A model generated the notes under the pieces. It did not search any database and had not been told where the DNA came from. It was given only the letters and a program-made list of their open reading frames with translations. 45,387 nucleotides of DNA, from assembly GCA_947643405.1 (NCBI GenBank), contig CANRVY010000011.1, positions 1 to 45,387 of the forward strand, written 5' to 3'. Source of the stretch: an uncultured Mycoplasmatota bacterium. Lineage in GTDB: Bacteria; Bacillota_I; Bacilli_A; RF39; UBA660. Position numbers and translations under genes: made by a program. Positions 1-45,387 of this stretch are shown here, piece by piece. Position 1 is the first letter of the stretch. The number at the start of each line of letters is the position of its first letter.

Positions 1-1855
1 TTTCTGTTACAATTCCACCCTGAGCAGCTGCAAAACCATCTACTACATCTTCAAAATTTTGTCGATTTTCAGTTTCTAATTCTGATTCTACTTGAGATTG
101 AACCGCTTTTTCTTCTAGTGTCGTTGGTTCTTTTGCTATTTGAGTAGCAGTAACTTCTGAAGGAGTGCTAACCGTTTTACCACTACTTTGTCCAGTATCT
201 TGGCTTTTTACTTCACGATTGTTATTTTCAATATTTTCTAAAATATCCCATTCCCCTAATTGAATATTATTTTTTTCTAAATAAGGTAATACTTGACCTT
301 CAATATATACTTTATTATCGTCTTGAGCATCTGTTAAGGTTAAAAGATATTGCGCATAAGCTGCTACTTCAGAACTAGTATATGTGATAGCTGCATCAAA
401 TTTTGAATTTAATTTTCTCATATACTCTGCCCAATCATCAGAATAGAATGTTGCAGTTGTATCTGTTTTACAATCATTATTAATATTATATAAATCCATA
501 ATATCTTGACCAACAACCTCTGCATTATAAACGTTTGCCTGTTGATAAATTAATGAAGTTGAAAGCATTCCTAAAGATCCACTACTAGTAGCAGCTACTG
601 GATTATAAACCCTACTTTTTATTAACGTAACCAAGCTTTCAGAATCACCTTTTTGATTTTGAATAATTGCTTCTTCATAAGCTTTAATATATTCACTATA
701 TTCTTTGTTTGAAATAAATTCATAAATAAATGCACTTTCTTCTTTAGTTGTATAAATAGAGCCAAGAATATTACTAACTCTTGTAAAATCACTACTTAAT
801 TCTTCTTTATCAGTATCACTATCTGCTAATAATTTCGTAAAAGTTAACTCGTCCATATCCTCTAAATTAATAGAAATTAGCCAATTATTTAATTGTTCTG
901 GGGAAACTGCTAACTTTCCGTCATTACCAAGCTTCATGCATTCTTCTTCTGATACAACAGGAACGCCTCGCTCCATAATAGCTTTTGCTAACAATTGCAA
1001 TCTTTCTGTATGAGATACTTGATCATTTATATTGAAATTATGATCTTCATCTACTGCAAATGTTGCAGTTTCTTCTCCTCCTTGTTGTGGCGTTGAACCT
1101 AAACTAAGGTCATCTGGAGAACTTTCTGCACGACTGTGTAAAAACTTTCCGCCAATAAATACTCCTGCACCTAAAACTGCAGCTAATCCAATTGCTGTTA
1201 CTGCAACTTTATGTTTTTTAGCCCATTCTGCTAATTTACTATTTAAAATTCTTTCTTTTAATGGTTGTTTTTTATGTTCTATTTTTACATTTTGACCATC
1301 ATAAGGATTCTTTCCAGTTACAATAAATATCGCACCATTTTTAATTCTTTGTAATAAGCCTTGTTTTTCTGCTTCTGGAACAATTTTTTCATCCTTCAAT
1401 TCTTCAAAATAAGGACATGCAACATTTTTAAAATATTCAATATCTTTTTGAGTAAATGTTCCATCTGCAATTGCCTCTTTTACATAATCTTCATCTTCTA
1501 AAATAGATAGAATTTGATCAATTTTTTTATCTGCTGCTTCTAAGTCTCCTTTTTCTATTAGTTGCACAATTTCATTTTGATTTTCAGCAAATCCATAATC
1601 AGTTGGCATTTCAATTAATGTATCAGAAAGCACATTTTTATCATAGAATTCAACTGCTTTTAGTGCAAAGTTTTCTTGAAGATACTCTTCTGCTTTTTCT
1701 TTATCAATTCCTTTTAAAATTGCAGTTCTTACCATTACAGACATCAAACGATCAATCTCTGCATTAAATTTATCTTTAGTTGAAAATGATCCTGCTATTA
1801 CATCAGCTTCAACAGCTGCCATTCTTTTTTCTATCATTTCATTTAAAATTGTCAT
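1..1855 (-). CDS. Partial single-pass membrane protein, function unknown (C-terminus beyond window)
   Basis: An open frame starts at ATG 1855 behind a good ribosome binding site (AAGGAGATGTAAAT) and runs without a stop off the left edge, giving at least 618 codons. The first ~210 residues are charged and probably helical and cytoplasmic (start MTILNEMIEKRMAAVEADVI). One strong hydrophobic segment follows at about residues 213-233, preceded by lysines, so N-in/C-out topology is likely. The remaining ~380 residues would be extracytoplasmic and become rich in Ser, Thr, Glu and Gln. It lies 20 bp after the repeat protein at 1876..3627 with no terminator between, so the two are probably co-transcribed and may act together at the envelope. 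No known domain recognised. Confidence 0.85.
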   Translation of the reverse strand, partial: MTILNEMIEKRMAAVEADVIAGSFSTKDKFNAEIDRLMSVMVRTAILKGIDKEKAEEYLQENFALKAVEFYDKNVLSDTLIEMPTDYGFAENQNEIVQLIEKGDLEAADKKIDQILSILEDEDYVKEAIADGTFTQKDIEYFKNVACPYFEELKDEKIVPEAEKQGLLQRIKNGAIFIVTGKNPYDGQNVKIEHKKQPLKERILNSKLAEWAKKHKVAVTAIGLAAVLGAGVFIGGKFLHSRAESSPDDLSLGSTPQQGGEETATFAVDEDHNFNINDQVSHTERLQLLAKAIMERGVPVVSEEECMKLGNDGKLAVSPEQLNNWLISINLEDMDELTFTKLLADSDTDKEELSSDFTRVSNILGSIYTTKEESAFIYEFISNKEYSEYIKAYEEAIIQNQKGDSESLVTLIKSRVYNPVAATSSGSLGMLSTSLIYQQANVYNAEVVGQDIMDLYNINNDCKTDTTATFYSDDWAEYMRKLNSKFDAAITYTSSEVAAYAQYLLTLTDAQDDNKVYIEGQVLPYLEKNNIQLGEWDILENIENNNREVKSQDTGQSSGKTVSTPSEVTATQIAKEPTTLEEKAVQSQVESELETENRQNFEDVVDGFAAAQGGIVTE

Positions 1856-1875
1856 ATTTACATCTCCTTCTTATC

Positions 1876-3627
1876 CTATATTTCCCATTTATCAATAATT
1901 TGATATCCATTATTTAATAAACCAGTATCGTTACAGTTACTAATTTTATAGTCTGTTTTTCCACCAATAATTTCTCTTGTTCTATAACTATAAAGGGTAA
2001 TATCTTTTTCTACAGTTACTAAACCATATACTGCTTCTCTTTTAGTTGATGTATCATAATCAATAATTACATTTTGAGTTCCATATACTGGCACCTCGTG
2101 CTGCACAGTTCTTAGACATTGATATACAGAGTTCTCATTTGTCGTTGTCGAATTTTTACGGACAGTTCTTGTTTCCTTTTTATAGATTGTATACAATTTT
2201 GCTCCACAGTCACCACAAGTTTCTGTTCCCACTGATATCTTAGTATATCGTGTTGTGCTTGTATTTGTTGGAGTTGAATAAAGTTTTACCAATCCTGCTG
2301 ATGTCCATGCACCATATGTTACATTACTACTAACGCTTCCAGTAGATGTAATAATATAACCATATTCAGCACATTCTTTTTCAGTTCTTGTTCCAATCAA
2401 TACTTGTTTTTGTCCATAAATTGGTTTATTTGGATCTTTATATGTAACAGTTTTATAACCAATTAGTTGTTTTTCCTGTTTTTGTTGTGTTACTGTTTTA
2501 TAGCGTTCTTGTCTTAAATTGCTTGATGATAGTCTTCTTTCAGACCAATCAGACCAAGATGACCAAGCACCATAACTACTACTAGTAGTTTTCATATATT
2601 TGCATTGATACTGCTTTGGAGTAGTACATTCTGCTTCATAAGTTGCTTGATTTACCACATTTCCATTTTTCCCATAATAGATTCCATTTATATATTTACA
2701 AATATAAGTTGGAGCTGGCTCATTTTCACATTCTTTCTTATATGTTGCTTCATTTACTACATTACCATTTTTTCCATAATAAATTCCGTTTACATATTTA
2801 CAAATGTAAGTTGGAGTTGGTTCATTTTCACATTCTTTTTTATATGTTTCTTCGCTTACAATGTTACCATTTTTTCCATAATAAGCTCCATTTACATATT
2901 TACAATAATACTTTTCTTCTAATTTACATTCTTTATCATAAGTAGTTTTATCTACTTGATCTCCATTTGCTCCATAATATTTTCCATTCACATATTGACA
3001 GTAATATTTTCCTGGTTTACAATTATCACTTTCGCAATTATTATTAATTATAATATTATTATTAATAATTGGTCTAACTATAGTTTCTTTAATAATTGTA
3101 GTAGGCCCTGATGGATTTACTGTTGGAGATTTTATATCTTCTTCATTTTTTTCACAAATTCCAGTTTCACAATAATTATAACATCCCATTACAACTAATA
3201 AATAATTTTCTTGATTTGTACATTTTAAGTTTACTTTCATAATGAATTCTTCATCTTCTTTTGTAATACTTACATAAGACTCTTCAAGATCGCATTGATT
3301 ACCTTCTCTATCAACAAAAGGTAAAATTATTTTTTTATCAAGCATTTCATTTAAAGTCATGGATACTTTATCTCCAACATTTTTTGGTAATCTTGGTGTT
3401 GTATAATAACTTTTAGCAGCATCTTTCATTGCAATAATATTATCATTAAAAATTCGATCATAAAGTGGTTCTAATGAACTTACACTTTGAGTCGTTTTTA
3501 ATTTATCCAAATCACTTTTACTAGGAAATAAACATATTAAAATAAATATGAACATTACCATTAATAATATTTGAATAACAACTCCTTTAATTGAACTTTT
3601 ATCTTTTCTTTCTTCATATTCGTACAT
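1876..3627 (-). CDS. Cysteine-repeat envelope protein with N-terminal membrane anchor (paralogue of 3829..5484)
   Basis: 583 residues. A short basic/acidic N-terminus and a hydrophobic helix (about residues 14-34) anchor it. Residues ~55-165 form a compact domain with Cys pairs that is clearly homologous to the next gene (shared SYYTTPRLP, GDKVSMTL, CDL). An Asn/Ile-rich linker leads to four ~33-residue modules (about residues 205-337) with consensus YYCKYVNGxYYGKNGNVV and a closing YKKEC, so two Cys each. Then come a WSSWSDWS stretch (around residues 349-362), a CGDCG motif and a long Thr-rich, beta-like tail. The first part resembles a minor-pilin layout but lacks a clear prepilin cleavage site, where its paralogue has a near one. 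Two tandem promoters lie upstream. Probably a surface or pilus-associated protein; exact role unknown. Confidence 0.85.
   Translation of the reverse strand: MYEYEERKDKSSIKGVVIQILLMVMFIFILICLFPSKSDLDKLKTTQSVSSLEPLYDRIFNDNIIAMKDAAKSYYTTPRLPKNVGDKVSMTLNEMLDKKIILPFVDREGNQCDLEESYVSITKEDEEFIMKVNLKCTNQENYLLVVMGCYNYCETGICEKNEEDIKSPTVNPSGPTTIIKETIVRPIINNNIIINNNCESDNCKPGKYYCQYVNGKYYGANGDQVDKTTYDKECKLEEKYYCKYVNGAYYGKNGNIVSEETYKKECENEPTPTYICKYVNGIYYGKNGNVVNEATYKKECENEPAPTYICKYINGIYYGKNGNVVNQATYEAECTTPKQYQCKYMKTTSSSYGAWSSWSDWSERRLSSSNLRQERYKTVTQQKQEKQLIGYKTVTYKDPNKPIYGQKQVLIGTRTEKECAEYGYIITSTGSVSSNVTYGAWTSAGLVKLYSTPTNTSTTRYTKISVGTETCGDCGAKLYTIYKKETRTVRKNSTTTNENSVYQCLRTVQHEVPVYGTQNVIIDYDTSTKREAVYGLVTVEKDITLYSYRTREIIGGKTDYKISNCNDTGLLNNGYQIIDKWEI
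2616..3011 (-). repeat. Four coding cysteine modules in 1876..3627
   Basis: Four tandem protein modules of about 32-35 residues, each with a Cys near the start (YxCxY) and one at the end (KEC or AEC). The DNA copies have diverged, with different codons and substitutions, unlike the nearly identical copies in the paralogue. A fifth partial module (QYQCKY) follows and breaks into the WSxWS region. Confidence 0.8.
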
Positions 3628-3657
3628 AATAATTCCCCCTTCTCAATTGGTTGCGTT

Positions 3658-3686
3658 ATAATACCACAAAACACAGTCTTTGTCAA
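3658..3686 (-). promoter_or_regulatory. Proximal promoter of the 1876..3627 operon
   Basis: On the minus strand TTGACA (3681-3686), a 17-bp spacer and TATTAT (3658-3663), about 30 bp before the start codon at 3627 and its RBS (GAAGGGGGAA). A near-consensus housekeeping promoter. Confidence 0.7.
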
Positions 3687-3732
3687 ATATCAACAAAATT
3701 TTCTCTATACATAAAACTGCCCATGTGTTTTA

Positions 3733-3761
3733 ATCATATCACAGTTATCTACCTTTGTCAA
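3733..3761 (-). promoter_or_regulatory. Distal promoter of the 1876..3627 operon
   Basis: On the minus strand TTGACA (3756-3761), a 17-bp spacer and TATGAT (3733-3738) preceded by TGA as an extended -10. It sits 75 bp upstream of the proximal promoter, so the operon appears to have tandem promoters. Confidence 0.6.
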
Positions 3762-3806
3762 TTTTTGAATCGCCATTTTTCCCTGTAAAATCAACAGATT
3801 ATAGAT

Positions 3807-3829
3807 GAAAAAAAGATGTTAATACATCT
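3807..3829 (-). terminator. Terminator of the 3829..5484 gene
   Basis: The minus-strand transcript forms AGATGT-ATTA-ACATCT followed by seven U residues, immediately after the TAA stop. Confidence 0.75.
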
Positions 3830-5484
3830 TATCTCCATTCTGTTTTTCCTGTATATTCTACACCATTCAAATTAGGATTTATTGTCCACTTTCTTGGACC
3901 ATATTCATAATTAGTTTCTACATCATAAACTGTATATCTTTTTATTACTTGATTGCTTTCTTTTTTTGTTAAACTCGAACATGGTTTGGTTTTCGTTTTA
4001 GACGCTACAATGTCATAAGTTAAATGAAAACGGATAGGCACATAATATATATTTCCTACATTACTATCATTGTAAGTATCTAAATATCTATCTTTTAAAA
4101 TATTTGTTCGATTAAATAACACACGATAATCAATTCGATACTCTACATAATTACTATATGATATTGTTTTTGTCTTTAATACTCTAACATCACTAAAATG
4201 TTTCTTACTTAACGCCGAATTTTTAAATCTCGTTGTTGTGATTGTATCTTTGGCACTCCACTTAGAGTCATTATACTCATAATTATAAATAGACCCATTG
4301 GCTTTTAAATTTTTCCAGGCAGATAAATTAAACGTTTCTTGACCATATGAAATTCGATCAATTTGAACATTCGTAGCTCCTGCTGGTAAAGTAACTGCAT
4401 ATGGATATCTTGAAATATCTGTAGTACTAATTCCAGTATAACCTAAAGTATAAATATATTTACTTGCTTCTTCTACAGGATAATATGCGCACATTTTAGT
4501 TGCTACTTCATTCGCAACTAATGTTTTTGTGCGATATTCATAATAAAGAGTTTTTGCTGGTTCTACAACACATTCTTTTTGGTATGTTGTACTATCCACT
4601 ACATTTCCATTTTTCCCATAGTATTTTCCATTCACATATTTACAGTAATATACTGGTTCTACAACACATTCTTTTTGGTATGTTGTACTATCCACTACAT
4701 TTCCATTTTTCCCATAGTATTTTCCATTCACATATTTACAGTAATATACTGGTTCTGCAACACATTCTTTTTGATATGTTGTACTATCCACTACATTTCC
4801 ATTTTTCCCATAGTATTTTCCATCTATATATTTGCAATAATATACTGGTTCCGTTCTAATAGGCCCTTCTTCACAATTTACACAATTATTAATTGTAATA
4901 TTATTATTGATTACTGGTCTTTCTGTTGTTACAATGCTTTCTACAACAGTTGTCTGGGTAGGTTTCGTATTAGAAACAAGATCCGTGTCATTACTTTTCT
5001 CACATATATCATTTTCACAATATTGATAACATCCTAAATGTACAATTAAATAATCTTCTTTTCCTGAGCAACTTAAGACTACTTTTAACTCATATTCATC
5101 TGCTCTCTTTGCAATTTCTACATATGAATTATTTATATCACAACTACTCCCATTTTTATCCTGAATTGATAATACAAGCTTTTTATCTATCATTTCCTTT
5201 AACGTCATTGATACCTTATCACCTGTATTTCTTGGCAATCTTGGTGTCGTATAATAACTCTCTGCTGCTACTTTCATATCAAGTAAGTTTTCATTAAAAA
5301 TTCTATTTGATAAAACCTGATAATCTGCACTATTTCCAGAAACTTCTTGCTTTTCCATATTATTTATAAATCCCTTTGTTGGAAATAACCATATTAGTGC
5401 GAATATAAATAATACAAAGAAAAGAATTTGAAGTATAATATCTGTTAATACAAAGCCATCTTCTCTACTTCTATACATAAACAT
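3829..5484 (-). CDS. Cysteine-repeat envelope protein with prepilin-like N-terminus
   Basis: 551 residues, paralogue of 1876..3627. The N-terminus reads REDGFVLTDIILQILF and continues hydrophobic. This matches a type IV prepilin site (G, then F, with an acidic residue at +5, here Asp rather than Glu) followed by the pilin helix. Residues ~55-165 share the YYTTPRLP...GDKVSMTL...CD domain and a Cys-rich end (GCYQYCENDICEK). Three almost identical 32-residue modules (YYCKYxxGKYYGKNGNVV ... YQKEC) follow, then a ~230-residue Tyr/Thr-rich domain. RBS AGGAGGAATGTT precedes ATG 5484. It has its own promoter and terminator. Likely a surface-exposed pilin-like or adhesin protein; the prepilin assignment is inference. 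Confidence 0.85.
   Translation of the reverse strand: MFMYRSREDGFVLTDIILQILFFVLFIFALIWLFPTKGFINNMEKQEVSGNSADYQVLSNRIFNENLLDMKVAAESYYTTPRLPRNTGDKVSMTLKEMIDKKLVLSIQDKNGSSCDINNSYVEIAKRADEYELKVVLSCSGKEDYLIVHLGCYQYCENDICEKSNDTDLVSNTKPTQTTVVESIVTTERPVINNNITINNCVNCEEGPIRTEPVYYCKYIDGKYYGKNGNVVDSTTYQKECVAEPVYYCKYVNGKYYGKNGNVVDSTTYQKECVVEPVYYCKYVNGKYYGKNGNVVDSTTYQKECVVEPAKTLYYEYRTKTLVANEVATKMCAYYPVEEASKYIYTLGYTGISTTDISRYPYAVTLPAGATNVQIDRISYGQETFNLSAWKNLKANGSIYNYEYNDSKWSAKDTITTTRFKNSALSKKHFSDVRVLKTKTISYSNYVEYRIDYRVLFNRTNILKDRYLDTYNDSNVGNIYYVPIRFHLTYDIVASKTKTKPCSSLTKKESNQVIKRYTVYDVETNYEYGPRKWTINPNLNGVEYTGKTEWR
4559..4846 (-). repeat. Three tandem 96-bp coding repeats in 3829..5484
   Basis: Units at 4559-4654, 4655-4750 and 4751-4846. 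The first two differ by almost nothing and the third by a few bases. Each encodes one 32-residue Cys module, so gain or loss of a unit keeps the frame. The near-identity suggests recent duplication or gene conversion. Confidence 0.9.
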
Positions 5485-5501
5485 TCCTCCTATTTATTTT
5501 T

Positions 5502-5531
5502 ATGGTAGCACCTTTTTCACTTGTTTGTCAA
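5502..5531 (-). promoter_or_regulatory. Promoter of 3829..5484
   Basis: Minus-strand TTGACA (5526-5531), an 18-bp spacer and TACCAT (5502-5507) with TGC in front as an extended -10. The 5' leader is short. Confidence 0.5.
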
Positions 5532-5538
5532 ACTTTTT

Positions 5539-5832
5539 TCACTTTTTTATCATATTTTCTAAAGAAATTCGAACAATCGTACAACCATTATTATAATAAT
5601 AGGTTTTAAATTCTAAAACTTGCCTATCGTGTGATAACACTTGTTTTACCGTTTCACGCAAAACTCCACTTCCTATTCCATGTATTATTACAAAAATCTC
5701 TTGACGTAATTTTTTATTTTCCTTAATAAAATCCAAGACTGCTACTCTAGCAGTCTCACGATCATACCCATGAAGATCTAATTTTGGATATTGCTCTATA
5801 AAAATAACATTATTTAAAGTCATGGTATACAT
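5539..5832 (-). CDS. Stand-alone Smr-domain protein
   Basis: 97 residues consisting almost entirely of a Smr (small MutS-related) domain. It shows the LDLHG motif near residue 19 and HGIGSGVLR near residue 51, the two signatures of this family. Smr domains bind or cleave structured nucleic acid, and in some bacteria stand-alone or MutS2-linked copies act on stalled ribosome complexes or on recombination intermediates; which applies here cannot be seen. The start ATG 5832 has GAAGAAG seven bases upstream and overlaps the end of the kinase gene by 23 bp, so the two are translationally coupled. ATG 5823 is an alternative start. Confidence 0.85.
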   Translation of the reverse strand: MYTMTLNNVIFIEQYPKLDLHGYDRETARVAVLDFIKENKKLRQEIFVIIHGIGSGVLRETVKQVLSHDRQVLEFKTYYYNNGCTIVRISLENMIKK

Positions 5833-6709
5833 TTTTTACTTCTTCTACACTTGGAGCAGAGAAGCGTCCTCCAATTTTAGTTACTGATAAAGCTCCTGTT
5901 ACATTTGAAAGCTTAATTACTTCTTCATATGGCATATTTTTAGCAATTCCATATGCAAAAGCTCCATGAAATAAATCTCCTGCACCAGTTGAATCTAATG
6001 CCTTTACCTTAATGGAAGGCATTATTTTAACTTGATTTTGATATTTATATAGAGCCCCTTTGGATTCTAAAGTTACAACAATATTATTTTTAAAAATAGA
6101 TTCCATTTTTTTATAAAGATCTATTAAAGTATTTGGCTTTTCATAATCGATTACCATTTCTGTTATTGTCTCTGCAAATTCTTTAGAACAAACAGTATAG
6201 TTTACTAGCTTAGACAATTCAATAATTTCTGGTTTTGGCCTGCCTGCATCTATAATACTAATAGCATTAGGATATTTTTTAATCATTTCTTTAGATATTT
6301 CTACTTCTTGTCCATCGATTAAAATAATATCTGGCTCAAAATTTAGCTTTATAGAATTCATTTTAACTGTATTAGGACGATACGTAAATACAGTCCTAGA
6401 ACCATTTTCTTTATTTGCAATAATAAAGCTTGAAGTCGTTTGATGCTCTGAATTAAGTTCTAAATAAGTAGTATTGACACCAACCTCTTCAAATTCTTTC
6501 TTTATTTTTCTTCCATATTCATCATAACCTACTACTCCAGCAATATATGTTTCTACTCCCCATTTTCCCAATAAATAAGCTGCATTACTAGCGGGTCCCC
6601 CACCACATTCTATGCGTTCATTCACTCTATTTTTTGTATTTTCTGTTGGAAATTCTTCTAATGGTACAGTTATATCGTATGCCACATGTCCTATACATAA
6701 TATTTTCAT
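5810..6709 (-). CDS. PfkB-family (ribokinase-like) sugar or nucleoside kinase
   Basis: 299 residues, the normal length for the family. The first PfkB signature region is visible as GGGPASNAAYLLGKWG around residues 36-51. The second is DSTGAGDLFHGAFAYG near residues 237-252, where the GAGD Asp is the catalytic base and its loop forms the anion hole. It phosphorylates a hydroxymethyl group of a sugar, nucleoside or related substrate using ATP; the substrate cannot be told from sequence, and ribokinase, adenosine-kinase-like and fructokinase are all possible. RBS AAGGTGATACT before ATG 6709. It overlaps the downstream smr gene. Confidence 0.88.
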   Translation of the reverse strand: MKILCIGHVAYDITVPLEEFPTENTKNRVNERIECGGGPASNAAYLLGKWGVETYIAGVVGYDEYGRKIKKEFEEVGVNTTYLELNSEHQTTSSFIIANKENGSRTVFTYRPNTVKMNSIKLNFEPDIILIDGQEVEISKEMIKKYPNAISIIDAGRPKPEIIELSKLVNYTVCSKEFAETITEMVIDYEKPNTLIDLYKKMESIFKNNIVVTLESKGALYKYQNQVKIMPSIKVKALDSTGAGDLFHGAFAYGIAKNMPYEEVIKLSNVTGALSVTKIGGRFSAPSVEEVKNVYHDFK

Positions 6710-6724
6710 AGTATCACCTTAATT

Positions 6725-6733
6725 ATTATATCA
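6725..6733 (-). promoter_or_regulatory. Extended -10 of the kinase/smr operon
   Basis: TGA-TATAAT on the minus strand 15 bp before the start codon, with a run of T upstream and no clear -35. A 15-bp stretch here (6725-6739) recurs exactly at 9160-9174. Confidence 0.5.
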
Positions 6734-6742
6734 TTAGTTTAG

Positions 6743-6768
6743 AAAAAAAAGAAAGAAATTTTTCTTTT
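6743..6768 (-). terminator. Terminator after the nuclease-like lipoprotein gene
   Basis: The minus-strand transcript forms an AAAGAA/UUCUUU hairpin with a 4-base loop followed by eight U residues, 28 bp past the stop of 6796..7908. The stem is short. Confidence 0.5.
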
Positions 6769-6795
6769 GGTATATAATATTTAATAATAAAAACT

Positions 6796-7908
6796 TTAAG
6801 TCATAATATCAACAGGAAGATTGGGATATACATCTTTGCAAGATTCCTGAATTTCTTTTATAACACCATTTAAAGTTTTTTTATCATAATTTTTTCCTTG
6901 GATATCTAAAACGACACGTTGTTGTGAGCCTTTTGGCAAATGTTCCACTCTACTTGTAATTTGTCTTTTAAGTTCTTTTATCAAACCTTTTCTACTCTGT
7001 TTACTATTCAAATTGTAATTTTTGATTTCGATTGCTTCTAGTTTTCCGTTTACTTCTCTAACTAAGTCTGGTCTTGTTGCACCTTGAACAGAAGAGTTTA
7101 CTTCTTTCCCATTAAAGTAGGATACTTGTTCTCTACCACCGTATTTTTTACTAGCTCTTGCTTCAGAGTGAATTCCTCTTTCATGAAAGTTCATTGTTTT
7201 TAATTTTCTCGTAGCATTTGCTTGCGTTACTAATTCTTTAAAGCCTCCTGTTGTCCCACCTAATATAGCTCCCCATTTAAATCCTTCTGAAGCTTCTAAT
7301 CCACCTTTTTCTAAGGATTTTTGAATATCTCCTGTCTTATAATATTCAATAGCTGATGCAATGATACCATTTAAGGTAGCTGATGATATGGCAAATTCAG
7401 TAGCAGTTTTAGCGGAAGCCGCAAATATAATACTTACTGTTCCACCACTTACAATAGAAACTGTAGCACATACAAGTATTACTCCTGCACCAATGACAAC
7501 ATTTTTTAACATTTTGTGATAATGCTCTTCGTAATTTTTAAACTCTTCTACGCTTGTTTTTCCATCTTTTCCAACGGTGAAAACATATTTTTTTCCATTA
7601 AACTTTTGCATTAATTCGTGAATGTCATATCCGAAATAAATATTGGATTTAGAATTATATTCAACTTCTTCTAGATATTCTTTTGAAATATAAACAGTTG
7701 TTATATCATCAATATTATAATCATCATTTGAAAATTCTGCATTTATTCCTGCATATAGAGTGTCGATTATATAATTTTGTAAATTCTCATCGTCTAAACC
7801 AGAAAACGACAATTTCGTCTCATCATTGTTGAATGTTTTAGAAGAACAACTGCACAATGTAACAGAAACAACTAATAATAATATAATTTTTTTACTAATT
7901 TTTTTCAT
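6796..7908 (-). CDS. Lipoprotein with C-terminal PD-(D/E)XK nuclease-like domain (candidate secreted toxin)
   Basis: 370 residues. The signal peptide ends in a lipobox-like TLCSC (probable lipidated Cys21). A polar region of ~110 residues leads to a Gly/Ala-rich hydrophobic stretch (about 137-190), as seen before the toxic tip of polymorphic toxins. The C-terminal ~130 residues fit a restriction-endonuclease fold: Glu249 (HSEARA), Asp281 (TRPDLV), EIK at 294-296, and a Gln near 316 in LIKELKRQI. D...ExK is the metal-binding core of that superfamily. Its start overlaps the stop of the 399-residue surface protein by 14 bp, so they form one unit. No separate immunity gene is obvious. Toxin function is inference; it could also be an envelope nuclease. 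Confidence 0.8.
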   Translation of the reverse strand: MKKISKKIILLLVVSVTLCSCSSKTFNNDETKLSFSGLDDENLQNYIIDTLYAGINAEFSNDDYNIDDITTVYISKEYLEEVEYNSKSNIYFGYDIHELMQKFNGKKYVFTVGKDGKTSVEEFKNYEEHYHKMLKNVVIGAGVILVCATVSIVSGGTVSIIFAASAKTATEFAISSATLNGIIASAIEYYKTGDIQKSLEKGGLEASEGFKWGAILGGTTGGFKELVTQANATRKLKTMNFHERGIHSEARASKKYGGREQVSYFNGKEVNSSVQGATRPDLVREVNGKLEAIEIKNYNLNSKQSRKGLIKELKRQITSRVEHLPKGSQQRVVLDIQGKNYDKKTLNGVIKEIQESCKDVYPNLPVDIMT

Positions 7909-9094
7909 GATTTTCTCTTTTCTTCATTTTATTTTTTTTATTATATATTATTTTTAAAATTACAAATACTATAATAAAAAGTATACTTATAACGAATAAA
8001 TAGTTTTTTATAATTTGGTTTTTATTAGTGTTGTAATCTTCTATTTGGTATTCTTTTGGAATATTACTAAGATTTCCTTCTTCATCGATGGTCGCTCCTA
8101 GTTTTGTTAATTCTCTTATATTTTCAATTGAACGACCAGTCTGGACATGTGCTTTTAAAATTTTATCTTTTCCTATATATATTTTTTTTATTGTTGTTTC
8201 ACCTGTATATTCATTCATAGCAGTAATAGTATAAATTCCTTCTTCTGTAAATTCTTCTCCTGATTTAGCTGGTCTATTAAATCTTGTGTCTTCTATTAAG
8301 CCTTCTGCTCCTTCCTTTAAGACTTCTTTTTTTATGTTGACATTTAAGTATTTAGAATTAGCCAAATCTAAATAGAATCCGTTTTCGGTAATCGATGTAT
8401 TTTTTAGTTCTTCTTTAGTTTTAACATCAAAAGGATAGATCATACAGTTGCCATTTCGAATGGAAAAGCTAAACCGTATACGATAGTTATGATAGTTATT
8501 GAAAAGTGCAAATCCTTTTTCTACGATTTCATAATCGAGAGCTACTTCATAATCTCCTTCTTCATAGATATTTACTTTAGTATTAGCTCCTACTTTAATC
8601 CCTTTTAAGTAATTGTTATACATTTCGGGTTCGTTTTTATTTCCCGTTGCATCTGTTTTTCTAATAATTAAAAAACCTTTCCCAAAGTTTGTTGGTTTAA
8701 TATTAAATTCATTATCATAACCATTTTTATCAATTGCTATTTTTAAATTTTCATTTTTATCTAGTTTGTCTATGTTTTGTAATAAGTTAAAATATAACGT
8801 TATTTCATCGCCGACATTTTTTAGTAATATCCAATTCCCTTTTTCATCTTTTCGCTTGCTAGAAAATCCTGTAAGGGCAAATTTCCCAAGTTTCCAACCA
8901 TAATGTGGATCTCCTTTTTTGATCGCATTTGTTTTTGAATATCCACTATCTTTTCCTGTATTCACAACATCTTCAAAATATACGGTATTCATGTCGTTTA
9001 GATAAATTTCTTTAGCTTGCGCTATTGGAATATAAGGAAAAACTATCAAAATAAAAATGATACCAGTAATCAATATTTTCTCTATATTCTTCAT
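7895..9094 (-). CDS. Secreted, C-terminally membrane-anchored surface protein; partner of the nuclease-like lipoprotein
   Basis: 399 residues. It has a classical signal peptide ending near AQA (about residue 27), an extracytoplasmic region of ~330 residues that looks mostly beta (a binding or matrix-like domain), a hydrophobic helix at about 367-385, and a Lys-rich cytoplasmic tail (NKKNKMKKR). RBS AAGGAG before ATG 9094. A motif resembling bacterial Ig-like or Cna-B modules (EEGIYTITAMNEYTGETT) lies near residues 285-302. It overlaps the downstream lipoprotein gene, which suggests a functional pair, for example presentation, delivery or immunity. I do not recognise a named family. Confidence 0.8.
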   Translation of the reverse strand: MKNIEKILITGIIFILIVFPYIPIAQAKEIYLNDMNTVYFEDVVNTGKDSGYSKTNAIKKGDPHYGWKLGKFALTGFSSKRKDEKGNWILLKNVGDEITLYFNLLQNIDKLDKNENLKIAIDKNGYDNEFNIKPTNFGKGFLIIRKTDATGNKNEPEMYNNYLKGIKVGANTKVNIYEEGDYEVALDYEIVEKGFALFNNYHNYRIRFSFSIRNGNCMIYPFDVKTKEELKNTSITENGFYLDLANSKYLNVNIKKEVLKEGAEGLIEDTRFNRPAKSGEEFTEEGIYTITAMNEYTGETTIKKIYIGKDKILKAHVQTGRSIENIRELTKLGATIDEEGNLSNIPKEYQIEDYNTNKNQIIKNYLFVISILFIIVFVILKIIYNKKNKMKKRENHEKN

Positions 9095-9159
9095 AATTAC
9101 TACTCCTTACAAGTAACTTGTTTATCTGATTAATTAGCAAGTTTTAACTCATTAAAACT

Positions 9160-9168
9160 ATTATATCA
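9160..9168 (-). promoter_or_regulatory. Extended -10 of the surface-protein/lipoprotein operon
   Basis: TGA-TATAAT on the minus strand, ~65 bp before ATG 9094. It shares an exact 15-bp block with the kinase promoter at 6725-6739. No good -35. Confidence 0.5.
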
Positions 9169-9407
9169 TTAGTTAAGGAAAAAATGATATAGAAAAATAG
9201 CTGTACATTGCTCATATACAGTTATTTATTTCATCTATTTGATTTTCTTAGACACCATCTTTCATAATACCAATTGGAAATTACTCAAAATTTTATTCAG
9301 CTACCTATAACTTAGCTTTATGGTATCCTTCTTGCCTTTCCTTAATTTACGATTTATTCTAACGCAAAAATCTGAACTAAGTAATAAATTTCTATCGATT
9401 CAAAACT

Positions 9408-9435
9408 CAAAAAAGACTAAGAGAATATCTTAGCC
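9408..9435 (-). terminator. ppdK terminator
   Basis: Minus-strand transcript GGCUAAGA-UAUUC-UCUUAGUC (one G-U pair) followed by six U residues, 16 bp beyond the ppdK stop. Confidence 0.8.
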
Positions 9436-9450
9436 TCTTTAATATATAAA

Positions 9451-12078
9451 TTATTGTCCTATTTTCTCTTTTACTGCGGCTTGTGCTGCTGCTAAACGTG
9501 CAATTGGAACACGATATGGTGAACAAGATACATAAGTAAGTCCGATTCTGTGGCAGAATTCAACACTTGCTGGATCTCCACCATGTTCTCCACAAATTCC
9601 TAAATGAATATTTGGTCTTGTCTTTCTTCCTTTTTCTACTGCCATTTTTACAAGCTCTCCAACACCAGCTTGATCTAATTTTGCAAATGGGTCGCTTTCA
9701 AATATCTTAGCATTATAATAATCATTTAAGAATTTTCCCGCATCATCTCTAGAAAATCCATAAGATAATTGTGTTAAATCGTTTGTTCCAAAACTAAAGA
9801 ATTCTGCTGATTCTGCTATTTTATCAGCAATAATACAAGCTCTTGGGATTTCAATCATTGTACCTACTTCATAAGTAAGTTCTATAGCAGAATCTTTAAT
9901 AATTTTTTGTGCTTCTTCGTCCACAATTTTTTTCACAAACAATAATTCATTTTCATCTCCAACTAACGGAATCATAATTTCTGGTTTTACATTAATTCCT
10001 CTTTTACTAACATTAATAGCTGCTTCAATTACTGCTCTTGTTTGCATTCTTGCAATTTCAGGATAAGTAATTGCCAAACGACATCCACGGTGTCCCATCA
10101 TTGGATTAAATTCTTTTAAAGAATCAATTCTTGCTTTCAATGCTTCAAAGGTCATTCCTAAAGCTTCTGCGAGTGGTCTAATTTCTTCTTCTGTATGTGG
10201 TAAGAATTCATGTAAAGGCGGATCTAAATAGCGAATTGTAACTGTTAATCCGTCCATTTCTTCAAATAGTTTTTCAAAATCTCCTCTTTGCATAGGAAGA
10301 ATTTTCTCTAATGCTGCTTCTCTTTGTTCCAAGGTTTCAGCAGTAATCATTTGTCGAACCGCAAAGATTCTTTCTTCTTCAAAGAACATATGCTCTGTAC
10401 GACATAGTCCAATTCCTTCTGCACCAAAAGCTTTAGCTTGAGCTGCATCTCTTGGAGTATCTGCGTTCGTACGAACTTGTAATGTTCTGACATCATCTGC
10501 CCATGACATAAAGGTTTCAAAATCTCCACTAATTTCTGGTTCTACTGATTCTAGTTTTCCTTCATAAACAGCTCCAGTCGAACCATCTAATGAAATAAAG
10601 TCTCCTTCTTTTAAAATAAGGCCATCTTTAGTTGTGATCGTTTTTGCCTCTTCATCGATTGTCAATTCTCCACATCCACTAACACAGCATCTTCCCATAC
10701 CACGAGCTACTACTGCTGCATGACTTGTCATTCCACCACGAATTGTCAAAATGCCTTGCGCATCATTCATTCCTTGAATATCCTCTGGTGATGTTTCCAA
10801 ACGAACTAAAATAGTTGGTCCATTCTTAGATGCTTCACTTACTTCTTCCGCAGTAAAATAAATTCTACCTGCTGCTGCTCCTGGAGATGCTGCCAAACCT
10901 TTTGCAATTGCAACTGCTTTCTTCAAAGTTTCAGCTTTAAATGTTGGATGTAACAATTGATCTAATTGCTTTGGCTCTACACGTAAAATCGCTTCTTCTT
11001 TAGAAATCATACCTTCTGACACTAAATCTACTGCAACTTTAATCGCTGCTGCTGCTGTCCTTTTTCCGTTCCTTGTTTGAAGCATATAAAGTTTTCCATT
11101 CTCAATGGTGAATTCCATATCTTGCATATCCTTATAATGGTTTTCTAAAATATGAGCAACCCTATCAAACTCTTTATATACTTCTGGCATTACAGTTGCT
11201 AATGTTTCAATAGATTCTGGGGTACGAATACCTGCAACAACATCTTCTCCTTGAGCATTAATTAAATATTCTCCATAAAGTTTGTTTTCACCTGTTGCTG
11301 GATTTCTTGTAAATGCCACTCCAGTGCCACAACTGTCTCCTCTATTACCATATACCATTTCTTGAACATTAACTGCTGTTCCCCAACTATATGGAATATC
11401 ATTCATTCTTCTATAGATATTAGCTCTTTCATTATTCCAAGAACGGAATACAGCTCCTACTGCTTCCATTAATTGTGCACGTGGATCTTGAGGAAAATCT
11501 ACTCCAGCTAGCTCTTTATAGACAACCTTAAACTTTTCTGTTACTTCCATCATATCTTCTGCCGTTAAATCAGTATCATAAGAAGCGCCTTTTTCTTCTT
11601 TTATTTTGTCCAGTAATCGTTCAAAAGAAGCTTTTGGATATCCTTTTACTACATCTGCAAACATCTGAATAAATCTGCGATAAGAGTCATAAATAAATCT
11701 AGGATTTCCTGAAGTTCTTGCGAATCCTTCAGCTACTTCATCATTAAGTCCAAGATTTAATACAGTATCCATCATACCAGGCATACTAGCTCTTGCACCA
11801 CTACGTACAGACACCAATAATGGGTTTTCTTTGTCTCCAAACTTCTTACCTGATTTTGCCTCTAATTCTGCAAGTTTTTCAAAAATTTGATCCTTGATTT
11901 CATCACTAATTACTTCATTATCTTCGTAATATTGATTACAAGCTTCTGTTGTAACTGTAAATCCTTGCGGAACTGGAAGTCCAATATTTGTCATTTCAGC
12001 TAAATTAGCTCCTTTTCCTCCAAGCAAATTACGCATATCTTTATTTCCTTCATAAAAGGCATAAACAAACTTTGTCAT
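9451..12078 (-). CDS. ppdK: Pyruvate, phosphate dikinase
   Basis: 875 residues, the usual length. It interconverts pyruvate + ATP + Pi and PEP + AMP + PPi in the cytoplasm. The N-terminal nucleotide-binding domain opens with GGKGANLAEM (about residues 21-30). The phosphohistidine domain has GGMTSHAAVVARGMG with the catalytic His near residue 452. The C-terminal PEP/pyruvate domain shows LCRTEHMF, GHRGCRLA and LGICGEHGGDP with the active-site Cys. The gene is monocistronic, with its own promoter upstream and terminator downstream, and is one of the more GC-rich genes here, in line with high expression. In gut Firmicutes it usually serves PPi-linked glycolysis. Start ATG 12078 has RBS AAGGAGGGATTTA. 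Confidence 0.97.
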   Translation of the reverse strand: MTKFVYAFYEGNKDMRNLLGGKGANLAEMTNIGLPVPQGFTVTTEACNQYYEDNEVISDEIKDQIFEKLAELEAKSGKKFGDKENPLLVSVRSGARASMPGMMDTVLNLGLNDEVAEGFARTSGNPRFIYDSYRRFIQMFADVVKGYPKASFERLLDKIKEEKGASYDTDLTAEDMMEVTEKFKVVYKELAGVDFPQDPRAQLMEAVGAVFRSWNNERANIYRRMNDIPYSWGTAVNVQEMVYGNRGDSCGTGVAFTRNPATGENKLYGEYLINAQGEDVVAGIRTPESIETLATVMPEVYKEFDRVAHILENHYKDMQDMEFTIENGKLYMLQTRNGKRTAAAAIKVAVDLVSEGMISKEEAILRVEPKQLDQLLHPTFKAETLKKAVAIAKGLAASPGAAAGRIYFTAEEVSEASKNGPTILVRLETSPEDIQGMNDAQGILTIRGGMTSHAAVVARGMGRCCVSGCGELTIDEEAKTITTKDGLILKEGDFISLDGSTGAVYEGKLESVEPEISGDFETFMSWADDVRTLQVRTNADTPRDAAQAKAFGAEGIGLCRTEHMFFEEERIFAVRQMITAETLEQREAALEKILPMQRGDFEKLFEEMDGLTVTIRYLDPPLHEFLPHTEEEIRPLAEALGMTFEALKARIDSLKEFNPMMGHRGCRLAITYPEIARMQTRAVIEAAINVSKRGINVKPEIMIPLVGDENELLFVKKIVDEEAQKIIKDSAIELTYEVGTMIEIPRACIIADKIAESAEFFSFGTNDLTQLSYGFSRDDAGKFLNDYYNAKIFESDPFAKLDQAGVGELVKMAVEKGRKTRPNIHLGICGEHGGDPASVEFCHRIGLTYVSCSPYRVPIARLAAAQAAVKEKIGQ

Positions 12079-12089
12079 TAAATCCCTCC

Positions 12090-12106
12090 TTGTATTGTTT
12101 ATACAA
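12090..12106 (-). promoter_or_regulatory. Palindrome in the ppdK leader (possible operator)
   Basis: TTGTAT-AAACA-ATACAA between the ppdK -10 and its RBS. Six-base arms around a 5-base centre, at the expected start of transcription; candidate operator or 5' hairpin. Confidence 0.35.
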
Positions 12107-12110
12107 TATA

Positions 12111-12139
12111 AGTATAACAGATATTTTTTATAGAAACAA
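12111..12139 (-). promoter_or_regulatory. ppdK promoter
   Basis: Minus-strand TTGTTT (12134-12139), a 17-bp spacer and TATACT (12111-12116) with TGT before the -10. Confidence 0.65.
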
Positions 12140-12150
12140 GGAATTTTATC

Positions 12151-13053
12151 CTACGATTTATTTTCTTTTCTGGCTCTAGGATGATGCTCTAAATAACTTT
12201 TTCTCAAGCCTTCATTTGATACATGTGTATATATTCCTGTTGTCTCTAAATTTTCATGTCCTAAAAGTTCCTGTACTGTTTTTAAATCTGCCCCTTCATT
12301 TAAAAGATGTGTTGCGAATGTATGACGCAACATATGAGGATGCACATGAATAGATAAGGCGTATTTTTTTATAATTTGATTTATAATATATCGAACCCCT
12401 TGAGGAGTTAATGGTTTTCCATTATCGTTAAGTAACAAATAATTAGAATCCTGTTTTTTTAAAAAGGAAGAACGAACTTCTAAATATTGTTTTAATTTTT
12501 CTTTGCAAACAGTTCCATACAAAACGATTCTTTCCTTATTCCCTTTTCCTGTAATATAAATCTTCTGCTCATTTTTTTTAATATCATCTAATTGAATAGA
12601 TATCAATTCGCTGACACGAATCCCCGTAGAATATAAAAGCTCTAATAAAAGTCTATTTCTAATTCCAATCGAGGTTTCTGAATCAGGACTATCTAGTAAT
12701 TTTTCTAAATCCTGATAGTATAAAAATTTTGGAAGTTTTTTCTCAACCTTAGGATTTGTAATTAATAGCATCGGATTATCATCTACAATATGCTTTGATT
12801 TTAAATATTTGAAAAAACTTCTTAGTGTGCTGATATGTCTACAAATCGTTTTATTTTGATACCCTTGATTGTACAAAAACAAAAGATATTTTCTTAAAAT
12901 ATCATAATTACATTTTTTAAAGTTAAAAATATTTTTTGTAACTAAAAATCCTACAAATTGTTCTAAGTCTTTTTGATAACTTACTACTGTATATAGGGAA
13001 TATTTTTTTTGTTCCCTAATATAGATTAAGAACTGTTCTACATATTCTTTCAT
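12151..13053 (-). CDS. xerC: XerC/XerD-type tyrosine recombinase
   Basis: 300 residues. The N-terminal SAM-like DNA-binding domain (about 1-90) is followed by the catalytic domain with all expected residues: Arg146 (TGIRVSEL), Lys170, His240 and Arg243 (HPHMLRHTF), His266 (LLGHENL) and nucleophile Tyr275 (GIYTHVS). The C-terminus ends in HHPRA like Firmicutes XerC and XerD, which resolve chromosome dimers at dif. Whether it is C or D cannot be decided from one sequence; no phage or integron context argues for a mobile integrase. An extended -10 (13074-13082) lies 20 bp upstream. Confidence 0.85.
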   Translation of the reverse strand: MKEYVEQFLIYIREQKKYSLYTVVSYQKDLEQFVGFLVTKNIFNFKKCNYDILRKYLLFLYNQGYQNKTICRHISTLRSFFKYLKSKHIVDDNPMLLITNPKVEKKLPKFLYYQDLEKLLDSPDSETSIGIRNRLLLELLYSTGIRVSELISIQLDDIKKNEQKIYITGKGNKERIVLYGTVCKEKLKQYLEVRSSFLKKQDSNYLLLNDNGKPLTPQGVRYIINQIIKKYALSIHVHPHMLRHTFATHLLNEGADLKTVQELLGHENLETTGIYTHVSNEGLRKSYLEHHPRARKENKS

Positions 13054-13073
13054 ATCATCACTACCTTGTTTCC

Positions 13074-13082
13074 ATCATAACA
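13074..13082 (-). promoter_or_regulatory. Extended -10 of the xer gene
   Basis: TGT-TATGAT on the minus strand, 20 bp before ATG 13053 and directly after the upstream terminator's U-run. No clear -35. Confidence 0.5.
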
Positions 13083-13094
13083 CATTTTATATTC

Positions 13095-13128
13095 AAAAAA
13101 AAGAAGAAAAATTAAACTTTTTTCTTCT
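13095..13128 (-). terminator. Terminator of 13112..14164
   Basis: Minus-strand AGAAGAAAAA / UUUUUCUUCU 10-bp stem with a 7-base loop, then a U-run. The stop codon lies in the loop. Confidence 0.75.
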
Positions 13129-14164
13129 GATATGGAGATTGATCTTCTTCAAAATTACATTTATTAGTTAATGATTTATTAGCATATCTAATCTTTTCCA
13201 AATAGGTTAATTTAGAAAATTCTGGCTGAACTTCTAATGCTTCAATCTGGCCTGGATCCATTGGTCGAATTGTTCTTTCATACCAAGGAACAGTTGTCCA
13301 ACCCAATATAGAAAGAATAAAATCTTCCTTTTCTGCATCAGATAAATTATCAAAATAAGGATGATCTTCCAAATATTCAAGTTGAATTTGTGATATTAAA
13401 TGAAACGGATTTATATATCCGAAACGGTTTTCTCTTACTTCTCTACTACTCATATTGCGATTTTTATTTCCCTTAAAAATGGAAGAAAAATAATTTGATC
13501 TCGCAACAACTATTCCCCGAATTGGTTTATAAGCTGTAAATGTATCTATTAAATAGTATTCGGCAGAACGAAAAGCATCTTGTTGTTCCCTATCTAAACA
13601 GGATTCATTCCTTAAATAATCATAAATAAATCCAAATGCTCTTTCACCAAGTAAATTATTTTCTGCTAAATAAGCATAAAAATCTGGATCATGAATATAA
13701 GAAAGTAAACTATTATAAAAATCTTTCCATATTTTTTCACGACTAATTTGACTTGAAACTAATTTTCTAAGTTCTTTGCTTGATATGTTATTTCTAACCA
13801 AATACTCCGAGAACCGTTTTTTATATTGTTTACAAAGAATAGCCAAATCGTGTAGTTCCTGATTTCCATACACCAATTCTAAATATCTAGTTGCTTTATT
13901 ATGTTGATATGAAAAACAACATGTATCTGACATAGAAACTGGATATCCTAAAGCTTTCAAATAAGAAAATAGCTCCTCTTTATTTTTAAATTTTTCTAAA
14001 ATATAAATATCTAAAGTTTCTAAATCAGCTCCAACTATTTTTTTACCAGTAGGAGCCAAAATCTTTCCTGTTCCTGGATCACAAACAATTGTAGCTACTT
14101 TTCGACTTCCATTTAAGCATACCAAACGATATCTTCCACTAGTTTTCTTAGAAACATTTGCCAT
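13112..14164 (-). CDS. Conserved-looking cytoplasmic protein of unknown function
   Basis: 350 residues, no signal peptide or membrane segment, and no motif I recognise. The N-terminus (MANVSKKTSGRYRLVCLNGS) looks like a small beta domain with a CDPGTGKILAPTGKK turn; the rest is predicted largely helical with many Tyr and Phe. The C-terminus is charged and short-repeat-free. RBS GGGGGATCAGT precedes ATG 14164. It has its own promoter (14188-14215) and a terminator overlapping its stop, so it is a single-gene unit between xer and the coiled-coil pair. Function unknown. Confidence 0.8.
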   Translation of the reverse strand: MANVSKKTSGRYRLVCLNGSRKVATIVCDPGTGKILAPTGKKIVGADLETLDIYILEKFKNKEELFSYLKALGYPVSMSDTCCFSYQHNKATRYLELVYGNQELHDLAILCKQYKKRFSEYLVRNNISSKELRKLVSSQISREKIWKDFYNSLLSYIHDPDFYAYLAENNLLGERAFGFIYDYLRNESCLDREQQDAFRSAEYYLIDTFTAYKPIRGIVVARSNYFSSIFKGNKNRNMSSREVRENRFGYINPFHLISQIQLEYLEDHPYFDNLSDAEKEDFILSILGWTTVPWYERTIRPMDPGQIEALEVQPEFSKLTYLEKIRYANKSLTNKCNFEEDQSPYQKKKV

Positions 14165-14187
14165 ACTGATCCCCCATTTACTGAAAT

Positions 14188-14215
14188 ATTATAACAGAAA
14201 CTATTAAAAAGTCAA
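14188..14215 (-). promoter_or_regulatory. Promoter of 13112..14164
   Basis: Minus-strand TTGACT (14210-14215), a 16-bp spacer and TGT-TATAAT (-10 at 14188-14193). The -35 overlaps the U-run of the preceding terminator. Confidence 0.65.
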
Positions 14216-14238
14216 AAACAGAAGCTTACTCTTCTGTT
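14214..14238 (-). terminator. Terminator of the coiled-coil operon
   Basis: Minus-strand AACAGAAG / CUUCUGUU 8-bp stem around the stop codon, followed by U residues. Confidence 0.7.
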
Positions 14239-15014
14239 TTGTTTTCATTAAATCTTTCCATACCATCTGAGAAATCACCAACTAATTCATTAAACTTCAA
14301 TAAATTATTCGTTAATTCACTCATATCACTTTCGTATTTAATGCGATCAAGTTCTAATTGACGTTTCTCTTCTTCTATGTTTTCTCTCTCTAGACGAAGA
14401 CTAACTTCTAATGTTTCTAATTCAGAGCGTTTTTCTTGCAATTCTTCCATTTCTTTATTTCTTTCTTGTTTGATTTTAGCAAGTTCTTCTCTCTTTTGCT
14501 CTTCAAAATTAGATTTATCCTGCTCTAATTTCTTCTGAGCAATTTTTAAATTGTTTATTTCTGCTTCTATTTCATTCTTTTTAGATTTCAGTTTTCCATA
14601 AACGTCTTCTTTATAAGCATCAATCTTTTTCTGAGCTGCCACTTTTTTTAATTCAAAATCTTCTTTTTCTCTTTTGAATTGCTTATATTTTTCTTCGATC
14701 TTCAACTTCATTTCCATATTTCTATGGAAAATATTTGTTGCTTCTTTTACATTATTATTAGCCATTTTGAAAATGTTATTGATATCTGTTTCATTAGGAA
14801 GTGGTTTACTATCTTCTAATGTTTCTGCTCTCAAATCTACCTGTTTATTTGATTCTTCTAACTCCTCAGGTTTTTCAGTCTCAAGGTCAAAATCAGCTGA
14901 TTCTGATAATTCTTCTAATTCTTCATGATCAACTGATTCCTTTTCCTCATTTTCTTCCAAGACTACTGGTTCTTCTAATAAAAAGTCATTCACTAATAAA
15001 TCTCTATTCTTCAT
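14226..15014 (-). CDS. Acidic coiled-coil protein, paralogue-like to 15027..15881
   Basis: 262 residues. The first ~75 are very acidic and probably disordered (many EE, EL, SE). From ~95 to ~235 the sequence is an almost uninterrupted heptad-type coiled coil rich in Lys and Glu. The end (LLKFNELVGDFSDGMERF) resembles the end of the upstream gene's product (SVARFKELVSQFNSGFSQ). No signal peptide or membrane segment, so cytoplasmic. It starts 12 bp after the upstream gene's stop with only a weak RBS, suggesting translational coupling. Possibly a scaffold or filament partner; function unknown. Confidence 0.8.
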   Translation of the reverse strand: MKNRDLLVNDFLLEEPVVLEENEEKESVDHEELEELSESADFDLETEKPEELEESNKQVDLRAETLEDSKPLPNETDINNIFKMANNNVKEATNIFHRNMEMKLKIEEKYKQFKREKEDFELKKVAAQKKIDAYKEDVYGKLKSKKNEIEAEINNLKIAQKKLEQDKSNFEEQKREELAKIKQERNKEMEELQEKRSELETLEVSLRLERENIEEEKRQLELDRIKYESDMSELTNNLLKFNELVGDFSDGMERFNENKTEE

Positions 15015-15026
15015 CCATATAATCCA

Positions 15027-15881
15027 CTATTTATTTTCTGAAGGCAATTGTGAGAATCCAGAATTAAATTGAGATACTAACTCTTTGAAACGAGCAACGC
15101 TTTGAGATAAATTACTATTTCCTAATTCAAGTTTTTTCTCTTCTAATTCTTTGTATTTTTCAAATTGTTCTTGTTGTGTTTCTAATTCTCTTTGTGAAGC
15201 TTTGATACTTTCTTCTGATACAGTTCTTTCTTTTTCAAATTGTTCTCTACCTTGATCTAACTTGATTTTTTCATTCTTTAATTTTTCTTCTTCTAATTGT
15301 TTATATTTTTCGAATTGTTCTTTTTCAAGAGCAAATCTTTCTTTTTCAGCTTCCAAAGACTGTTTAGCAAGACTAATTTCTGTTCTTGTTGCATCACAAT
15401 CAGCATTAAATTTTTCTTCTTCGTTTTGAATTCTGATTTTTTGCGTTTTCACATAATCATTAATTTGATCTTTTTCAGCTTGAAGAGCTTTCTTTTGTTC
15501 ATCAACATAACGACTAAAATCATTTTTTTCCTGTTCCATTTTTTCTTTTAATTCTGACAATAAGTTTTCATTATTATTAATGGTTTTTTTTCTTTCGATC
15601 AATTCAGTAATAAGGCTATTTGCCCCCGCCACATCGCTGTAAAGGCTATCAAACAATTGATCAAAATTTGAAGTATTTCCCTCAGTAGTTCTTTCTCTAT
15701 TTTCAGAACCAAAATTAGGCAACTCAAAGTCTTCTTTAAATGATTCATTAGATGAATCATCTAAATCAAGAGATGGTCCAGATTCTTCTACATTATCAAA
15801 AAAATCTTCATTCATTGCATCAATCAATTCATTTTCAGGAGTTTCTACTGGTATAGTTTCATTCATTAATTCTTCTTTCAT
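15027..15881 (-). CDS. Acidic coiled-coil protein (first gene of a coiled-coil pair)
   Basis: 284 residues. An acidic, low-complexity N-terminal ~75 residues is followed by a ~170-residue coiled coil (from about 95 to 265) with internally repeated EQFEKYKxLEEEKL-like stretches near residues 186-196 and 240-250. The short C-terminal segment matches the one in 14226..15014. RBS GGGGAAG before ATG 15881. Two possible extended -10 elements lie upstream, and a 5' leader hairpin holds an SD-like loop. Same architecture as its neighbour, so probably an ancient duplication; the two may heterodimerise. Function not recognised. Confidence 0.8.
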   Translation of the reverse strand: MKEELMNETIPVETPENELIDAMNEDFFDNVEESGPSLDLDDSSNESFKEDFELPNFGSENRERTTEGNTSNFDQLFDSLYSDVAGANSLITELIERKKTINNNENLLSELKEKMEQEKNDFSRYVDEQKKALQAEKDQINDYVKTQKIRIQNEEEKFNADCDATRTEISLAKQSLEAEKERFALEKEQFEKYKQLEEEKLKNEKIKLDQGREQFEKERTVSEESIKASQRELETQQEQFEKYKELEEKKLELGNSNLSQSVARFKELVSQFNSGFSQLPSENK

Positions 15882-15907
15882 TCTATCTTCCCCTTTTTCT
15901 TTTATGC

Positions 15908-15927
15908 TAGAGTTTCTCCTTACTCTA
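15908..15927 (-). promoter_or_regulatory. Leader hairpin with SD-like loop
   Basis: Minus-strand UAGAGU-AAGGAGAA-ACUCUA in the leader of 15027..15881. The AAGGAG in the loop is not followed by a start codon at the right distance; the working RBS is downstream. Confidence 0.35.
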
Positions 15928-15928
15928 C

Positions 15929-15951
15929 ACTATAACATCGTTATTATAACA
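15929..15951 (-). promoter_or_regulatory. Two overlapping extended -10 elements of the coiled-coil operon
   Basis: TGT-TATAAT (15943-15951) and TGT-TATAGT (15929-15937) on the minus strand, 14 bp apart; neither has a clear -35. Confidence 0.5.
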
Positions 15952-15957
15952 TTTTTT

Positions 15958-15993
15958 GTAAAAAAAAGAAAGACTTAATTTTCTTTTTTTTAC
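15958..15993 (-). terminator. sigH terminator
   Basis: A perfect 14-bp inverted repeat (minus-strand GTAAAAAAAAGAAA and its complement) with an 8-base loop, overlapping the sigH stop and ending in U-rich sequence. Confidence 0.75.
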
Positions 15994-16637
15994 TTATTTG
16001 TCATTTTTTTTAATTTTGATCTAATTTTTTGTACTACATTATCTACTTTCTTCTTATTAATTCCTAACAATTTAGAGATTTCAATGTAAGTAAAACCATT
16101 TATTCTAAGTTCTAAGATTTGTCTTTCTTGATCATTTAGCTCCTGATAAATTAAAAGCTGTAATTCTTCTTCTTCTTCATTGTCAATCAACAGACGCTCT
16201 GGATTCATACTATTATCAGACAAAATAGAACTAATTTCAGTTTGTTCCTCTCCATTTATTTCTGTACTAATGGGAAGCGATTCATTTAATATCTTATGCT
16301 TCAATCTTTGAGCACCAATAATTGCAGATAAAATTTTACGTTCAATACACGTTTTAGCATATGTATAAAATAAAGCTCCATTTTTATCATCAAAATTATG
16401 AATCGCAAAACTAAGTCCTACCATTCCTTCTTGAATTAAATCCGAAAGTTCTATTCCAATTTTCCCTTTGGTATGATTATACATTCTCGTCGCAGTTGCA
16501 TTGATAAGTGGCTGATATTTTTTATACAATATTTCTCCAGCTTCCTCATTATGCTCTCCTATAAAAGACAACAACTCATAGTCATTAAAATCTCTGTACT
16601 CCACGTTCTCCCTACTTTCTTTGCTTAACCGCCTCAT
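15990..16637 (-). CDS. sigH: SigH-type RNA polymerase sigma factor
   Basis: 215 residues. Sigma-70 region 2 is clear (DLIQEGMVGLSFAIHNFD, then YAKTCIERKI) at about 65-110, and region 4 has a helix-turn-helix (FTYIEISKLLGINKKKV) at about 178-195. Length, two-region layout and position after rlmB match SigH/Spo0H, which in Firmicutes drives entry into sporulation or competence genes. It overlaps the end of rlmB by 26 bp, so it is co-expressed with the RNA-maturation genes, as in Bacillus-like gene order (mrnC-rlmB-...-sigH). Target promoters cannot be told from this window. Confidence 0.88.
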   Translation of the reverse strand: MRRLSKESRENVEYRDFNDYELLSFIGEHNEEAGEILYKKYQPLINATATRMYNHTKGKIGIELSDLIQEGMVGLSFAIHNFDDKNGALFYTYAKTCIERKILSAIIGAQRLKHKILNESLPISTEINGEEQTEISSILSDNSMNPERLLIDNEEEEELQLLIYQELNDQERQILELRINGFTYIEISKLLGINKKKVDNVVQKIRSKLKKMTNK

Positions 16638-17307
16638 ATATCATAATCCCTGCTGCTACTGAAGCATTTAAACTATTAATCTCACCATACATTGGAATAG
16701 AAGCAATAAAATCACAGCTTTCTTTTACCAATCGACTCATTCCACTTCCTTCATTTCCAATTACTATAGCAATTTTTCCATGATAATCTAATTTTTCAAA
16801 ATCTGTTCCTTCCATATCTGTTCCCACAATCCAAAATCCATGTTTTTTTAAATATTCAATCGTTTGTTTTAAATTTGTTACCATTGCAATCTTCATATTC
16901 TTTGCTGCTCCTGCACTCGTCTTTAAAACAGTTGCATTTACACTAACAGAACGATTTTTTGGAATTATAATTCCATCTACTCCCGCTGCCTCAGAAGTCC
17001 TTATAATTGCCCCCAAGTTATGTGGATCTTCTAGATGGTCTAATAAAATCAAAAATGGATTTTCTTTTCCTAACAATTCTTGTAGTTCACAATATTGATA
17101 ATCAGGAACTGATACAATTATACCTTGATGATTTCCATTTGCAAGTTTATCTAATTCTTTTTTTGGAAGAATTTCAGTATTAATTTTTAAATTCTGTATA
17201 GAAGATTCTATAAAATTGTCACGAAAATGCTCCGAAATATAAATTTTATCTATTTTTTCCTTTTTTTTCAAAATTTCTGTTACTACATTTTTTCCATATA
17301 CGTACAT
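16612..17307 (-). CDS. rlmB: 23S rRNA 2'-O-methyltransferase of the RlmB/TrmH (SpoU) family
   Basis: 231 residues. A short N-terminal substrate-binding domain is followed by the SPOUT knot with its three motifs: LDHLEDPHNLGAIIRTSEAAG (motif 1, split here around residues 92-112), VIGNEGSGMSR (motif 2) and SLNASVAAGIMIYEA (motif 3) near the C-terminus. RlmB methylates G2251-equivalent of 23S rRNA using SAM. RBS TTGGAGGAACAAGT before ATG 17307. It overlaps mrnC by 25 bp and sigH by 26 bp, so all three are coupled. Another SpoU-family gene is at 26805..27533. Confidence 0.9.
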   Translation of the reverse strand: MYVYGKNVVTEILKKKEKIDKIYISEHFRDNFIESSIQNLKINTEILPKKELDKLANGNHQGIIVSVPDYQYCELQELLGKENPFLILLDHLEDPHNLGAIIRTSEAAGVDGIIIPKNRSVSVNATVLKTSAGAAKNMKIAMVTNLKQTIEYLKKHGFWIVGTDMEGTDFEKLDYHGKIAIVIGNEGSGMSRLVKESCDFIASIPMYGEINSLNASVAAGIMIYEAVKQRK

Positions 17308-17684
17308 ACTTGTTCCTCCAATATTAAAATAATCATTTTATCCAAACGTTCAAAATTTTTTTCTAAATACCAAAACCCAATTAGAGCTTCTAGTGCTGTT
17401 GCATGTTTATAAGTTAAAATATCCGTATTTTTTGGATGTCTACTACCTTTATGATTTCTAGCACGACTCACAATAGCCAATTCTTCTTCAGTTAATAAAT
17501 TCTTTTCCATCCATTCTTTTAAATAATAAGCTTGTCCCTTAGCACTTACATATTTAATTGCTTCAGCTTGTAACTCTTTTACCTTAACAATTCCTTTTTC
17601 AATTAAAAACTTTCGAACATAGATTTCATAGATGCTATCTCCTAAATAAGCCAAAGCTAATATATTAAGCTCATTTGCTTTCAT
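17283..17684 (-). CDS. mrnC: Mini-ribonuclease III
   Basis: 133 residues, typical for MrnC, which is an RNase III catalytic domain without the double-stranded-RNA-binding domain. Catalytic acidic residues are seen in LAYLGDSIYE (about 11-20) and in ALEALIGFWY (near 98-107). The known role is maturation of 23S rRNA ends. RBS GAGGAATTGA before ATG 17684. It overlaps rbgA upstream by 14 bp and rlmB downstream by 25 bp, giving a compact ribosome-maturation operon. Confidence 0.92.
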   Translation of the reverse strand: MKANELNILALAYLGDSIYEIYVRKFLIEKGIVKVKELQAEAIKYVSAKGQAYYLKEWMEKNLLTEEELAIVSRARNHKGSRHPKNTDILTYKHATALEALIGFWYLEKNFERLDKMIILILEEQVCTYMEKM

Positions 17685-18555
17685 TCAATTCCTCAATTCT
17701 ATCAAATGTAATATTTTTTATAATTCCATTTTTTACATCATTCATAATAATGGCAATAACTTTATCATAATCTATTTCTCCACCTTTTACAAGGCAGCCT
17801 CTTCTTTTTCCAATAAATTCCATTGTTTCTATTACATCTTCATCTACTTTTTCTATTCCATAACGTTCTTTTAATATATTTGGATAGTAATTTTCAAGTG
17901 TCCTTAAAATATATTCAGTTACATCAAAAAGAGGAAGGATTTCTTCTTTTATGGCAGTTAAACTAGCCAAATTATAAGCGACATTCCCAATATCAATTTT
18001 AGGCCATAGTATCCCTGGACTATCTAAAAGTTCAACGGTATCACTAATACGAATCCAATTTAATTCTTTTGTCACACCTGGGCGGTTTCCTGTTCCAACA
18101 ACATTTTTACCAACAAGACGATTAATAAGTGTTGACTTTCCTACATTTGGAATTCCCACTACCAATGCTCTGGCACGCTTTCTTAATAACCCTTTTTCTT
18201 TTAATTTTTTCCATTTTTCCTCTAGCAAGTTTTCTGTTAATTGAAGAATCTGTTTCTTTCCAAATTGATGTTCAATATCCATTGCAATAACATGATAGTT
18301 CTGGTTTTCATAATATGTTATCCACTTTTTGGTTTCTAGCTTATCACATAAATCATATTTTGTCATAATCATAATCTTTGGCTTATTTTTAATAATATCA
18401 TCTAAATCTCTAATTTTAGAAGAATATGGCATTCTTGCATCTACTACTTCATATACAATATCAATCTGTTCTAAATTTTCTCTGATTAGTCTTTTTGTTT
18501 TTGCCATATGCCCTGGATACCAGTTGATTGTCGTATTTTGTCGATTATTTTCCAT
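17671..18555 (-). CDS. rbgA: Ribosome biogenesis GTPase RbgA (YlqF)
   Basis: 294 residues. The GTPase motifs are in the circularly permuted order of the YlqF/YawG family: G4 TKYDL near residue 61, then G1 GIPNVGKSTLINRLV near residue 134, then G3 DSPGILWP near residue 178. N-terminal INWYPGHMAKTKR is diagnostic. RbgA acts in late 50S assembly. RBS AAGGAAGTGAAATAA before ATG 18555, five bp after the CYTH gene. In Bacillus it follows rplS directly; here a ~6-kb accessory block separates them. Confidence 0.95.
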   Translation of the reverse strand: MENNRQNTTINWYPGHMAKTKRLIRENLEQIDIVYEVVDARMPYSSKIRDLDDIIKNKPKIMIMTKYDLCDKLETKKWITYYENQNYHVIAMDIEHQFGKKQILQLTENLLEEKWKKLKEKGLLRKRARALVVGIPNVGKSTLINRLVGKNVVGTGNRPGVTKELNWIRISDTVELLDSPGILWPKIDIGNVAYNLASLTAIKEEILPLFDVTEYILRTLENYYPNILKERYGIEKVDEDVIETMEFIGKRRGCLVKGGEIDYDKVIAIIMNDVKNGIIKNITFDRIEELNESK

Positions 18556-18560
18556 TTATT

Positions 18561-19025
18561 TCACTTCCTTATATACTTATTTAATTCTAATAAAAATTCT
18601 TGCTCTGTTAATTTACTTAAATACTTATCAAATGCTAATGGAGAATTAGTAATTTCTTCTTTCATCCAACTTTCCATATTGTAACTGTTCATTTCATCAA
18701 TAGAATTAAACTTTACCTCTACCCTAATTAATCCTTCATATTTATCTAAATACTTTTTTATAAAAATTCTATCATCATCCAAATATAAATAACTATCTCT
18801 TATAATTTTTGAATAAGCCTCTTTTTTCAATTCATTAAATTCTTCTTTAGAAATATTTGTTTTTTCTATAACAACATTATCTTTGTCTAAAATTTCTTTT
18901 TCAAACACATTTCTTTTACTTTGTATTCTTAAATTGTCATTTATATAATATCTTTCATACCTAATAGGATTATTAATATTTACTCCATCCAATGATTGAA
19001 TAATAAATCTTCTAGTTAATCTCAT
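18561..19025 (-). CDS. CYTH-domain-like protein
   Basis: About 154 residues from ATG 19025. That start is preferred because GGGAGAGA sits at the right distance in front of it; an in-frame ATG at 19040 has no RBS. The sequence RYERYYINDNLRIQSK, then KEEFNELK, then RDSYLYLDDDRIFIKKY and RVEVKF has alternating charged beta strands, as in CYTH (triphosphate tunnel) domains that bind inorganic or thiamine triphosphate. The classical ExExK start is not clean (YERYY instead), so catalytic activity is doubtful. Five bp before rbgA; probably co-transcribed. Assignment is moderate. Confidence 0.65.
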   Translation of the reverse strand: MRLTRRFIIQSLDGVNINNPIRYERYYINDNLRIQSKRNVFEKEILDKDNVVIEKTNISKEEFNELKKEAYSKIIRDSYLYLDDDRIFIKKYLDKYEGLIRVEVKFNSIDEMNSYNMESWMKEEITNSPLAFDKYLSKLTEQEFLLELNKYIRK

Positions 19026-19164
19026 AATATTCTCTCCCATCTTATCTATTAAACATTCTAAAACTCTAATTAAACAATCACTTGCAGTCCTATCAACATC
19101 AAAAAAATTGATTCTAACTAATCTCCGAACTTACATTTGTACCATATTTATGCTTCCTATATTA

Positions 19165-19770
19165 TCACTTCTTTTTGATAGACTCATTTAAAGATAAATA
19201 TCTTTCTTTAGTCAATACATAAAAATAATTTTCTACTAGTTCATCTAAATATGTATACTGAACCAATTTGGTTCCTTCTTGTTTTTCAAATCCCAGTTTT
19301 TCCATGATTTTCCATGATGCTGGATTACAAATTGCTGCACTTGTTACTATTTGTTCAATTTCACACTCTAAAAACATGAAATCTATCATTGCTTTTGCTG
19401 CCTCTGTGCCATAAGCTTTTCTTTGAAAGTTAGGATCAATAATCCATCCTACTCCTCGTATATTTGCATCGTTAATAGTTTCATCTTCATCATGAGCTTC
19501 ATGACAAGATAATCTGCCAATACATTCACCAGTAGTTTTTAAAAAAATGCTCCATTTAAACACATCGTTATCAACTGCATGCTCAATATTCTCTTCATAA
19601 AATATTTTTTGCATGTTCCAATCTTTTAATTTTTCTCTAAATTTTGGTGATACTACCAGAAAATATCTATTAACATCTGGATTCATTAGTATTTTCTATA
19701 ATTTTTTTTGTTCATTCATCGTTTGAGCTCTTAAAACTAATCTATCAGTCTCTATTCCTAAAAATTTCAT
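19165..19770 (-). pseudogene. GNAT acetyltransferase (RimJ/RimL-like) interrupted by an in-frame amber codon
   Basis: The intact reading frame would begin at ATG 19770, which has a strong RBS (GAAGGAAAG) and encodes a typical family N-terminus (MKFLGIETDRLVLRAQ). Codon 25 is TAG (19696-19698). Four codons later an ATG (19686) continues the same frame for 173 residues with the rest of the domain: GRLSCHEAHD, GVGWIIDPNFQRKAYGTEAAKAM (acetyl-CoA pyrophosphate-binding loop) and NPASWKIMEKLGFEKQEG. TAG is a normal stop elsewhere in the window, so this is either a recent nonsense mutation, a sequencing error, or reinitiation at 19686. The first beta strand would be lost in the short form. Confidence 0.75.
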
Positions 19771-19797
19771 TCTTACACTTTCCTTCTCATACTGTCC

Positions 19798-20568
19798 TTA
19801 CTCTTCATCAACAAAACTTATTGTATACTCAAAAGCTTTCGATATTTCTTCAAATAAAGAGTGAGATGCATCTAAATAAATATTCTTTATATTGTTTTTC
19901 TTGCAAAAATCATCATTATATTTAGTATCAAGAATAATATCTTGTGAACCAGATAAACATAAAATTTTATCACTAAATTTTTCAAAAGATTCTGGAACAA
20001 AATTTTGACACTCATTTATCATTTCCATTCCAAAACGAAAATTTTTAGCACCAACAATTGCAAATCCTTTTTCTTTTAATTCTCCATTTTCATATGCTTT
20101 TACAATATCTTTTCCAAATATAGAATCTTTATTTAAGAAACAACCTTCCAATGGATATAAACATGGACTATACAAAACTATTTTTTTAGGGACTACTTCA
20201 TCATTTGATAAATAATAGCTAAGTACTGCTGCACCATAAGAAAAAGCTAAAAAACTTATATTTTTCTTATCTGGAACTTCATGTTCTATAACTTTTGCCA
20301 GTTCAGAAGCACTTTTAGAAAGAGTAACTTCATAATCAAACCCTTCACTATTTCCATGTCCTGACATATCAAATAAAACAACCTTATAATTTTTTTCCAT
20401 CAATTGAATCGCTAATTTCTGAAAATAATTATCTTCTATAGTTCTTCCTTTTCTACATCCTGTAATGCCATGACAAAATATAATTGTAGATCTTATTATG
20501 TTTGGTGTATATGTTTCTACAAATAATTTTTCATTTTTACCATTCAAAATTGTGAACTCTTTTTTCAT
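19798..20568 (-). CDS. Alpha/beta hydrolase
   Basis: 256 residues with the alpha/beta-hydrolase order: oxyanion region FCHGITGCRKG (about 31-41), DMSGHGNSEG (67-76), nucleophile elbow AFSYGAA with Ser110 (first residue Ala instead of Gly), acid Asp210 in GSQDIILD, and His236 in DASHSLFE. No signal peptide, so cytoplasmic. Serine esterase or acyl-hydrolase chemistry is likely; the substrate is not visible. RBS GAGGAGATAGAAGCTT before ATG 20568. It lies between the HD gene and the broken acetyltransferase, probably one operon. Confidence 0.85.
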   Translation of the reverse strand: MKKEFTILNGKNEKLFVETYTPNIIRSTIIFCHGITGCRKGRTIEDNYFQKLAIQLMEKNYKVVLFDMSGHGNSEGFDYEVTLSKSASELAKVIEHEVPDKKNISFLAFSYGAAVLSYYLSNDEVVPKKIVLYSPCLYPLEGCFLNKDSIFGKDIVKAYENGELKEKGFAIVGAKNFRFGMEMINECQNFVPESFEKFSDKILCLSGSQDIILDTKYNDDFCKKNNIKNIYLDASHSLFEEISKAFEYTISFVDEE

Positions 20569-20609
20569 AAGCTTCTATCTCCTCTTTTTACTTTCCCTAA
20601 AAATGAATT

Positions 20610-21173
20610 TCATTTTAATTTTTGCTTTAATAATTGCTTTTTTTGCAGCCTATAACGATCTAATAAATAGTGGAACTCTGGATTTTGTGCTAATAAATCA
20701 CTTTGCTTTAATTCAAACAGCATACAAATTTCGAATTCATCAAACTCATCAAGAACCTCTTCTATTTCTTTTTCACTAAGTTTATCAAATTGTAAATCAT
20801 GATAAAAAATTAATTTAGCAACCCTTTCACTAAGTTCTTTTTCTAAATGATATTTTTCCGCAAACTCTAAAAATATTTCTTGTGACTTTTTCCAGTGATT
20901 ATAAAAATGTCCTACCCCATTTTCATCTTCTGTATAGGTATATGGCTTTCCCACATCATGAAATAGTGCTGTTAACCTAATTATCAAATTGTTAGAAACC
21001 CCATCAATAACATGAAGAATATGCTCATACACATCATAAATATGCCAATGGTTATTTTGCTCAAATCCTTTACAGAACTGTAAACTTGGAACCAAAGAAA
21101 ATATATATTCTTCATTTTCTTTTATTAATAGACTTGGCTTTTCTGATATTAAGATATCAAACAATCTTTCCAT
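20610..21173 (-). CDS. HD-domain phosphohydrolase
   Basis: 187 residues. Metal-binding HD motif LFHDVGKPYTYTEDENG (about 70-86, His72-Asp73), an upstream His near 51, a further conserved His in HFYNHW near 92-97, and FYHDLQF near 127-133. The arrangement is most like the HD domain found in CCA-adding enzymes and small dNTP or nucleotide phosphohydrolases, but without the nucleotidyltransferase part. RBS AAAGGGGTTATATT before ATG 21173. It follows the NDT-like gene by ~33 bp, a possible link to nucleotide metabolism. Substrate unknown. Confidence 0.82.
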   Translation of the reverse strand: MERLFDILISEKPSLLIKENEEYIFSLVPSLQFCKGFEQNNHWHIYDVYEHILHVIDGVSNNLIIRLTALFHDVGKPYTYTEDENGVGHFYNHWKKSQEIFLEFAEKYHLEKELSERVAKLIFYHDLQFDKLSEKEIEEVLDEFDEFEICMLFELKQSDLLAQNPEFHYLLDRYRLQKKQLLKQKLK

Positions 21174-21206
21174 AATATAACCCCTTTAAAATTATTTTAT
21201 ATTTCA

Positions 21207-21617
21207 TTAACCTATCAAATCAAGATTTTCATTGATAACGATAGAATTAAATCCAGAATGTTCATCATATAACATTCCTTCTGGAATATCGTGATATAAA
21301 TAAATTTTCTTATTATTTTTAAAAGCTTCATAAATTTCAATAAATGTTGCCCCACCAATACAATTTTTGATACCACGTTTTTCGTAGTTTAAACACAATA
21401 CTGCATCCACACTTTTAATTTTGTCTTCGCTCATTTTAAAAAGCTTTTTTTCTAATTCAACATGTGCTTCATGTCCTTGCTCTAAAATTTCTTTTTCTAA
21501 GGTTGGATTTTCATAAGTATTTGGCATCACTAATTCAAATCCTTTTTTCTCCAAATATTCTTTGATTGGTGGAATTCTATCATAAAATGATGCACTTGAT
21601 ATAATAAATACTTTCAT
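21207..21617 (-). CDS. Nucleoside 2-deoxyribosyltransferase-like / Rossmann-type small protein
   Basis: 136 residues. A beta strand MKVFIISSASFYD, a middle helical region with Glu-rich segments, a Asp-containing strand (KSVDAVLCLNYEK) and GGATFIEIYEAFKNNKKIYLY near residues 91-111 recall the layout of nucleoside 2-deoxyribosyltransferase-like proteins, where a Glu in such a helix can be catalytic. The match is by fold pattern only. Start ATG 21617 lies nine bp after the 538-residue gene's stop. With the HD protein downstream it could form a nucleotide-related module. Confidence 0.6.
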   Translation of the reverse strand: MKVFIISSASFYDRIPPIKEYLEKKGFELVMPNTYENPTLEKEILEQGHEAHVELEKKLFKMSEDKIKSVDAVLCLNYEKRGIKNCIGGATFIEIYEAFKNNKKIYLYHDIPEGMLYDEHSGFNSIVINENLDLIG

Positions 21618-21626
21618 AACTTCCGC

Positions 21627-23243
21627 CTATGACTGCCTTTTCATCTCTTCCATCTGCTTTACTTTAACTTTGTTTTTTTCTTCTGCTTTCTCTAGTTGCT
21701 TTTCCATTTCCTCTATCTGTTTTTGCTTTTCAAGAAGCTTTAATTCCATTGCTTCTAATTTAGTTCTCATTTCATCATATTCCTGAAATGAAACTTTCCC
21801 ATAAAATTCTCTTTCTATATCTTCTTTTAAACCTTTAACTTGAGTTAATGAATCTATCACCATATTATTAAGTTGTTTTAAAGCCATTTGCTCACCATAT
21901 ATTGCTTTTGCAAAGTCTTTCCACTCAATATAAACATGTGCCTCTTTAGTAGGTTTAAGACTGTTTCGAATTCCACGAATACTATTACCAATGAGTGTAA
22001 GCCCTAACGCAGTTCCAAAAATTCGTTTTTTTGAAAACGGAATCGTAAATATTCCTAGCGCAAAAGTTAAAACATGCTCTAATAAACGATGAATTCCTCT
22101 AAAATGATATTCTATTCTTCTAGTAACATCTACTTTCCCAATCTTTTCATTTAATCTTTTCAAATAATTTTTTTGTCTTTCTAATTCTGCTTTAATTATA
22201 ATTTCTGCTTCTTTACTTAACTCCAGTTTTGAACGATAAAGTTTCAATTTTGAATTTTTCTCTTCTTCTAATTTTTTATTTTCTTTTTTTGTTGCTGGTG
22301 CTTTGTTTCCAATATCTGCTTTTTTACCAGTTGATATATTACGATTGACTGTTTCACCATTATTTTTTACTTTATCAGATTTATTTGTTTCTTTACTTTG
22401 AAGACTCCTTTGAAGTAATGCTGGAAAGGCAATTAAAGTTCCACCTGCTACAGTTGCAACTACTACACCAGTTTTTAAAGAAGCCTGATTAGTAGAAGGC
22501 AATTCTTTAGTTGGAGTCTCAATTCTTTCATGTGAATGATTCTTTTGATTTTCTAAAGGACTTGGGTTTTCATTTTTTGATTTTATATTCTCTTTTGTAT
22601 TCAATACAGTAAAATTTTTTAACGCCTTTTCTACACGTTCAAGTTCTTGCTTACAAATAATTTCTGTTTCTTCTAAAACTCTAACATTATCTTGAATCGT
22701 TCTTTTCTTATTGATATTCCTCGCTAAAGTGGCATTGAGTCGCTTAGGATCTTTTTTAGCAATTGTTTGATACTCTATTTGTAGCATTTCTATTCTATGT
22801 AAGTCTTGCTCCAACTTTTTCTTTTTCTTTTCCAAATCTTCTAGGGCAGATAGCTTCATGTCTTGCTTTGCTTTTGCAACTACAACTGTAGTTTCCGTTT
22901 CTATTTGTGCTAATTTTTTTTCTAATTGAACTTCTTCGCCTATTCCAGCTTTTGACTTTTCTTCAATTATCTCGATTACTCGATCAGGTTTCTTTCCAAC
23001 TGGTGATAATTGAACTACAATTCCTTCTTTTTTCTGTAATATAGCAGGCGCCTTAGAAAGCTTCCATCGCCTTCTATCCTTTACACCAACTACTTCTTCA
23101 ATTACTTTCTTTTGTGATTCTAGCAATTGTTTTCTTTTCAATAATTGAGCTTCTTTTCTCTTCTTTCGTTTTTCTCTCCATATTCGAATTAACCAAAATT
23201 GATACACTCGATTTTTTACTGATCCTTTTGCCCCAAACATCAT
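21627..23243 (-). CDS. Large basic coiled-coil membrane protein of unknown function
   Basis: 538 residues. The N-terminal ~55 are strongly basic (WREKRKKRKEAQLLKRK). Coiled coil runs at about 115-225, then a Ser/Asn-rich linker, a hydrophobic segment near 258-275, a second coiled coil (about 320-375), two more hydrophobic stretches near 389-420, and a final long coiled coil (about 480-535). It is thus membrane-associated with cytoplasmic rods. Promoter with TGC-TATAAT (23258-23266) lies just upstream; RBS GGTGATGG. First gene of the accessory operon that continues to the acetyltransferase. No known family recognised; a structural or envelope-organising role is only a guess. Confidence 0.8.
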   Translation of the reverse strand: MMFGAKGSVKNRVYQFWLIRIWREKRKKRKEAQLLKRKQLLESQKKVIEEVVGVKDRRRWKLSKAPAILQKKEGIVVQLSPVGKKPDRVIEIIEEKSKAGIGEEVQLEKKLAQIETETTVVVAKAKQDMKLSALEDLEKKKKKLEQDLHRIEMLQIEYQTIAKKDPKRLNATLARNINKKRTIQDNVRVLEETEIICKQELERVEKALKNFTVLNTKENIKSKNENPSPLENQKNHSHERIETPTKELPSTNQASLKTGVVVATVAGGTLIAFPALLQRSLQSKETNKSDKVKNNGETVNRNISTGKKADIGNKAPATKKENKKLEEEKNSKLKLYRSKLELSKEAEIIIKAELERQKNYLKRLNEKIGKVDVTRRIEYHFRGIHRLLEHVLTFALGIFTIPFSKKRIFGTALGLTLIGNSIRGIRNSLKPTKEAHVYIEWKDFAKAIYGEQMALKQLNNMVIDSLTQVKGLKEDIEREFYGKVSFQEYDEMRTKLEAMELKLLEKQKQIEEMEKQLEKAEEKNKVKVKQMEEMKRQS

Positions 23244-23257
23244 CCATCACCGCATTT

Positions 23258-23266
23258 ATTATAGCA
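23258..23266 (-). promoter_or_regulatory. Extended -10 of the 538-residue protein operon
   Basis: TGC-TATAAT on the minus strand, 14 bp before ATG 23243; no clear -35. Confidence 0.55.
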
Positions 23267-23320
23267 TGTATCTTATCATGAAGTAAATTGATTAAAGATT
23301 TTATTTAAACCATTATACAT

Positions 23321-23347
23321 AAAAAAAGAGATTTATCCTCTCCTTTG
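23321..23347 (-). terminator. Terminator of 23333..24082
   Basis: Minus-strand AAAGGAGAG paired with CUCUUUUUU through two G-U pairs, ending in a U-run; overlaps the stop. Weak but well placed. Confidence 0.45.
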
Positions 23348-24082
23348 TTTTGCTACTGCTAATCTTATTAGCAAGCACTTTTCTGGTCCAAGCTCATCGC
23401 TACCTAATTTGCTTTCTTCACTTTCTAGTTCATATCCATATACTTCATTTAATGGTATCGGTTTCATTATTTTTTGATATATTTCTTCATCTATACATAC
23501 ATTATGAGAGAAATCAAGAATTTTACCATCTTTTTTCACATAACTATGATAGTGTTTCCTACCAAATTGATGTGGCATCAAGCAAGTTACTGCTTGATAT
23601 TCCTCATTTTCTTTTATAAATCTTTCTGCTGCATCATGACAAAAACCATAATACCCTCTTCTACTTGCAAATTCAAAAGCCTTCATATCTTCTCTATATT
23701 CTGTAAGTGGAGTTGTAACAATGGTACCTTCCTTCGTTTCTAATACATAACTATCCTGTAGTTTTTTTAAAGCTTCTATAGAATAAAAGCAAGTCCAGTT
23801 ATTAGAATGCATGACTGACATATTATTTCGTAGTAATGAATCAATCGTAGCAAATATGCTTTGAAGTTCTGCAGAATAACTATAGTTTAATTTTGCTAAG
23901 AAAGGCCATAAAAGATCTCCATATCCTGAAGAAATGATAATATAAAGTTTAGAAAGTGAATCATATCCAGGCATAAAACAAGACCCATAACATTTTTCAA
24001 AAGATTGTATAACTTTATCAGCAGTCTTGAGTACCTCTGCATGACCACTTTTAATAGAATTGTAAAGCCGATAAGCCTCCAT
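23333..24082 (-). CDS. Uncharacterised protein with possible Cys-His-Asp (transglutaminase/papain-like) triad
   Basis: 249 residues, no signal peptide. The N-terminal half is helical and unfamiliar. The C-terminal half holds YGFCHDAAERFI with Cys148, HYHSYVKKDGKILDFSHN with His179 and Asp190, spaced and ordered as in transglutaminase-like or other papain-fold enzymes (Cys at a helix start, His and Asp on neighbouring strands). This is inference from spacing. The leader is unusual: a 7-bp hairpin hides the RBS (24083-24109). Monocistronic between lepB and the coiled-coil protein. Confidence 0.7.
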   Translation of the reverse strand: MEAYRLYNSIKSGHAEVLKTADKVIQSFEKCYGSCFMPGYDSLSKLYIIISSGYGDLLWPFLAKLNYSYSAELQSIFATIDSLLRNNMSVMHSNNWTCFYSIEALKKLQDSYVLETKEGTIVTTPLTEYREDMKAFEFASRRGYYGFCHDAAERFIKENEEYQAVTCLMPHQFGRKHYHSYVKKDGKILDFSHNVCIDEEIYQKIMKPIPLNEVYGYELESEESKLGSDELGPEKCLLIRLAVAKQRRG

Positions 24083-24109
24083 AAAAAATCCCCCTTTTTT
24101 CTAAGGAGG
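24083..24109 (-). promoter_or_regulatory. Hairpin covering the RBS of 23333..24082, followed by U6
   Basis: Minus-strand CCUCCUU-AGAAAA-AAGGGGG then A and six U before ATG 24082. The 3' arm is the ribosome binding site; the whole also has the form of an intrinsic terminator and could end lepB transcripts. Confidence 0.55.
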
Positions 24110-24110
24110 T

Positions 24111-24139
24111 ATTCTATCATAAAACTATTTCAAACGCAA
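24111..24139 (-). promoter_or_regulatory. Promoter of 23333..24082
   Basis: Minus-strand TTGCGT (24134-24139), 17 bp, TAGAAT (24111-24116) with TGA in front. Confidence 0.6.
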
Positions 24140-24151
24140 ATTAAGTTTTAA

Positions 24152-24643
24152 TCATTTCACTGACCCAAAACTATTAAATGGAAAGATACGAAAACTAGCA
24201 GTTCCCAATATATCACTTTTCTTAATTAGACCGATCATTCTACTATCACTAGATGCCTTGCGATTATCTCCCATTACAAAATAGTATCCTTCTGGAACTT
24301 CTGTATAACCTAATTGCAATAAAGAAAAGTCAGCAGTTATATTACTATATGGGTCATCCACTTTTTTCTTATTAATATAAAGTGTTCCATCTACAATTTC
24401 AATAGAATCTCCTGGAACGCCTATAACCCTTTTTACCAGTTTGGTTTTCATATAATTTAAAATAACAACATCCCCATATTGATAATTTTGATCATATTTT
24501 TTTAGCAAAATAATATCTTTGTTTTTTAATGTAGGATACATAGATGTTCCATCTACTCTAACAGGTGTTACAATAAATGTTCTAATTAAAATAACAACCA
24601 AAATAATGATTACATAGGGAAATCCCTTTTTTATCCATTCCAT
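24152..24643 (-). CDS. lepB: Signal peptidase I
   Basis: 163 residues. One N-terminal transmembrane helix (about 8-24) anchors the catalytic domain outside. The Ser-Lys dyad is seen as Ser34 in DGTSMYPTL and Lys71 in LVKRVIGVPGD. Later boxes YFVMGDNRKASSDSR and ILGTASFRIFPF are typical of the family. It removes signal peptides from exported proteins such as 7895..9094. It lies 24 bp after rplS, separated by a weak hairpin; same order as in several Firmicutes. Confidence 0.95.
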   Translation of the reverse strand: MEWIKKGFPYVIIILVVILIRTFIVTPVRVDGTSMYPTLKNKDIILLKKYDQNYQYGDVVILNYMKTKLVKRVIGVPGDSIEIVDGTLYINKKKVDDPYSNITADFSLLQLGYTEVPEGYYFVMGDNRKASSDSRMIGLIKKSDILGTASFRIFPFNSFGSVK

Positions 24644-24658
24644 ATTATCACCATAGCA

Positions 24659-24684
24659 AAAATAAGACTATGCAGCCTTATTTT
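24659..24684 (-). terminator. Hairpin between rplS and lepB
   Basis: Minus-strand AAAATAAG / CTTATTTT 8-bp stem with a 10-base loop and a short U-run; overlaps the rplS stop. Probably a partial terminator. Confidence 0.45.
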
Positions 24685-25027
24685 CCTTATTTCTTCTTTC
24701 TTTAATTCGAACTTGACCTTTGATATCTCTTAAATAACGAAGTTTGGCTTGTCTTACTTTACCGCGTCTTACTACTGTTACAGAATCAATTTTTGGTGAA
24801 TTCATTGGGAAAATTCTTTCTACTCCAACTCCACTTGAAATTTTTCTAACAGTAAAAGTCTTTCCAACTCCACTACCTTGAATTGCTGTTACAAATCCTT
24901 CAAAAGCCTGAATTCTTTCTCTTTTTCCTTCGATAATCTTTACATCAACTTTAACAGTATCTCCAACACGGAATTCTGGAATATCTGTTCTAATTTGACT
25001 CAATGTAATTTTTTCTACTAAATTCAT
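24668..25027 (-). CDS. rplS: Ribosomal protein bL19
   Basis: 119 residues, standard length. It shows [18 protein letters not shown] (16-33), [18 protein letters not shown] and [17 protein letters not shown], then the basic C-terminus typical of L19, which sits at the 30S-50S interface. RBS GAGGAGAGTGTAAC before ATG 25027. It has its own promoter with a ~70-base leader (see 25028-25101), so it can be expressed apart from trmD. Confidence 0.98.
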
Positions 25028-25095
25028 GTTACACTCTCCTCTATAAAATCAATGATCATAGTTTATCATATTTCCAGCGGATCACGACGTAATAG
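25028..25095 (-). promoter_or_regulatory. rplS leader, possible L19 autoregulatory structure
   Basis: About 70 bases of leader between the rplS promoter and ATG, with TGATC and GATCA arms separated by ~22 bases containing CCGCTGG. L19 leaders are known in Firmicutes, but I cannot confirm the consensus from memory. Confidence 0.35.
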
Positions 25096-25124
25096 ATTTT
25101 ACCATATATTTCTAATATATGCAA
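25096..25124 (-). promoter_or_regulatory. rplS promoter
   Basis: Minus-strand TTGCAT (25119-25124), 17-bp spacer, TAAAAT (25096-25101). Confidence 0.7.
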
Positions 25125-25130
25125 GCAATT

Positions 25131-25178
25131 TTTTAAAATTAAAGGGAATTATCTTTTTAAAATTAAAGGGAATTATCT
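25131..25178. repeat. 24-bp tandem duplication at the end of 25173..25640
   Basis: Copies at 25131-25154 and 25155-25178 are identical. The copy at 25155-25178 contains the gene's stop codon and last codons; the other lies just after the gene, toward rplS. Confidence 0.9.
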
Positions 25179-25640
25179 TCTTCTTCCCCCTACACTTTTT
25201 TCTTCTTCCTCCATAGCTGGTTTATCAATCATATAAATTAGCTTCTGTTTTAATTCATGCTCTAAAAGAGCGATTTTTTGAAGAAGTAACGATATATATT
25301 TTTCATCCAAATATTTTTGATATTTATATTCAACAATATCTCTATACCGAGACAAATCATTTAATGCATTCCTAAGAGTTACCCCAGCATCAGATGAAGT
25401 ATCCCCTTCTCTCAATGTATCTATAATAAGTTTTAAATACAAATCCAATTTTCTCTTTATTTTCTTTTTTAATACTTTTTCAATAAAAGACTGATTAATA
25501 ATTACTAACTGATTTACCATAATTCCATCATATTCTACATTGTTTTTAGGAACCAAACGATAACCATTTCGTTTTTGGCAATCACTAACCATACTTTGAT
25601 TATCAAATTTTCCTTTTATAATAGAATAATGCTTCATCAT
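25173..25640 (-). CDS. Unknown helical protein between trmD and rplS
   Basis: About 155 residues from ATG 25640 (an in-frame ATG at 25649 is too close to AGAG to be served by it; ATG 25637 is also possible). The N-terminal third is mixed (KHYSIIKGKFDNQS). The rest is helical and charged, with a TSSDAGVTLRNALNDLSRYR segment near residues 83-102 and a Lys/Glu-rich end finishing GGRRR. No domain recognised. Its position inside the rimM-trmD-rplS group and its tight spacing to trmD suggest a translation-related or simply co-expressed role. The last codons are part of a duplicated 24-bp unit. Confidence 0.75.
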   Translation of the reverse strand: MMKHYSIIKGKFDNQSMVSDCQKRNGYRLVPKNNVEYDGIMVNQLVIINQSFIEKVLKKKIKRKLDLYLKLIIDTLREGDTSSDAGVTLRNALNDLSRYRDIVEYKYQKYLDEKYISLLLQKIALLEHELKQKLIYMIDKPAMEEEEKSVGGRRR

Positions 25641-25641
25641 T

Positions 25642-26313
25642 TTAATCATCTCTTTCTAATAAATCAGGTCTTCTCAATTTTGTTCTTTTTAACTGTTCTT
25701 CATATCTCCATTTTTCTATATTTGCATGATGTCCGGAAAGTAATACATCAGGAACCTTCATTCCTCTAAATATAATAGGCTTTGTATAAACAGGATAATC
25801 TAATAAATTATTATGGAAAGAATCCTCCATGTGTGACTCTTCTTTTATCACTCCATTTAATAATCTCACAATACTATCCGTTATTACCATGCTAGGAAGT
25901 TCTCCACCTGTTAATACATAATCTCCAATGCTAATTTCGTAATCTGCTAATGTACGAATCCGTTCGTCAAATCCCTCATAATGACCACATATAAAAATCA
26001 AATGTTCCATTTTAGAAAACGCATAGGCCTTTTGCTGTTTCCAAGTTTCACCCTGAGGAGTGACTAAAATCACTTTAGAATTTTCTTTTTTATAATGTTC
26101 TACTGCATCAAACACAGGTTGTGGCATTAATACCATACCTTTTCCTCCACCAAACCCATAATCATCTACTTTTTTATGTTTATCTAAAGTAAAATCTCGA
26201 ATATCATGAATTTCAATTTTTACTTTCCCAGATTCAATTGCTCTTTTTATAATGGACTCATTTAAAAAGCCATCAAACATTGAAGGAAAAAGTGTCAAAA
26301 TATCAATTTTCAT
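25642..26313 (-). CDS. trmD: tRNA (guanine-N1-)-methyltransferase TrmD
   Basis: 223 residues. [16 protein letters not shown] start, [17 protein letters not shown], the trefoil-knot SAM site [12 protein letters not shown], then [13 protein letters not shown] and [13 protein letters not shown] are all diagnostic. It makes m1G37 in tRNAs reading CNN codons and prevents +1 frameshifts. The start overlaps the end of rimM by 11 bp, as is common. Confidence 0.97.
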
Positions 26314-26797
26314 TTAGCAATCCTTCTACTACATGAATATCTATTCTTTTTTGGGCTAAATCAATATTAGTTACAAATTCTGGAATATATGGAACCAAGT
26401 GTTTTCTTTTTTTATCAGTAATTACTAAAATATCATGAGCTTTACTTTTCATAATAAACGTAACTTCTCCTATAGGTGTTTCTTGATCATAAGCAGTTAG
26501 ACCAATCACATCTTCTTTAAAGTATCCATCTACTTTGATATCCTCTCTTTTCATATATGCTTTTTCACCTTTATAAATAATAACATCATTAATATCTTCA
26601 ATACCATCAAAAGTAAACATATCATAGTCTTTGTGTACTCGGTACGTTTTTATTACTAACTCTTCTTTATTTTTTCCAACATAAATTTTTTTATTTATTA
26701 TGAAAGCCTCTTTCTTATATTCAAAATCAGATAGGAGTCGAACCTCACCTTTTAATCCATGGGTGTTCACAATTTCACCAATATATATATAATCCAT
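26303..26797 (-). CDS. rimM: 16S rRNA processing protein RimM
   Basis: 164 residues with the RimM N-domain ([21 protein letters not shown], split at its GLKGE core) and the C-terminal PRC-barrel region ([18 protein letters not shown] ... LVPYIPEFV). It assists 30S head assembly through S19. RBS AGGTG before ATG 26797. It ends in TGA, showing TGA is a stop in this organism. First of the rimM-trmD pair; the usual upstream rpsP is absent here. Confidence 0.95.
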
Positions 26798-26804
26798 ATT
26801 ACAC

Positions 26805-27533
26805 CTACTTATCTAGTTCATATAAAATAATACTTGTTGCAACACCTACATTTAAACTTTCACAACGTTCATCCATTTCTATATATAAATATTCATCACA
26901 TAAATCTAAAATAGTTTCTTCTACCCCTTGGCCTTCATTTCCCATTATTATAGCAAATTTTTCACAATTTTCAAGTTCTTTTATACTTTTTCCATAAGTT
27001 ACCTTTGTTCCATAAACCTTATAATGCTGCTTTTGCAGTTTTGGAATCAATTCATACAAATCATCTACAATAATTGGAATGTGAAAAATCATTCCTTGGC
27101 TAGAACGAATCACCTTAGAATTATAAGCATCTACAGTACTAGGACTCAAGATAATCATGTCTACATGGAATGCTACTGCACTTCGAATAATTGTTCCTAA
27201 GTTTCCAGGATCTTGAATACCATCTAATATAATAATTCGATTTCCATAATTTTCTTCAAAATTTGGTTTTTCACAAAGACCAAAAATAGTTCCAGGGCTT
27301 TCTACCTCTGTGATATAATGAATTACATTATTACTCAAATAATTGGTTGGAACAGAAAGTGGAAAAAGTTCATCTTTTTCTAATAACAATTCTTTTAGGT
27401 GCCCTGTTTTATATGCTTCTAATACTAAATGTCTACCTTCAACTAAAAAGAGTCCTGTTTTATCACGATACTTTTTTGTATTCAATTTTTTTAAATCTTT
27501 TATTTTTTTATTGTCGATAGAAGTATAAAGCAT
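26805..27533 (-). CDS. SpoU/TrmH-family RNA methyltransferase
   Basis: About 242 residues from ATG 27533, chosen because it has GGTGA in front; an ATG at 27560 has no RBS. N-terminal RNA-binding domain (KYRDKTGLFLVEGRHLVLEA) is followed by the SPOUT knot: ILDGIQDPGNLGTIIRSA, IIMGNEGQGV and SLNVGVATSIILYEL, all three SpoU motifs. Members methylate ribose 2'-OH in rRNA or tRNA. Distinct from rlmB in this window; the target is unknown. Seven bp before rimM, so same operon. Confidence 0.88.
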   Translation of the reverse strand: MLYTSIDNKKIKDLKKLNTKKYRDKTGLFLVEGRHLVLEAYKTGHLKELLLEKDELFPLSVPTNYLSNNVIHYITEVESPGTIFGLCEKPNFEENYGNRIIILDGIQDPGNLGTIIRSAVAFHVDMIILSPSTVDAYNSKVIRSSQGMIFHIPIIVDDLYELIPKLQKQHYKVYGTKVTYGKSIKELENCEKFAIIMGNEGQGVEETILDLCDEYLYIEMDERCESLNVGVATSIILYELDK

Positions 27534-27587
27534 AAAATCACCAAATTCATTGTAACACATTTTTAAAATTAAAGTCTACAATTAGAA

Positions 27588-27611
27588 AGAAAAAAAGAAC
27601 AAAGTTGTTCT
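27588..27611 (-). terminator. Terminator of 27610..28698
   Basis: Minus-strand AGAACA-ACUU-UGUUCU followed by six U, overlapping the stop codon. Confidence 0.75.
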
Positions 27612-28698
27612 AACATATTTTTCGCACTACCGATAAAACTTTCTCTTTATTCTCTTTTGCTTCTGCCAATTCATCTGATGTTACCCGAAGTCCCAATAAA
27701 AGTCGTTCTTCTAAACTTAAACTTTTAGAAAATTCATTGATTCTGAGACAATCTTCGTACTGCTTAAATTTTGATAAATAAAAGTCTGTTGGTCCTAATA
27801 GCTGATCATATCCCCCAAGTAAAGTTGCTAGAAGTTCTTCACTGAACATATTCCAAATATTTGAGAGCACTTCTTTTTTTGAATCTTGCTCAATTAAAGA
27901 AAGCACCAAACTATCTCCACAAATATCTGCAACCCTTTCTTTTGGATTATAACTCCAATATTTCTGATATATTTTATCTATTCTTTTGATCCTTCTTTTA
28001 TAAATAAGATTCAAGATAAAAAATAATAGAGCTGGATACATGATGACTTGATCAAAAAATTCGTCTGCCTTATCCTGATTGTATTCACAAGCGTTCCAAA
28101 TAACAGTTCGAACATCACCTCTTTTTTGTTGTCTCACTTTTCTTTGATTAGCATGTTCTATCTCATGGCCTACCCAAGAAACAACTTTGTAATAGGGATA
28201 ATAGTCTTTTTCTAATGCAAAATTTGCGCATCTATTTGGCAAATCATAAGTATAAACTTTCAAAGCATTTGTTCTATCATATGCTGCAATCCCACTAGTC
28301 CGATACTTATGAAACTCAATATCACTGACATATTCATGTAAGCCTTTTCCTGATACTAACAGTTCTACTAAAGTTGCAATAAAATGATTGTCTACTTGTT
28401 TTCTGCTTTTAATATTATCATGAATTAATTTGGCAATTGAATCTACCATTTGTTCTTCTTTAATTATACCTGATTCTTGATTGATAATATACTGTGAAAA
28501 TGGTTTTTTTAATCGGAAATATGCCATATTAATTTCATGCTTTTGATCACTTGCTGCACAATATTCTGGACTCAAAAATTCAAATTCGTCAAGATTATAT
28601 TGTGCAATTAAAGATTGGTAAATTTTTTCTACTTGTTCTTCTACAAAGCCCGATTTTATTCCAAAACGAGTTAATGCCTTTCTATCAAATGAATCCAT
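27610..28698 (-). CDS. Putative zinc metallopeptidase (HExxH), cytoplasmic
   Basis: 362 residues without signal peptide. The HEIEH motif at 178-182 (SWVGHEIEHANQ) plus NPKERVAD near 251-257 with a Glu ~72 residues later fits a gluzincin-like zinc site (two His and a Glu). A hydrophobic stretch lies at about 218-233. The rest is helical and unlike families I know. RBS AAGGGGGATTT before ATG 28698, with a possible TGC-TATAAA -10 upstream. It follows the lipoprotein gene by 111 bp. The zinc-enzyme assignment is inference from the motif; with two HExxH neighbours it forms an unusual cluster. Confidence 0.8.
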   Translation of the reverse strand: MDSFDRKALTRFGIKSGFVEEQVEKIYQSLIAQYNLDEFEFLSPEYCAASDQKHEINMAYFRLKKPFSQYIINQESGIIKEEQMVDSIAKLIHDNIKSRKQVDNHFIATLVELLVSGKGLHEYVSDIEFHKYRTSGIAAYDRTNALKVYTYDLPNRCANFALEKDYYPYYKVVSWVGHEIEHANQRKVRQQKRGDVRTVIWNACEYNQDKADEFFDQVIMYPALLFFILNLIYKRRIKRIDKIYQKYWSYNPKERVADICGDSLVLSLIEQDSKKEVLSNIWNMFSEELLATLLGGYDQLLGPTDFYLSKFKQYEDCLRINEFSKSLSLEERLLLGLRVTSDELAEAKENKEKVLSVVRKIC

Positions 28699-28809
28699 AA
28701 ATCCCCCTTTTTATAGCAATGTAACTAGCTATCAAATTCCTATTTCTTCTACGAATTTTGTTCGTCCTTATCATGAACTATTTAAATCCATTTCCCAAAC
28801 TTGTTCTTT

Positions 28810-30690
28810 CTAAGGAATGATATAATAAGCTTTTTGTTTTTCTTCTAAATTTTTACTATCTTGTGCTTCTGTAACCCATCTAAGATAATCATTCATTTCT
28901 ACATAAAGTCCTATTAAATAACGTTTTTCTTCTTCTGTAAAGGCACCTGATAATTGTCCATTTTCAAAATCATAGTCCTTATATTCTCCTACTTCTGACA
29001 TCCGAAAATCATATTGGCTGGTCGCTAAGAATTTGAAAAAGACTTGTTTTATTTCTTCTCTGGCTACTAAATAGTTTTCTGTATCAATGCTTTCTAGATT
29101 ATGATTGATACAAACAATCTTTCTTTGTATTTCCACTCTTTTTTCAAATAAACTTAATAAATAATAGTAGTCTTCTAATGTCATATCTTTTCGCTCTGTA
29201 TTTTGAGCATTAATAAGTGTCCAAATAAAATTTCGATATAGTTGTAAATCAGCATAGTTTTCCAATATCTGAATTCTTGTTTGAATTACTTCTTCTAGAC
29301 TATCTGGATAATCTTCTAAAGCGTCCCAATAAAAGTCGACCAAATTCATTGGGCTATTAATAATATTGTAACACTCCAACATTTCTAATTGCAAATAAAG
29401 CCATTCTGTTTCTTGTTGATTTGCTTCATCTAATATTGGAAATTGTTGAATAAAAGCAATTGGATTATGAAGTAAATTGGCTCTACTCAAGTTTCCTCTT
29501 TTAAAATTTGGCTGAAGAAATAAAGAAAGTTCTAAATTATCAATTGTAAATTGTTTATCAAAATAAACCATTGGGTCTATTCCTAATACTTTACAAGAGT
29601 AACCTTCTGCCAAACCTTCTTCTATAAAGCAATAATTAAATGGCAAATAAGTTATCCGTTTTTGGTTTTCGATTCCATGTTCTTTTAAAAATTCTTCATC
29701 ATATTTTAACCAACTATCCAAGCTGATTCCTGCTGCCCAAAGCTCTCCCAATTCGTTTTCTTCATCTGGACAAGAAATGCTGATTAAATGATAAAATTCA
29801 TGAAAGTTGATTTGTTTAAATTGTGCGAAATTTGGGTAGTTTCCAAACCATAATGGATATATCATTTGGTCTCTTCCTGTTTGTGCATAAGCACCAAAGT
29901 TAAAGAATGTAGACTGTTCATATCCAACTATATAATGTTCTAAAACACAAGCAAGTCTTCTCATATCAATATTTTTAATATCTTCTCTAACAATTAGTAC
30001 AAAGGCATGAAGCTCTGTCACCCAATTGTGTAAATCTTCATCTGATAATGCTTCTATCATAAACATTTTATGGAATTCTTTCGTTTCCTCATCTAAAGCA
30101 TTATCAATTTGTTCTTGACGCTCTTGTTGTTTTTGCTCCAAATTAGTTTTTAAAACTGTAAATAGATTATCCCAGTCAATATCATCCTCTTCTTCTAAAT
30201 ATAAGGAACAATTCATATGTGTTTCTACATAGTCAGTTACCATGTCAGATAAAAAAGCTGTTTGAGCAAGATTTCTAACATTCATTCTGTTAATAACCGC
30301 TTGTTCTTCTTCGCTTAACAAATTTTTCATATAAATTTTAGAAGTCTTGGTTAAGTCGAATTCAAAAGTACTATTTGGAGATGTTTCGATTCCTCGTTCT
30401 TCATTGGTTAGAATGATATCATCCCATGTAACTTCTTTCTCTACTACTTTTCCAAAGAATATTCCACTTTCATCAATTGCGTCATAAAAGCTAAGACTGT
30501 CCTCTACTTCATCGCCTTCTTCTATTTCTGCTATTTCTGATTCGTCTATTATAACTTCTTCTATAACAATAGGTTCTTCTGCTATATTTTCTTGTACTTC
30601 ATTTTGTGGGCTTCCACATCCAGTTAAGCATAATACACAAGCAAATGGCAACACTCTTCTTATTACTAGATTTTTAATTTTTCTCCTCAT
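28810..30690 (-). CDS. Lipoprotein with HExxH zinc-peptidase-like motif
   Basis: 626 residues. Signal peptide with lipobox CLTGC (lipidated Cys25), then an acidic low-complexity stalk (about 30-66) and a large mostly helical domain. HEFYH at 297-301 (QINFHEFYHLIS) and CFIEEGLAEGY near 354-364 (second-shell Glu) match the metal-binding layout of gluzincins. It would act outside the membrane. Strong promoter TTGACA-17-TAAAAT (30716-30744), back to back with that of 30802..31734. No family name recognised; peptidase activity is inferred. Confidence 0.82.
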   Translation of the reverse strand: MRRKIKNLVIRRVLPFACVLCLTGCGSPQNEVQENIAEEPIVIEEVIIDESEIAEIEEGDEVEDSLSFYDAIDESGIFFGKVVEKEVTWDDIILTNEERGIETSPNSTFEFDLTKTSKIYMKNLLSEEEQAVINRMNVRNLAQTAFLSDMVTDYVETHMNCSLYLEEEDDIDWDNLFTVLKTNLEQKQQERQEQIDNALDEETKEFHKMFMIEALSDEDLHNWVTELHAFVLIVREDIKNIDMRRLACVLEHYIVGYEQSTFFNFGAYAQTGRDQMIYPLWFGNYPNFAQFKQINFHEFYHLISISCPDEENELGELWAAGISLDSWLKYDEEFLKEHGIENQKRITYLPFNYCFIEEGLAEGYSCKVLGIDPMVYFDKQFTIDNLELSLFLQPNFKRGNLSRANLLHNPIAFIQQFPILDEANQQETEWLYLQLEMLECYNIINSPMNLVDFYWDALEDYPDSLEEVIQTRIQILENYADLQLYRNFIWTLINAQNTERKDMTLEDYYYLLSLFEKRVEIQRKIVCINHNLESIDTENYLVAREEIKQVFFKFLATSQYDFRMSEVGEYKDYDFENGQLSGAFTEEEKRYLIGLYVEMNDYLRWVTEAQDSKNLEEKQKAYYIIP

Positions 30691-30715
30691 TAGTCAACCC
30701 CTCAAAGTAAGGTAT

Positions 30716-30744
30716 ATTTTATATAGATTTTAATAGATTGTCAA
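30716..30744 (-). promoter_or_regulatory. Promoter of the HExxH lipoprotein gene
   Basis: Minus-strand TTGACA (30739-30744), 17 bp, TAAAAT (30716-30721). Confidence 0.75.
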
Positions 30745-30746
30745 AT

Positions 30747-30775
30747 TTGTAATTATTTTTCATTTATGGTATGAT
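30747..30775 (+). promoter_or_regulatory. Divergent promoter of 30802..31734
   Basis: TTGTAA (30747-30752), 17 bp, TATGAT (30770-30775). Its -35 lies 2 bp from the -35 of the opposite promoter, so one regulator could control both. Confidence 0.65.
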
Positions 30776-30801
30776 AACTCCACTAATGAGGGGGATTTTA
30801 T

Positions 30802-31734
30802 ATGGATGAAACAACTTTAGCCGAAATTATGAATGCTGCCTTGAATGGAGAATCTTATTTCTGTGAAGCTGCATCTTTTGGTTATTCCATCAAACATATT
30901 GATTTATTTAATAAATTAGCAAAGAAAAACTTTGATCAACTTAGTAAAGAAGCAATGAAAACAAGAGTAGAGCTTCCTTATTCTAGAGATTTTGTCAAAG
31001 TAGATTTTGAAACCAACAAAAAAGAAGCAGTTGCTTTTACAGAATCTATTTTAGGTGAAAATACTGGAGCTGCCCTTCTTACATTACCAATTGAAAAACA
31101 AGCAATGGGACTTTTTGATGGTGCAACACTTTTCAATTATGATGGGAATGCAAGAACAATTACTCCATCAAAAATTGTTCTTTTTAGAACTGATTTATCT
31201 TATAATGCCTTATCGTTAGTGCATGAAAATACACATATCCTATTTAATAATCCAGCTCCTTCTAAAGGATTTCATATCCATTATAATGAGTTGCTTCCAA
31301 TTTTGATGGAATTAATGGCTGCTAGTCGTTTTGAAAAAACATTGAATGATCCAAACTTATTGAAGCTTTATTTGGATATTCGAATCAGGACTTTGCGTAG
31401 TCATTTAGAGGAATATTATAAAGGTCTTGCCTTAAGACAAGCAGGTACTAAAGATTTAGTTCCTTTTGAGTATGCGATTCATGTTAGTTATTCTTATATT
31501 ATTGCTACGTTTTATGCCATTCGCTTATTTGAACTTTATAAAGAAGATCCTGTAAGGATGGAAAAATGGGTAAAAAGCGCGATTACCCATCAAGAAACAG
31601 TAGAAAATTTATTAGATGAAGCACATGTCTCTTTAACTGATAAAGATACTATCAAAGCAAATGAAAAAGTATTAAAAATGTACCAAAATAGTATGAATTT
31701 CATACTATTTTCTATTACCTCGAGAAATATTTAA
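30802..31734 (+). CDS. Putative zinc metallopeptidase (HExxH), divergent from the lipoprotein gene
   Basis: 310 residues, no signal peptide. HENTH at 141-145 (LSLVHENTHILF) and YNELLPILMELMAA at about 161-174, whose Glu163 or Glu170 could be the third ligand. The rest is helical. RBS GAGGGGGATTTT before ATG 30802. It is the only plus-strand gene in this part and shares a divergent promoter region with the HExxH lipoprotein, suggesting joint regulation. Its 3' end overlaps ftsW (opposite strand) by 30 bp and contains a 12-bp perfect inverted repeat before its stop. Family not recognised. Confidence 0.82.
   Translation: MDETTLAEIMNAALNGESYFCEAASFGYSIKHIDLFNKLAKKNFDQLSKEAMKTRVELPYSRDFVKVDFETNKKEAVAFTESILGENTGAALLTLPIEKQAMGLFDGATLFNYDGNARTITPSKIVLFRTDLSYNALSLVHENTHILFNNPAPSKGFHIHYNELLPILMELMAASRFEKTLNDPNLLKLYLDIRIRTLRSHLEEYYKGLALRQAGTKDLVPFEYAIHVSYSYIIATFYAIRLFELYKEDPVRMEKWVKSAITHQETVENLLDEAHVSLTDKDTIKANEKVLKMYQNSMNFILFSITSRNI
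31685..31711. terminator. Bidirectional hairpin between convergent 30802..31734 and ftsW
   Basis: Perfect 12-bp inverted repeat AAAATAGTATGA/TCATACTATTTT with a 3-base loop. For ftsW it spans the stop; for the plus-strand gene it lies inside the coding sequence. U-runs are short. Confidence 0.5.
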
Positions 31735-32799
31735 AACAACTCCCATACTACATAATGTAATTAACAAACTAGATCCCCCATAAGAAAGAAAAGGAAGTGT
31801 TACTCCTGTTACAGGTATTAATCCAACTACTACACACAAATTTAAAATTGCTTGAAATGATAACTGAAAAATAATTCCAAAAGCCAAATATTTTCCAAAC
31901 AAATCAGAAGATTCATGAGAAATTTTAAACCCACTCACAATAATACATAAGAATAAAGATGCCACAATCAAAACCCCTAAAAATCCAAATTCTTCACTAA
32001 TAATTGAAAAAATAAAATCAGTCTGTGGTTCTGGTAAATAAAAATGTTTTTGAATAGAATTTCCAAATCCTAATCCAAATAATCCACCTGGACCTATTGC
32101 ATATAAAGATTGAATAATTTGAAATCCACTACCCAAAGGATCTTTCCATGGATCAAGAAATGACAAAATCCTAGCTAGTCTATATGGAGCAATTGCAATT
32201 AAACATACAATTCCTACTACCCCAACAATTCCGATTTTGAAAAAAAATTTAAAATTAACTCCACCTACAAATAAAATTCCAATAATCGTCATTACAATAA
32301 TGGTTCCTGTTCCAAAATCTGGTTGTAACATAATAAGAGCAAAGATAGATAATGTAAGACCTAATATTGGTAATACTCCTCTTTTTACACTTTTCATATC
32401 TTTTTCATTTTTGCACAAATATTTAGAAGTAAAAATAATTAATCCAAGTTTGGTAAACTCACTTGGTTGTATTCCAAATGAGCCAATTCCAAACCAACTT
32501 CTACTACCATTTCTAACAGTCCCAATTCCAGGAATTAAAACCAAAATTAACAATAAAATACAGAGTCCTAAAATTTTATTTGCATGTTTATGATAAAGAT
32601 GAAAATCAATTTTGCTAATAAAGATCATTAAAATAACGCCAATCAAGAAAAATAAGCCTTGATTTTTAACGAACTTAAAGGGATCCTGAAATTTATATTC
32701 TGCCCAGATATAAGAAGCAGAATAAATCATAATTAATCCAAATATGGAAATGGCTAACACACTTAAAAATAATAACAAATTAAATTTTTTTTCTTTCAC
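31705..32799 (-). CDS. ftsW: FtsW/RodA/SpoVE-family lipid II polymerase
   Basis: About 364 residues from GTG 32799. That start overlaps the mraY stop by one base (TAGTG) and has GGAG ten bases upstream; a longer ATG frame to 32856 would lie inside mraY. Ten or so hydrophobic helices. SEDS signatures are seen: SRSWFGIGSFGIQPSEFTK, GPGGLFGLGFGNSIQKHFYLPEPQTDFIFSIISEEFGFLG (in parts) and LPFLSYGGSSL at the end. It polymerises glycan strands together with a class B PBP. After mraY and spoVD the place matches spoVE/ftsW in Bacillus. FtsW and SpoVE cannot be separated here. Confidence 0.93.
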   Translation of the reverse strand: MKEKKFNLLLFLSVLAISIFGLIMIYSASYIWAEYKFQDPFKFVKNQGLFFLIGVILMIFISKIDFHLYHKHANKILGLCILLLILVLIPGIGTVRNGSRSWFGIGSFGIQPSEFTKLGLIIFTSKYLCKNEKDMKSVKRGVLPILGLTLSIFALIMLQPDFGTGTIIVMTIIGILFVGGVNFKFFFKIGIVGVVGIVCLIAIAPYRLARILSFLDPWKDPLGSGFQIIQSLYAIGPGGLFGLGFGNSIQKHFYLPEPQTDFIFSIISEEFGFLGVLIVASLFLCIIVSGFKISHESSDLFGKYLAFGIIFQLSFQAILNLCVVVGLIPVTGVTLPFLSYGGSSLLITLCSMGVVLNISRGNRK

Positions 32800-33791
32800 T
32801 ATAACCACACTCCAAAAGCAAGTGCTACCATGGCTCCAATTAGACCAATAATCCAAAATAATTTTACGATATCTCTTTCATTCCAACCCAATTTTTCAAA
32901 AGTGTGATGAATTGGTGTCATAGGAAATATACGCTTGTGTGTCAATTTATAATATCCTCGCTGGATCAAACAAGAAATGGTTTCTACTACAAACACGATT
33001 CCAATAATAATCAATAATAATTCATGTCGTGTTAAAATTGCCAAAGCTCCCAATGTGGCGCCTAATGCCAAAGAACCAGTATCTCCCATAAATACTTTTG
33101 CAGGACTTACATTAAAAATCAAAAATCCTAATAAAGACCCAACTAAAACAAAGGAAAAGATTGCCAAAGCATCATATCCCTCTAACCATCCCGTATTCCA
33201 TGCAATTAGGCCAAACGCTAAAAATGCAATGACAGATAATCCTCCAGCCAAACCATCTAATCCATCTGTTAAATTTACAGCATTGCTACTAGCTACTAAT
33301 ATAAATAGAATAAATAAACCATAAAGCCATCCAATGTTTATTTTAATATGAAGTGTATGTATCCAAAGTAATGGTTCATTTCCACCTTTCATAAAAAGAT
33401 AGAAGAAAATAATTGCAATAATTAATTGTAAAATCATTTTCGCTTTTTCTGTTAAGCCTTTATTATTATGCTTTACAATAATTAAATAATCATCTATAAA
33501 TCCGATCATAGCATATCCAATAAATGTAAATAGAACAATTAATAAACTATATGAAAAATTGATTTTATGTAACAAGTAAAGCAATAAAATAGTAAGAATA
33601 GTTGGTAAAAGAAAGATAAAGCCACCCATTGTTGGAGTTCCACTTTTTTTAGAGTGTGTTTCTCTTAAATAGATACTAAGAGATTGTCCTGCTTTTAAAT
33701 TTTTCAAAATAGGAATTAAGAAAATTCCACAAAATACAGCCAATAAAAATCCAATCATCATTGCAAAAACAGATTTTGTTAATATAAGCAT
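32799..33791 (-). CDS. mraY: Phospho-N-acetylmuramoyl-pentapeptide transferase
   Basis: 330 residues with about ten transmembrane helices. Diagnostic motifs: THSKKSGTPTMGGFIFL near residue 45-61, IGFIDDYLIIVKHNNKGL with the Asp pair near 97-98, NAVNLTDGLDGLAGG near 172-186, and MTPIHHTFEKLGW near the C-terminus. It makes lipid I from UDP-MurNAc-pentapeptide and undecaprenyl phosphate. RBS TAGGAGGTATCT before ATG 33791, nine bp after spoVD. murE and murD, its usual neighbours, are absent. Confidence 0.97.
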   Translation of the reverse strand: MLILTKSVFAMMIGFLLAVFCGIFLIPILKNLKAGQSLSIYLRETHSKKSGTPTMGGFIFLLPTILTILLLYLLHKINFSYSLLIVLFTFIGYAMIGFIDDYLIIVKHNNKGLTEKAKMILQLIIAIIFFYLFMKGGNEPLLWIHTLHIKINIGWLYGLFILFILVASSNAVNLTDGLDGLAGGLSVIAFLAFGLIAWNTGWLEGYDALAIFSFVLVGSLLGFLIFNVSPAKVFMGDTGSLALGATLGALAILTRHELLLIIIGIVFVVETISCLIQRGYYKLTHKRIFPMTPIHHTFEKLGWNERDIVKLFWIIGLIGAMVALAFGVWL

Positions 33792-33800
33792 AGATACCTC

Positions 33801-35717
33801 CTATTCTGTCAACATCAAACGAATTGTTTCTCCCTCATAAATTTTTTCTCCTGCTTTTGGAGATTGATAAGATATTATTTCTCCAGTACCAGAAAATTCA
33901 ACTTTAAAACTTCCTAACTTTGTCATAGCTTCTTTTACAGATAAGCCTGTTACATTTGGAACTTCTACATATTTTTTTTCACCATATTTATATTCTTTTT
34001 CACTTGCGCCTTCTCTTTTTTTAATCCCCAAAGCATTAATAGCATCCAATAATACATTTCTAGCAATAGGTGCTGCTACAGTTCCTCCATATTGTGTAAC
34101 TCCTTTGGCGTTATCTATAGCAATATAAACAACAATCTCTGGATCATCAGCGGGAAGAAATCCCATAAAAGAAACAATATAATTGCCAACCATATATCTG
34201 CCATCTTTTACTTTTTGAGCTGTCCCAGTTTTTCCACCCACTCGGTATCCCTCTATAAATGCATTCCCGCCTGTTCCATTACTAACAACACTTTCTAATG
34301 CCATTCTCACTTTTTCACTTGTATCTTCACTAATTACTTTTCGAACAACTGTAGGCGTAGTCTCTTTAATGATCGTATTCGTTTCTGGTTCATTCAAACT
34401 TTTTACAATATATGGCTTTAATAAAGTCCCTCCATTAATCGCAGCGGAAACAGCAGTAATTTGTTGAATTGGAGTTACTGAAACGCCTTGACCAAATGCA
34501 GTAGTTGCCAGCTCCACGGGTCCTACTTTATCTAAATTAAATAAAATTCCACTTCCTTCTCCATTTAAATCTACACCTGTTTTTTGCCCAAACCCAAACT
34601 TTTTAATATAGTCAAATAATTTATCTTTGCCAATTCTCTGACCTAGGATGACAAATCCAGGATTGCAAGAATTTTCTACAACCTCTAAAAAGCTTTGGGT
34701 CCCATGTCCTCCATGTTTCCAACATTTAATACGAGCATTTTCTACTTTAATACTTCCTGTATCTGTAAACTTTTCCTTCTCTAAATCTACTAAATTTTCT
34801 TCTAAAGCGGTTGCTAATGTGATAATTTTAAATGTACTTCCAGGCTCATAAGTTGCCCAAATTGGTAAATTTCTATTAATTTCTTCTATTGTATAATCAG
34901 AATAATTACTGGGTGAAAAATTAGGTCTTGAAGAAATTGCTAAAATTTCTCCTGTTTTTGGATCCATAGCAATTCCCAAAGCTTGATCAGGATTATATTT
35001 AGATACTGCATTATCTAGTTCTCTTTCCAATGAAGCTTGTATTTCATAATTGATAGTAAGTGTCATATTAATGCCATCTTGAGGTTTTTCATACACTTCG
35101 TTTAATTGTAGTCTAGCTCCTTTCGCATCACTAAAATATTTGATTGCTCCGTAACTTCCAGTTAAATATTTATCATACATGAGTTCCAATCCAGATAATC
35201 CTTGATTATCAATTCCAACAAATCCCAATGTATGTGATAATACAGTATCATAAGGATATTCTCTTTTTGATTCTTTTACCAAATAAACGCCTGGAAGCTT
35301 TAAGTCATTAATTTTATCAGCAATTTCATAGGAAAGCCTTCTTCCTTCTGGATGCACTCTCTCGATAGATGTTTTTTTACTTACATGCTTCATCATTTCT
35401 TCTTTAGATACATTTAAAATGTTTGCTAATAATTCTGCTGTTTTATCTTTATCTTTTATTTGGTTTGGAATTAAGACAAGAGAAGTAGTTGTAATGTTAT
35501 CTGCCAGTACTACTCCATTTCGATCAAATATTTTTCCTCGATTCGCTTCAATTGGTAAATTTCTACTCCATAAACTAGATGCATATTTGTTTAGCTTTTT
35601 ATATTGAAAAACTTGAATATAGAAAACTTTTCCAATAATAAGAATAAATAATAAAAAAATAAATAATAATACGATTTTCATCCTAGTGTGAATAGCTTTA
35701 AAGAACATAGGTTTCAC
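33801..35717 (-). CDS. spoVD: Class B penicillin-binding protein with one PASTA domain (SpoVD-like)
   Basis: 638 residues. Short cytoplasmic N-terminus, one transmembrane helix (about 14-34), dimerisation domain (ANRGKIFDRNG), and transpeptidase domain with Ser294-Thr-Phe-Lys297 (SxxK), SCN at 350-352 and KTGT at 496-499. A single PASTA domain ends it (about 575-638). Bacillus SpoVD has one PASTA and lies just upstream of the murE-mraY region; PbpB has two, as the other PBP here does. So SpoVD-like is favoured. It cross-links peptidoglycan with the SEDS protein downstream. RBS AGAGGTGAAACCT. Confidence 0.92.
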   Translation of the reverse strand: MKPMFFKAIHTRMKIVLLFIFLLFILIIGKVFYIQVFQYKKLNKYASSLWSRNLPIEANRGKIFDRNGVVLADNITTTSLVLIPNQIKDKDKTAELLANILNVSKEEMMKHVSKKTSIERVHPEGRRLSYEIADKINDLKLPGVYLVKESKREYPYDTVLSHTLGFVGIDNQGLSGLELMYDKYLTGSYGAIKYFSDAKGARLQLNEVYEKPQDGINMTLTINYEIQASLERELDNAVSKYNPDQALGIAMDPKTGEILAISSRPNFSPSNYSDYTIEEINRNLPIWATYEPGSTFKIITLATALEENLVDLEKEKFTDTGSIKVENARIKCWKHGGHGTQSFLEVVENSCNPGFVILGQRIGKDKLFDYIKKFGFGQKTGVDLNGEGSGILFNLDKVGPVELATTAFGQGVSVTPIQQITAVSAAINGGTLLKPYIVKSLNEPETNTIIKETTPTVVRKVISEDTSEKVRMALESVVSNGTGGNAFIEGYRVGGKTGTAQKVKDGRYMVGNYIVSFMGFLPADDPEIVVYIAIDNAKGVTQYGGTVAAPIARNVLLDAINALGIKKREGASEKEYKYGEKKYVEVPNVTGLSVKEAMTKLGSFKVEFSGTGEIISYQSPKAGEKIYEGETIRLMLTE

Positions 35718-35744
35718 CTCTAGTAAAGAATATGTGCTAGTCCA

Positions 35745-35773
35745 CGAAAAAAGAAGAAATTTTTTTCTTCTTT
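35745..35773 (-). terminator. Terminator of 35772..36167
   Basis: Minus-strand AAAGAAGAAA / UUUCUUCUUU 10-bp stem, 3-base loop, followed by further U; overlaps the stop. Confidence 0.7.
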
Positions 35774-36167
35774 AGATTTTTGTTTTCATCATAATTTTAA
35801 ACACTTGTTTGATATGTTCTTTTTTGTCATGATTCATGTCAACAAAATTGAGATGCATTTGATATCCACTATCTAAACTAAGCAGTATTTCAACTTTTCC
35901 AGGTTTAAAATTAATTGCACTAGTAGAAATTGACATATATGGAATAACATGTATTTTCTTATAATATACTGCCATCGTATCACGATCAAACAATACCATT
36001 TTTTTATTTGTAAAAACCATATAATCTTTTGAATTTTTATATGCAAGTAAAATTTTTTCTTCTTCATCGACATATTCTTTTGCATATTCTGGTAATTCTG
36101 CAATATTCAATATTTCCTCTTTAAAATCAAAATATTTTGATAATTCTTTAAATTTTATATATGCCAT
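35772..36167 (-). CDS. PH-domain-like protein A
   Basis: 131 residues, no membrane segment. It has the strand pattern of bacterial PH domains: EEKILLAYKNSKDYMVFTNKK followed by KIHVIPYMSIS (typical 'YxxFTxxR...' turn, here FTNKK) and a closing helix (HDKKEHIKQVFKIMM). It is a paralogue of 36293..36751. Bacterial PH domains usually mediate protein or lipid contacts in stress or envelope settings; the role is not defined. RBS AAGAAGGTG. It has its own extended -10 promoter and terminator, and interrupts the dcw cluster. Confidence 0.75.
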   Translation of the reverse strand: MAYIKFKELSKYFDFKEEILNIAELPEYAKEYVDEEEKILLAYKNSKDYMVFTNKKMVLFDRDTMAVYYKKIHVIPYMSISTSAINFKPGKVEILLSLDSGYQMHLNFVDMNHDKKEHIKQVFKIMMKTKI

Positions 36168-36190
36168 ACTAACACCTTCTTACGTTTTTC

Positions 36191-36199
36191 ATTATAGCA
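36191..36199 (-). promoter_or_regulatory. Extended -10 of PH-domain gene A
   Basis: TGC-TATAAT on the minus strand, 24 bp before ATG 36167. Confidence 0.55.
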
Positions 36200-36206
36200 T
36201 ACCGCC

Positions 36207-36241
36207 TAAAAAAAAGAAAGATTATTTCAAATCAAATAATC
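36207..36241 (-). terminator. Terminator of 36293..36751
   Basis: Minus-strand GATTATTT / AAATAATC 8-bp stem with a 6-base loop, then U-rich tail. Confidence 0.75.
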
Positions 36242-36292
36242 ATTCCCCTATCATTTACAAATTTCTAAAACTTCATATTTCTCGTTACTATA

Positions 36293-36751
36293 TCATATTT
36301 TTTTCAAAGAAACATCATCACTTTTTAGTCTTTTAATATCTTCTTTTAAAGGTTCTTGTCCATTCACAATACGATTAATACAAGTATATAATAAGCGCAA
36401 ACGAATTTTATCCTCCGCTTTCATATCTACAAATTTTAATTTTACTGGAAAACCACAATCTAAAGAAAAATTTAATTCTGCACTTTTTTCACCAAAGACA
36501 ATATCTAATACAGATACAGACTTAAAAGGAATTGTATAAATTCGTTTTGATCTATTCAATGTATTTATATTATCAAATAATACAATTTTCTTATCAGTAA
36601 ATACTCCATGATCACGACTTGTCTTATATGCAACTAAAATATTTTCATCCTCTGGAACATAATGTTTAATATAACCAGGCAAGTCATCATCATTTAATAC
36701 CTTCGAAAAATTAAAAGCTCTTGTCACTTCCTTATACTTCATATAAGCCAT
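36293..36751 (-). CDS. PH-domain-like protein B
   Basis: 152 residues, paralogue of 35772..36167: same start (MAYMKYKEVTRAF versus MAYIKFKELSKYF), same core (ENILVAYKTSRDHGVFTDKKIVLFD, split at FTDKK) and the same final helix (AEDKIRLRLLYTCINRIV). It carries an extra Lys-rich ~25-residue tail. The pair arose by duplication and each copy has its own extended -10 promoter. Possible partner or membrane contact proteins for the cell-wall machinery next door; unproven. Confidence 0.75.
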   Translation of the reverse strand: MAYMKYKEVTRAFNFSKVLNDDDLPGYIKHYVPEDENILVAYKTSRDHGVFTDKKIVLFDNINTLNRSKRIYTIPFKSVSVLDIVFGEKSAELNFSLDCGFPVKLKFVDMKAEDKIRLRLLYTCINRIVNGQEPLKEDIKRLKSDDVSLKKI

Positions 36752-36767
36752 TTACATCACCAGCTAC

Positions 36768-36776
36768 ATTATAACA
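36768..36776 (-). promoter_or_regulatory. Extended -10 of PH-domain gene B
   Basis: TGT-TATAAT on the minus strand, 17 bp before ATG 36751. Confidence 0.55.
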
Positions 36777-36838
36777 TAATTTTTATATAATTGATGACTT
36801 TTCGTTTTAAAATCTGATAAAAAGTGAATCTCAAAAAT

Positions 36839-37702
36839 TTATTTTTCTGGTTTTTCTCCATTTAAATTGATATCTACCGCATGTTTTGGATGTCTTTTTT
36901 CTTCTGGAAGTGGATCATACCATTTTTTTCCATCCCATTTTTTTAAACAATTTGGTCCATACCAAGCAGTTACTACATTTTTAACATTATGATAAGAATA
37001 ATATTTTCTGCCTTCAAAATCATACAGTGTAAATGGATAAACATCTTCTTTTTGAAATTTTGGTTCCTTTAAAAATTTTTCCCATGGAATTGCAATTGTC
37101 TGTGAAGCCAAATTACTATTTTGATTTTTTCTAGCATATTTTTCAGATATTTTAAGAACCCACTTTTTTAACAATACTGGATTCATATGAAGATTGTCTA
37201 ACAAAACCATAATAGGCATCAAAGCTCTAATTTTTAACCGGTTCCATTCATCAATCCATTTGTTATCTGAAACACTATCATAAATGACAACATCAACAAA
37301 TATCCCATCTCCTGACCGACACCGATTTTTAAGTAGTGTATTTACTTCCTCAATATAAGTTCCTCTTTTTCTGATTTTCATAGAAGGAATTAAAACATTA
37401 TATTTCTTATCATTTTCAAAGCATTGAAAATAAAACTTTTTGTCTAAATCTTTTTCTAAGGCTGTTATAAAGCGATTCCAATCTTTTCTTTCAATACACA
37501 TATCAATATCGTCATCCCAAGGAATAAAGCCTTGATAATTACAAATGCCAAGTGCCGATCCTGCAATTAAAGCATATGGTATATCATTTTTTACGCAAAC
37601 TCGATGTATTTCATCCATAATCTCTAATATTGCTAATTGTAAATCTCGAACAGTAATCTCACTGCCATCTTTCGTTGTCTTTAAAACCCATTTTTCTTTC
37701 AT
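36839..37702 (-). CDS. LicD-family phosphotransferase
   Basis: 287 residues. LicD signature: HRVCVKNDIPYALIAGSALG, then QGFIPWDDDIDMCI (metal-binding acidic cluster about 59-64). LicD-type enzymes transfer phosphocholine or related phospho-groups to cell-surface glycans such as teichoic acids, and the position inside the dcw cluster suits cell-wall decoration. The donor group cannot be told. RBS AGAGGAGTG; the start codon directly follows the stop of the MBL lipoprotein gene, so the two are translationally coupled and may work together. Confidence 0.88.
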   Translation of the reverse strand: MKEKWVLKTTKDGSEITVRDLQLAILEIMDEIHRVCVKNDIPYALIAGSALGICNYQGFIPWDDDIDMCIERKDWNRFITALEKDLDKKFYFQCFENDKKYNVLIPSMKIRKRGTYIEEVNTLLKNRCRSGDGIFVDVVIYDSVSDNKWIDEWNRLKIRALMPIMVLLDNLHMNPVLLKKWVLKISEKYARKNQNSNLASQTIAIPWEKFLKEPKFQKEDVYPFTLYDFEGRKYYSYHNVKNVVTAWYGPNCLKKWDGKKWYDPLPEEKRHPKHAVDINLNGEKPEK

Positions 37703-38503
37703 TTACACTCCTCTTTTCCAAGAAACGCCATCTAATTCAATCACAATAGTCTCTAATGTTTCTGCATATTCTATTTTTAATGCTTCTAATAAATTTCTAG
37801 TTTGTATATCCATTTGATCTGATGTCACAATCACCACTTCTGGATTTAATTTTTTTAACAATTCTTCTATATTTGAAATAAATCTTCCATGATAAGGAAG
37901 TTTAACAATATGGAATTTTTGAATATCTTGATTCAATAATTCCTCTATCCGTTTCTTCTTTATATCAGCCCCGAGAAAAATTTTTATCTTTCCTACTGTA
38001 ACATAAGTAAGCAAAGAAGAATTATTTGAACTATCATATTCTTTCAAAGCTGGTTTTATGGAAACTTTCAAATCACCTAATACAATATCTTTAGATTTTT
38101 TTAAAGCTATATATTTTATGTTATTTTCGCTTACATAATCCAGTAATTCTGCTTCTAACTCTGAATGCTTCAAATAATTGCTTGCATAAACTTTTTTCAC
38201 TTTCCATTTCTTCATAATAGTTTGTGCATTTCCAATATGATCTTTATCTGGATGAGTCAAAATCATTAAGTCAATTGATTTAATATTCTTTTCTAAATAA
38301 TCTATCACAACCTCAGAACAAGTGTCTTCTCCTGTATCAATTAGTACTGTATATTCCTTATCTTGGATTAGTGTTATATCTGCTTCTCCACAAGCAATAA
38401 AAGATATTTTTACTGGGTCTGATAATTGTTTATTTTTATTACACCCACTCCAGAAAATACAGAAAAAAAGAAACATAAAGACATTTATTTTTAAATATTT
38501 CAT
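37703..38503 (-). CDS. Metallo-beta-lactamase-fold lipoprotein (ComEC/Rec2-like domain)
   Basis: 266 residues. Hydrophobic signal ending at WSGC (Cys21; position -3 is Trp, not the usual Leu, so lipidation is probable rather than certain). The MBL core has LTHPDKDHIGN with His84, Asp86, Asp88 and His89, and HGRFIS plus SDQMDI further on. The pattern matches the MBL domain of ComEC and its stand-alone relatives. It would be extracytoplasmic and could hydrolyse a phosphodiester or similar ester. Coupled to the licD gene. It has a TTGACA promoter upstream (38522-38550). Confidence 0.8.
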   Translation of the reverse strand: MKYLKINVFMFLFFCIFWSGCNKNKQLSDPVKISFIACGEADITLIQDKEYTVLIDTGEDTCSEVVIDYLEKNIKSIDLMILTHPDKDHIGNAQTIMKKWKVKKVYASNYLKHSELEAELLDYVSENNIKYIALKKSKDIVLGDLKVSIKPALKEYDSSNNSSLLTYVTVGKIKIFLGADIKKKRIEELLNQDIQKFHIVKLPYHGRFISNIEELLKKLNPEVVIVTSDQMDIQTRNLLEALKIEYAETLETIVIELDGVSWKRGV

Positions 38504-38521
38504 GTCATCATCCTCATTATA

Positions 38522-38550
38522 AGTGTAATATGAAACAAAGAAATTGTCAA
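38522..38550 (-). promoter_or_regulatory. Possible promoter of the MBL/licD unit
   Basis: Minus-strand TTGACA (38545-38550), 17 bp, TACACT (38522-38527). The -10 is poor; a TATAAT closer to the RBS is too near to the start codon. Confidence 0.45.
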
Positions 38551-38559
38551 TTATTATGC

Positions 38560-38589
38560 AAAACTAAAAACATATCTATTTCAGATATG
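38560..38589 (-). terminator. Terminator of the mraZ-rsmH-ftsL-pbpB operon
   Basis: Minus-strand CATATCT-GAAAT-AGATATG followed by TTTTTAGTTTT, about 50 bp past the PBP stop. Confidence 0.7.
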
Positions 38590-38635
38590 CTTCTATTTAG
38601 ATAAACTTATCTTTATAGAAAAGATTTCTACTCTT

Positions 38636-40909
38636 TTATGACTCATCATCGTTTTTTACATCTGTTGAAAAATTATATTTGTCGACCAAAGTAAGAGAGA
38701 TATCCATTCCTTTGGCGACTATTGTTCCAGCCTCCAAGCTTTGTGTATCTACATACCCATATCCAGTTGATGTGACATTAAAACCAAGTAAATTTAAATA
38801 ATTCATTGCATCAATTCGACTCCAACCTTTCAAGTTTTCTAAAGTAATATTACTATCATTCGTAATTAAAAATACTCTATCTCCATTTATAATCGTTGTT
38901 CCAGCGTTTGGAAACGCTGATATAATTTTTTCTCCTGTTCCAATTGTTACAACTTTTATTCCTTTTGATAATAATTCGTTTTTTACATCAACTGTAAAAT
39001 GATTTATAACAGATCCCATTTGATACTTTTCTGCATTAGAAACATTTTCTTCATCTGAAAACATATTACGATATTTTGCAATGCTTTTCATTACAGATCG
39101 AGTTGCTTGTGCTATTGCAGTATTTTGGCCAAGTGATGGACGTTTCACTGCACCATAAACAATAATTTCAGGATTTTCTTTTGGATACATTCCAGCAAAT
39201 GAAAATACATAATCATTACTTCCTTTTAAATATCCACCATTTTTTGAATCATAAATCTGAGCTGTCCCTGTTTTTCCGATAATTTCAAATCCTTCTATAT
39301 CATATAATATCCCACTAGTAGATCCTTGTTCGCGATTATGAACAGCATTATACATAAGATTTTTCATTTTATCTACTGTATCTTTGCTTATAATTTGTTC
39401 ACTTTCTTCTATTTTTCTTTCATATACGATATCTCCAGTGTTTGGATCTACAATCTTACTAACAATATGAGGAGTTAACATTTTTCCATTATTAGAAATA
39501 AGAGTAAGTCCTTGTAATTGTTGAATTGCAGTTGTTGTAATTCCTTGTCCATAAGAAGCCGCTGCTACTTCCACTGGATATGTAAATTTAATACTTCCTG
39601 ATAATTCTCTTGGAAGTTCAATTCCAGTTACATTTCCAAAACCATATTTTTCTAAACAATCTCTCAATTCATTCTTTGTTATAAATTGATTAACTACATT
39701 TACAGCTCCTACATTACTAGAATATTCATATCCTTTATCAAAAGTAATTGTTCCCCAACCTTTACCTCCATTCCAGTCTTGGATAATATCTTCTCCAATT
39801 TGATAAAAACCAGATTGATAAGTAGAGTCTCCTTTATAAGTTCCCTTTTCCATCGCACACATATATGTATAAGTCTTCATTGTTGATCCAGGCTCATAAA
39901 GATAAGATGTAAGTGGGTTTTCGTAATTGACAATATTTCTTATATTAGGATCAAAAGATGGTGTTGAAGCAGTCGCTAAAATATCACCAGTTTTTGCATC
40001 CATGACAGTTAGCATCATCCACTCAGGCGTATAAATTGCCGCTTCTTCTTTTAAAGCTCCTTCTACAAAACGTTGAATCGCTGAATCAATAGTTAGATAG
40101 ATATCATTTCCATCAACTGCATCAATTCTCTCTTCTTTTGTATCTGGAATTTTATATCCATATTTGTCACGTTGGTAAATTAGCTTCCCATCTGTTCCTT
40201 TTAATAATTCATCAAATTTTAATTCTATTCCAAGCTCTCCAACTATTTTTTCAGAATTACGATATTTATAATTTGGATTTTCCTTCAATTTTTCTTTTAA
40301 CTCTTCCTCTGTTAATTCATTGTTACTATCATAATCCAATTTTATTGGATAAGATTTTGCATACCCAATAATATAAGATGCAAAATCGCCATTTGGATAA
40401 TAACGCTTGGTATTTTCAATAAAATCAATACCATCTAGCCCTAAATTTTCTACTTCTTCTTTTTTTAATTCACTAATACCTCTTCCACCTGGGCCTAATT
40501 CAACTTGATATGCCCCCTCCATATTTAATAAACGTAATAGAGTATCTTTTTCCATTGATAAAACCGGCGCTAATGCCTCTGCTGTTTTTTCTTTATCTAT
40601 TACATGCTTTGGATATTTAAGATCAGTTGTTCTTGCTTCATCTAAATAGGCAATAACAGTATATGAAGTTACATTTAAGGCTAATGTGTTCCCTTCACTA
40701 TCAAGAATTGTTCCTCGTTTAGCCGACAGAATTGTTCTTGCGGTATCTCTATTTCTAGCAAATTGATCCATATTTCTTCCATACACGTTAGGAAACAAAG
40801 ATAAATAACCATATTGAATATAAAGAAGTAGAATGCAAAAAAGAAAGAGATAAAACAACCTCTTTGGATAATTCCAAGTTTGCTTTTTATGTTCTTTCTT
40901 TTCTTTCAC
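38636..40909 (-). CDS. pbpB: Class B penicillin-binding protein with two PASTA domains (PbpB/FtsI-like)
   Basis: 757 residues from GTG 40909, chosen because AGAGG lies seven bases upstream; the in-frame ATG at 40927 overlaps ftsL and has no RBS. One N-terminal membrane helix, dimerisation domain, and transpeptidase with SxxK near Ser342 (EPGSTMKTY), SSN near 397-399 and KTGT near 546. The C-terminus has two PASTA-like segments. In Bacillus the septal PBP2B sits after ftsL, as here. Cross-links septal peptidoglycan. Confident on family, moderately on the name. Confidence 0.92.
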   Translation of the reverse strand: MKEKKEHKKQTWNYPKRLFYLFLFCILLLYIQYGYLSLFPNVYGRNMDQFARNRDTARTILSAKRGTILDSEGNTLALNVTSYTVIAYLDEARTTDLKYPKHVIDKEKTAEALAPVLSMEKDTLLRLLNMEGAYQVELGPGGRGISELKKEEVENLGLDGIDFIENTKRYYPNGDFASYIIGYAKSYPIKLDYDSNNELTEEELKEKLKENPNYKYRNSEKIVGELGIELKFDELLKGTDGKLIYQRDKYGYKIPDTKEERIDAVDGNDIYLTIDSAIQRFVEGALKEEAAIYTPEWMMLTVMDAKTGDILATASTPSFDPNIRNIVNYENPLTSYLYEPGSTMKTYTYMCAMEKGTYKGDSTYQSGFYQIGEDIIQDWNGGKGWGTITFDKGYEYSSNVGAVNVVNQFITKNELRDCLEKYGFGNVTGIELPRELSGSIKFTYPVEVAAASYGQGITTTAIQQLQGLTLISNNGKMLTPHIVSKIVDPNTGDIVYERKIEESEQIISKDTVDKMKNLMYNAVHNREQGSTSGILYDIEGFEIIGKTGTAQIYDSKNGGYLKGSNDYVFSFAGMYPKENPEIIVYGAVKRPSLGQNTAIAQATRSVMKSIAKYRNMFSDEENVSNAEKYQMGSVINHFTVDVKNELLSKGIKVVTIGTGEKIISAFPNAGTTIINGDRVFLITNDSNITLENLKGWSRIDAMNYLNLLGFNVTSTGYGYVDTQSLEAGTIVAKGMDISLTLVDKYNFSTDVKNDDES

Positions 40910-40919
40910 AGGCACACCT

Positions 40920-41216
40920 CTACTCATTTATGATAACAATACTATCATTATTATAAGCCAGTCCCATTTCTTTTACAACCTCTTTTACTTTATCAAATGA
41001 TGTTAATTCACTAATTTGCATAGAAAAACTTTCATTTTTCTTTTCCTGTTCCACTATTTCAGCACGTATATTTTCAATATTCATATTTAAATTACCCACA
41101 TTTGCACTGCAAAAGACCTGAAGAACAAACGTCATCACGGTTGCGATTACTGCACTTAAATATACCAAACGTTCTCCTTTGGTAAAACGTATTGTTCTTA
41201 CCTTTCTTTTTGCCAT
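40920..41216 (-). CDS. ftsL: FtsL-like cell division protein
   Basis: 98 residues: basic N-terminus, one transmembrane helix (about 16-35), then an extracytoplasmic coiled coil (MNIENIRAEIVEQEKKNE) with an EMGLAYNNDSIVII end. Size, topology and place between rsmH and pbpB match FtsL, which with DivIC stabilises the septal PBP. RBS AAAGGTGATAAA before ATG 41216. Sequence conservation in this family is low, so identification is mainly by context. Confidence 0.85.
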   Translation of the reverse strand: MAKRKVRTIRFTKGERLVYLSAVIATVMTFVLQVFCSANVGNLNMNIENIRAEIVEQEKKNESFSMQISELTSFDKVKEVVKEMGLAYNNDSIVIINE

Positions 41217-41220
41217 TTTA

Positions 41221-42132
41221 TCACCTTTTTATTCTTTCAATAATTCTTAACTTCGCACTCCTTGCACGATTATTTTCTAATAATTCTACTTCTGTTGGTT
41301 CTATTACCCCAAACATTTTAAATTTTGCCTCCAGTTCTTCTGGAATAATTGGAAGCCCTTTTAGTTCATTTGGGACAGTACTTGCTTCCTTAAATATTTT
41401 TTTTACAATTTTATCTTCTAATGAATGAAATGTAATAACGCATATTCTGCCACCTACATCAATCAGGTCTAATGCATCATTAATTGCCCTTTTTAAAACA
41501 TTCAATTCATCATTGACTTCTATTCGTATTGCTTGAAAAACCTTTCTTGCTGGATGTTTTTCTCTTCGATATCTTTCTGGAACACTATTTTTGATAATTT
41601 CTACTAATTCTAAAGTTGTTTCAATTGGTCTATTTTTAATAATTGCTGATGCTATACTAGCACTATATTTTTCCTCTCCATACATATAAAAAATATGTAC
41701 TAAGTGTTCATAACAATAGTTATTAACAACTTCATAAGCTGAAAGTTCTTGATTTGGATTCATTCTCATATCTAGTTTTGCTTCTTTATGAAAACTGAAC
41801 CCCCTCTCTGCTTCATCTAATTGTGGACTTGAAACTCCTAAATCAAATAAAATTCCATTCACTGAAGTTACCCCATGTCTTGTTAACTCTTCTTTCAAAT
41901 AAGCAAAGTTACTTTCAATAATTTCATAGTTAGAAGCTATTTCTGATAACTTTCTTTTACTTGCTTCTATTGCCATTGGATCCTGATCAAAAGCATATAA
42001 TTTTCCCTTTTTTATTCTTTTTAATATTTCACTACTGTGTCCTGCAAAACCAAGTGTACAGTCAACAACAATACTATCTTCTTTTAATGATAGATTATAA
42101 ATACATTCATCTAATAATACACTTTTATGCAT
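41221..42132 (-). CDS. rsmH: 16S rRNA (cytosine-1402-N4)-methyltransferase RsmH (MraW)
   Basis: 303 residues. SAM-binding motif VDCTLGFAGHSSEIL near 24-38, LFDLGVSSPQLDEAERGFSF (in parts) near 96-115, DMRMNPNQ, ARKVFQAIRIEVNDEL and VITFHSLEDKIVKK are the family's diagnostic blocks. It N4-methylates C1402 of 16S rRNA. RBS AAGGAGGG before ATG 42132. Second gene of the dcw operon after mraZ. Confidence 0.97.
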   Translation of the reverse strand: MHKSVLLDECIYNLSLKEDSIVVDCTLGFAGHSSEILKRIKKGKLYAFDQDPMAIEASKRKLSEIASNYEIIESNFAYLKEELTRHGVTSVNGILFDLGVSSPQLDEAERGFSFHKEAKLDMRMNPNQELSAYEVVNNYCYEHLVHIFYMYGEEKYSASIASAIIKNRPIETTLELVEIIKNSVPERYRREKHPARKVFQAIRIEVNDELNVLKRAINDALDLIDVGGRICVITFHSLEDKIVKKIFKEASTVPNELKGLPIIPEELEAKFKMFGVIEPTEVELLENNRARSAKLRIIERIKR

Positions 42133-42149
42133 AAACCCTCCTTAAGGTT

Positions 42150-42581
42150 CTAATTCATATTAGGGGCAAACAAGTTATCTGCAATATCTGAAAATTCTCT
42201 TTCATTTGTATCCATAAAGTCTTCCCAATTGTTTTCACACCAAACTTCTAAATGATCATTAACTCCTATGATGACACATTCTTTTTCTAATTCTGCATAT
42301 CTCATAAGTGGAGATGATATTGAGATTCTGCCTTGTTTATCAAAGGAACATTCTGTAGCGCCTGCTAAAAAGAACCTCATAAAGTTTCTAGCATCCCTTG
42401 TATTTGGCAATTCTTTATATTTTTCAATGATGCAATCCCATTCTTCTTTTGGATAAATAAATAAACAGCCATCCAAACCACGCGTCAAAACAAATAGGTC
42501 TCCCATTTCTTCTCTTAGCTTAGAAGGAATGATTAATCTGTTTTTTTCATCAAGGTTATGATGATATTCACCCATTAGCAT
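42150..42581 (-). CDS. mraZ: MraZ, transcriptional regulator of the division cluster
   Basis: 143 residues from ATG 42581, the normal MraZ length, with the start MLMGEYHHNLDEKNRLIIPSK (read in two parts) typical of the first SpoVT/AbrB-like domain. A longer frame to 42614 has no support. A second copy of the domain (CSFDKQGRISISSPLM) is near residue 80. MraZ forms a ring-shaped oligomer that binds direct repeats in front of its own operon and usually represses it; exactly such repeats lie between the promoter and this gene. Confidence 0.95.
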   Translation of the reverse strand: MLMGEYHHNLDEKNRLIIPSKLREEMGDLFVLTRGLDGCLFIYPKEEWDCIIEKYKELPNTRDARNFMRFFLAGATECSFDKQGRISISSPLMRYAELEKECVIIGVNDHLEVWCENNWEDFMDTNEREFSDIADNLFAPNMN

Positions 42582-42583
42582 TG

Positions 42584-42623
42584 GATCACCCCACTTTTTT
42601 CCACAGCTACCCACTCTGTACCA
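42584..42623 (-). promoter_or_regulatory. MraZ operator: four TGG(G) repeats with 10-bp period
   Basis: On the minus strand TGG starts at 42623, 42613, 42603 and 42593, exactly 10 bp apart, with TGGG in the second and fourth. The last overlaps the mraZ RBS. Known MraZ boxes are (TGGGN)-N5 repeats. Confidence 0.8.
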
Positions 42624-42625
42624 CT

Positions 42626-42654
42626 ATTTTACCTTAGCACTACTTTTTTGTAAA
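42626..42654 (-). promoter_or_regulatory. mraZ promoter
   Basis: Minus-strand TTTACA (42649-42654), 17 bp, TAAAAT (42626-42631), directly before the MraZ repeats. Confidence 0.7.
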
Positions 42655-42688
42655 TAGTTTTCCACAGTTTTAATAGAAAAAAGGCGAT

Positions 42689-42718
42689 AAAAAAAGACAC
42701 TTTACAATATAAAGTGTC
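42689..42718 (-). terminator. Terminator of the prepilin gene
   Basis: Minus-strand GACACUUUA-UAUUG-UAAAGUGUC followed by seven U; a textbook terminator. Confidence 0.85.
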
Positions 42719-42742
42719 AAGTATTTATTTTTTTCCACAAAA

Positions 42743-43834
42743 TTAGAGACTTATATTAAATGGATTTGTATTACTTCCTGAGCCTGATTCCACTCTTACA
42801 TCCGCTTTTAAATATACCACTGGACGTACTCCAAAAAGATTGTTTGCTCCTCCCCATCCAGTATTCCCATTTGTATGTATAAGCCACACAAGGTCTGAAT
42901 AGTCACTAAGAGAAATAATTGTCCACTGATGTAGAGAATTGCTGTATGTCCAGTTATTATCTTTACAATGTGTTGTATTATACAAATCTGTAGCATCTGT
43001 GCAGTTACCATTTGTACTTGCATATCCATAATCGGCTGGTGTCATTAATCCTACTTTTCCTGTCCATGTACGATTATTTCTTGCTGCATAAAAATTACTT
43101 CTTGTATTTACTCCTTCTGAATAGGACATTCCTCCTATTCCCCAATTATGATTCTGATCTACCATATTTTGATATATACTATCAATAGTATCCCAATATG
43201 TTGTATTTAATTCTGTTTGTAATGAAGCTGTGCTCCAATCATTTTTGTTGCTTGTATCCCACGCTATTCCTGTATTATAAAAATCATTTTTCATAATTTT
43301 TACTTGTCCACCAAATACGCCTATAATTCTCCATAACTCATTATTAAAACGGATATAATTATTAGGACTTTCTCCTACATATCTTTTATTTCCTTCTGAA
43401 TCACTTGTTGCAATATTAGCAGCAGTATTTATTTTTTCTACCAATGTTGGTTTCTCTACTGGTCTTTGATCTTCACATGATGCTTCTGTGTAAATATATT
43501 TATATTGATTATAAGAAGGATCATAACTGATTACAATACAACCTGTCATAAGACTTTCATCTCTTGGATCCTTTAATTCCTTTTGTGAAACATACCCACC
43601 TAATACTAAATCATTTAGTTCTAGATAATAAGAACCACTATCAGGTAATTGTGCTGTATGTTCTACTCCCCATTTCCTAGCGTTTTCTTCAATAAGCGCC
43701 ACTTGTTCATTATATAATTTTTGCTTAGAATTTTTAATTGATTTACTTACATTAGGAAAGATAATAAGAGCAATAAGCCCCAAAATAACAATAACTCCTA
43801 AAACTTCTGTTAATGTAAATCCTCTTTTTTTCAT
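42743..43834 (-). CDS. Type IV prepilin-like protein with large C-terminal domain
   Basis: 363 residues. N-terminus MKKRGFTLTEVLGVIVILGL is a perfect prepilin site: cleavage after Gly5, Phe +1, Glu +5, then the pilin helix. Residues ~30-130 look like the pilin head with two Cys. From ~140 on an additional domain rich in Trp, Asn and Gly follows, ending in GVRPVVYLKADV, a type seen attached to prepilin-like proteins of gut Firmicutes. No prepilin peptidase, ATPase or other pilus gene lies in this window. Own promoter (43860-43888) and terminator. A substrate-binding pilin is an inference. Confidence 0.88.
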   Translation of the reverse strand: MKKRGFTLTEVLGVIVILGLIALIIFPNVSKSIKNSKQKLYNEQVALIEENARKWGVEHTAQLPDSGSYYLELNDLVLGGYVSQKELKDPRDESLMTGCIVISYDPSYNQYKYIYTEASCEDQRPVEKPTLVEKINTAANIATSDSEGNKRYVGESPNNYIRFNNELWRIIGVFGGQVKIMKNDFYNTGIAWDTSNKNDWSTASLQTELNTTYWDTIDSIYQNMVDQNHNWGIGGMSYSEGVNTRSNFYAARNNRTWTGKVGLMTPADYGYASTNGNCTDATDLYNTTHCKDNNWTYSNSLHQWTIISLSDYSDLVWLIHTNGNTGWGGANNLFGVRPVVYLKADVRVESGSGSNTNPFNISL

Positions 43835-43859
43835 ATAAGACCTCTCCTATCTTTCTTAT

Positions 43860-43888
43860 ATTATAGTATAAATTTAAAATTCCAGCAA
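43860..43888 (-). promoter_or_regulatory. Prepilin gene promoter
   Basis: Minus-strand TTGCTG (43883-43888), 17 bp, TATAAT (43860-43865). Confidence 0.65.
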
Positions 43889-43919
43889 TATAATTTTAAC
43901 AGGTAGACAAATTTTAGAC

Positions 43920-43947
43920 AAAAAAAGAAAAGAGGAAAACCTCTTTT
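43920..43947 (-). terminator. Terminator of the microprotein pair
   Basis: Minus-strand AAAAGAGG-UUUU-CCUCUUUU followed by U-rich tail; overlaps the stop of 43947..44075. Confidence 0.75.
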
Positions 43948-44075
43948 TAAAAGAAACATGAACCTAGTATAATTGCAAGTAAAATATAAAGTACAATAAT
44001 AATTACAAATCCATTTGAACCATTATTGCAGCAAGTAGTTGAGCTAACATTGCCACAAGAATTGTTACATGCCAT
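43947..44075 (-). CDS. YjcZ-like 42-residue membrane microprotein
   Basis: A 42-codon gene with a strong RBS (AAAGGAGGTGTAATAT). The N-terminus holds four Cys in a polar CNNSCG...TCCNNG arrangement, and the C-terminal half is one hydrophobic helix (FVIIIVLYILLAIILGSC). Layout and helix match the YjcZ family of small sporulation-associated membrane proteins of Bacilli. It is followed by a terminator and preceded by a second small protein of the same type. Not predicted by length-based gene finders. Confidence 0.7.
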   Translation of the reverse strand: MACNNSCGNVSSTTCCNNGSNGFVIIIVLYILLAIILGSCFF

Positions 44076-44093
44076 ATATTACACCTCCTTTAA

Positions 44094-44180
44094 TTAAATA
44101 TAAGCTCCAAGTATGATAATTAAAAGTATGAATAAAACTAAAACGATAGCAGCTCCGCTTACTCCTGTATTATTACACAT
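44094..44180 (-). CDS. YjcZ-like 28-residue membrane microprotein
   Basis: 28 codons with the RBS AAGGAGGAGAGACGT at the proper distance. After a short polar start (MCNNTGVSG) it is a single hydrophobic helix (AAIVLVLFILLIIILGAY), resembling its neighbour and YjcZ-type proteins. It lies 18 bp before the 42-residue gene in the same orientation, so they form a pair. Function in the family is unknown; spore-coat or membrane association is reported for relatives. Confidence 0.65.
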   Translation of the reverse strand: MCNNTGVSGAAIVLVLFILLIIILGAYI

Positions 44181-44258
44181 ACGTCTCTCCTCCTTTTTTT
44201 TATCTTTCACATTATTTTATGGAAAAATGAAAGTTGTGTGATTACTTTCTAGAAATTA

Positions 44259-44287
44259 TTGTTTTTTTTCTTTTTTTTTGATATGAT
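44259..44287 (+). promoter_or_regulatory. prsA promoter
   Basis: TTGTTT (44259-44264), a 17-bp T-rich spacer, TATGAT (44282-44287). Confidence 0.6.
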
Positions 44288-44297
44288 TATTAATGTG

Positions 44298-44318
44298 TAA
44301 TGGGTCTAATAACCATTA
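44298..44318 (+). promoter_or_regulatory. Small hairpin in the prsA leader
   Basis: TAATGG and CCATTA arms with a 9-base loop, about five bases after the expected transcription start; might stabilise the mRNA 5' end. Confidence 0.3.
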
Positions 44319-44338
44319 ATTTTGGAGGGAGAACAAAC

Positions 44339-45307
44339 ATGAAAAAGAAATTATTAGTTGTTGGTTTATGTGCAGTTATGCTCACACTATCTGGATGTGG
44401 AAAAGCGCCAAAACTTAAAAGTGGCGAGGAAGTAGCCGCTAGTGTAGATGGAAAAAAGTTTACAGCTGACGAACTATATAAAGAAATGAAACAATATTAT
44501 GGAACCGCGATCTTAGTTGATTTAATTGACAATTATATTATTGAAAAAGAAGTCAAAGATAGCAAAGAAGCCGAAACTTATGCAGACAGTCAAGTAAAAA
44601 CATTAAAAGCACAATATGAAGCAAGTGGAATGAGCTTTGAAGATGCATTAATTAATGCTGGATTTGAAAATGAAAAAGCTTATAAAGAATATGTTGCTTT
44701 AGAGTATAAAAAAAGTACAATTGCTGATGATTTTATTGCAAACGAATTAACAGAAGAAGAAATTAAAAAATATTATGATGATGAAATCTTTGGAGAAATT
44801 ACAGCAAAGCATATCTTAATTTCTCCAGAAGTGGCTGATAATGCCACTGATGAAGAAAAAACTGCTGCAGAAAAGAAAGCAAAAGAAGAAGCTGAAGCAC
44901 TAATCAAAAAAATTCAAGCAGGTGAAGATTTTGATACCTTAGCAAAAGAAAATTCTGATGACAAAGGAACTGCTAGTGAAGGTGGGAAATTAACCTTTAC
45001 AAAAGATAAAGTTGTTAGTGAATTTTGGACTGCAGCAAGTAGTTTAAAAGATGGAGATTATACTGCTGAGCCAGTAAAAAGTACTTATGGATATCATATT
45101 ATTCTAAGAGTAAGTCAAAAGGAAAGACCAAAATTAGAAGATGTTAAAGAGGATGTCAAAGATGCATTAGTACTAGAAAAAATAAGTGCTGATTCAAATT
45201 TAAGAAATAAAGCTTGGGTTAAAATTCGTAAAAAATACAATTTAAAAATTGAAGATTCTGCTATTGAGAAAATTTACAAGAATACAATCAAAGATTTAGA
45301 AAAATAA
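44339..45307 (+). CDS. prsA: PrsA-like lipoprotein foldase (parvulin-type peptidyl-prolyl isomerase)
   Basis: 322 residues from ATG 44339, which has GGAGGGAGAACAA in front; a longer in-frame ATG at 44300 has none. The signal peptide ends in LTLSGC (lipidated Cys20). A SurA/PrsA N-terminal helical region (about 30-140) is followed by a parvulin domain (EITAKHILIS ... GGKLTFTKDKVVSEFW ... STYGYHIILRV) and a C-terminal helical part. PrsA helps exported proteins, PBPs included, to fold on the outer face of the membrane. Monocistronic on plus, with two terminators. It probably serves the PBPs and lipoproteins encoded elsewhere in the window. Confidence 0.92.
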   Translation: MKKKLLVVGLCAVMLTLSGCGKAPKLKSGEEVAASVDGKKFTADELYKEMKQYYGTAILVDLIDNYIIEKEVKDSKEAETYADSQVKTLKAQYEASGMSFEDALINAGFENEKAYKEYVALEYKKSTIADDFIANELTEEEIKKYYDDEIFGEITAKHILISPEVADNATDEEKTAAEKKAKEEAEALIKKIQAGEDFDTLAKENSDDKGTASEGGKLTFTKDKVVSEFWTAASSLKDGDYTAEPVKSTYGYHIILRVSQKERPKLEDVKEDVKDALVLEKISADSNLRNKAWVKIRKKYNLKIEDSAIEKIYKNTIKDLEK

Positions 45308-45335
45308 AAAATACTAGATTAATTTCTAGTATTTT
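45308..45335 (+). terminator. First prsA terminator
   Basis: AAAATACTAGA / TCTAGTATTTT, an 11-bp stem with a 6-base loop, directly after the stop; U-run short. Confidence 0.6.
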
Positions 45336-45347
45336 CAGACTGTTGAC

Positions 45348-45384
45348 AAAGTGGTATATTCAAAAAGAATATGCTACTTTTTTT
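45348..45384 (+). terminator. Second prsA terminator
   Basis: AAAGTGGTATATTC paired with GAATATGCTACTTT (two G-U pairs) around AAAAA, followed by a U-run; about 40 bp past the prsA stop. Confidence 0.7.
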
Positions 45385-45387
45385 ATC

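Follow-up and report, generated by a model that had tools for sequence, protein, structure and literature searches.

The two genes and their parts

Two adjacent open reading frames on the (-) strand of the window (the whole stretch of 45,387 nt that was analysed) encode proteins of 583 aa (copy 1, 1876-3627) and 551 aa (copy 2, 3829-5484). The membrane helix and the head with the motif YYTTPRLP are common to both, and the heads are 58% identical across 106 aligned columns. The features are given below in window positions.

3829..5484 (-): copy 2, 551 aa, with membrane anchor, pilin head, three Cys modules and a tail of its own type
5440..5457 (-): copy 2, GFVLTD, a class-III-like site from Gly at -1 to Asp at +5 (residues 10-15), unmatched by N_methyl models
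5383..5454 (-): copy 2, transmembrane helix (helix 9-31 of the head model) with Pro35 directly after it, Pro being invariant in 82/82 aligned rows
4990..5331 (-): copy 2, pilin-fold head of alpha1C and beta sheet with five conserved Cys, assigned by homology and model
4570..4836 (-): copy 2, three tandem two-Cys modules, residues 217-305
3832..4569 (-): copy 2, tail, unalignable with the copy 1 tail
1876..3627 (-): copy 1, 583 aa, with membrane anchor, pilin head, four Cys modules and a family-typical tail
3526..3591 (-): copy 1, transmembrane helix, with KSSIKG replacing the Gly-Phe site
3148..3471 (-): copy 1, pilin-fold head
2626..3000 (-): copy 1, four tandem two-Cys modules, residues 210-334, each predicted as beta-beta-alpha
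2347..2514 (-): copy 1 tail, first predicted 56-residue beta strand, residues 372-427 (AF2 tail model)
2134..2346 (-): copy 1 tail, small domain between the long strands, residues 428-498, with Cys471 and Cys474
1966..2133 (-): copy 1 tail, second predicted 56-residue beta strand, residues 499-554 (AF2 tail model)
5539..5832 (-): Smr-domain gene, a conserved upstream neighbour outside the protein, given for context only

The first-pass annotation had described this architecture, with a shared helix and YYTTPRLP head, four and three two-Cys modules and different tails, and our analysis bears it out. Its reading of the N-termini at residue level held as well; GFVLTD is present in copy 2 and Gly-Phe is absent from copy 1, and the alignment columns, GFVLTD against KSSIKG, confirm that the anchor has diverged between the copies.

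The two-Cys modules have a spacing of 25 residues from Cys to Cys, and those of copy 2 are identical to one another at 84-90 of 96 nt. Homology between the two tails was rejected, as the local alignment score of 45 lies below the maximum of 66 from 200 shuffles and the tail-tail profile comparison gave a probability of 0.8%. For the copy 1 tail the AF2 model shows two 56-residue antiparallel strands (pLDDT 80.4, pTM 0.38); it was built on a 52-row alignment, taken from 61 prepared tails after very long, short or unparsed ones had been excluded beforehand. Foldseek found no PDB match for the tail fold at E <= 0.001, and the VIA-align rows reached Z 2.9 at best, hence we assign no fold to the tail.

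Pfam searches matched no known adhesive or stalk domain, and across the tails no Pfam family is prominent. In the tail, WSxWSxW and YRYRTR form a pattern that we take to resemble a thrombospondin-type repeat; this candidate was discarded, having no Pfam match, and the long-strand model does not point to a compact repeat. The weak Pfam and NCBIfam names UvsY, L34e, KOW, FixQ and conj_pls20_p028 were also set aside, being below cut-off for the window copies or scattered.

The head and its anchor

The definition of a type 4 pilin rests on its signal and a shared helix, and the heads, in which alpha1C packs on an antiparallel sheet, are normally recognised only through that signal. We compared the head profile of the family (30 of 31 loci, L047 being omitted for an internal stop) with a profile of the soluble part of pilins (24 rows, from 22 of 30 loci, L016 and the window pilin). 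The hhalign probability was 96.5% with an E-value of 7e-10; the best of 100 column shuffles reached 4.3% and the reversed profile 0.3%. HMMER searches with the head profile also match class III pilin ORFs, and in 14 of the 20 weaker matches inspected the canonical class III motif (GFTLxE) lies upstream of the same head.

A pilin-like fold had been proposed by the first-pass annotation, to be checked by structure prediction. The AF2 model of the head (pLDDT 79.4) consists of a helix and then an antiparallel sheet, and VIA-align places type 4 pilins or pseudopilins in 8 of its top 9 rows, with Z values up to 6.2, under the tool's own advised level of 8, and with phage gp25 tied for first. The controlled profile match, the HMMER matches, the modelled topology and the VIA-align rows agree with the proposal, and sequence comparison makes the head a homologue of type 4 pilin heads, with the same fold predicted. 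Convergence, where an unrelated alpha-beta domain would sit on a plain signal anchor, could draw on the tie of gp25 with the pilins and on Foldseek, which gave no PDB match for the head at E <= 0.001, but the shuffle-controlled profile match and the HMMER matches into class III pilin ORFs leave it strongly disfavoured, with hardly any weight in our judgement.

The class III signal of type 4 pilins is a leader peptide ending in Gly or Ala. Glu at +5 of the hydrophobic stretch is usual but not invariable, and a continuous alpha-1 of ~50 residues joins the membrane part to the head. We examined these features in an anchor alignment of 82 rows, consisting of the best 80 of 287 loci and both window copies, and all counts out of 82 refer to this selection. 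Gly or Ala at -1 was found in 15/82 relatives against 24/24 true pilins, and Glu at +5 in 0/82 against 24/24, Asp being present there in 65/82. Lys or Arg at +4 is seen in 79/82 and in none of the 24 true pilins. Near relatives share a conserved juxtamembrane pattern, F-S-[IL]-[KR]-D, with F in 73/82, K/R in 79/82 and D in 65/82. At the membrane exit Pro is invariant (82/82), and the linker between membrane helix and head runs from 16 to 47 residues, whereas alpha-1 is gapless and of fixed length in 24/24 true pilins. The head model likewise has separate helices at 9-31, 35-43 and 50-75 in place of one continuous alpha-1.

The first-pass annotation had taken the N-terminus as a prepilin-type signal marking a minor pilin. 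This part fell, since N_methyl and GFxxxE models match neither copy and the family mostly lacks Gly/Ala at -1 and has neither Glu at +5 nor an unbroken alpha-1. Among Pfam families matched at E <= 1 across the 82 heads, N_methyl does not rank in the top 25 by frequency, and no GFxxxE site was seen by eye among 40 further, more distant members, whose cytoplasmic tails are variable and sometimes long and lysine-rich. For the family as a whole, the residues at -1, +4 and +5 and the helix data led us to reject a plain prepilin reading, which survives only for copy 2. Copy 1 has Lys in place of Gly at -1, no Phe and no acidic residue at +5. In copy 2 and two orthologues close to it the site reads Gly (-1), Phe (+1), Thr (+4, uncharged) and Asp (+5), and therefore these three might be cut by prepilin peptidase.

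These residues are the best argument for an ordinary modular minor pilin, where copy 2 at least would be cut at Gly10, methylated or not, and would sit at the pilus tip with sticky modules and tail. The pilin head and the presence of peptidase, ATPase and platform in the genome fit as well; modular pilins are widespread according to PMC8179133, and tip minor pilins may be without Glu5 according to PMC10191384. We nevertheless find this explanation unlikely, though worth keeping in mind, as the N_methyl models fail to see copy 2, 67/82 relatives miss the -1 Gly/Ala, the invariant Pro and variable linker are at odds with the one unbroken helix of pilins, and copy 1 has lost the site altogether.

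Distribution of the family and of pilus genes

A relative was found in 74 of the 147 genomes searched, which speaks against a chance feature. The assemblies are assigned to Bacilli, Firmicutes, Tenericutes or Mollicutes, one of them to Candidatus Faecisoma merdavium. The head profile matches 79 of 88 same-family genomes, six of them by weak matches only (E above 1e-10). The matches inspected, those from the five other than G014, were class III pilins, in one genome also the 600-aa family described below; presence counts by the head profile therefore overstate the family. Judging from the assemblies compared, the gene is restricted to one bacterial family and its gene order is conserved. A Smr-type neighbour is present at 71 of 81 loci, the other conserved neighbours are apparently housekeeping genes only, and no pilus gene is among the 13 most frequent neighbour clusters of these 81 loci.

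Set among pilin heads, the window family forms a single clade (100/100). In the head tree the two copies are not sisters; copy 1 groups with its genus orthologues (100/100), and the wider placement of copy 2 (91/82) is not firm. A second family of anchored pilin-head proteins, about 600 aa long (L248, L249, L250, L252, L264 and L265), forms a separate clade (100/96), and one common signal loss in both families has a support of 45/25.

The prepilin that the first-pass annotation had pointed out at 42743-43834 is a true one by Pfam N_methyl (25.1 bits, cut-off 21.2). The annotation had also placed the pilus machinery elsewhere in the genome and suggested searching for it. Contig C9 of the same genome carries a prepilin peptidase, an assembly ATPase (T2SSE) and a platform protein (T2SSF), and two further T2SSE loci are on contigs C5 and C8.

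Most of the 88 same-family genomes hold both the gene and pilus markers. Eight genomes (G023, G028, G029, G030, G033, G037, G057 and G068) have the markers A24 and T2SSF and no head match. Conversely G043, 94% complete in 9 contigs, keeps the gene (E 1.9e-44) with the same Smr and recombinase neighbours, and gave no match for N_methyl, T2SSE or T2SSF and no pilin motif. An A24 prepilin peptidase is retained in G043, where the corresponding site is KGTFIRD, with Gly at -1. With pilus genes present almost throughout the family, co-occurrence could tell little. They accompany the gene in nearly all genomes and the one exception is incomplete, so dependence on pili is hard to exclude.

The proteins could be uncut, membrane-resident accessories of the pilus, acting as primer or docking site with the head packed on pilin heads at the filament base. 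A pilin head could pair with pilin heads, and the gene and the pilus markers mostly go together, but the eight genomes without a head match, the state of G043 and the lack of pilus genes among the 13 most frequent neighbour clusters make such a role improbable. More doubtful by far is a single-pass envelope sensor or wall-associated structural protein, whose Cys-rich part would sense redox or wall state while the cytoplasmic F-S-[IL]-[KR]-D signals inward. The motif is conserved among near relatives and the locus is vertically kept and syntenic, unlike a variable adhesin island; against this, the motif is lost in many of the 40 more distant members, and no adjacent partner is conserved except the apparent housekeeping genes.

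A reading as anchored surface stalks

The anchors are without features for joining a pilus, and the proteins are therefore probably fixed surface stalks derived from a former pilin. We consider it fairly probable that the two products are exapted modular pilins, kept in the membrane by a permanent anchor and outside pili, that project modules and tail to a ligand. The pilin N-terminus would have become a permanent signal anchor, predicted as N-in and C-out, which prepilin peptidase should leave uncut in most relatives. The invariant Pro and a floppy linker would uncouple helix from head, and the protein would therefore remain a single molecule in the membrane and enter no pilus. Beyond the head, linker, disulfide-type modules and C-terminal domain may reach outward through the wall, and in copy 1 this domain is predicted as an antiparallel beta ribbon of ~18 nm with the small domain at its far end. 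Topology, fold and ribbon are model-based, and we infer the absence of processing, the independence from pili and an adhesive or contact role; the adhesin suggested by the first-pass annotation is plausible.

More broadly, in one family of uncultured Bacilli-like bacteria the class III signal and the helix that builds filaments may have been lost from one pilin lineage at least, perhaps from two or more, giving fixed monomeric membrane-anchored stalks. The most widespread of these would be encoded by a near-core gene that lies outside pilus operons, and would end in a beta-ribbon needle, its fold unmatched among solved structures. We put this at somewhat short of an even chance. A family keeping the head and dropping the signal is invisible to pilin finders. 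This one would show that a pilin is convertible into a static surface protein, and would serve as a natural experiment for telling the pilin parts that work in assembly from those that work in display. The proteins are also candidate points of contact between these uncultured bacteria and their surroundings, and dependence on pilus genes becomes directly testable.

Among titles and abstract starts of the PMC-licensed literature we found no description of uncut, membrane-anchored pilin-head proteins. Among the closest likenesses are PilB and PilC of Streptococcus sanguinis, where a pilin head, a linker and grafted C-terminal modules are displayed outward from a monoderm cell. In PMC8179133, PilB and PilC have a canonical class III signal, are cut by prepilin peptidase and are presented on the filament, while in the window family the signal is degenerate, Pro and a linker of variable length interrupt alpha-1, and the gene can be retained where no pilus genes are detected. 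Like fibrillar adhesins as PMC9210967 presents them, the window proteins would combine an anchor with a putative extended stalk, a distal domain and a place at the surface; they differ in having no Pfam adhesive or stalk domain, and their anchor is a pilin-derived N-terminal helix. The 600-aa family resembles them in carrying a pilin head on a signal anchor without a class III site.

The GFTLxE pilins of the same genome and family (42743-43834; L151-L180; L251, L253-L263, L266 and L267) have a homologous soluble head. They retain Gly/Ala at -1 and Glu at +5, with an unbroken alpha-1 in the 24 aligned, unlike the window family, and those read miss the GCYxYC-CE ending of the window-family head. 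Some of them, too, have very long C-terminal extensions.

Two neighbouring genes and their outward parts

The assembly holding the window (contig C11) spans 1.55 Mb in 57 contigs and is rated 95.7% complete. Two of its ORFs were followed up.

3829-5484, (-) strand: copy 2, ORF of 551 aa
1876-3627, (-) strand: copy 1, ORF of 583 aa, neighbour of copy 2

Both run from a short cytoplasmic N-terminus through a single membrane helix and a linker to a shared head, and beyond it through a second linker and tandem two-Cys modules of 25 residues each (four in copy 1, three in copy 2) to a tail; all elements named for these genes in the first-pass annotation were found. The heads are 58% identical, and the tails align no better than shuffles. 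Copy 1 has the tail type of the family (the two copies and their relatives), which extends from near WSxWSxW to near YRYRTR, most rows finishing with a terminal TGxK. The copy 2 tail belongs to another type.

In a model of copy 1 residues 161-583 (52 rows, pLDDT 80.4, pTM 0.38) every Cys module is predicted as beta-beta-alpha; two long strands that look antiparallel, 372-427 and 499-554 (56 residues each), are also predicted, separated by a small domain. Beta strands are spaced about 3.3 angstroms a residue, and by arithmetic from that spacing the pair would be roughly 18 nm long. Structure searches found no solved structure resembling this outward-part model.

The three Cys modules of copy 2 (4570-4836) are apparently a recent tandem expansion, judging by their identity at 84-90 of 96 nt. 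One copy of the same module occurs in an unrelated 374-aa secreted acidic protein of the same genome (L004:967-2091), hence the module seems to be mobile; that gene adjoins a signal-peptidase-like gene. Downstream of copy 1 lies the gene at 2-1855, which runs off the contig end; its 618 aa form a large product containing a membrane helix, and its cluster occupies position +1 or +2 relative to the head gene in 6/81 loci.

A pilin head

No curated family matched copy 1 or copy 2 above its cut-off. We compared the profile of 30 soluble heads with one built, minus the membrane part, from 24 genuine GFTLxE pilins that these bacteria encode. The two matched at 96.5% (E 7e-10, 75 columns), against at most 4.3% for 100 column shuffles and 0.3% for the reversed profile. 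The head profile also matched other ORFs; 14 of 20 weaker matches fetched carry a canonical class III motif (the prepilin signal) before the same head, and the other six fall in a further family of anchored proteins, about 600 aa long.

The AlphaFold model of the copy 2 head (82 rows, pLDDT 79.4, pTM 0.58) places a helix over residues 50-75 and adds a sheet of three strands. Foldseek returned nothing at E <= 0.001. On structural re-alignment type 4 pilins or pseudopilins filled eight of the nine best rows, the highest Z being 6.2 and phage gp25 tying for the top row; this modest Z supports a pilin fold rather than proving it. Taking profile match, class III ORFs and model together, the pilin-like fold proposed earlier is borne out, and we conclude that the head of copies 1 and 2 is a pilin head.

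Among pilin heads the window family forms a single clade (support 100/100), and the 600-aa family, found in several genomes of the same taxonomic family, forms another (100/96). The two may share a common loss of the signal, a grouping to which the tree gives 45/25. Members of the 600-aa family (L248, L249, L250, L252, L264, L265) have an anchored pilin head without class III site.

The anchor compared with the prepilin signal

According to a recent review (PMC10191384), the last residue of a prepilin leader is invariably Gly or Ala, and 20-25 hydrophobic residues follow, often with Glu at five, while alpha-1 continues into the head as a single helix of about 50 residues. We set 82 family heads (the best 80 of 287 loci and both window copies) against 24 pilins. 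Gly or Ala at -1 was found in 15/82 heads vs 24/24 pilins, Glu at +5 in 0/82 vs 24/24 (65/82 heads have Asp there), and Lys or Arg at +4 in 79/82 vs 0/24. Pro marks the membrane exit in 82/82 heads, with 16 to 47 residues from it to the head helix; 24/24 pilins have one gapless length. The cytoplasmic part shows free variation in a further 40, more distant members, some of which have a long, lysine-rich one; reading by eye gave GFxxxD sites in six and a GFxxxE site in none. A whole-genome N_methyl search gave 18 places, of which 17 passed the cut-off; copies 1 and 2 were not among the 18. The 17 class III pilin-like places (L009-L020) include several with very long repeated tails.

The prepilin reading formerly proposed from the site in copy 2 is not supported for the family as a whole by these counts and the N_methyl result. 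That the window-family protein is an ordinary cleaved pilin gains a point from genome G043, whose copy begins MERKGTFIRD with Gly at -1. Still, on the features tested we refuse the family membership as type 4 pilin, and by its residues the anchor is evidently not a pilin anchor. Copy 2 and its two orthologues are an exception: Gly stands at -1, Phe at +1 and Thr at +4, which may reflect secondary reversion in the direction of a site that can be cut; the Gly/Ala state at -1 requires 8 changes on the head tree.

Genomic setting and proposed origin

Relatives of copy 2 were found by protein search in 74/147 genomes and head-profile matches in 79/147, all within the window's own taxonomic family (n=88), where 73/88 matched at E <= 1e-10. 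Among 395 genomes drawn from across the class, the head matched in 52/54 same-family genomes (49 at E <= 1e-10) and in 1/341 outside, that match being a class III pilin. A scan of genome contigs confirmed 287 loci, and the best 80 retained are mostly titled Bacilli, Bacillota, Firmicutes, Tenericutes or Mollicutes assemblies. A Smr-domain gene lies close to the head gene on the same strand in 71/81 loci (directly upstream in 67), with a PfkB-type kinase gene, named by eye, beyond it in 53/81. The 13 commonest neighbour clusters listed for the 81 loci included no pilus gene. The head gene has a fixed genomic place, and looks vertically inherited rather than part of an adhesin island.

Contig C9 groups genes for a platform protein and an assembly ATPase with one for a prepilin peptidase, so the first-pass annotation was right to expect pilus machinery elsewhere in the genome. 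T2SSE loci are also present on C5 and C8, and we take these two to be Tad-like from their neighbours. With them the 1.55-Mb genome has three loci of T2SSE type (L051, L052, L053; contigs C9, C5, C8), the one on C9, with peptidase and platform, being type-4-pilus-like.

Eight genomes, all of the window's family, match A24 and T2SSF without a head match (G023, G028, G029, G030, G033, G037, G057, G068). The head gene of G043 (94% complete, nine contigs) stands beside its usual Smr neighbour; that genome retains an A24 peptidase and has no match to N_methyl, T2SSE or T2SSF. Head gene and pilus genes can part, the G043 side being thin evidence from one genome.

The economical account starts from a modular pilin whose class III signal and filament helix were lost and which would thereby have become a fixed surface protein of anchor, head, modules and stalk, in which the head may now be just the stable base of the stalk. 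The architecture suggests adhesion or contact sensing by copies 1 and 2, and with moderate confidence we regard the window-family protein as working like a modular adhesin. Modular pilins are already known and widespread, as stated in PMC8179133; our searches of open PMC papers listed none that describes a pilin head retained on an anchor that stays uncut.

Genome G043 also encodes a 367-aa membrane-anchored protein with a pilin-like start of the head (L203:7341-8444), whose C-terminal part by eye resembles that of the true pilin at 42743-43834 of the window, the single-sequence profile match being weak. The window's adjacent, similar small ORFs at 35772-36167 and 36293-36751 (131 and 152 aa) look like tandem duplicates.
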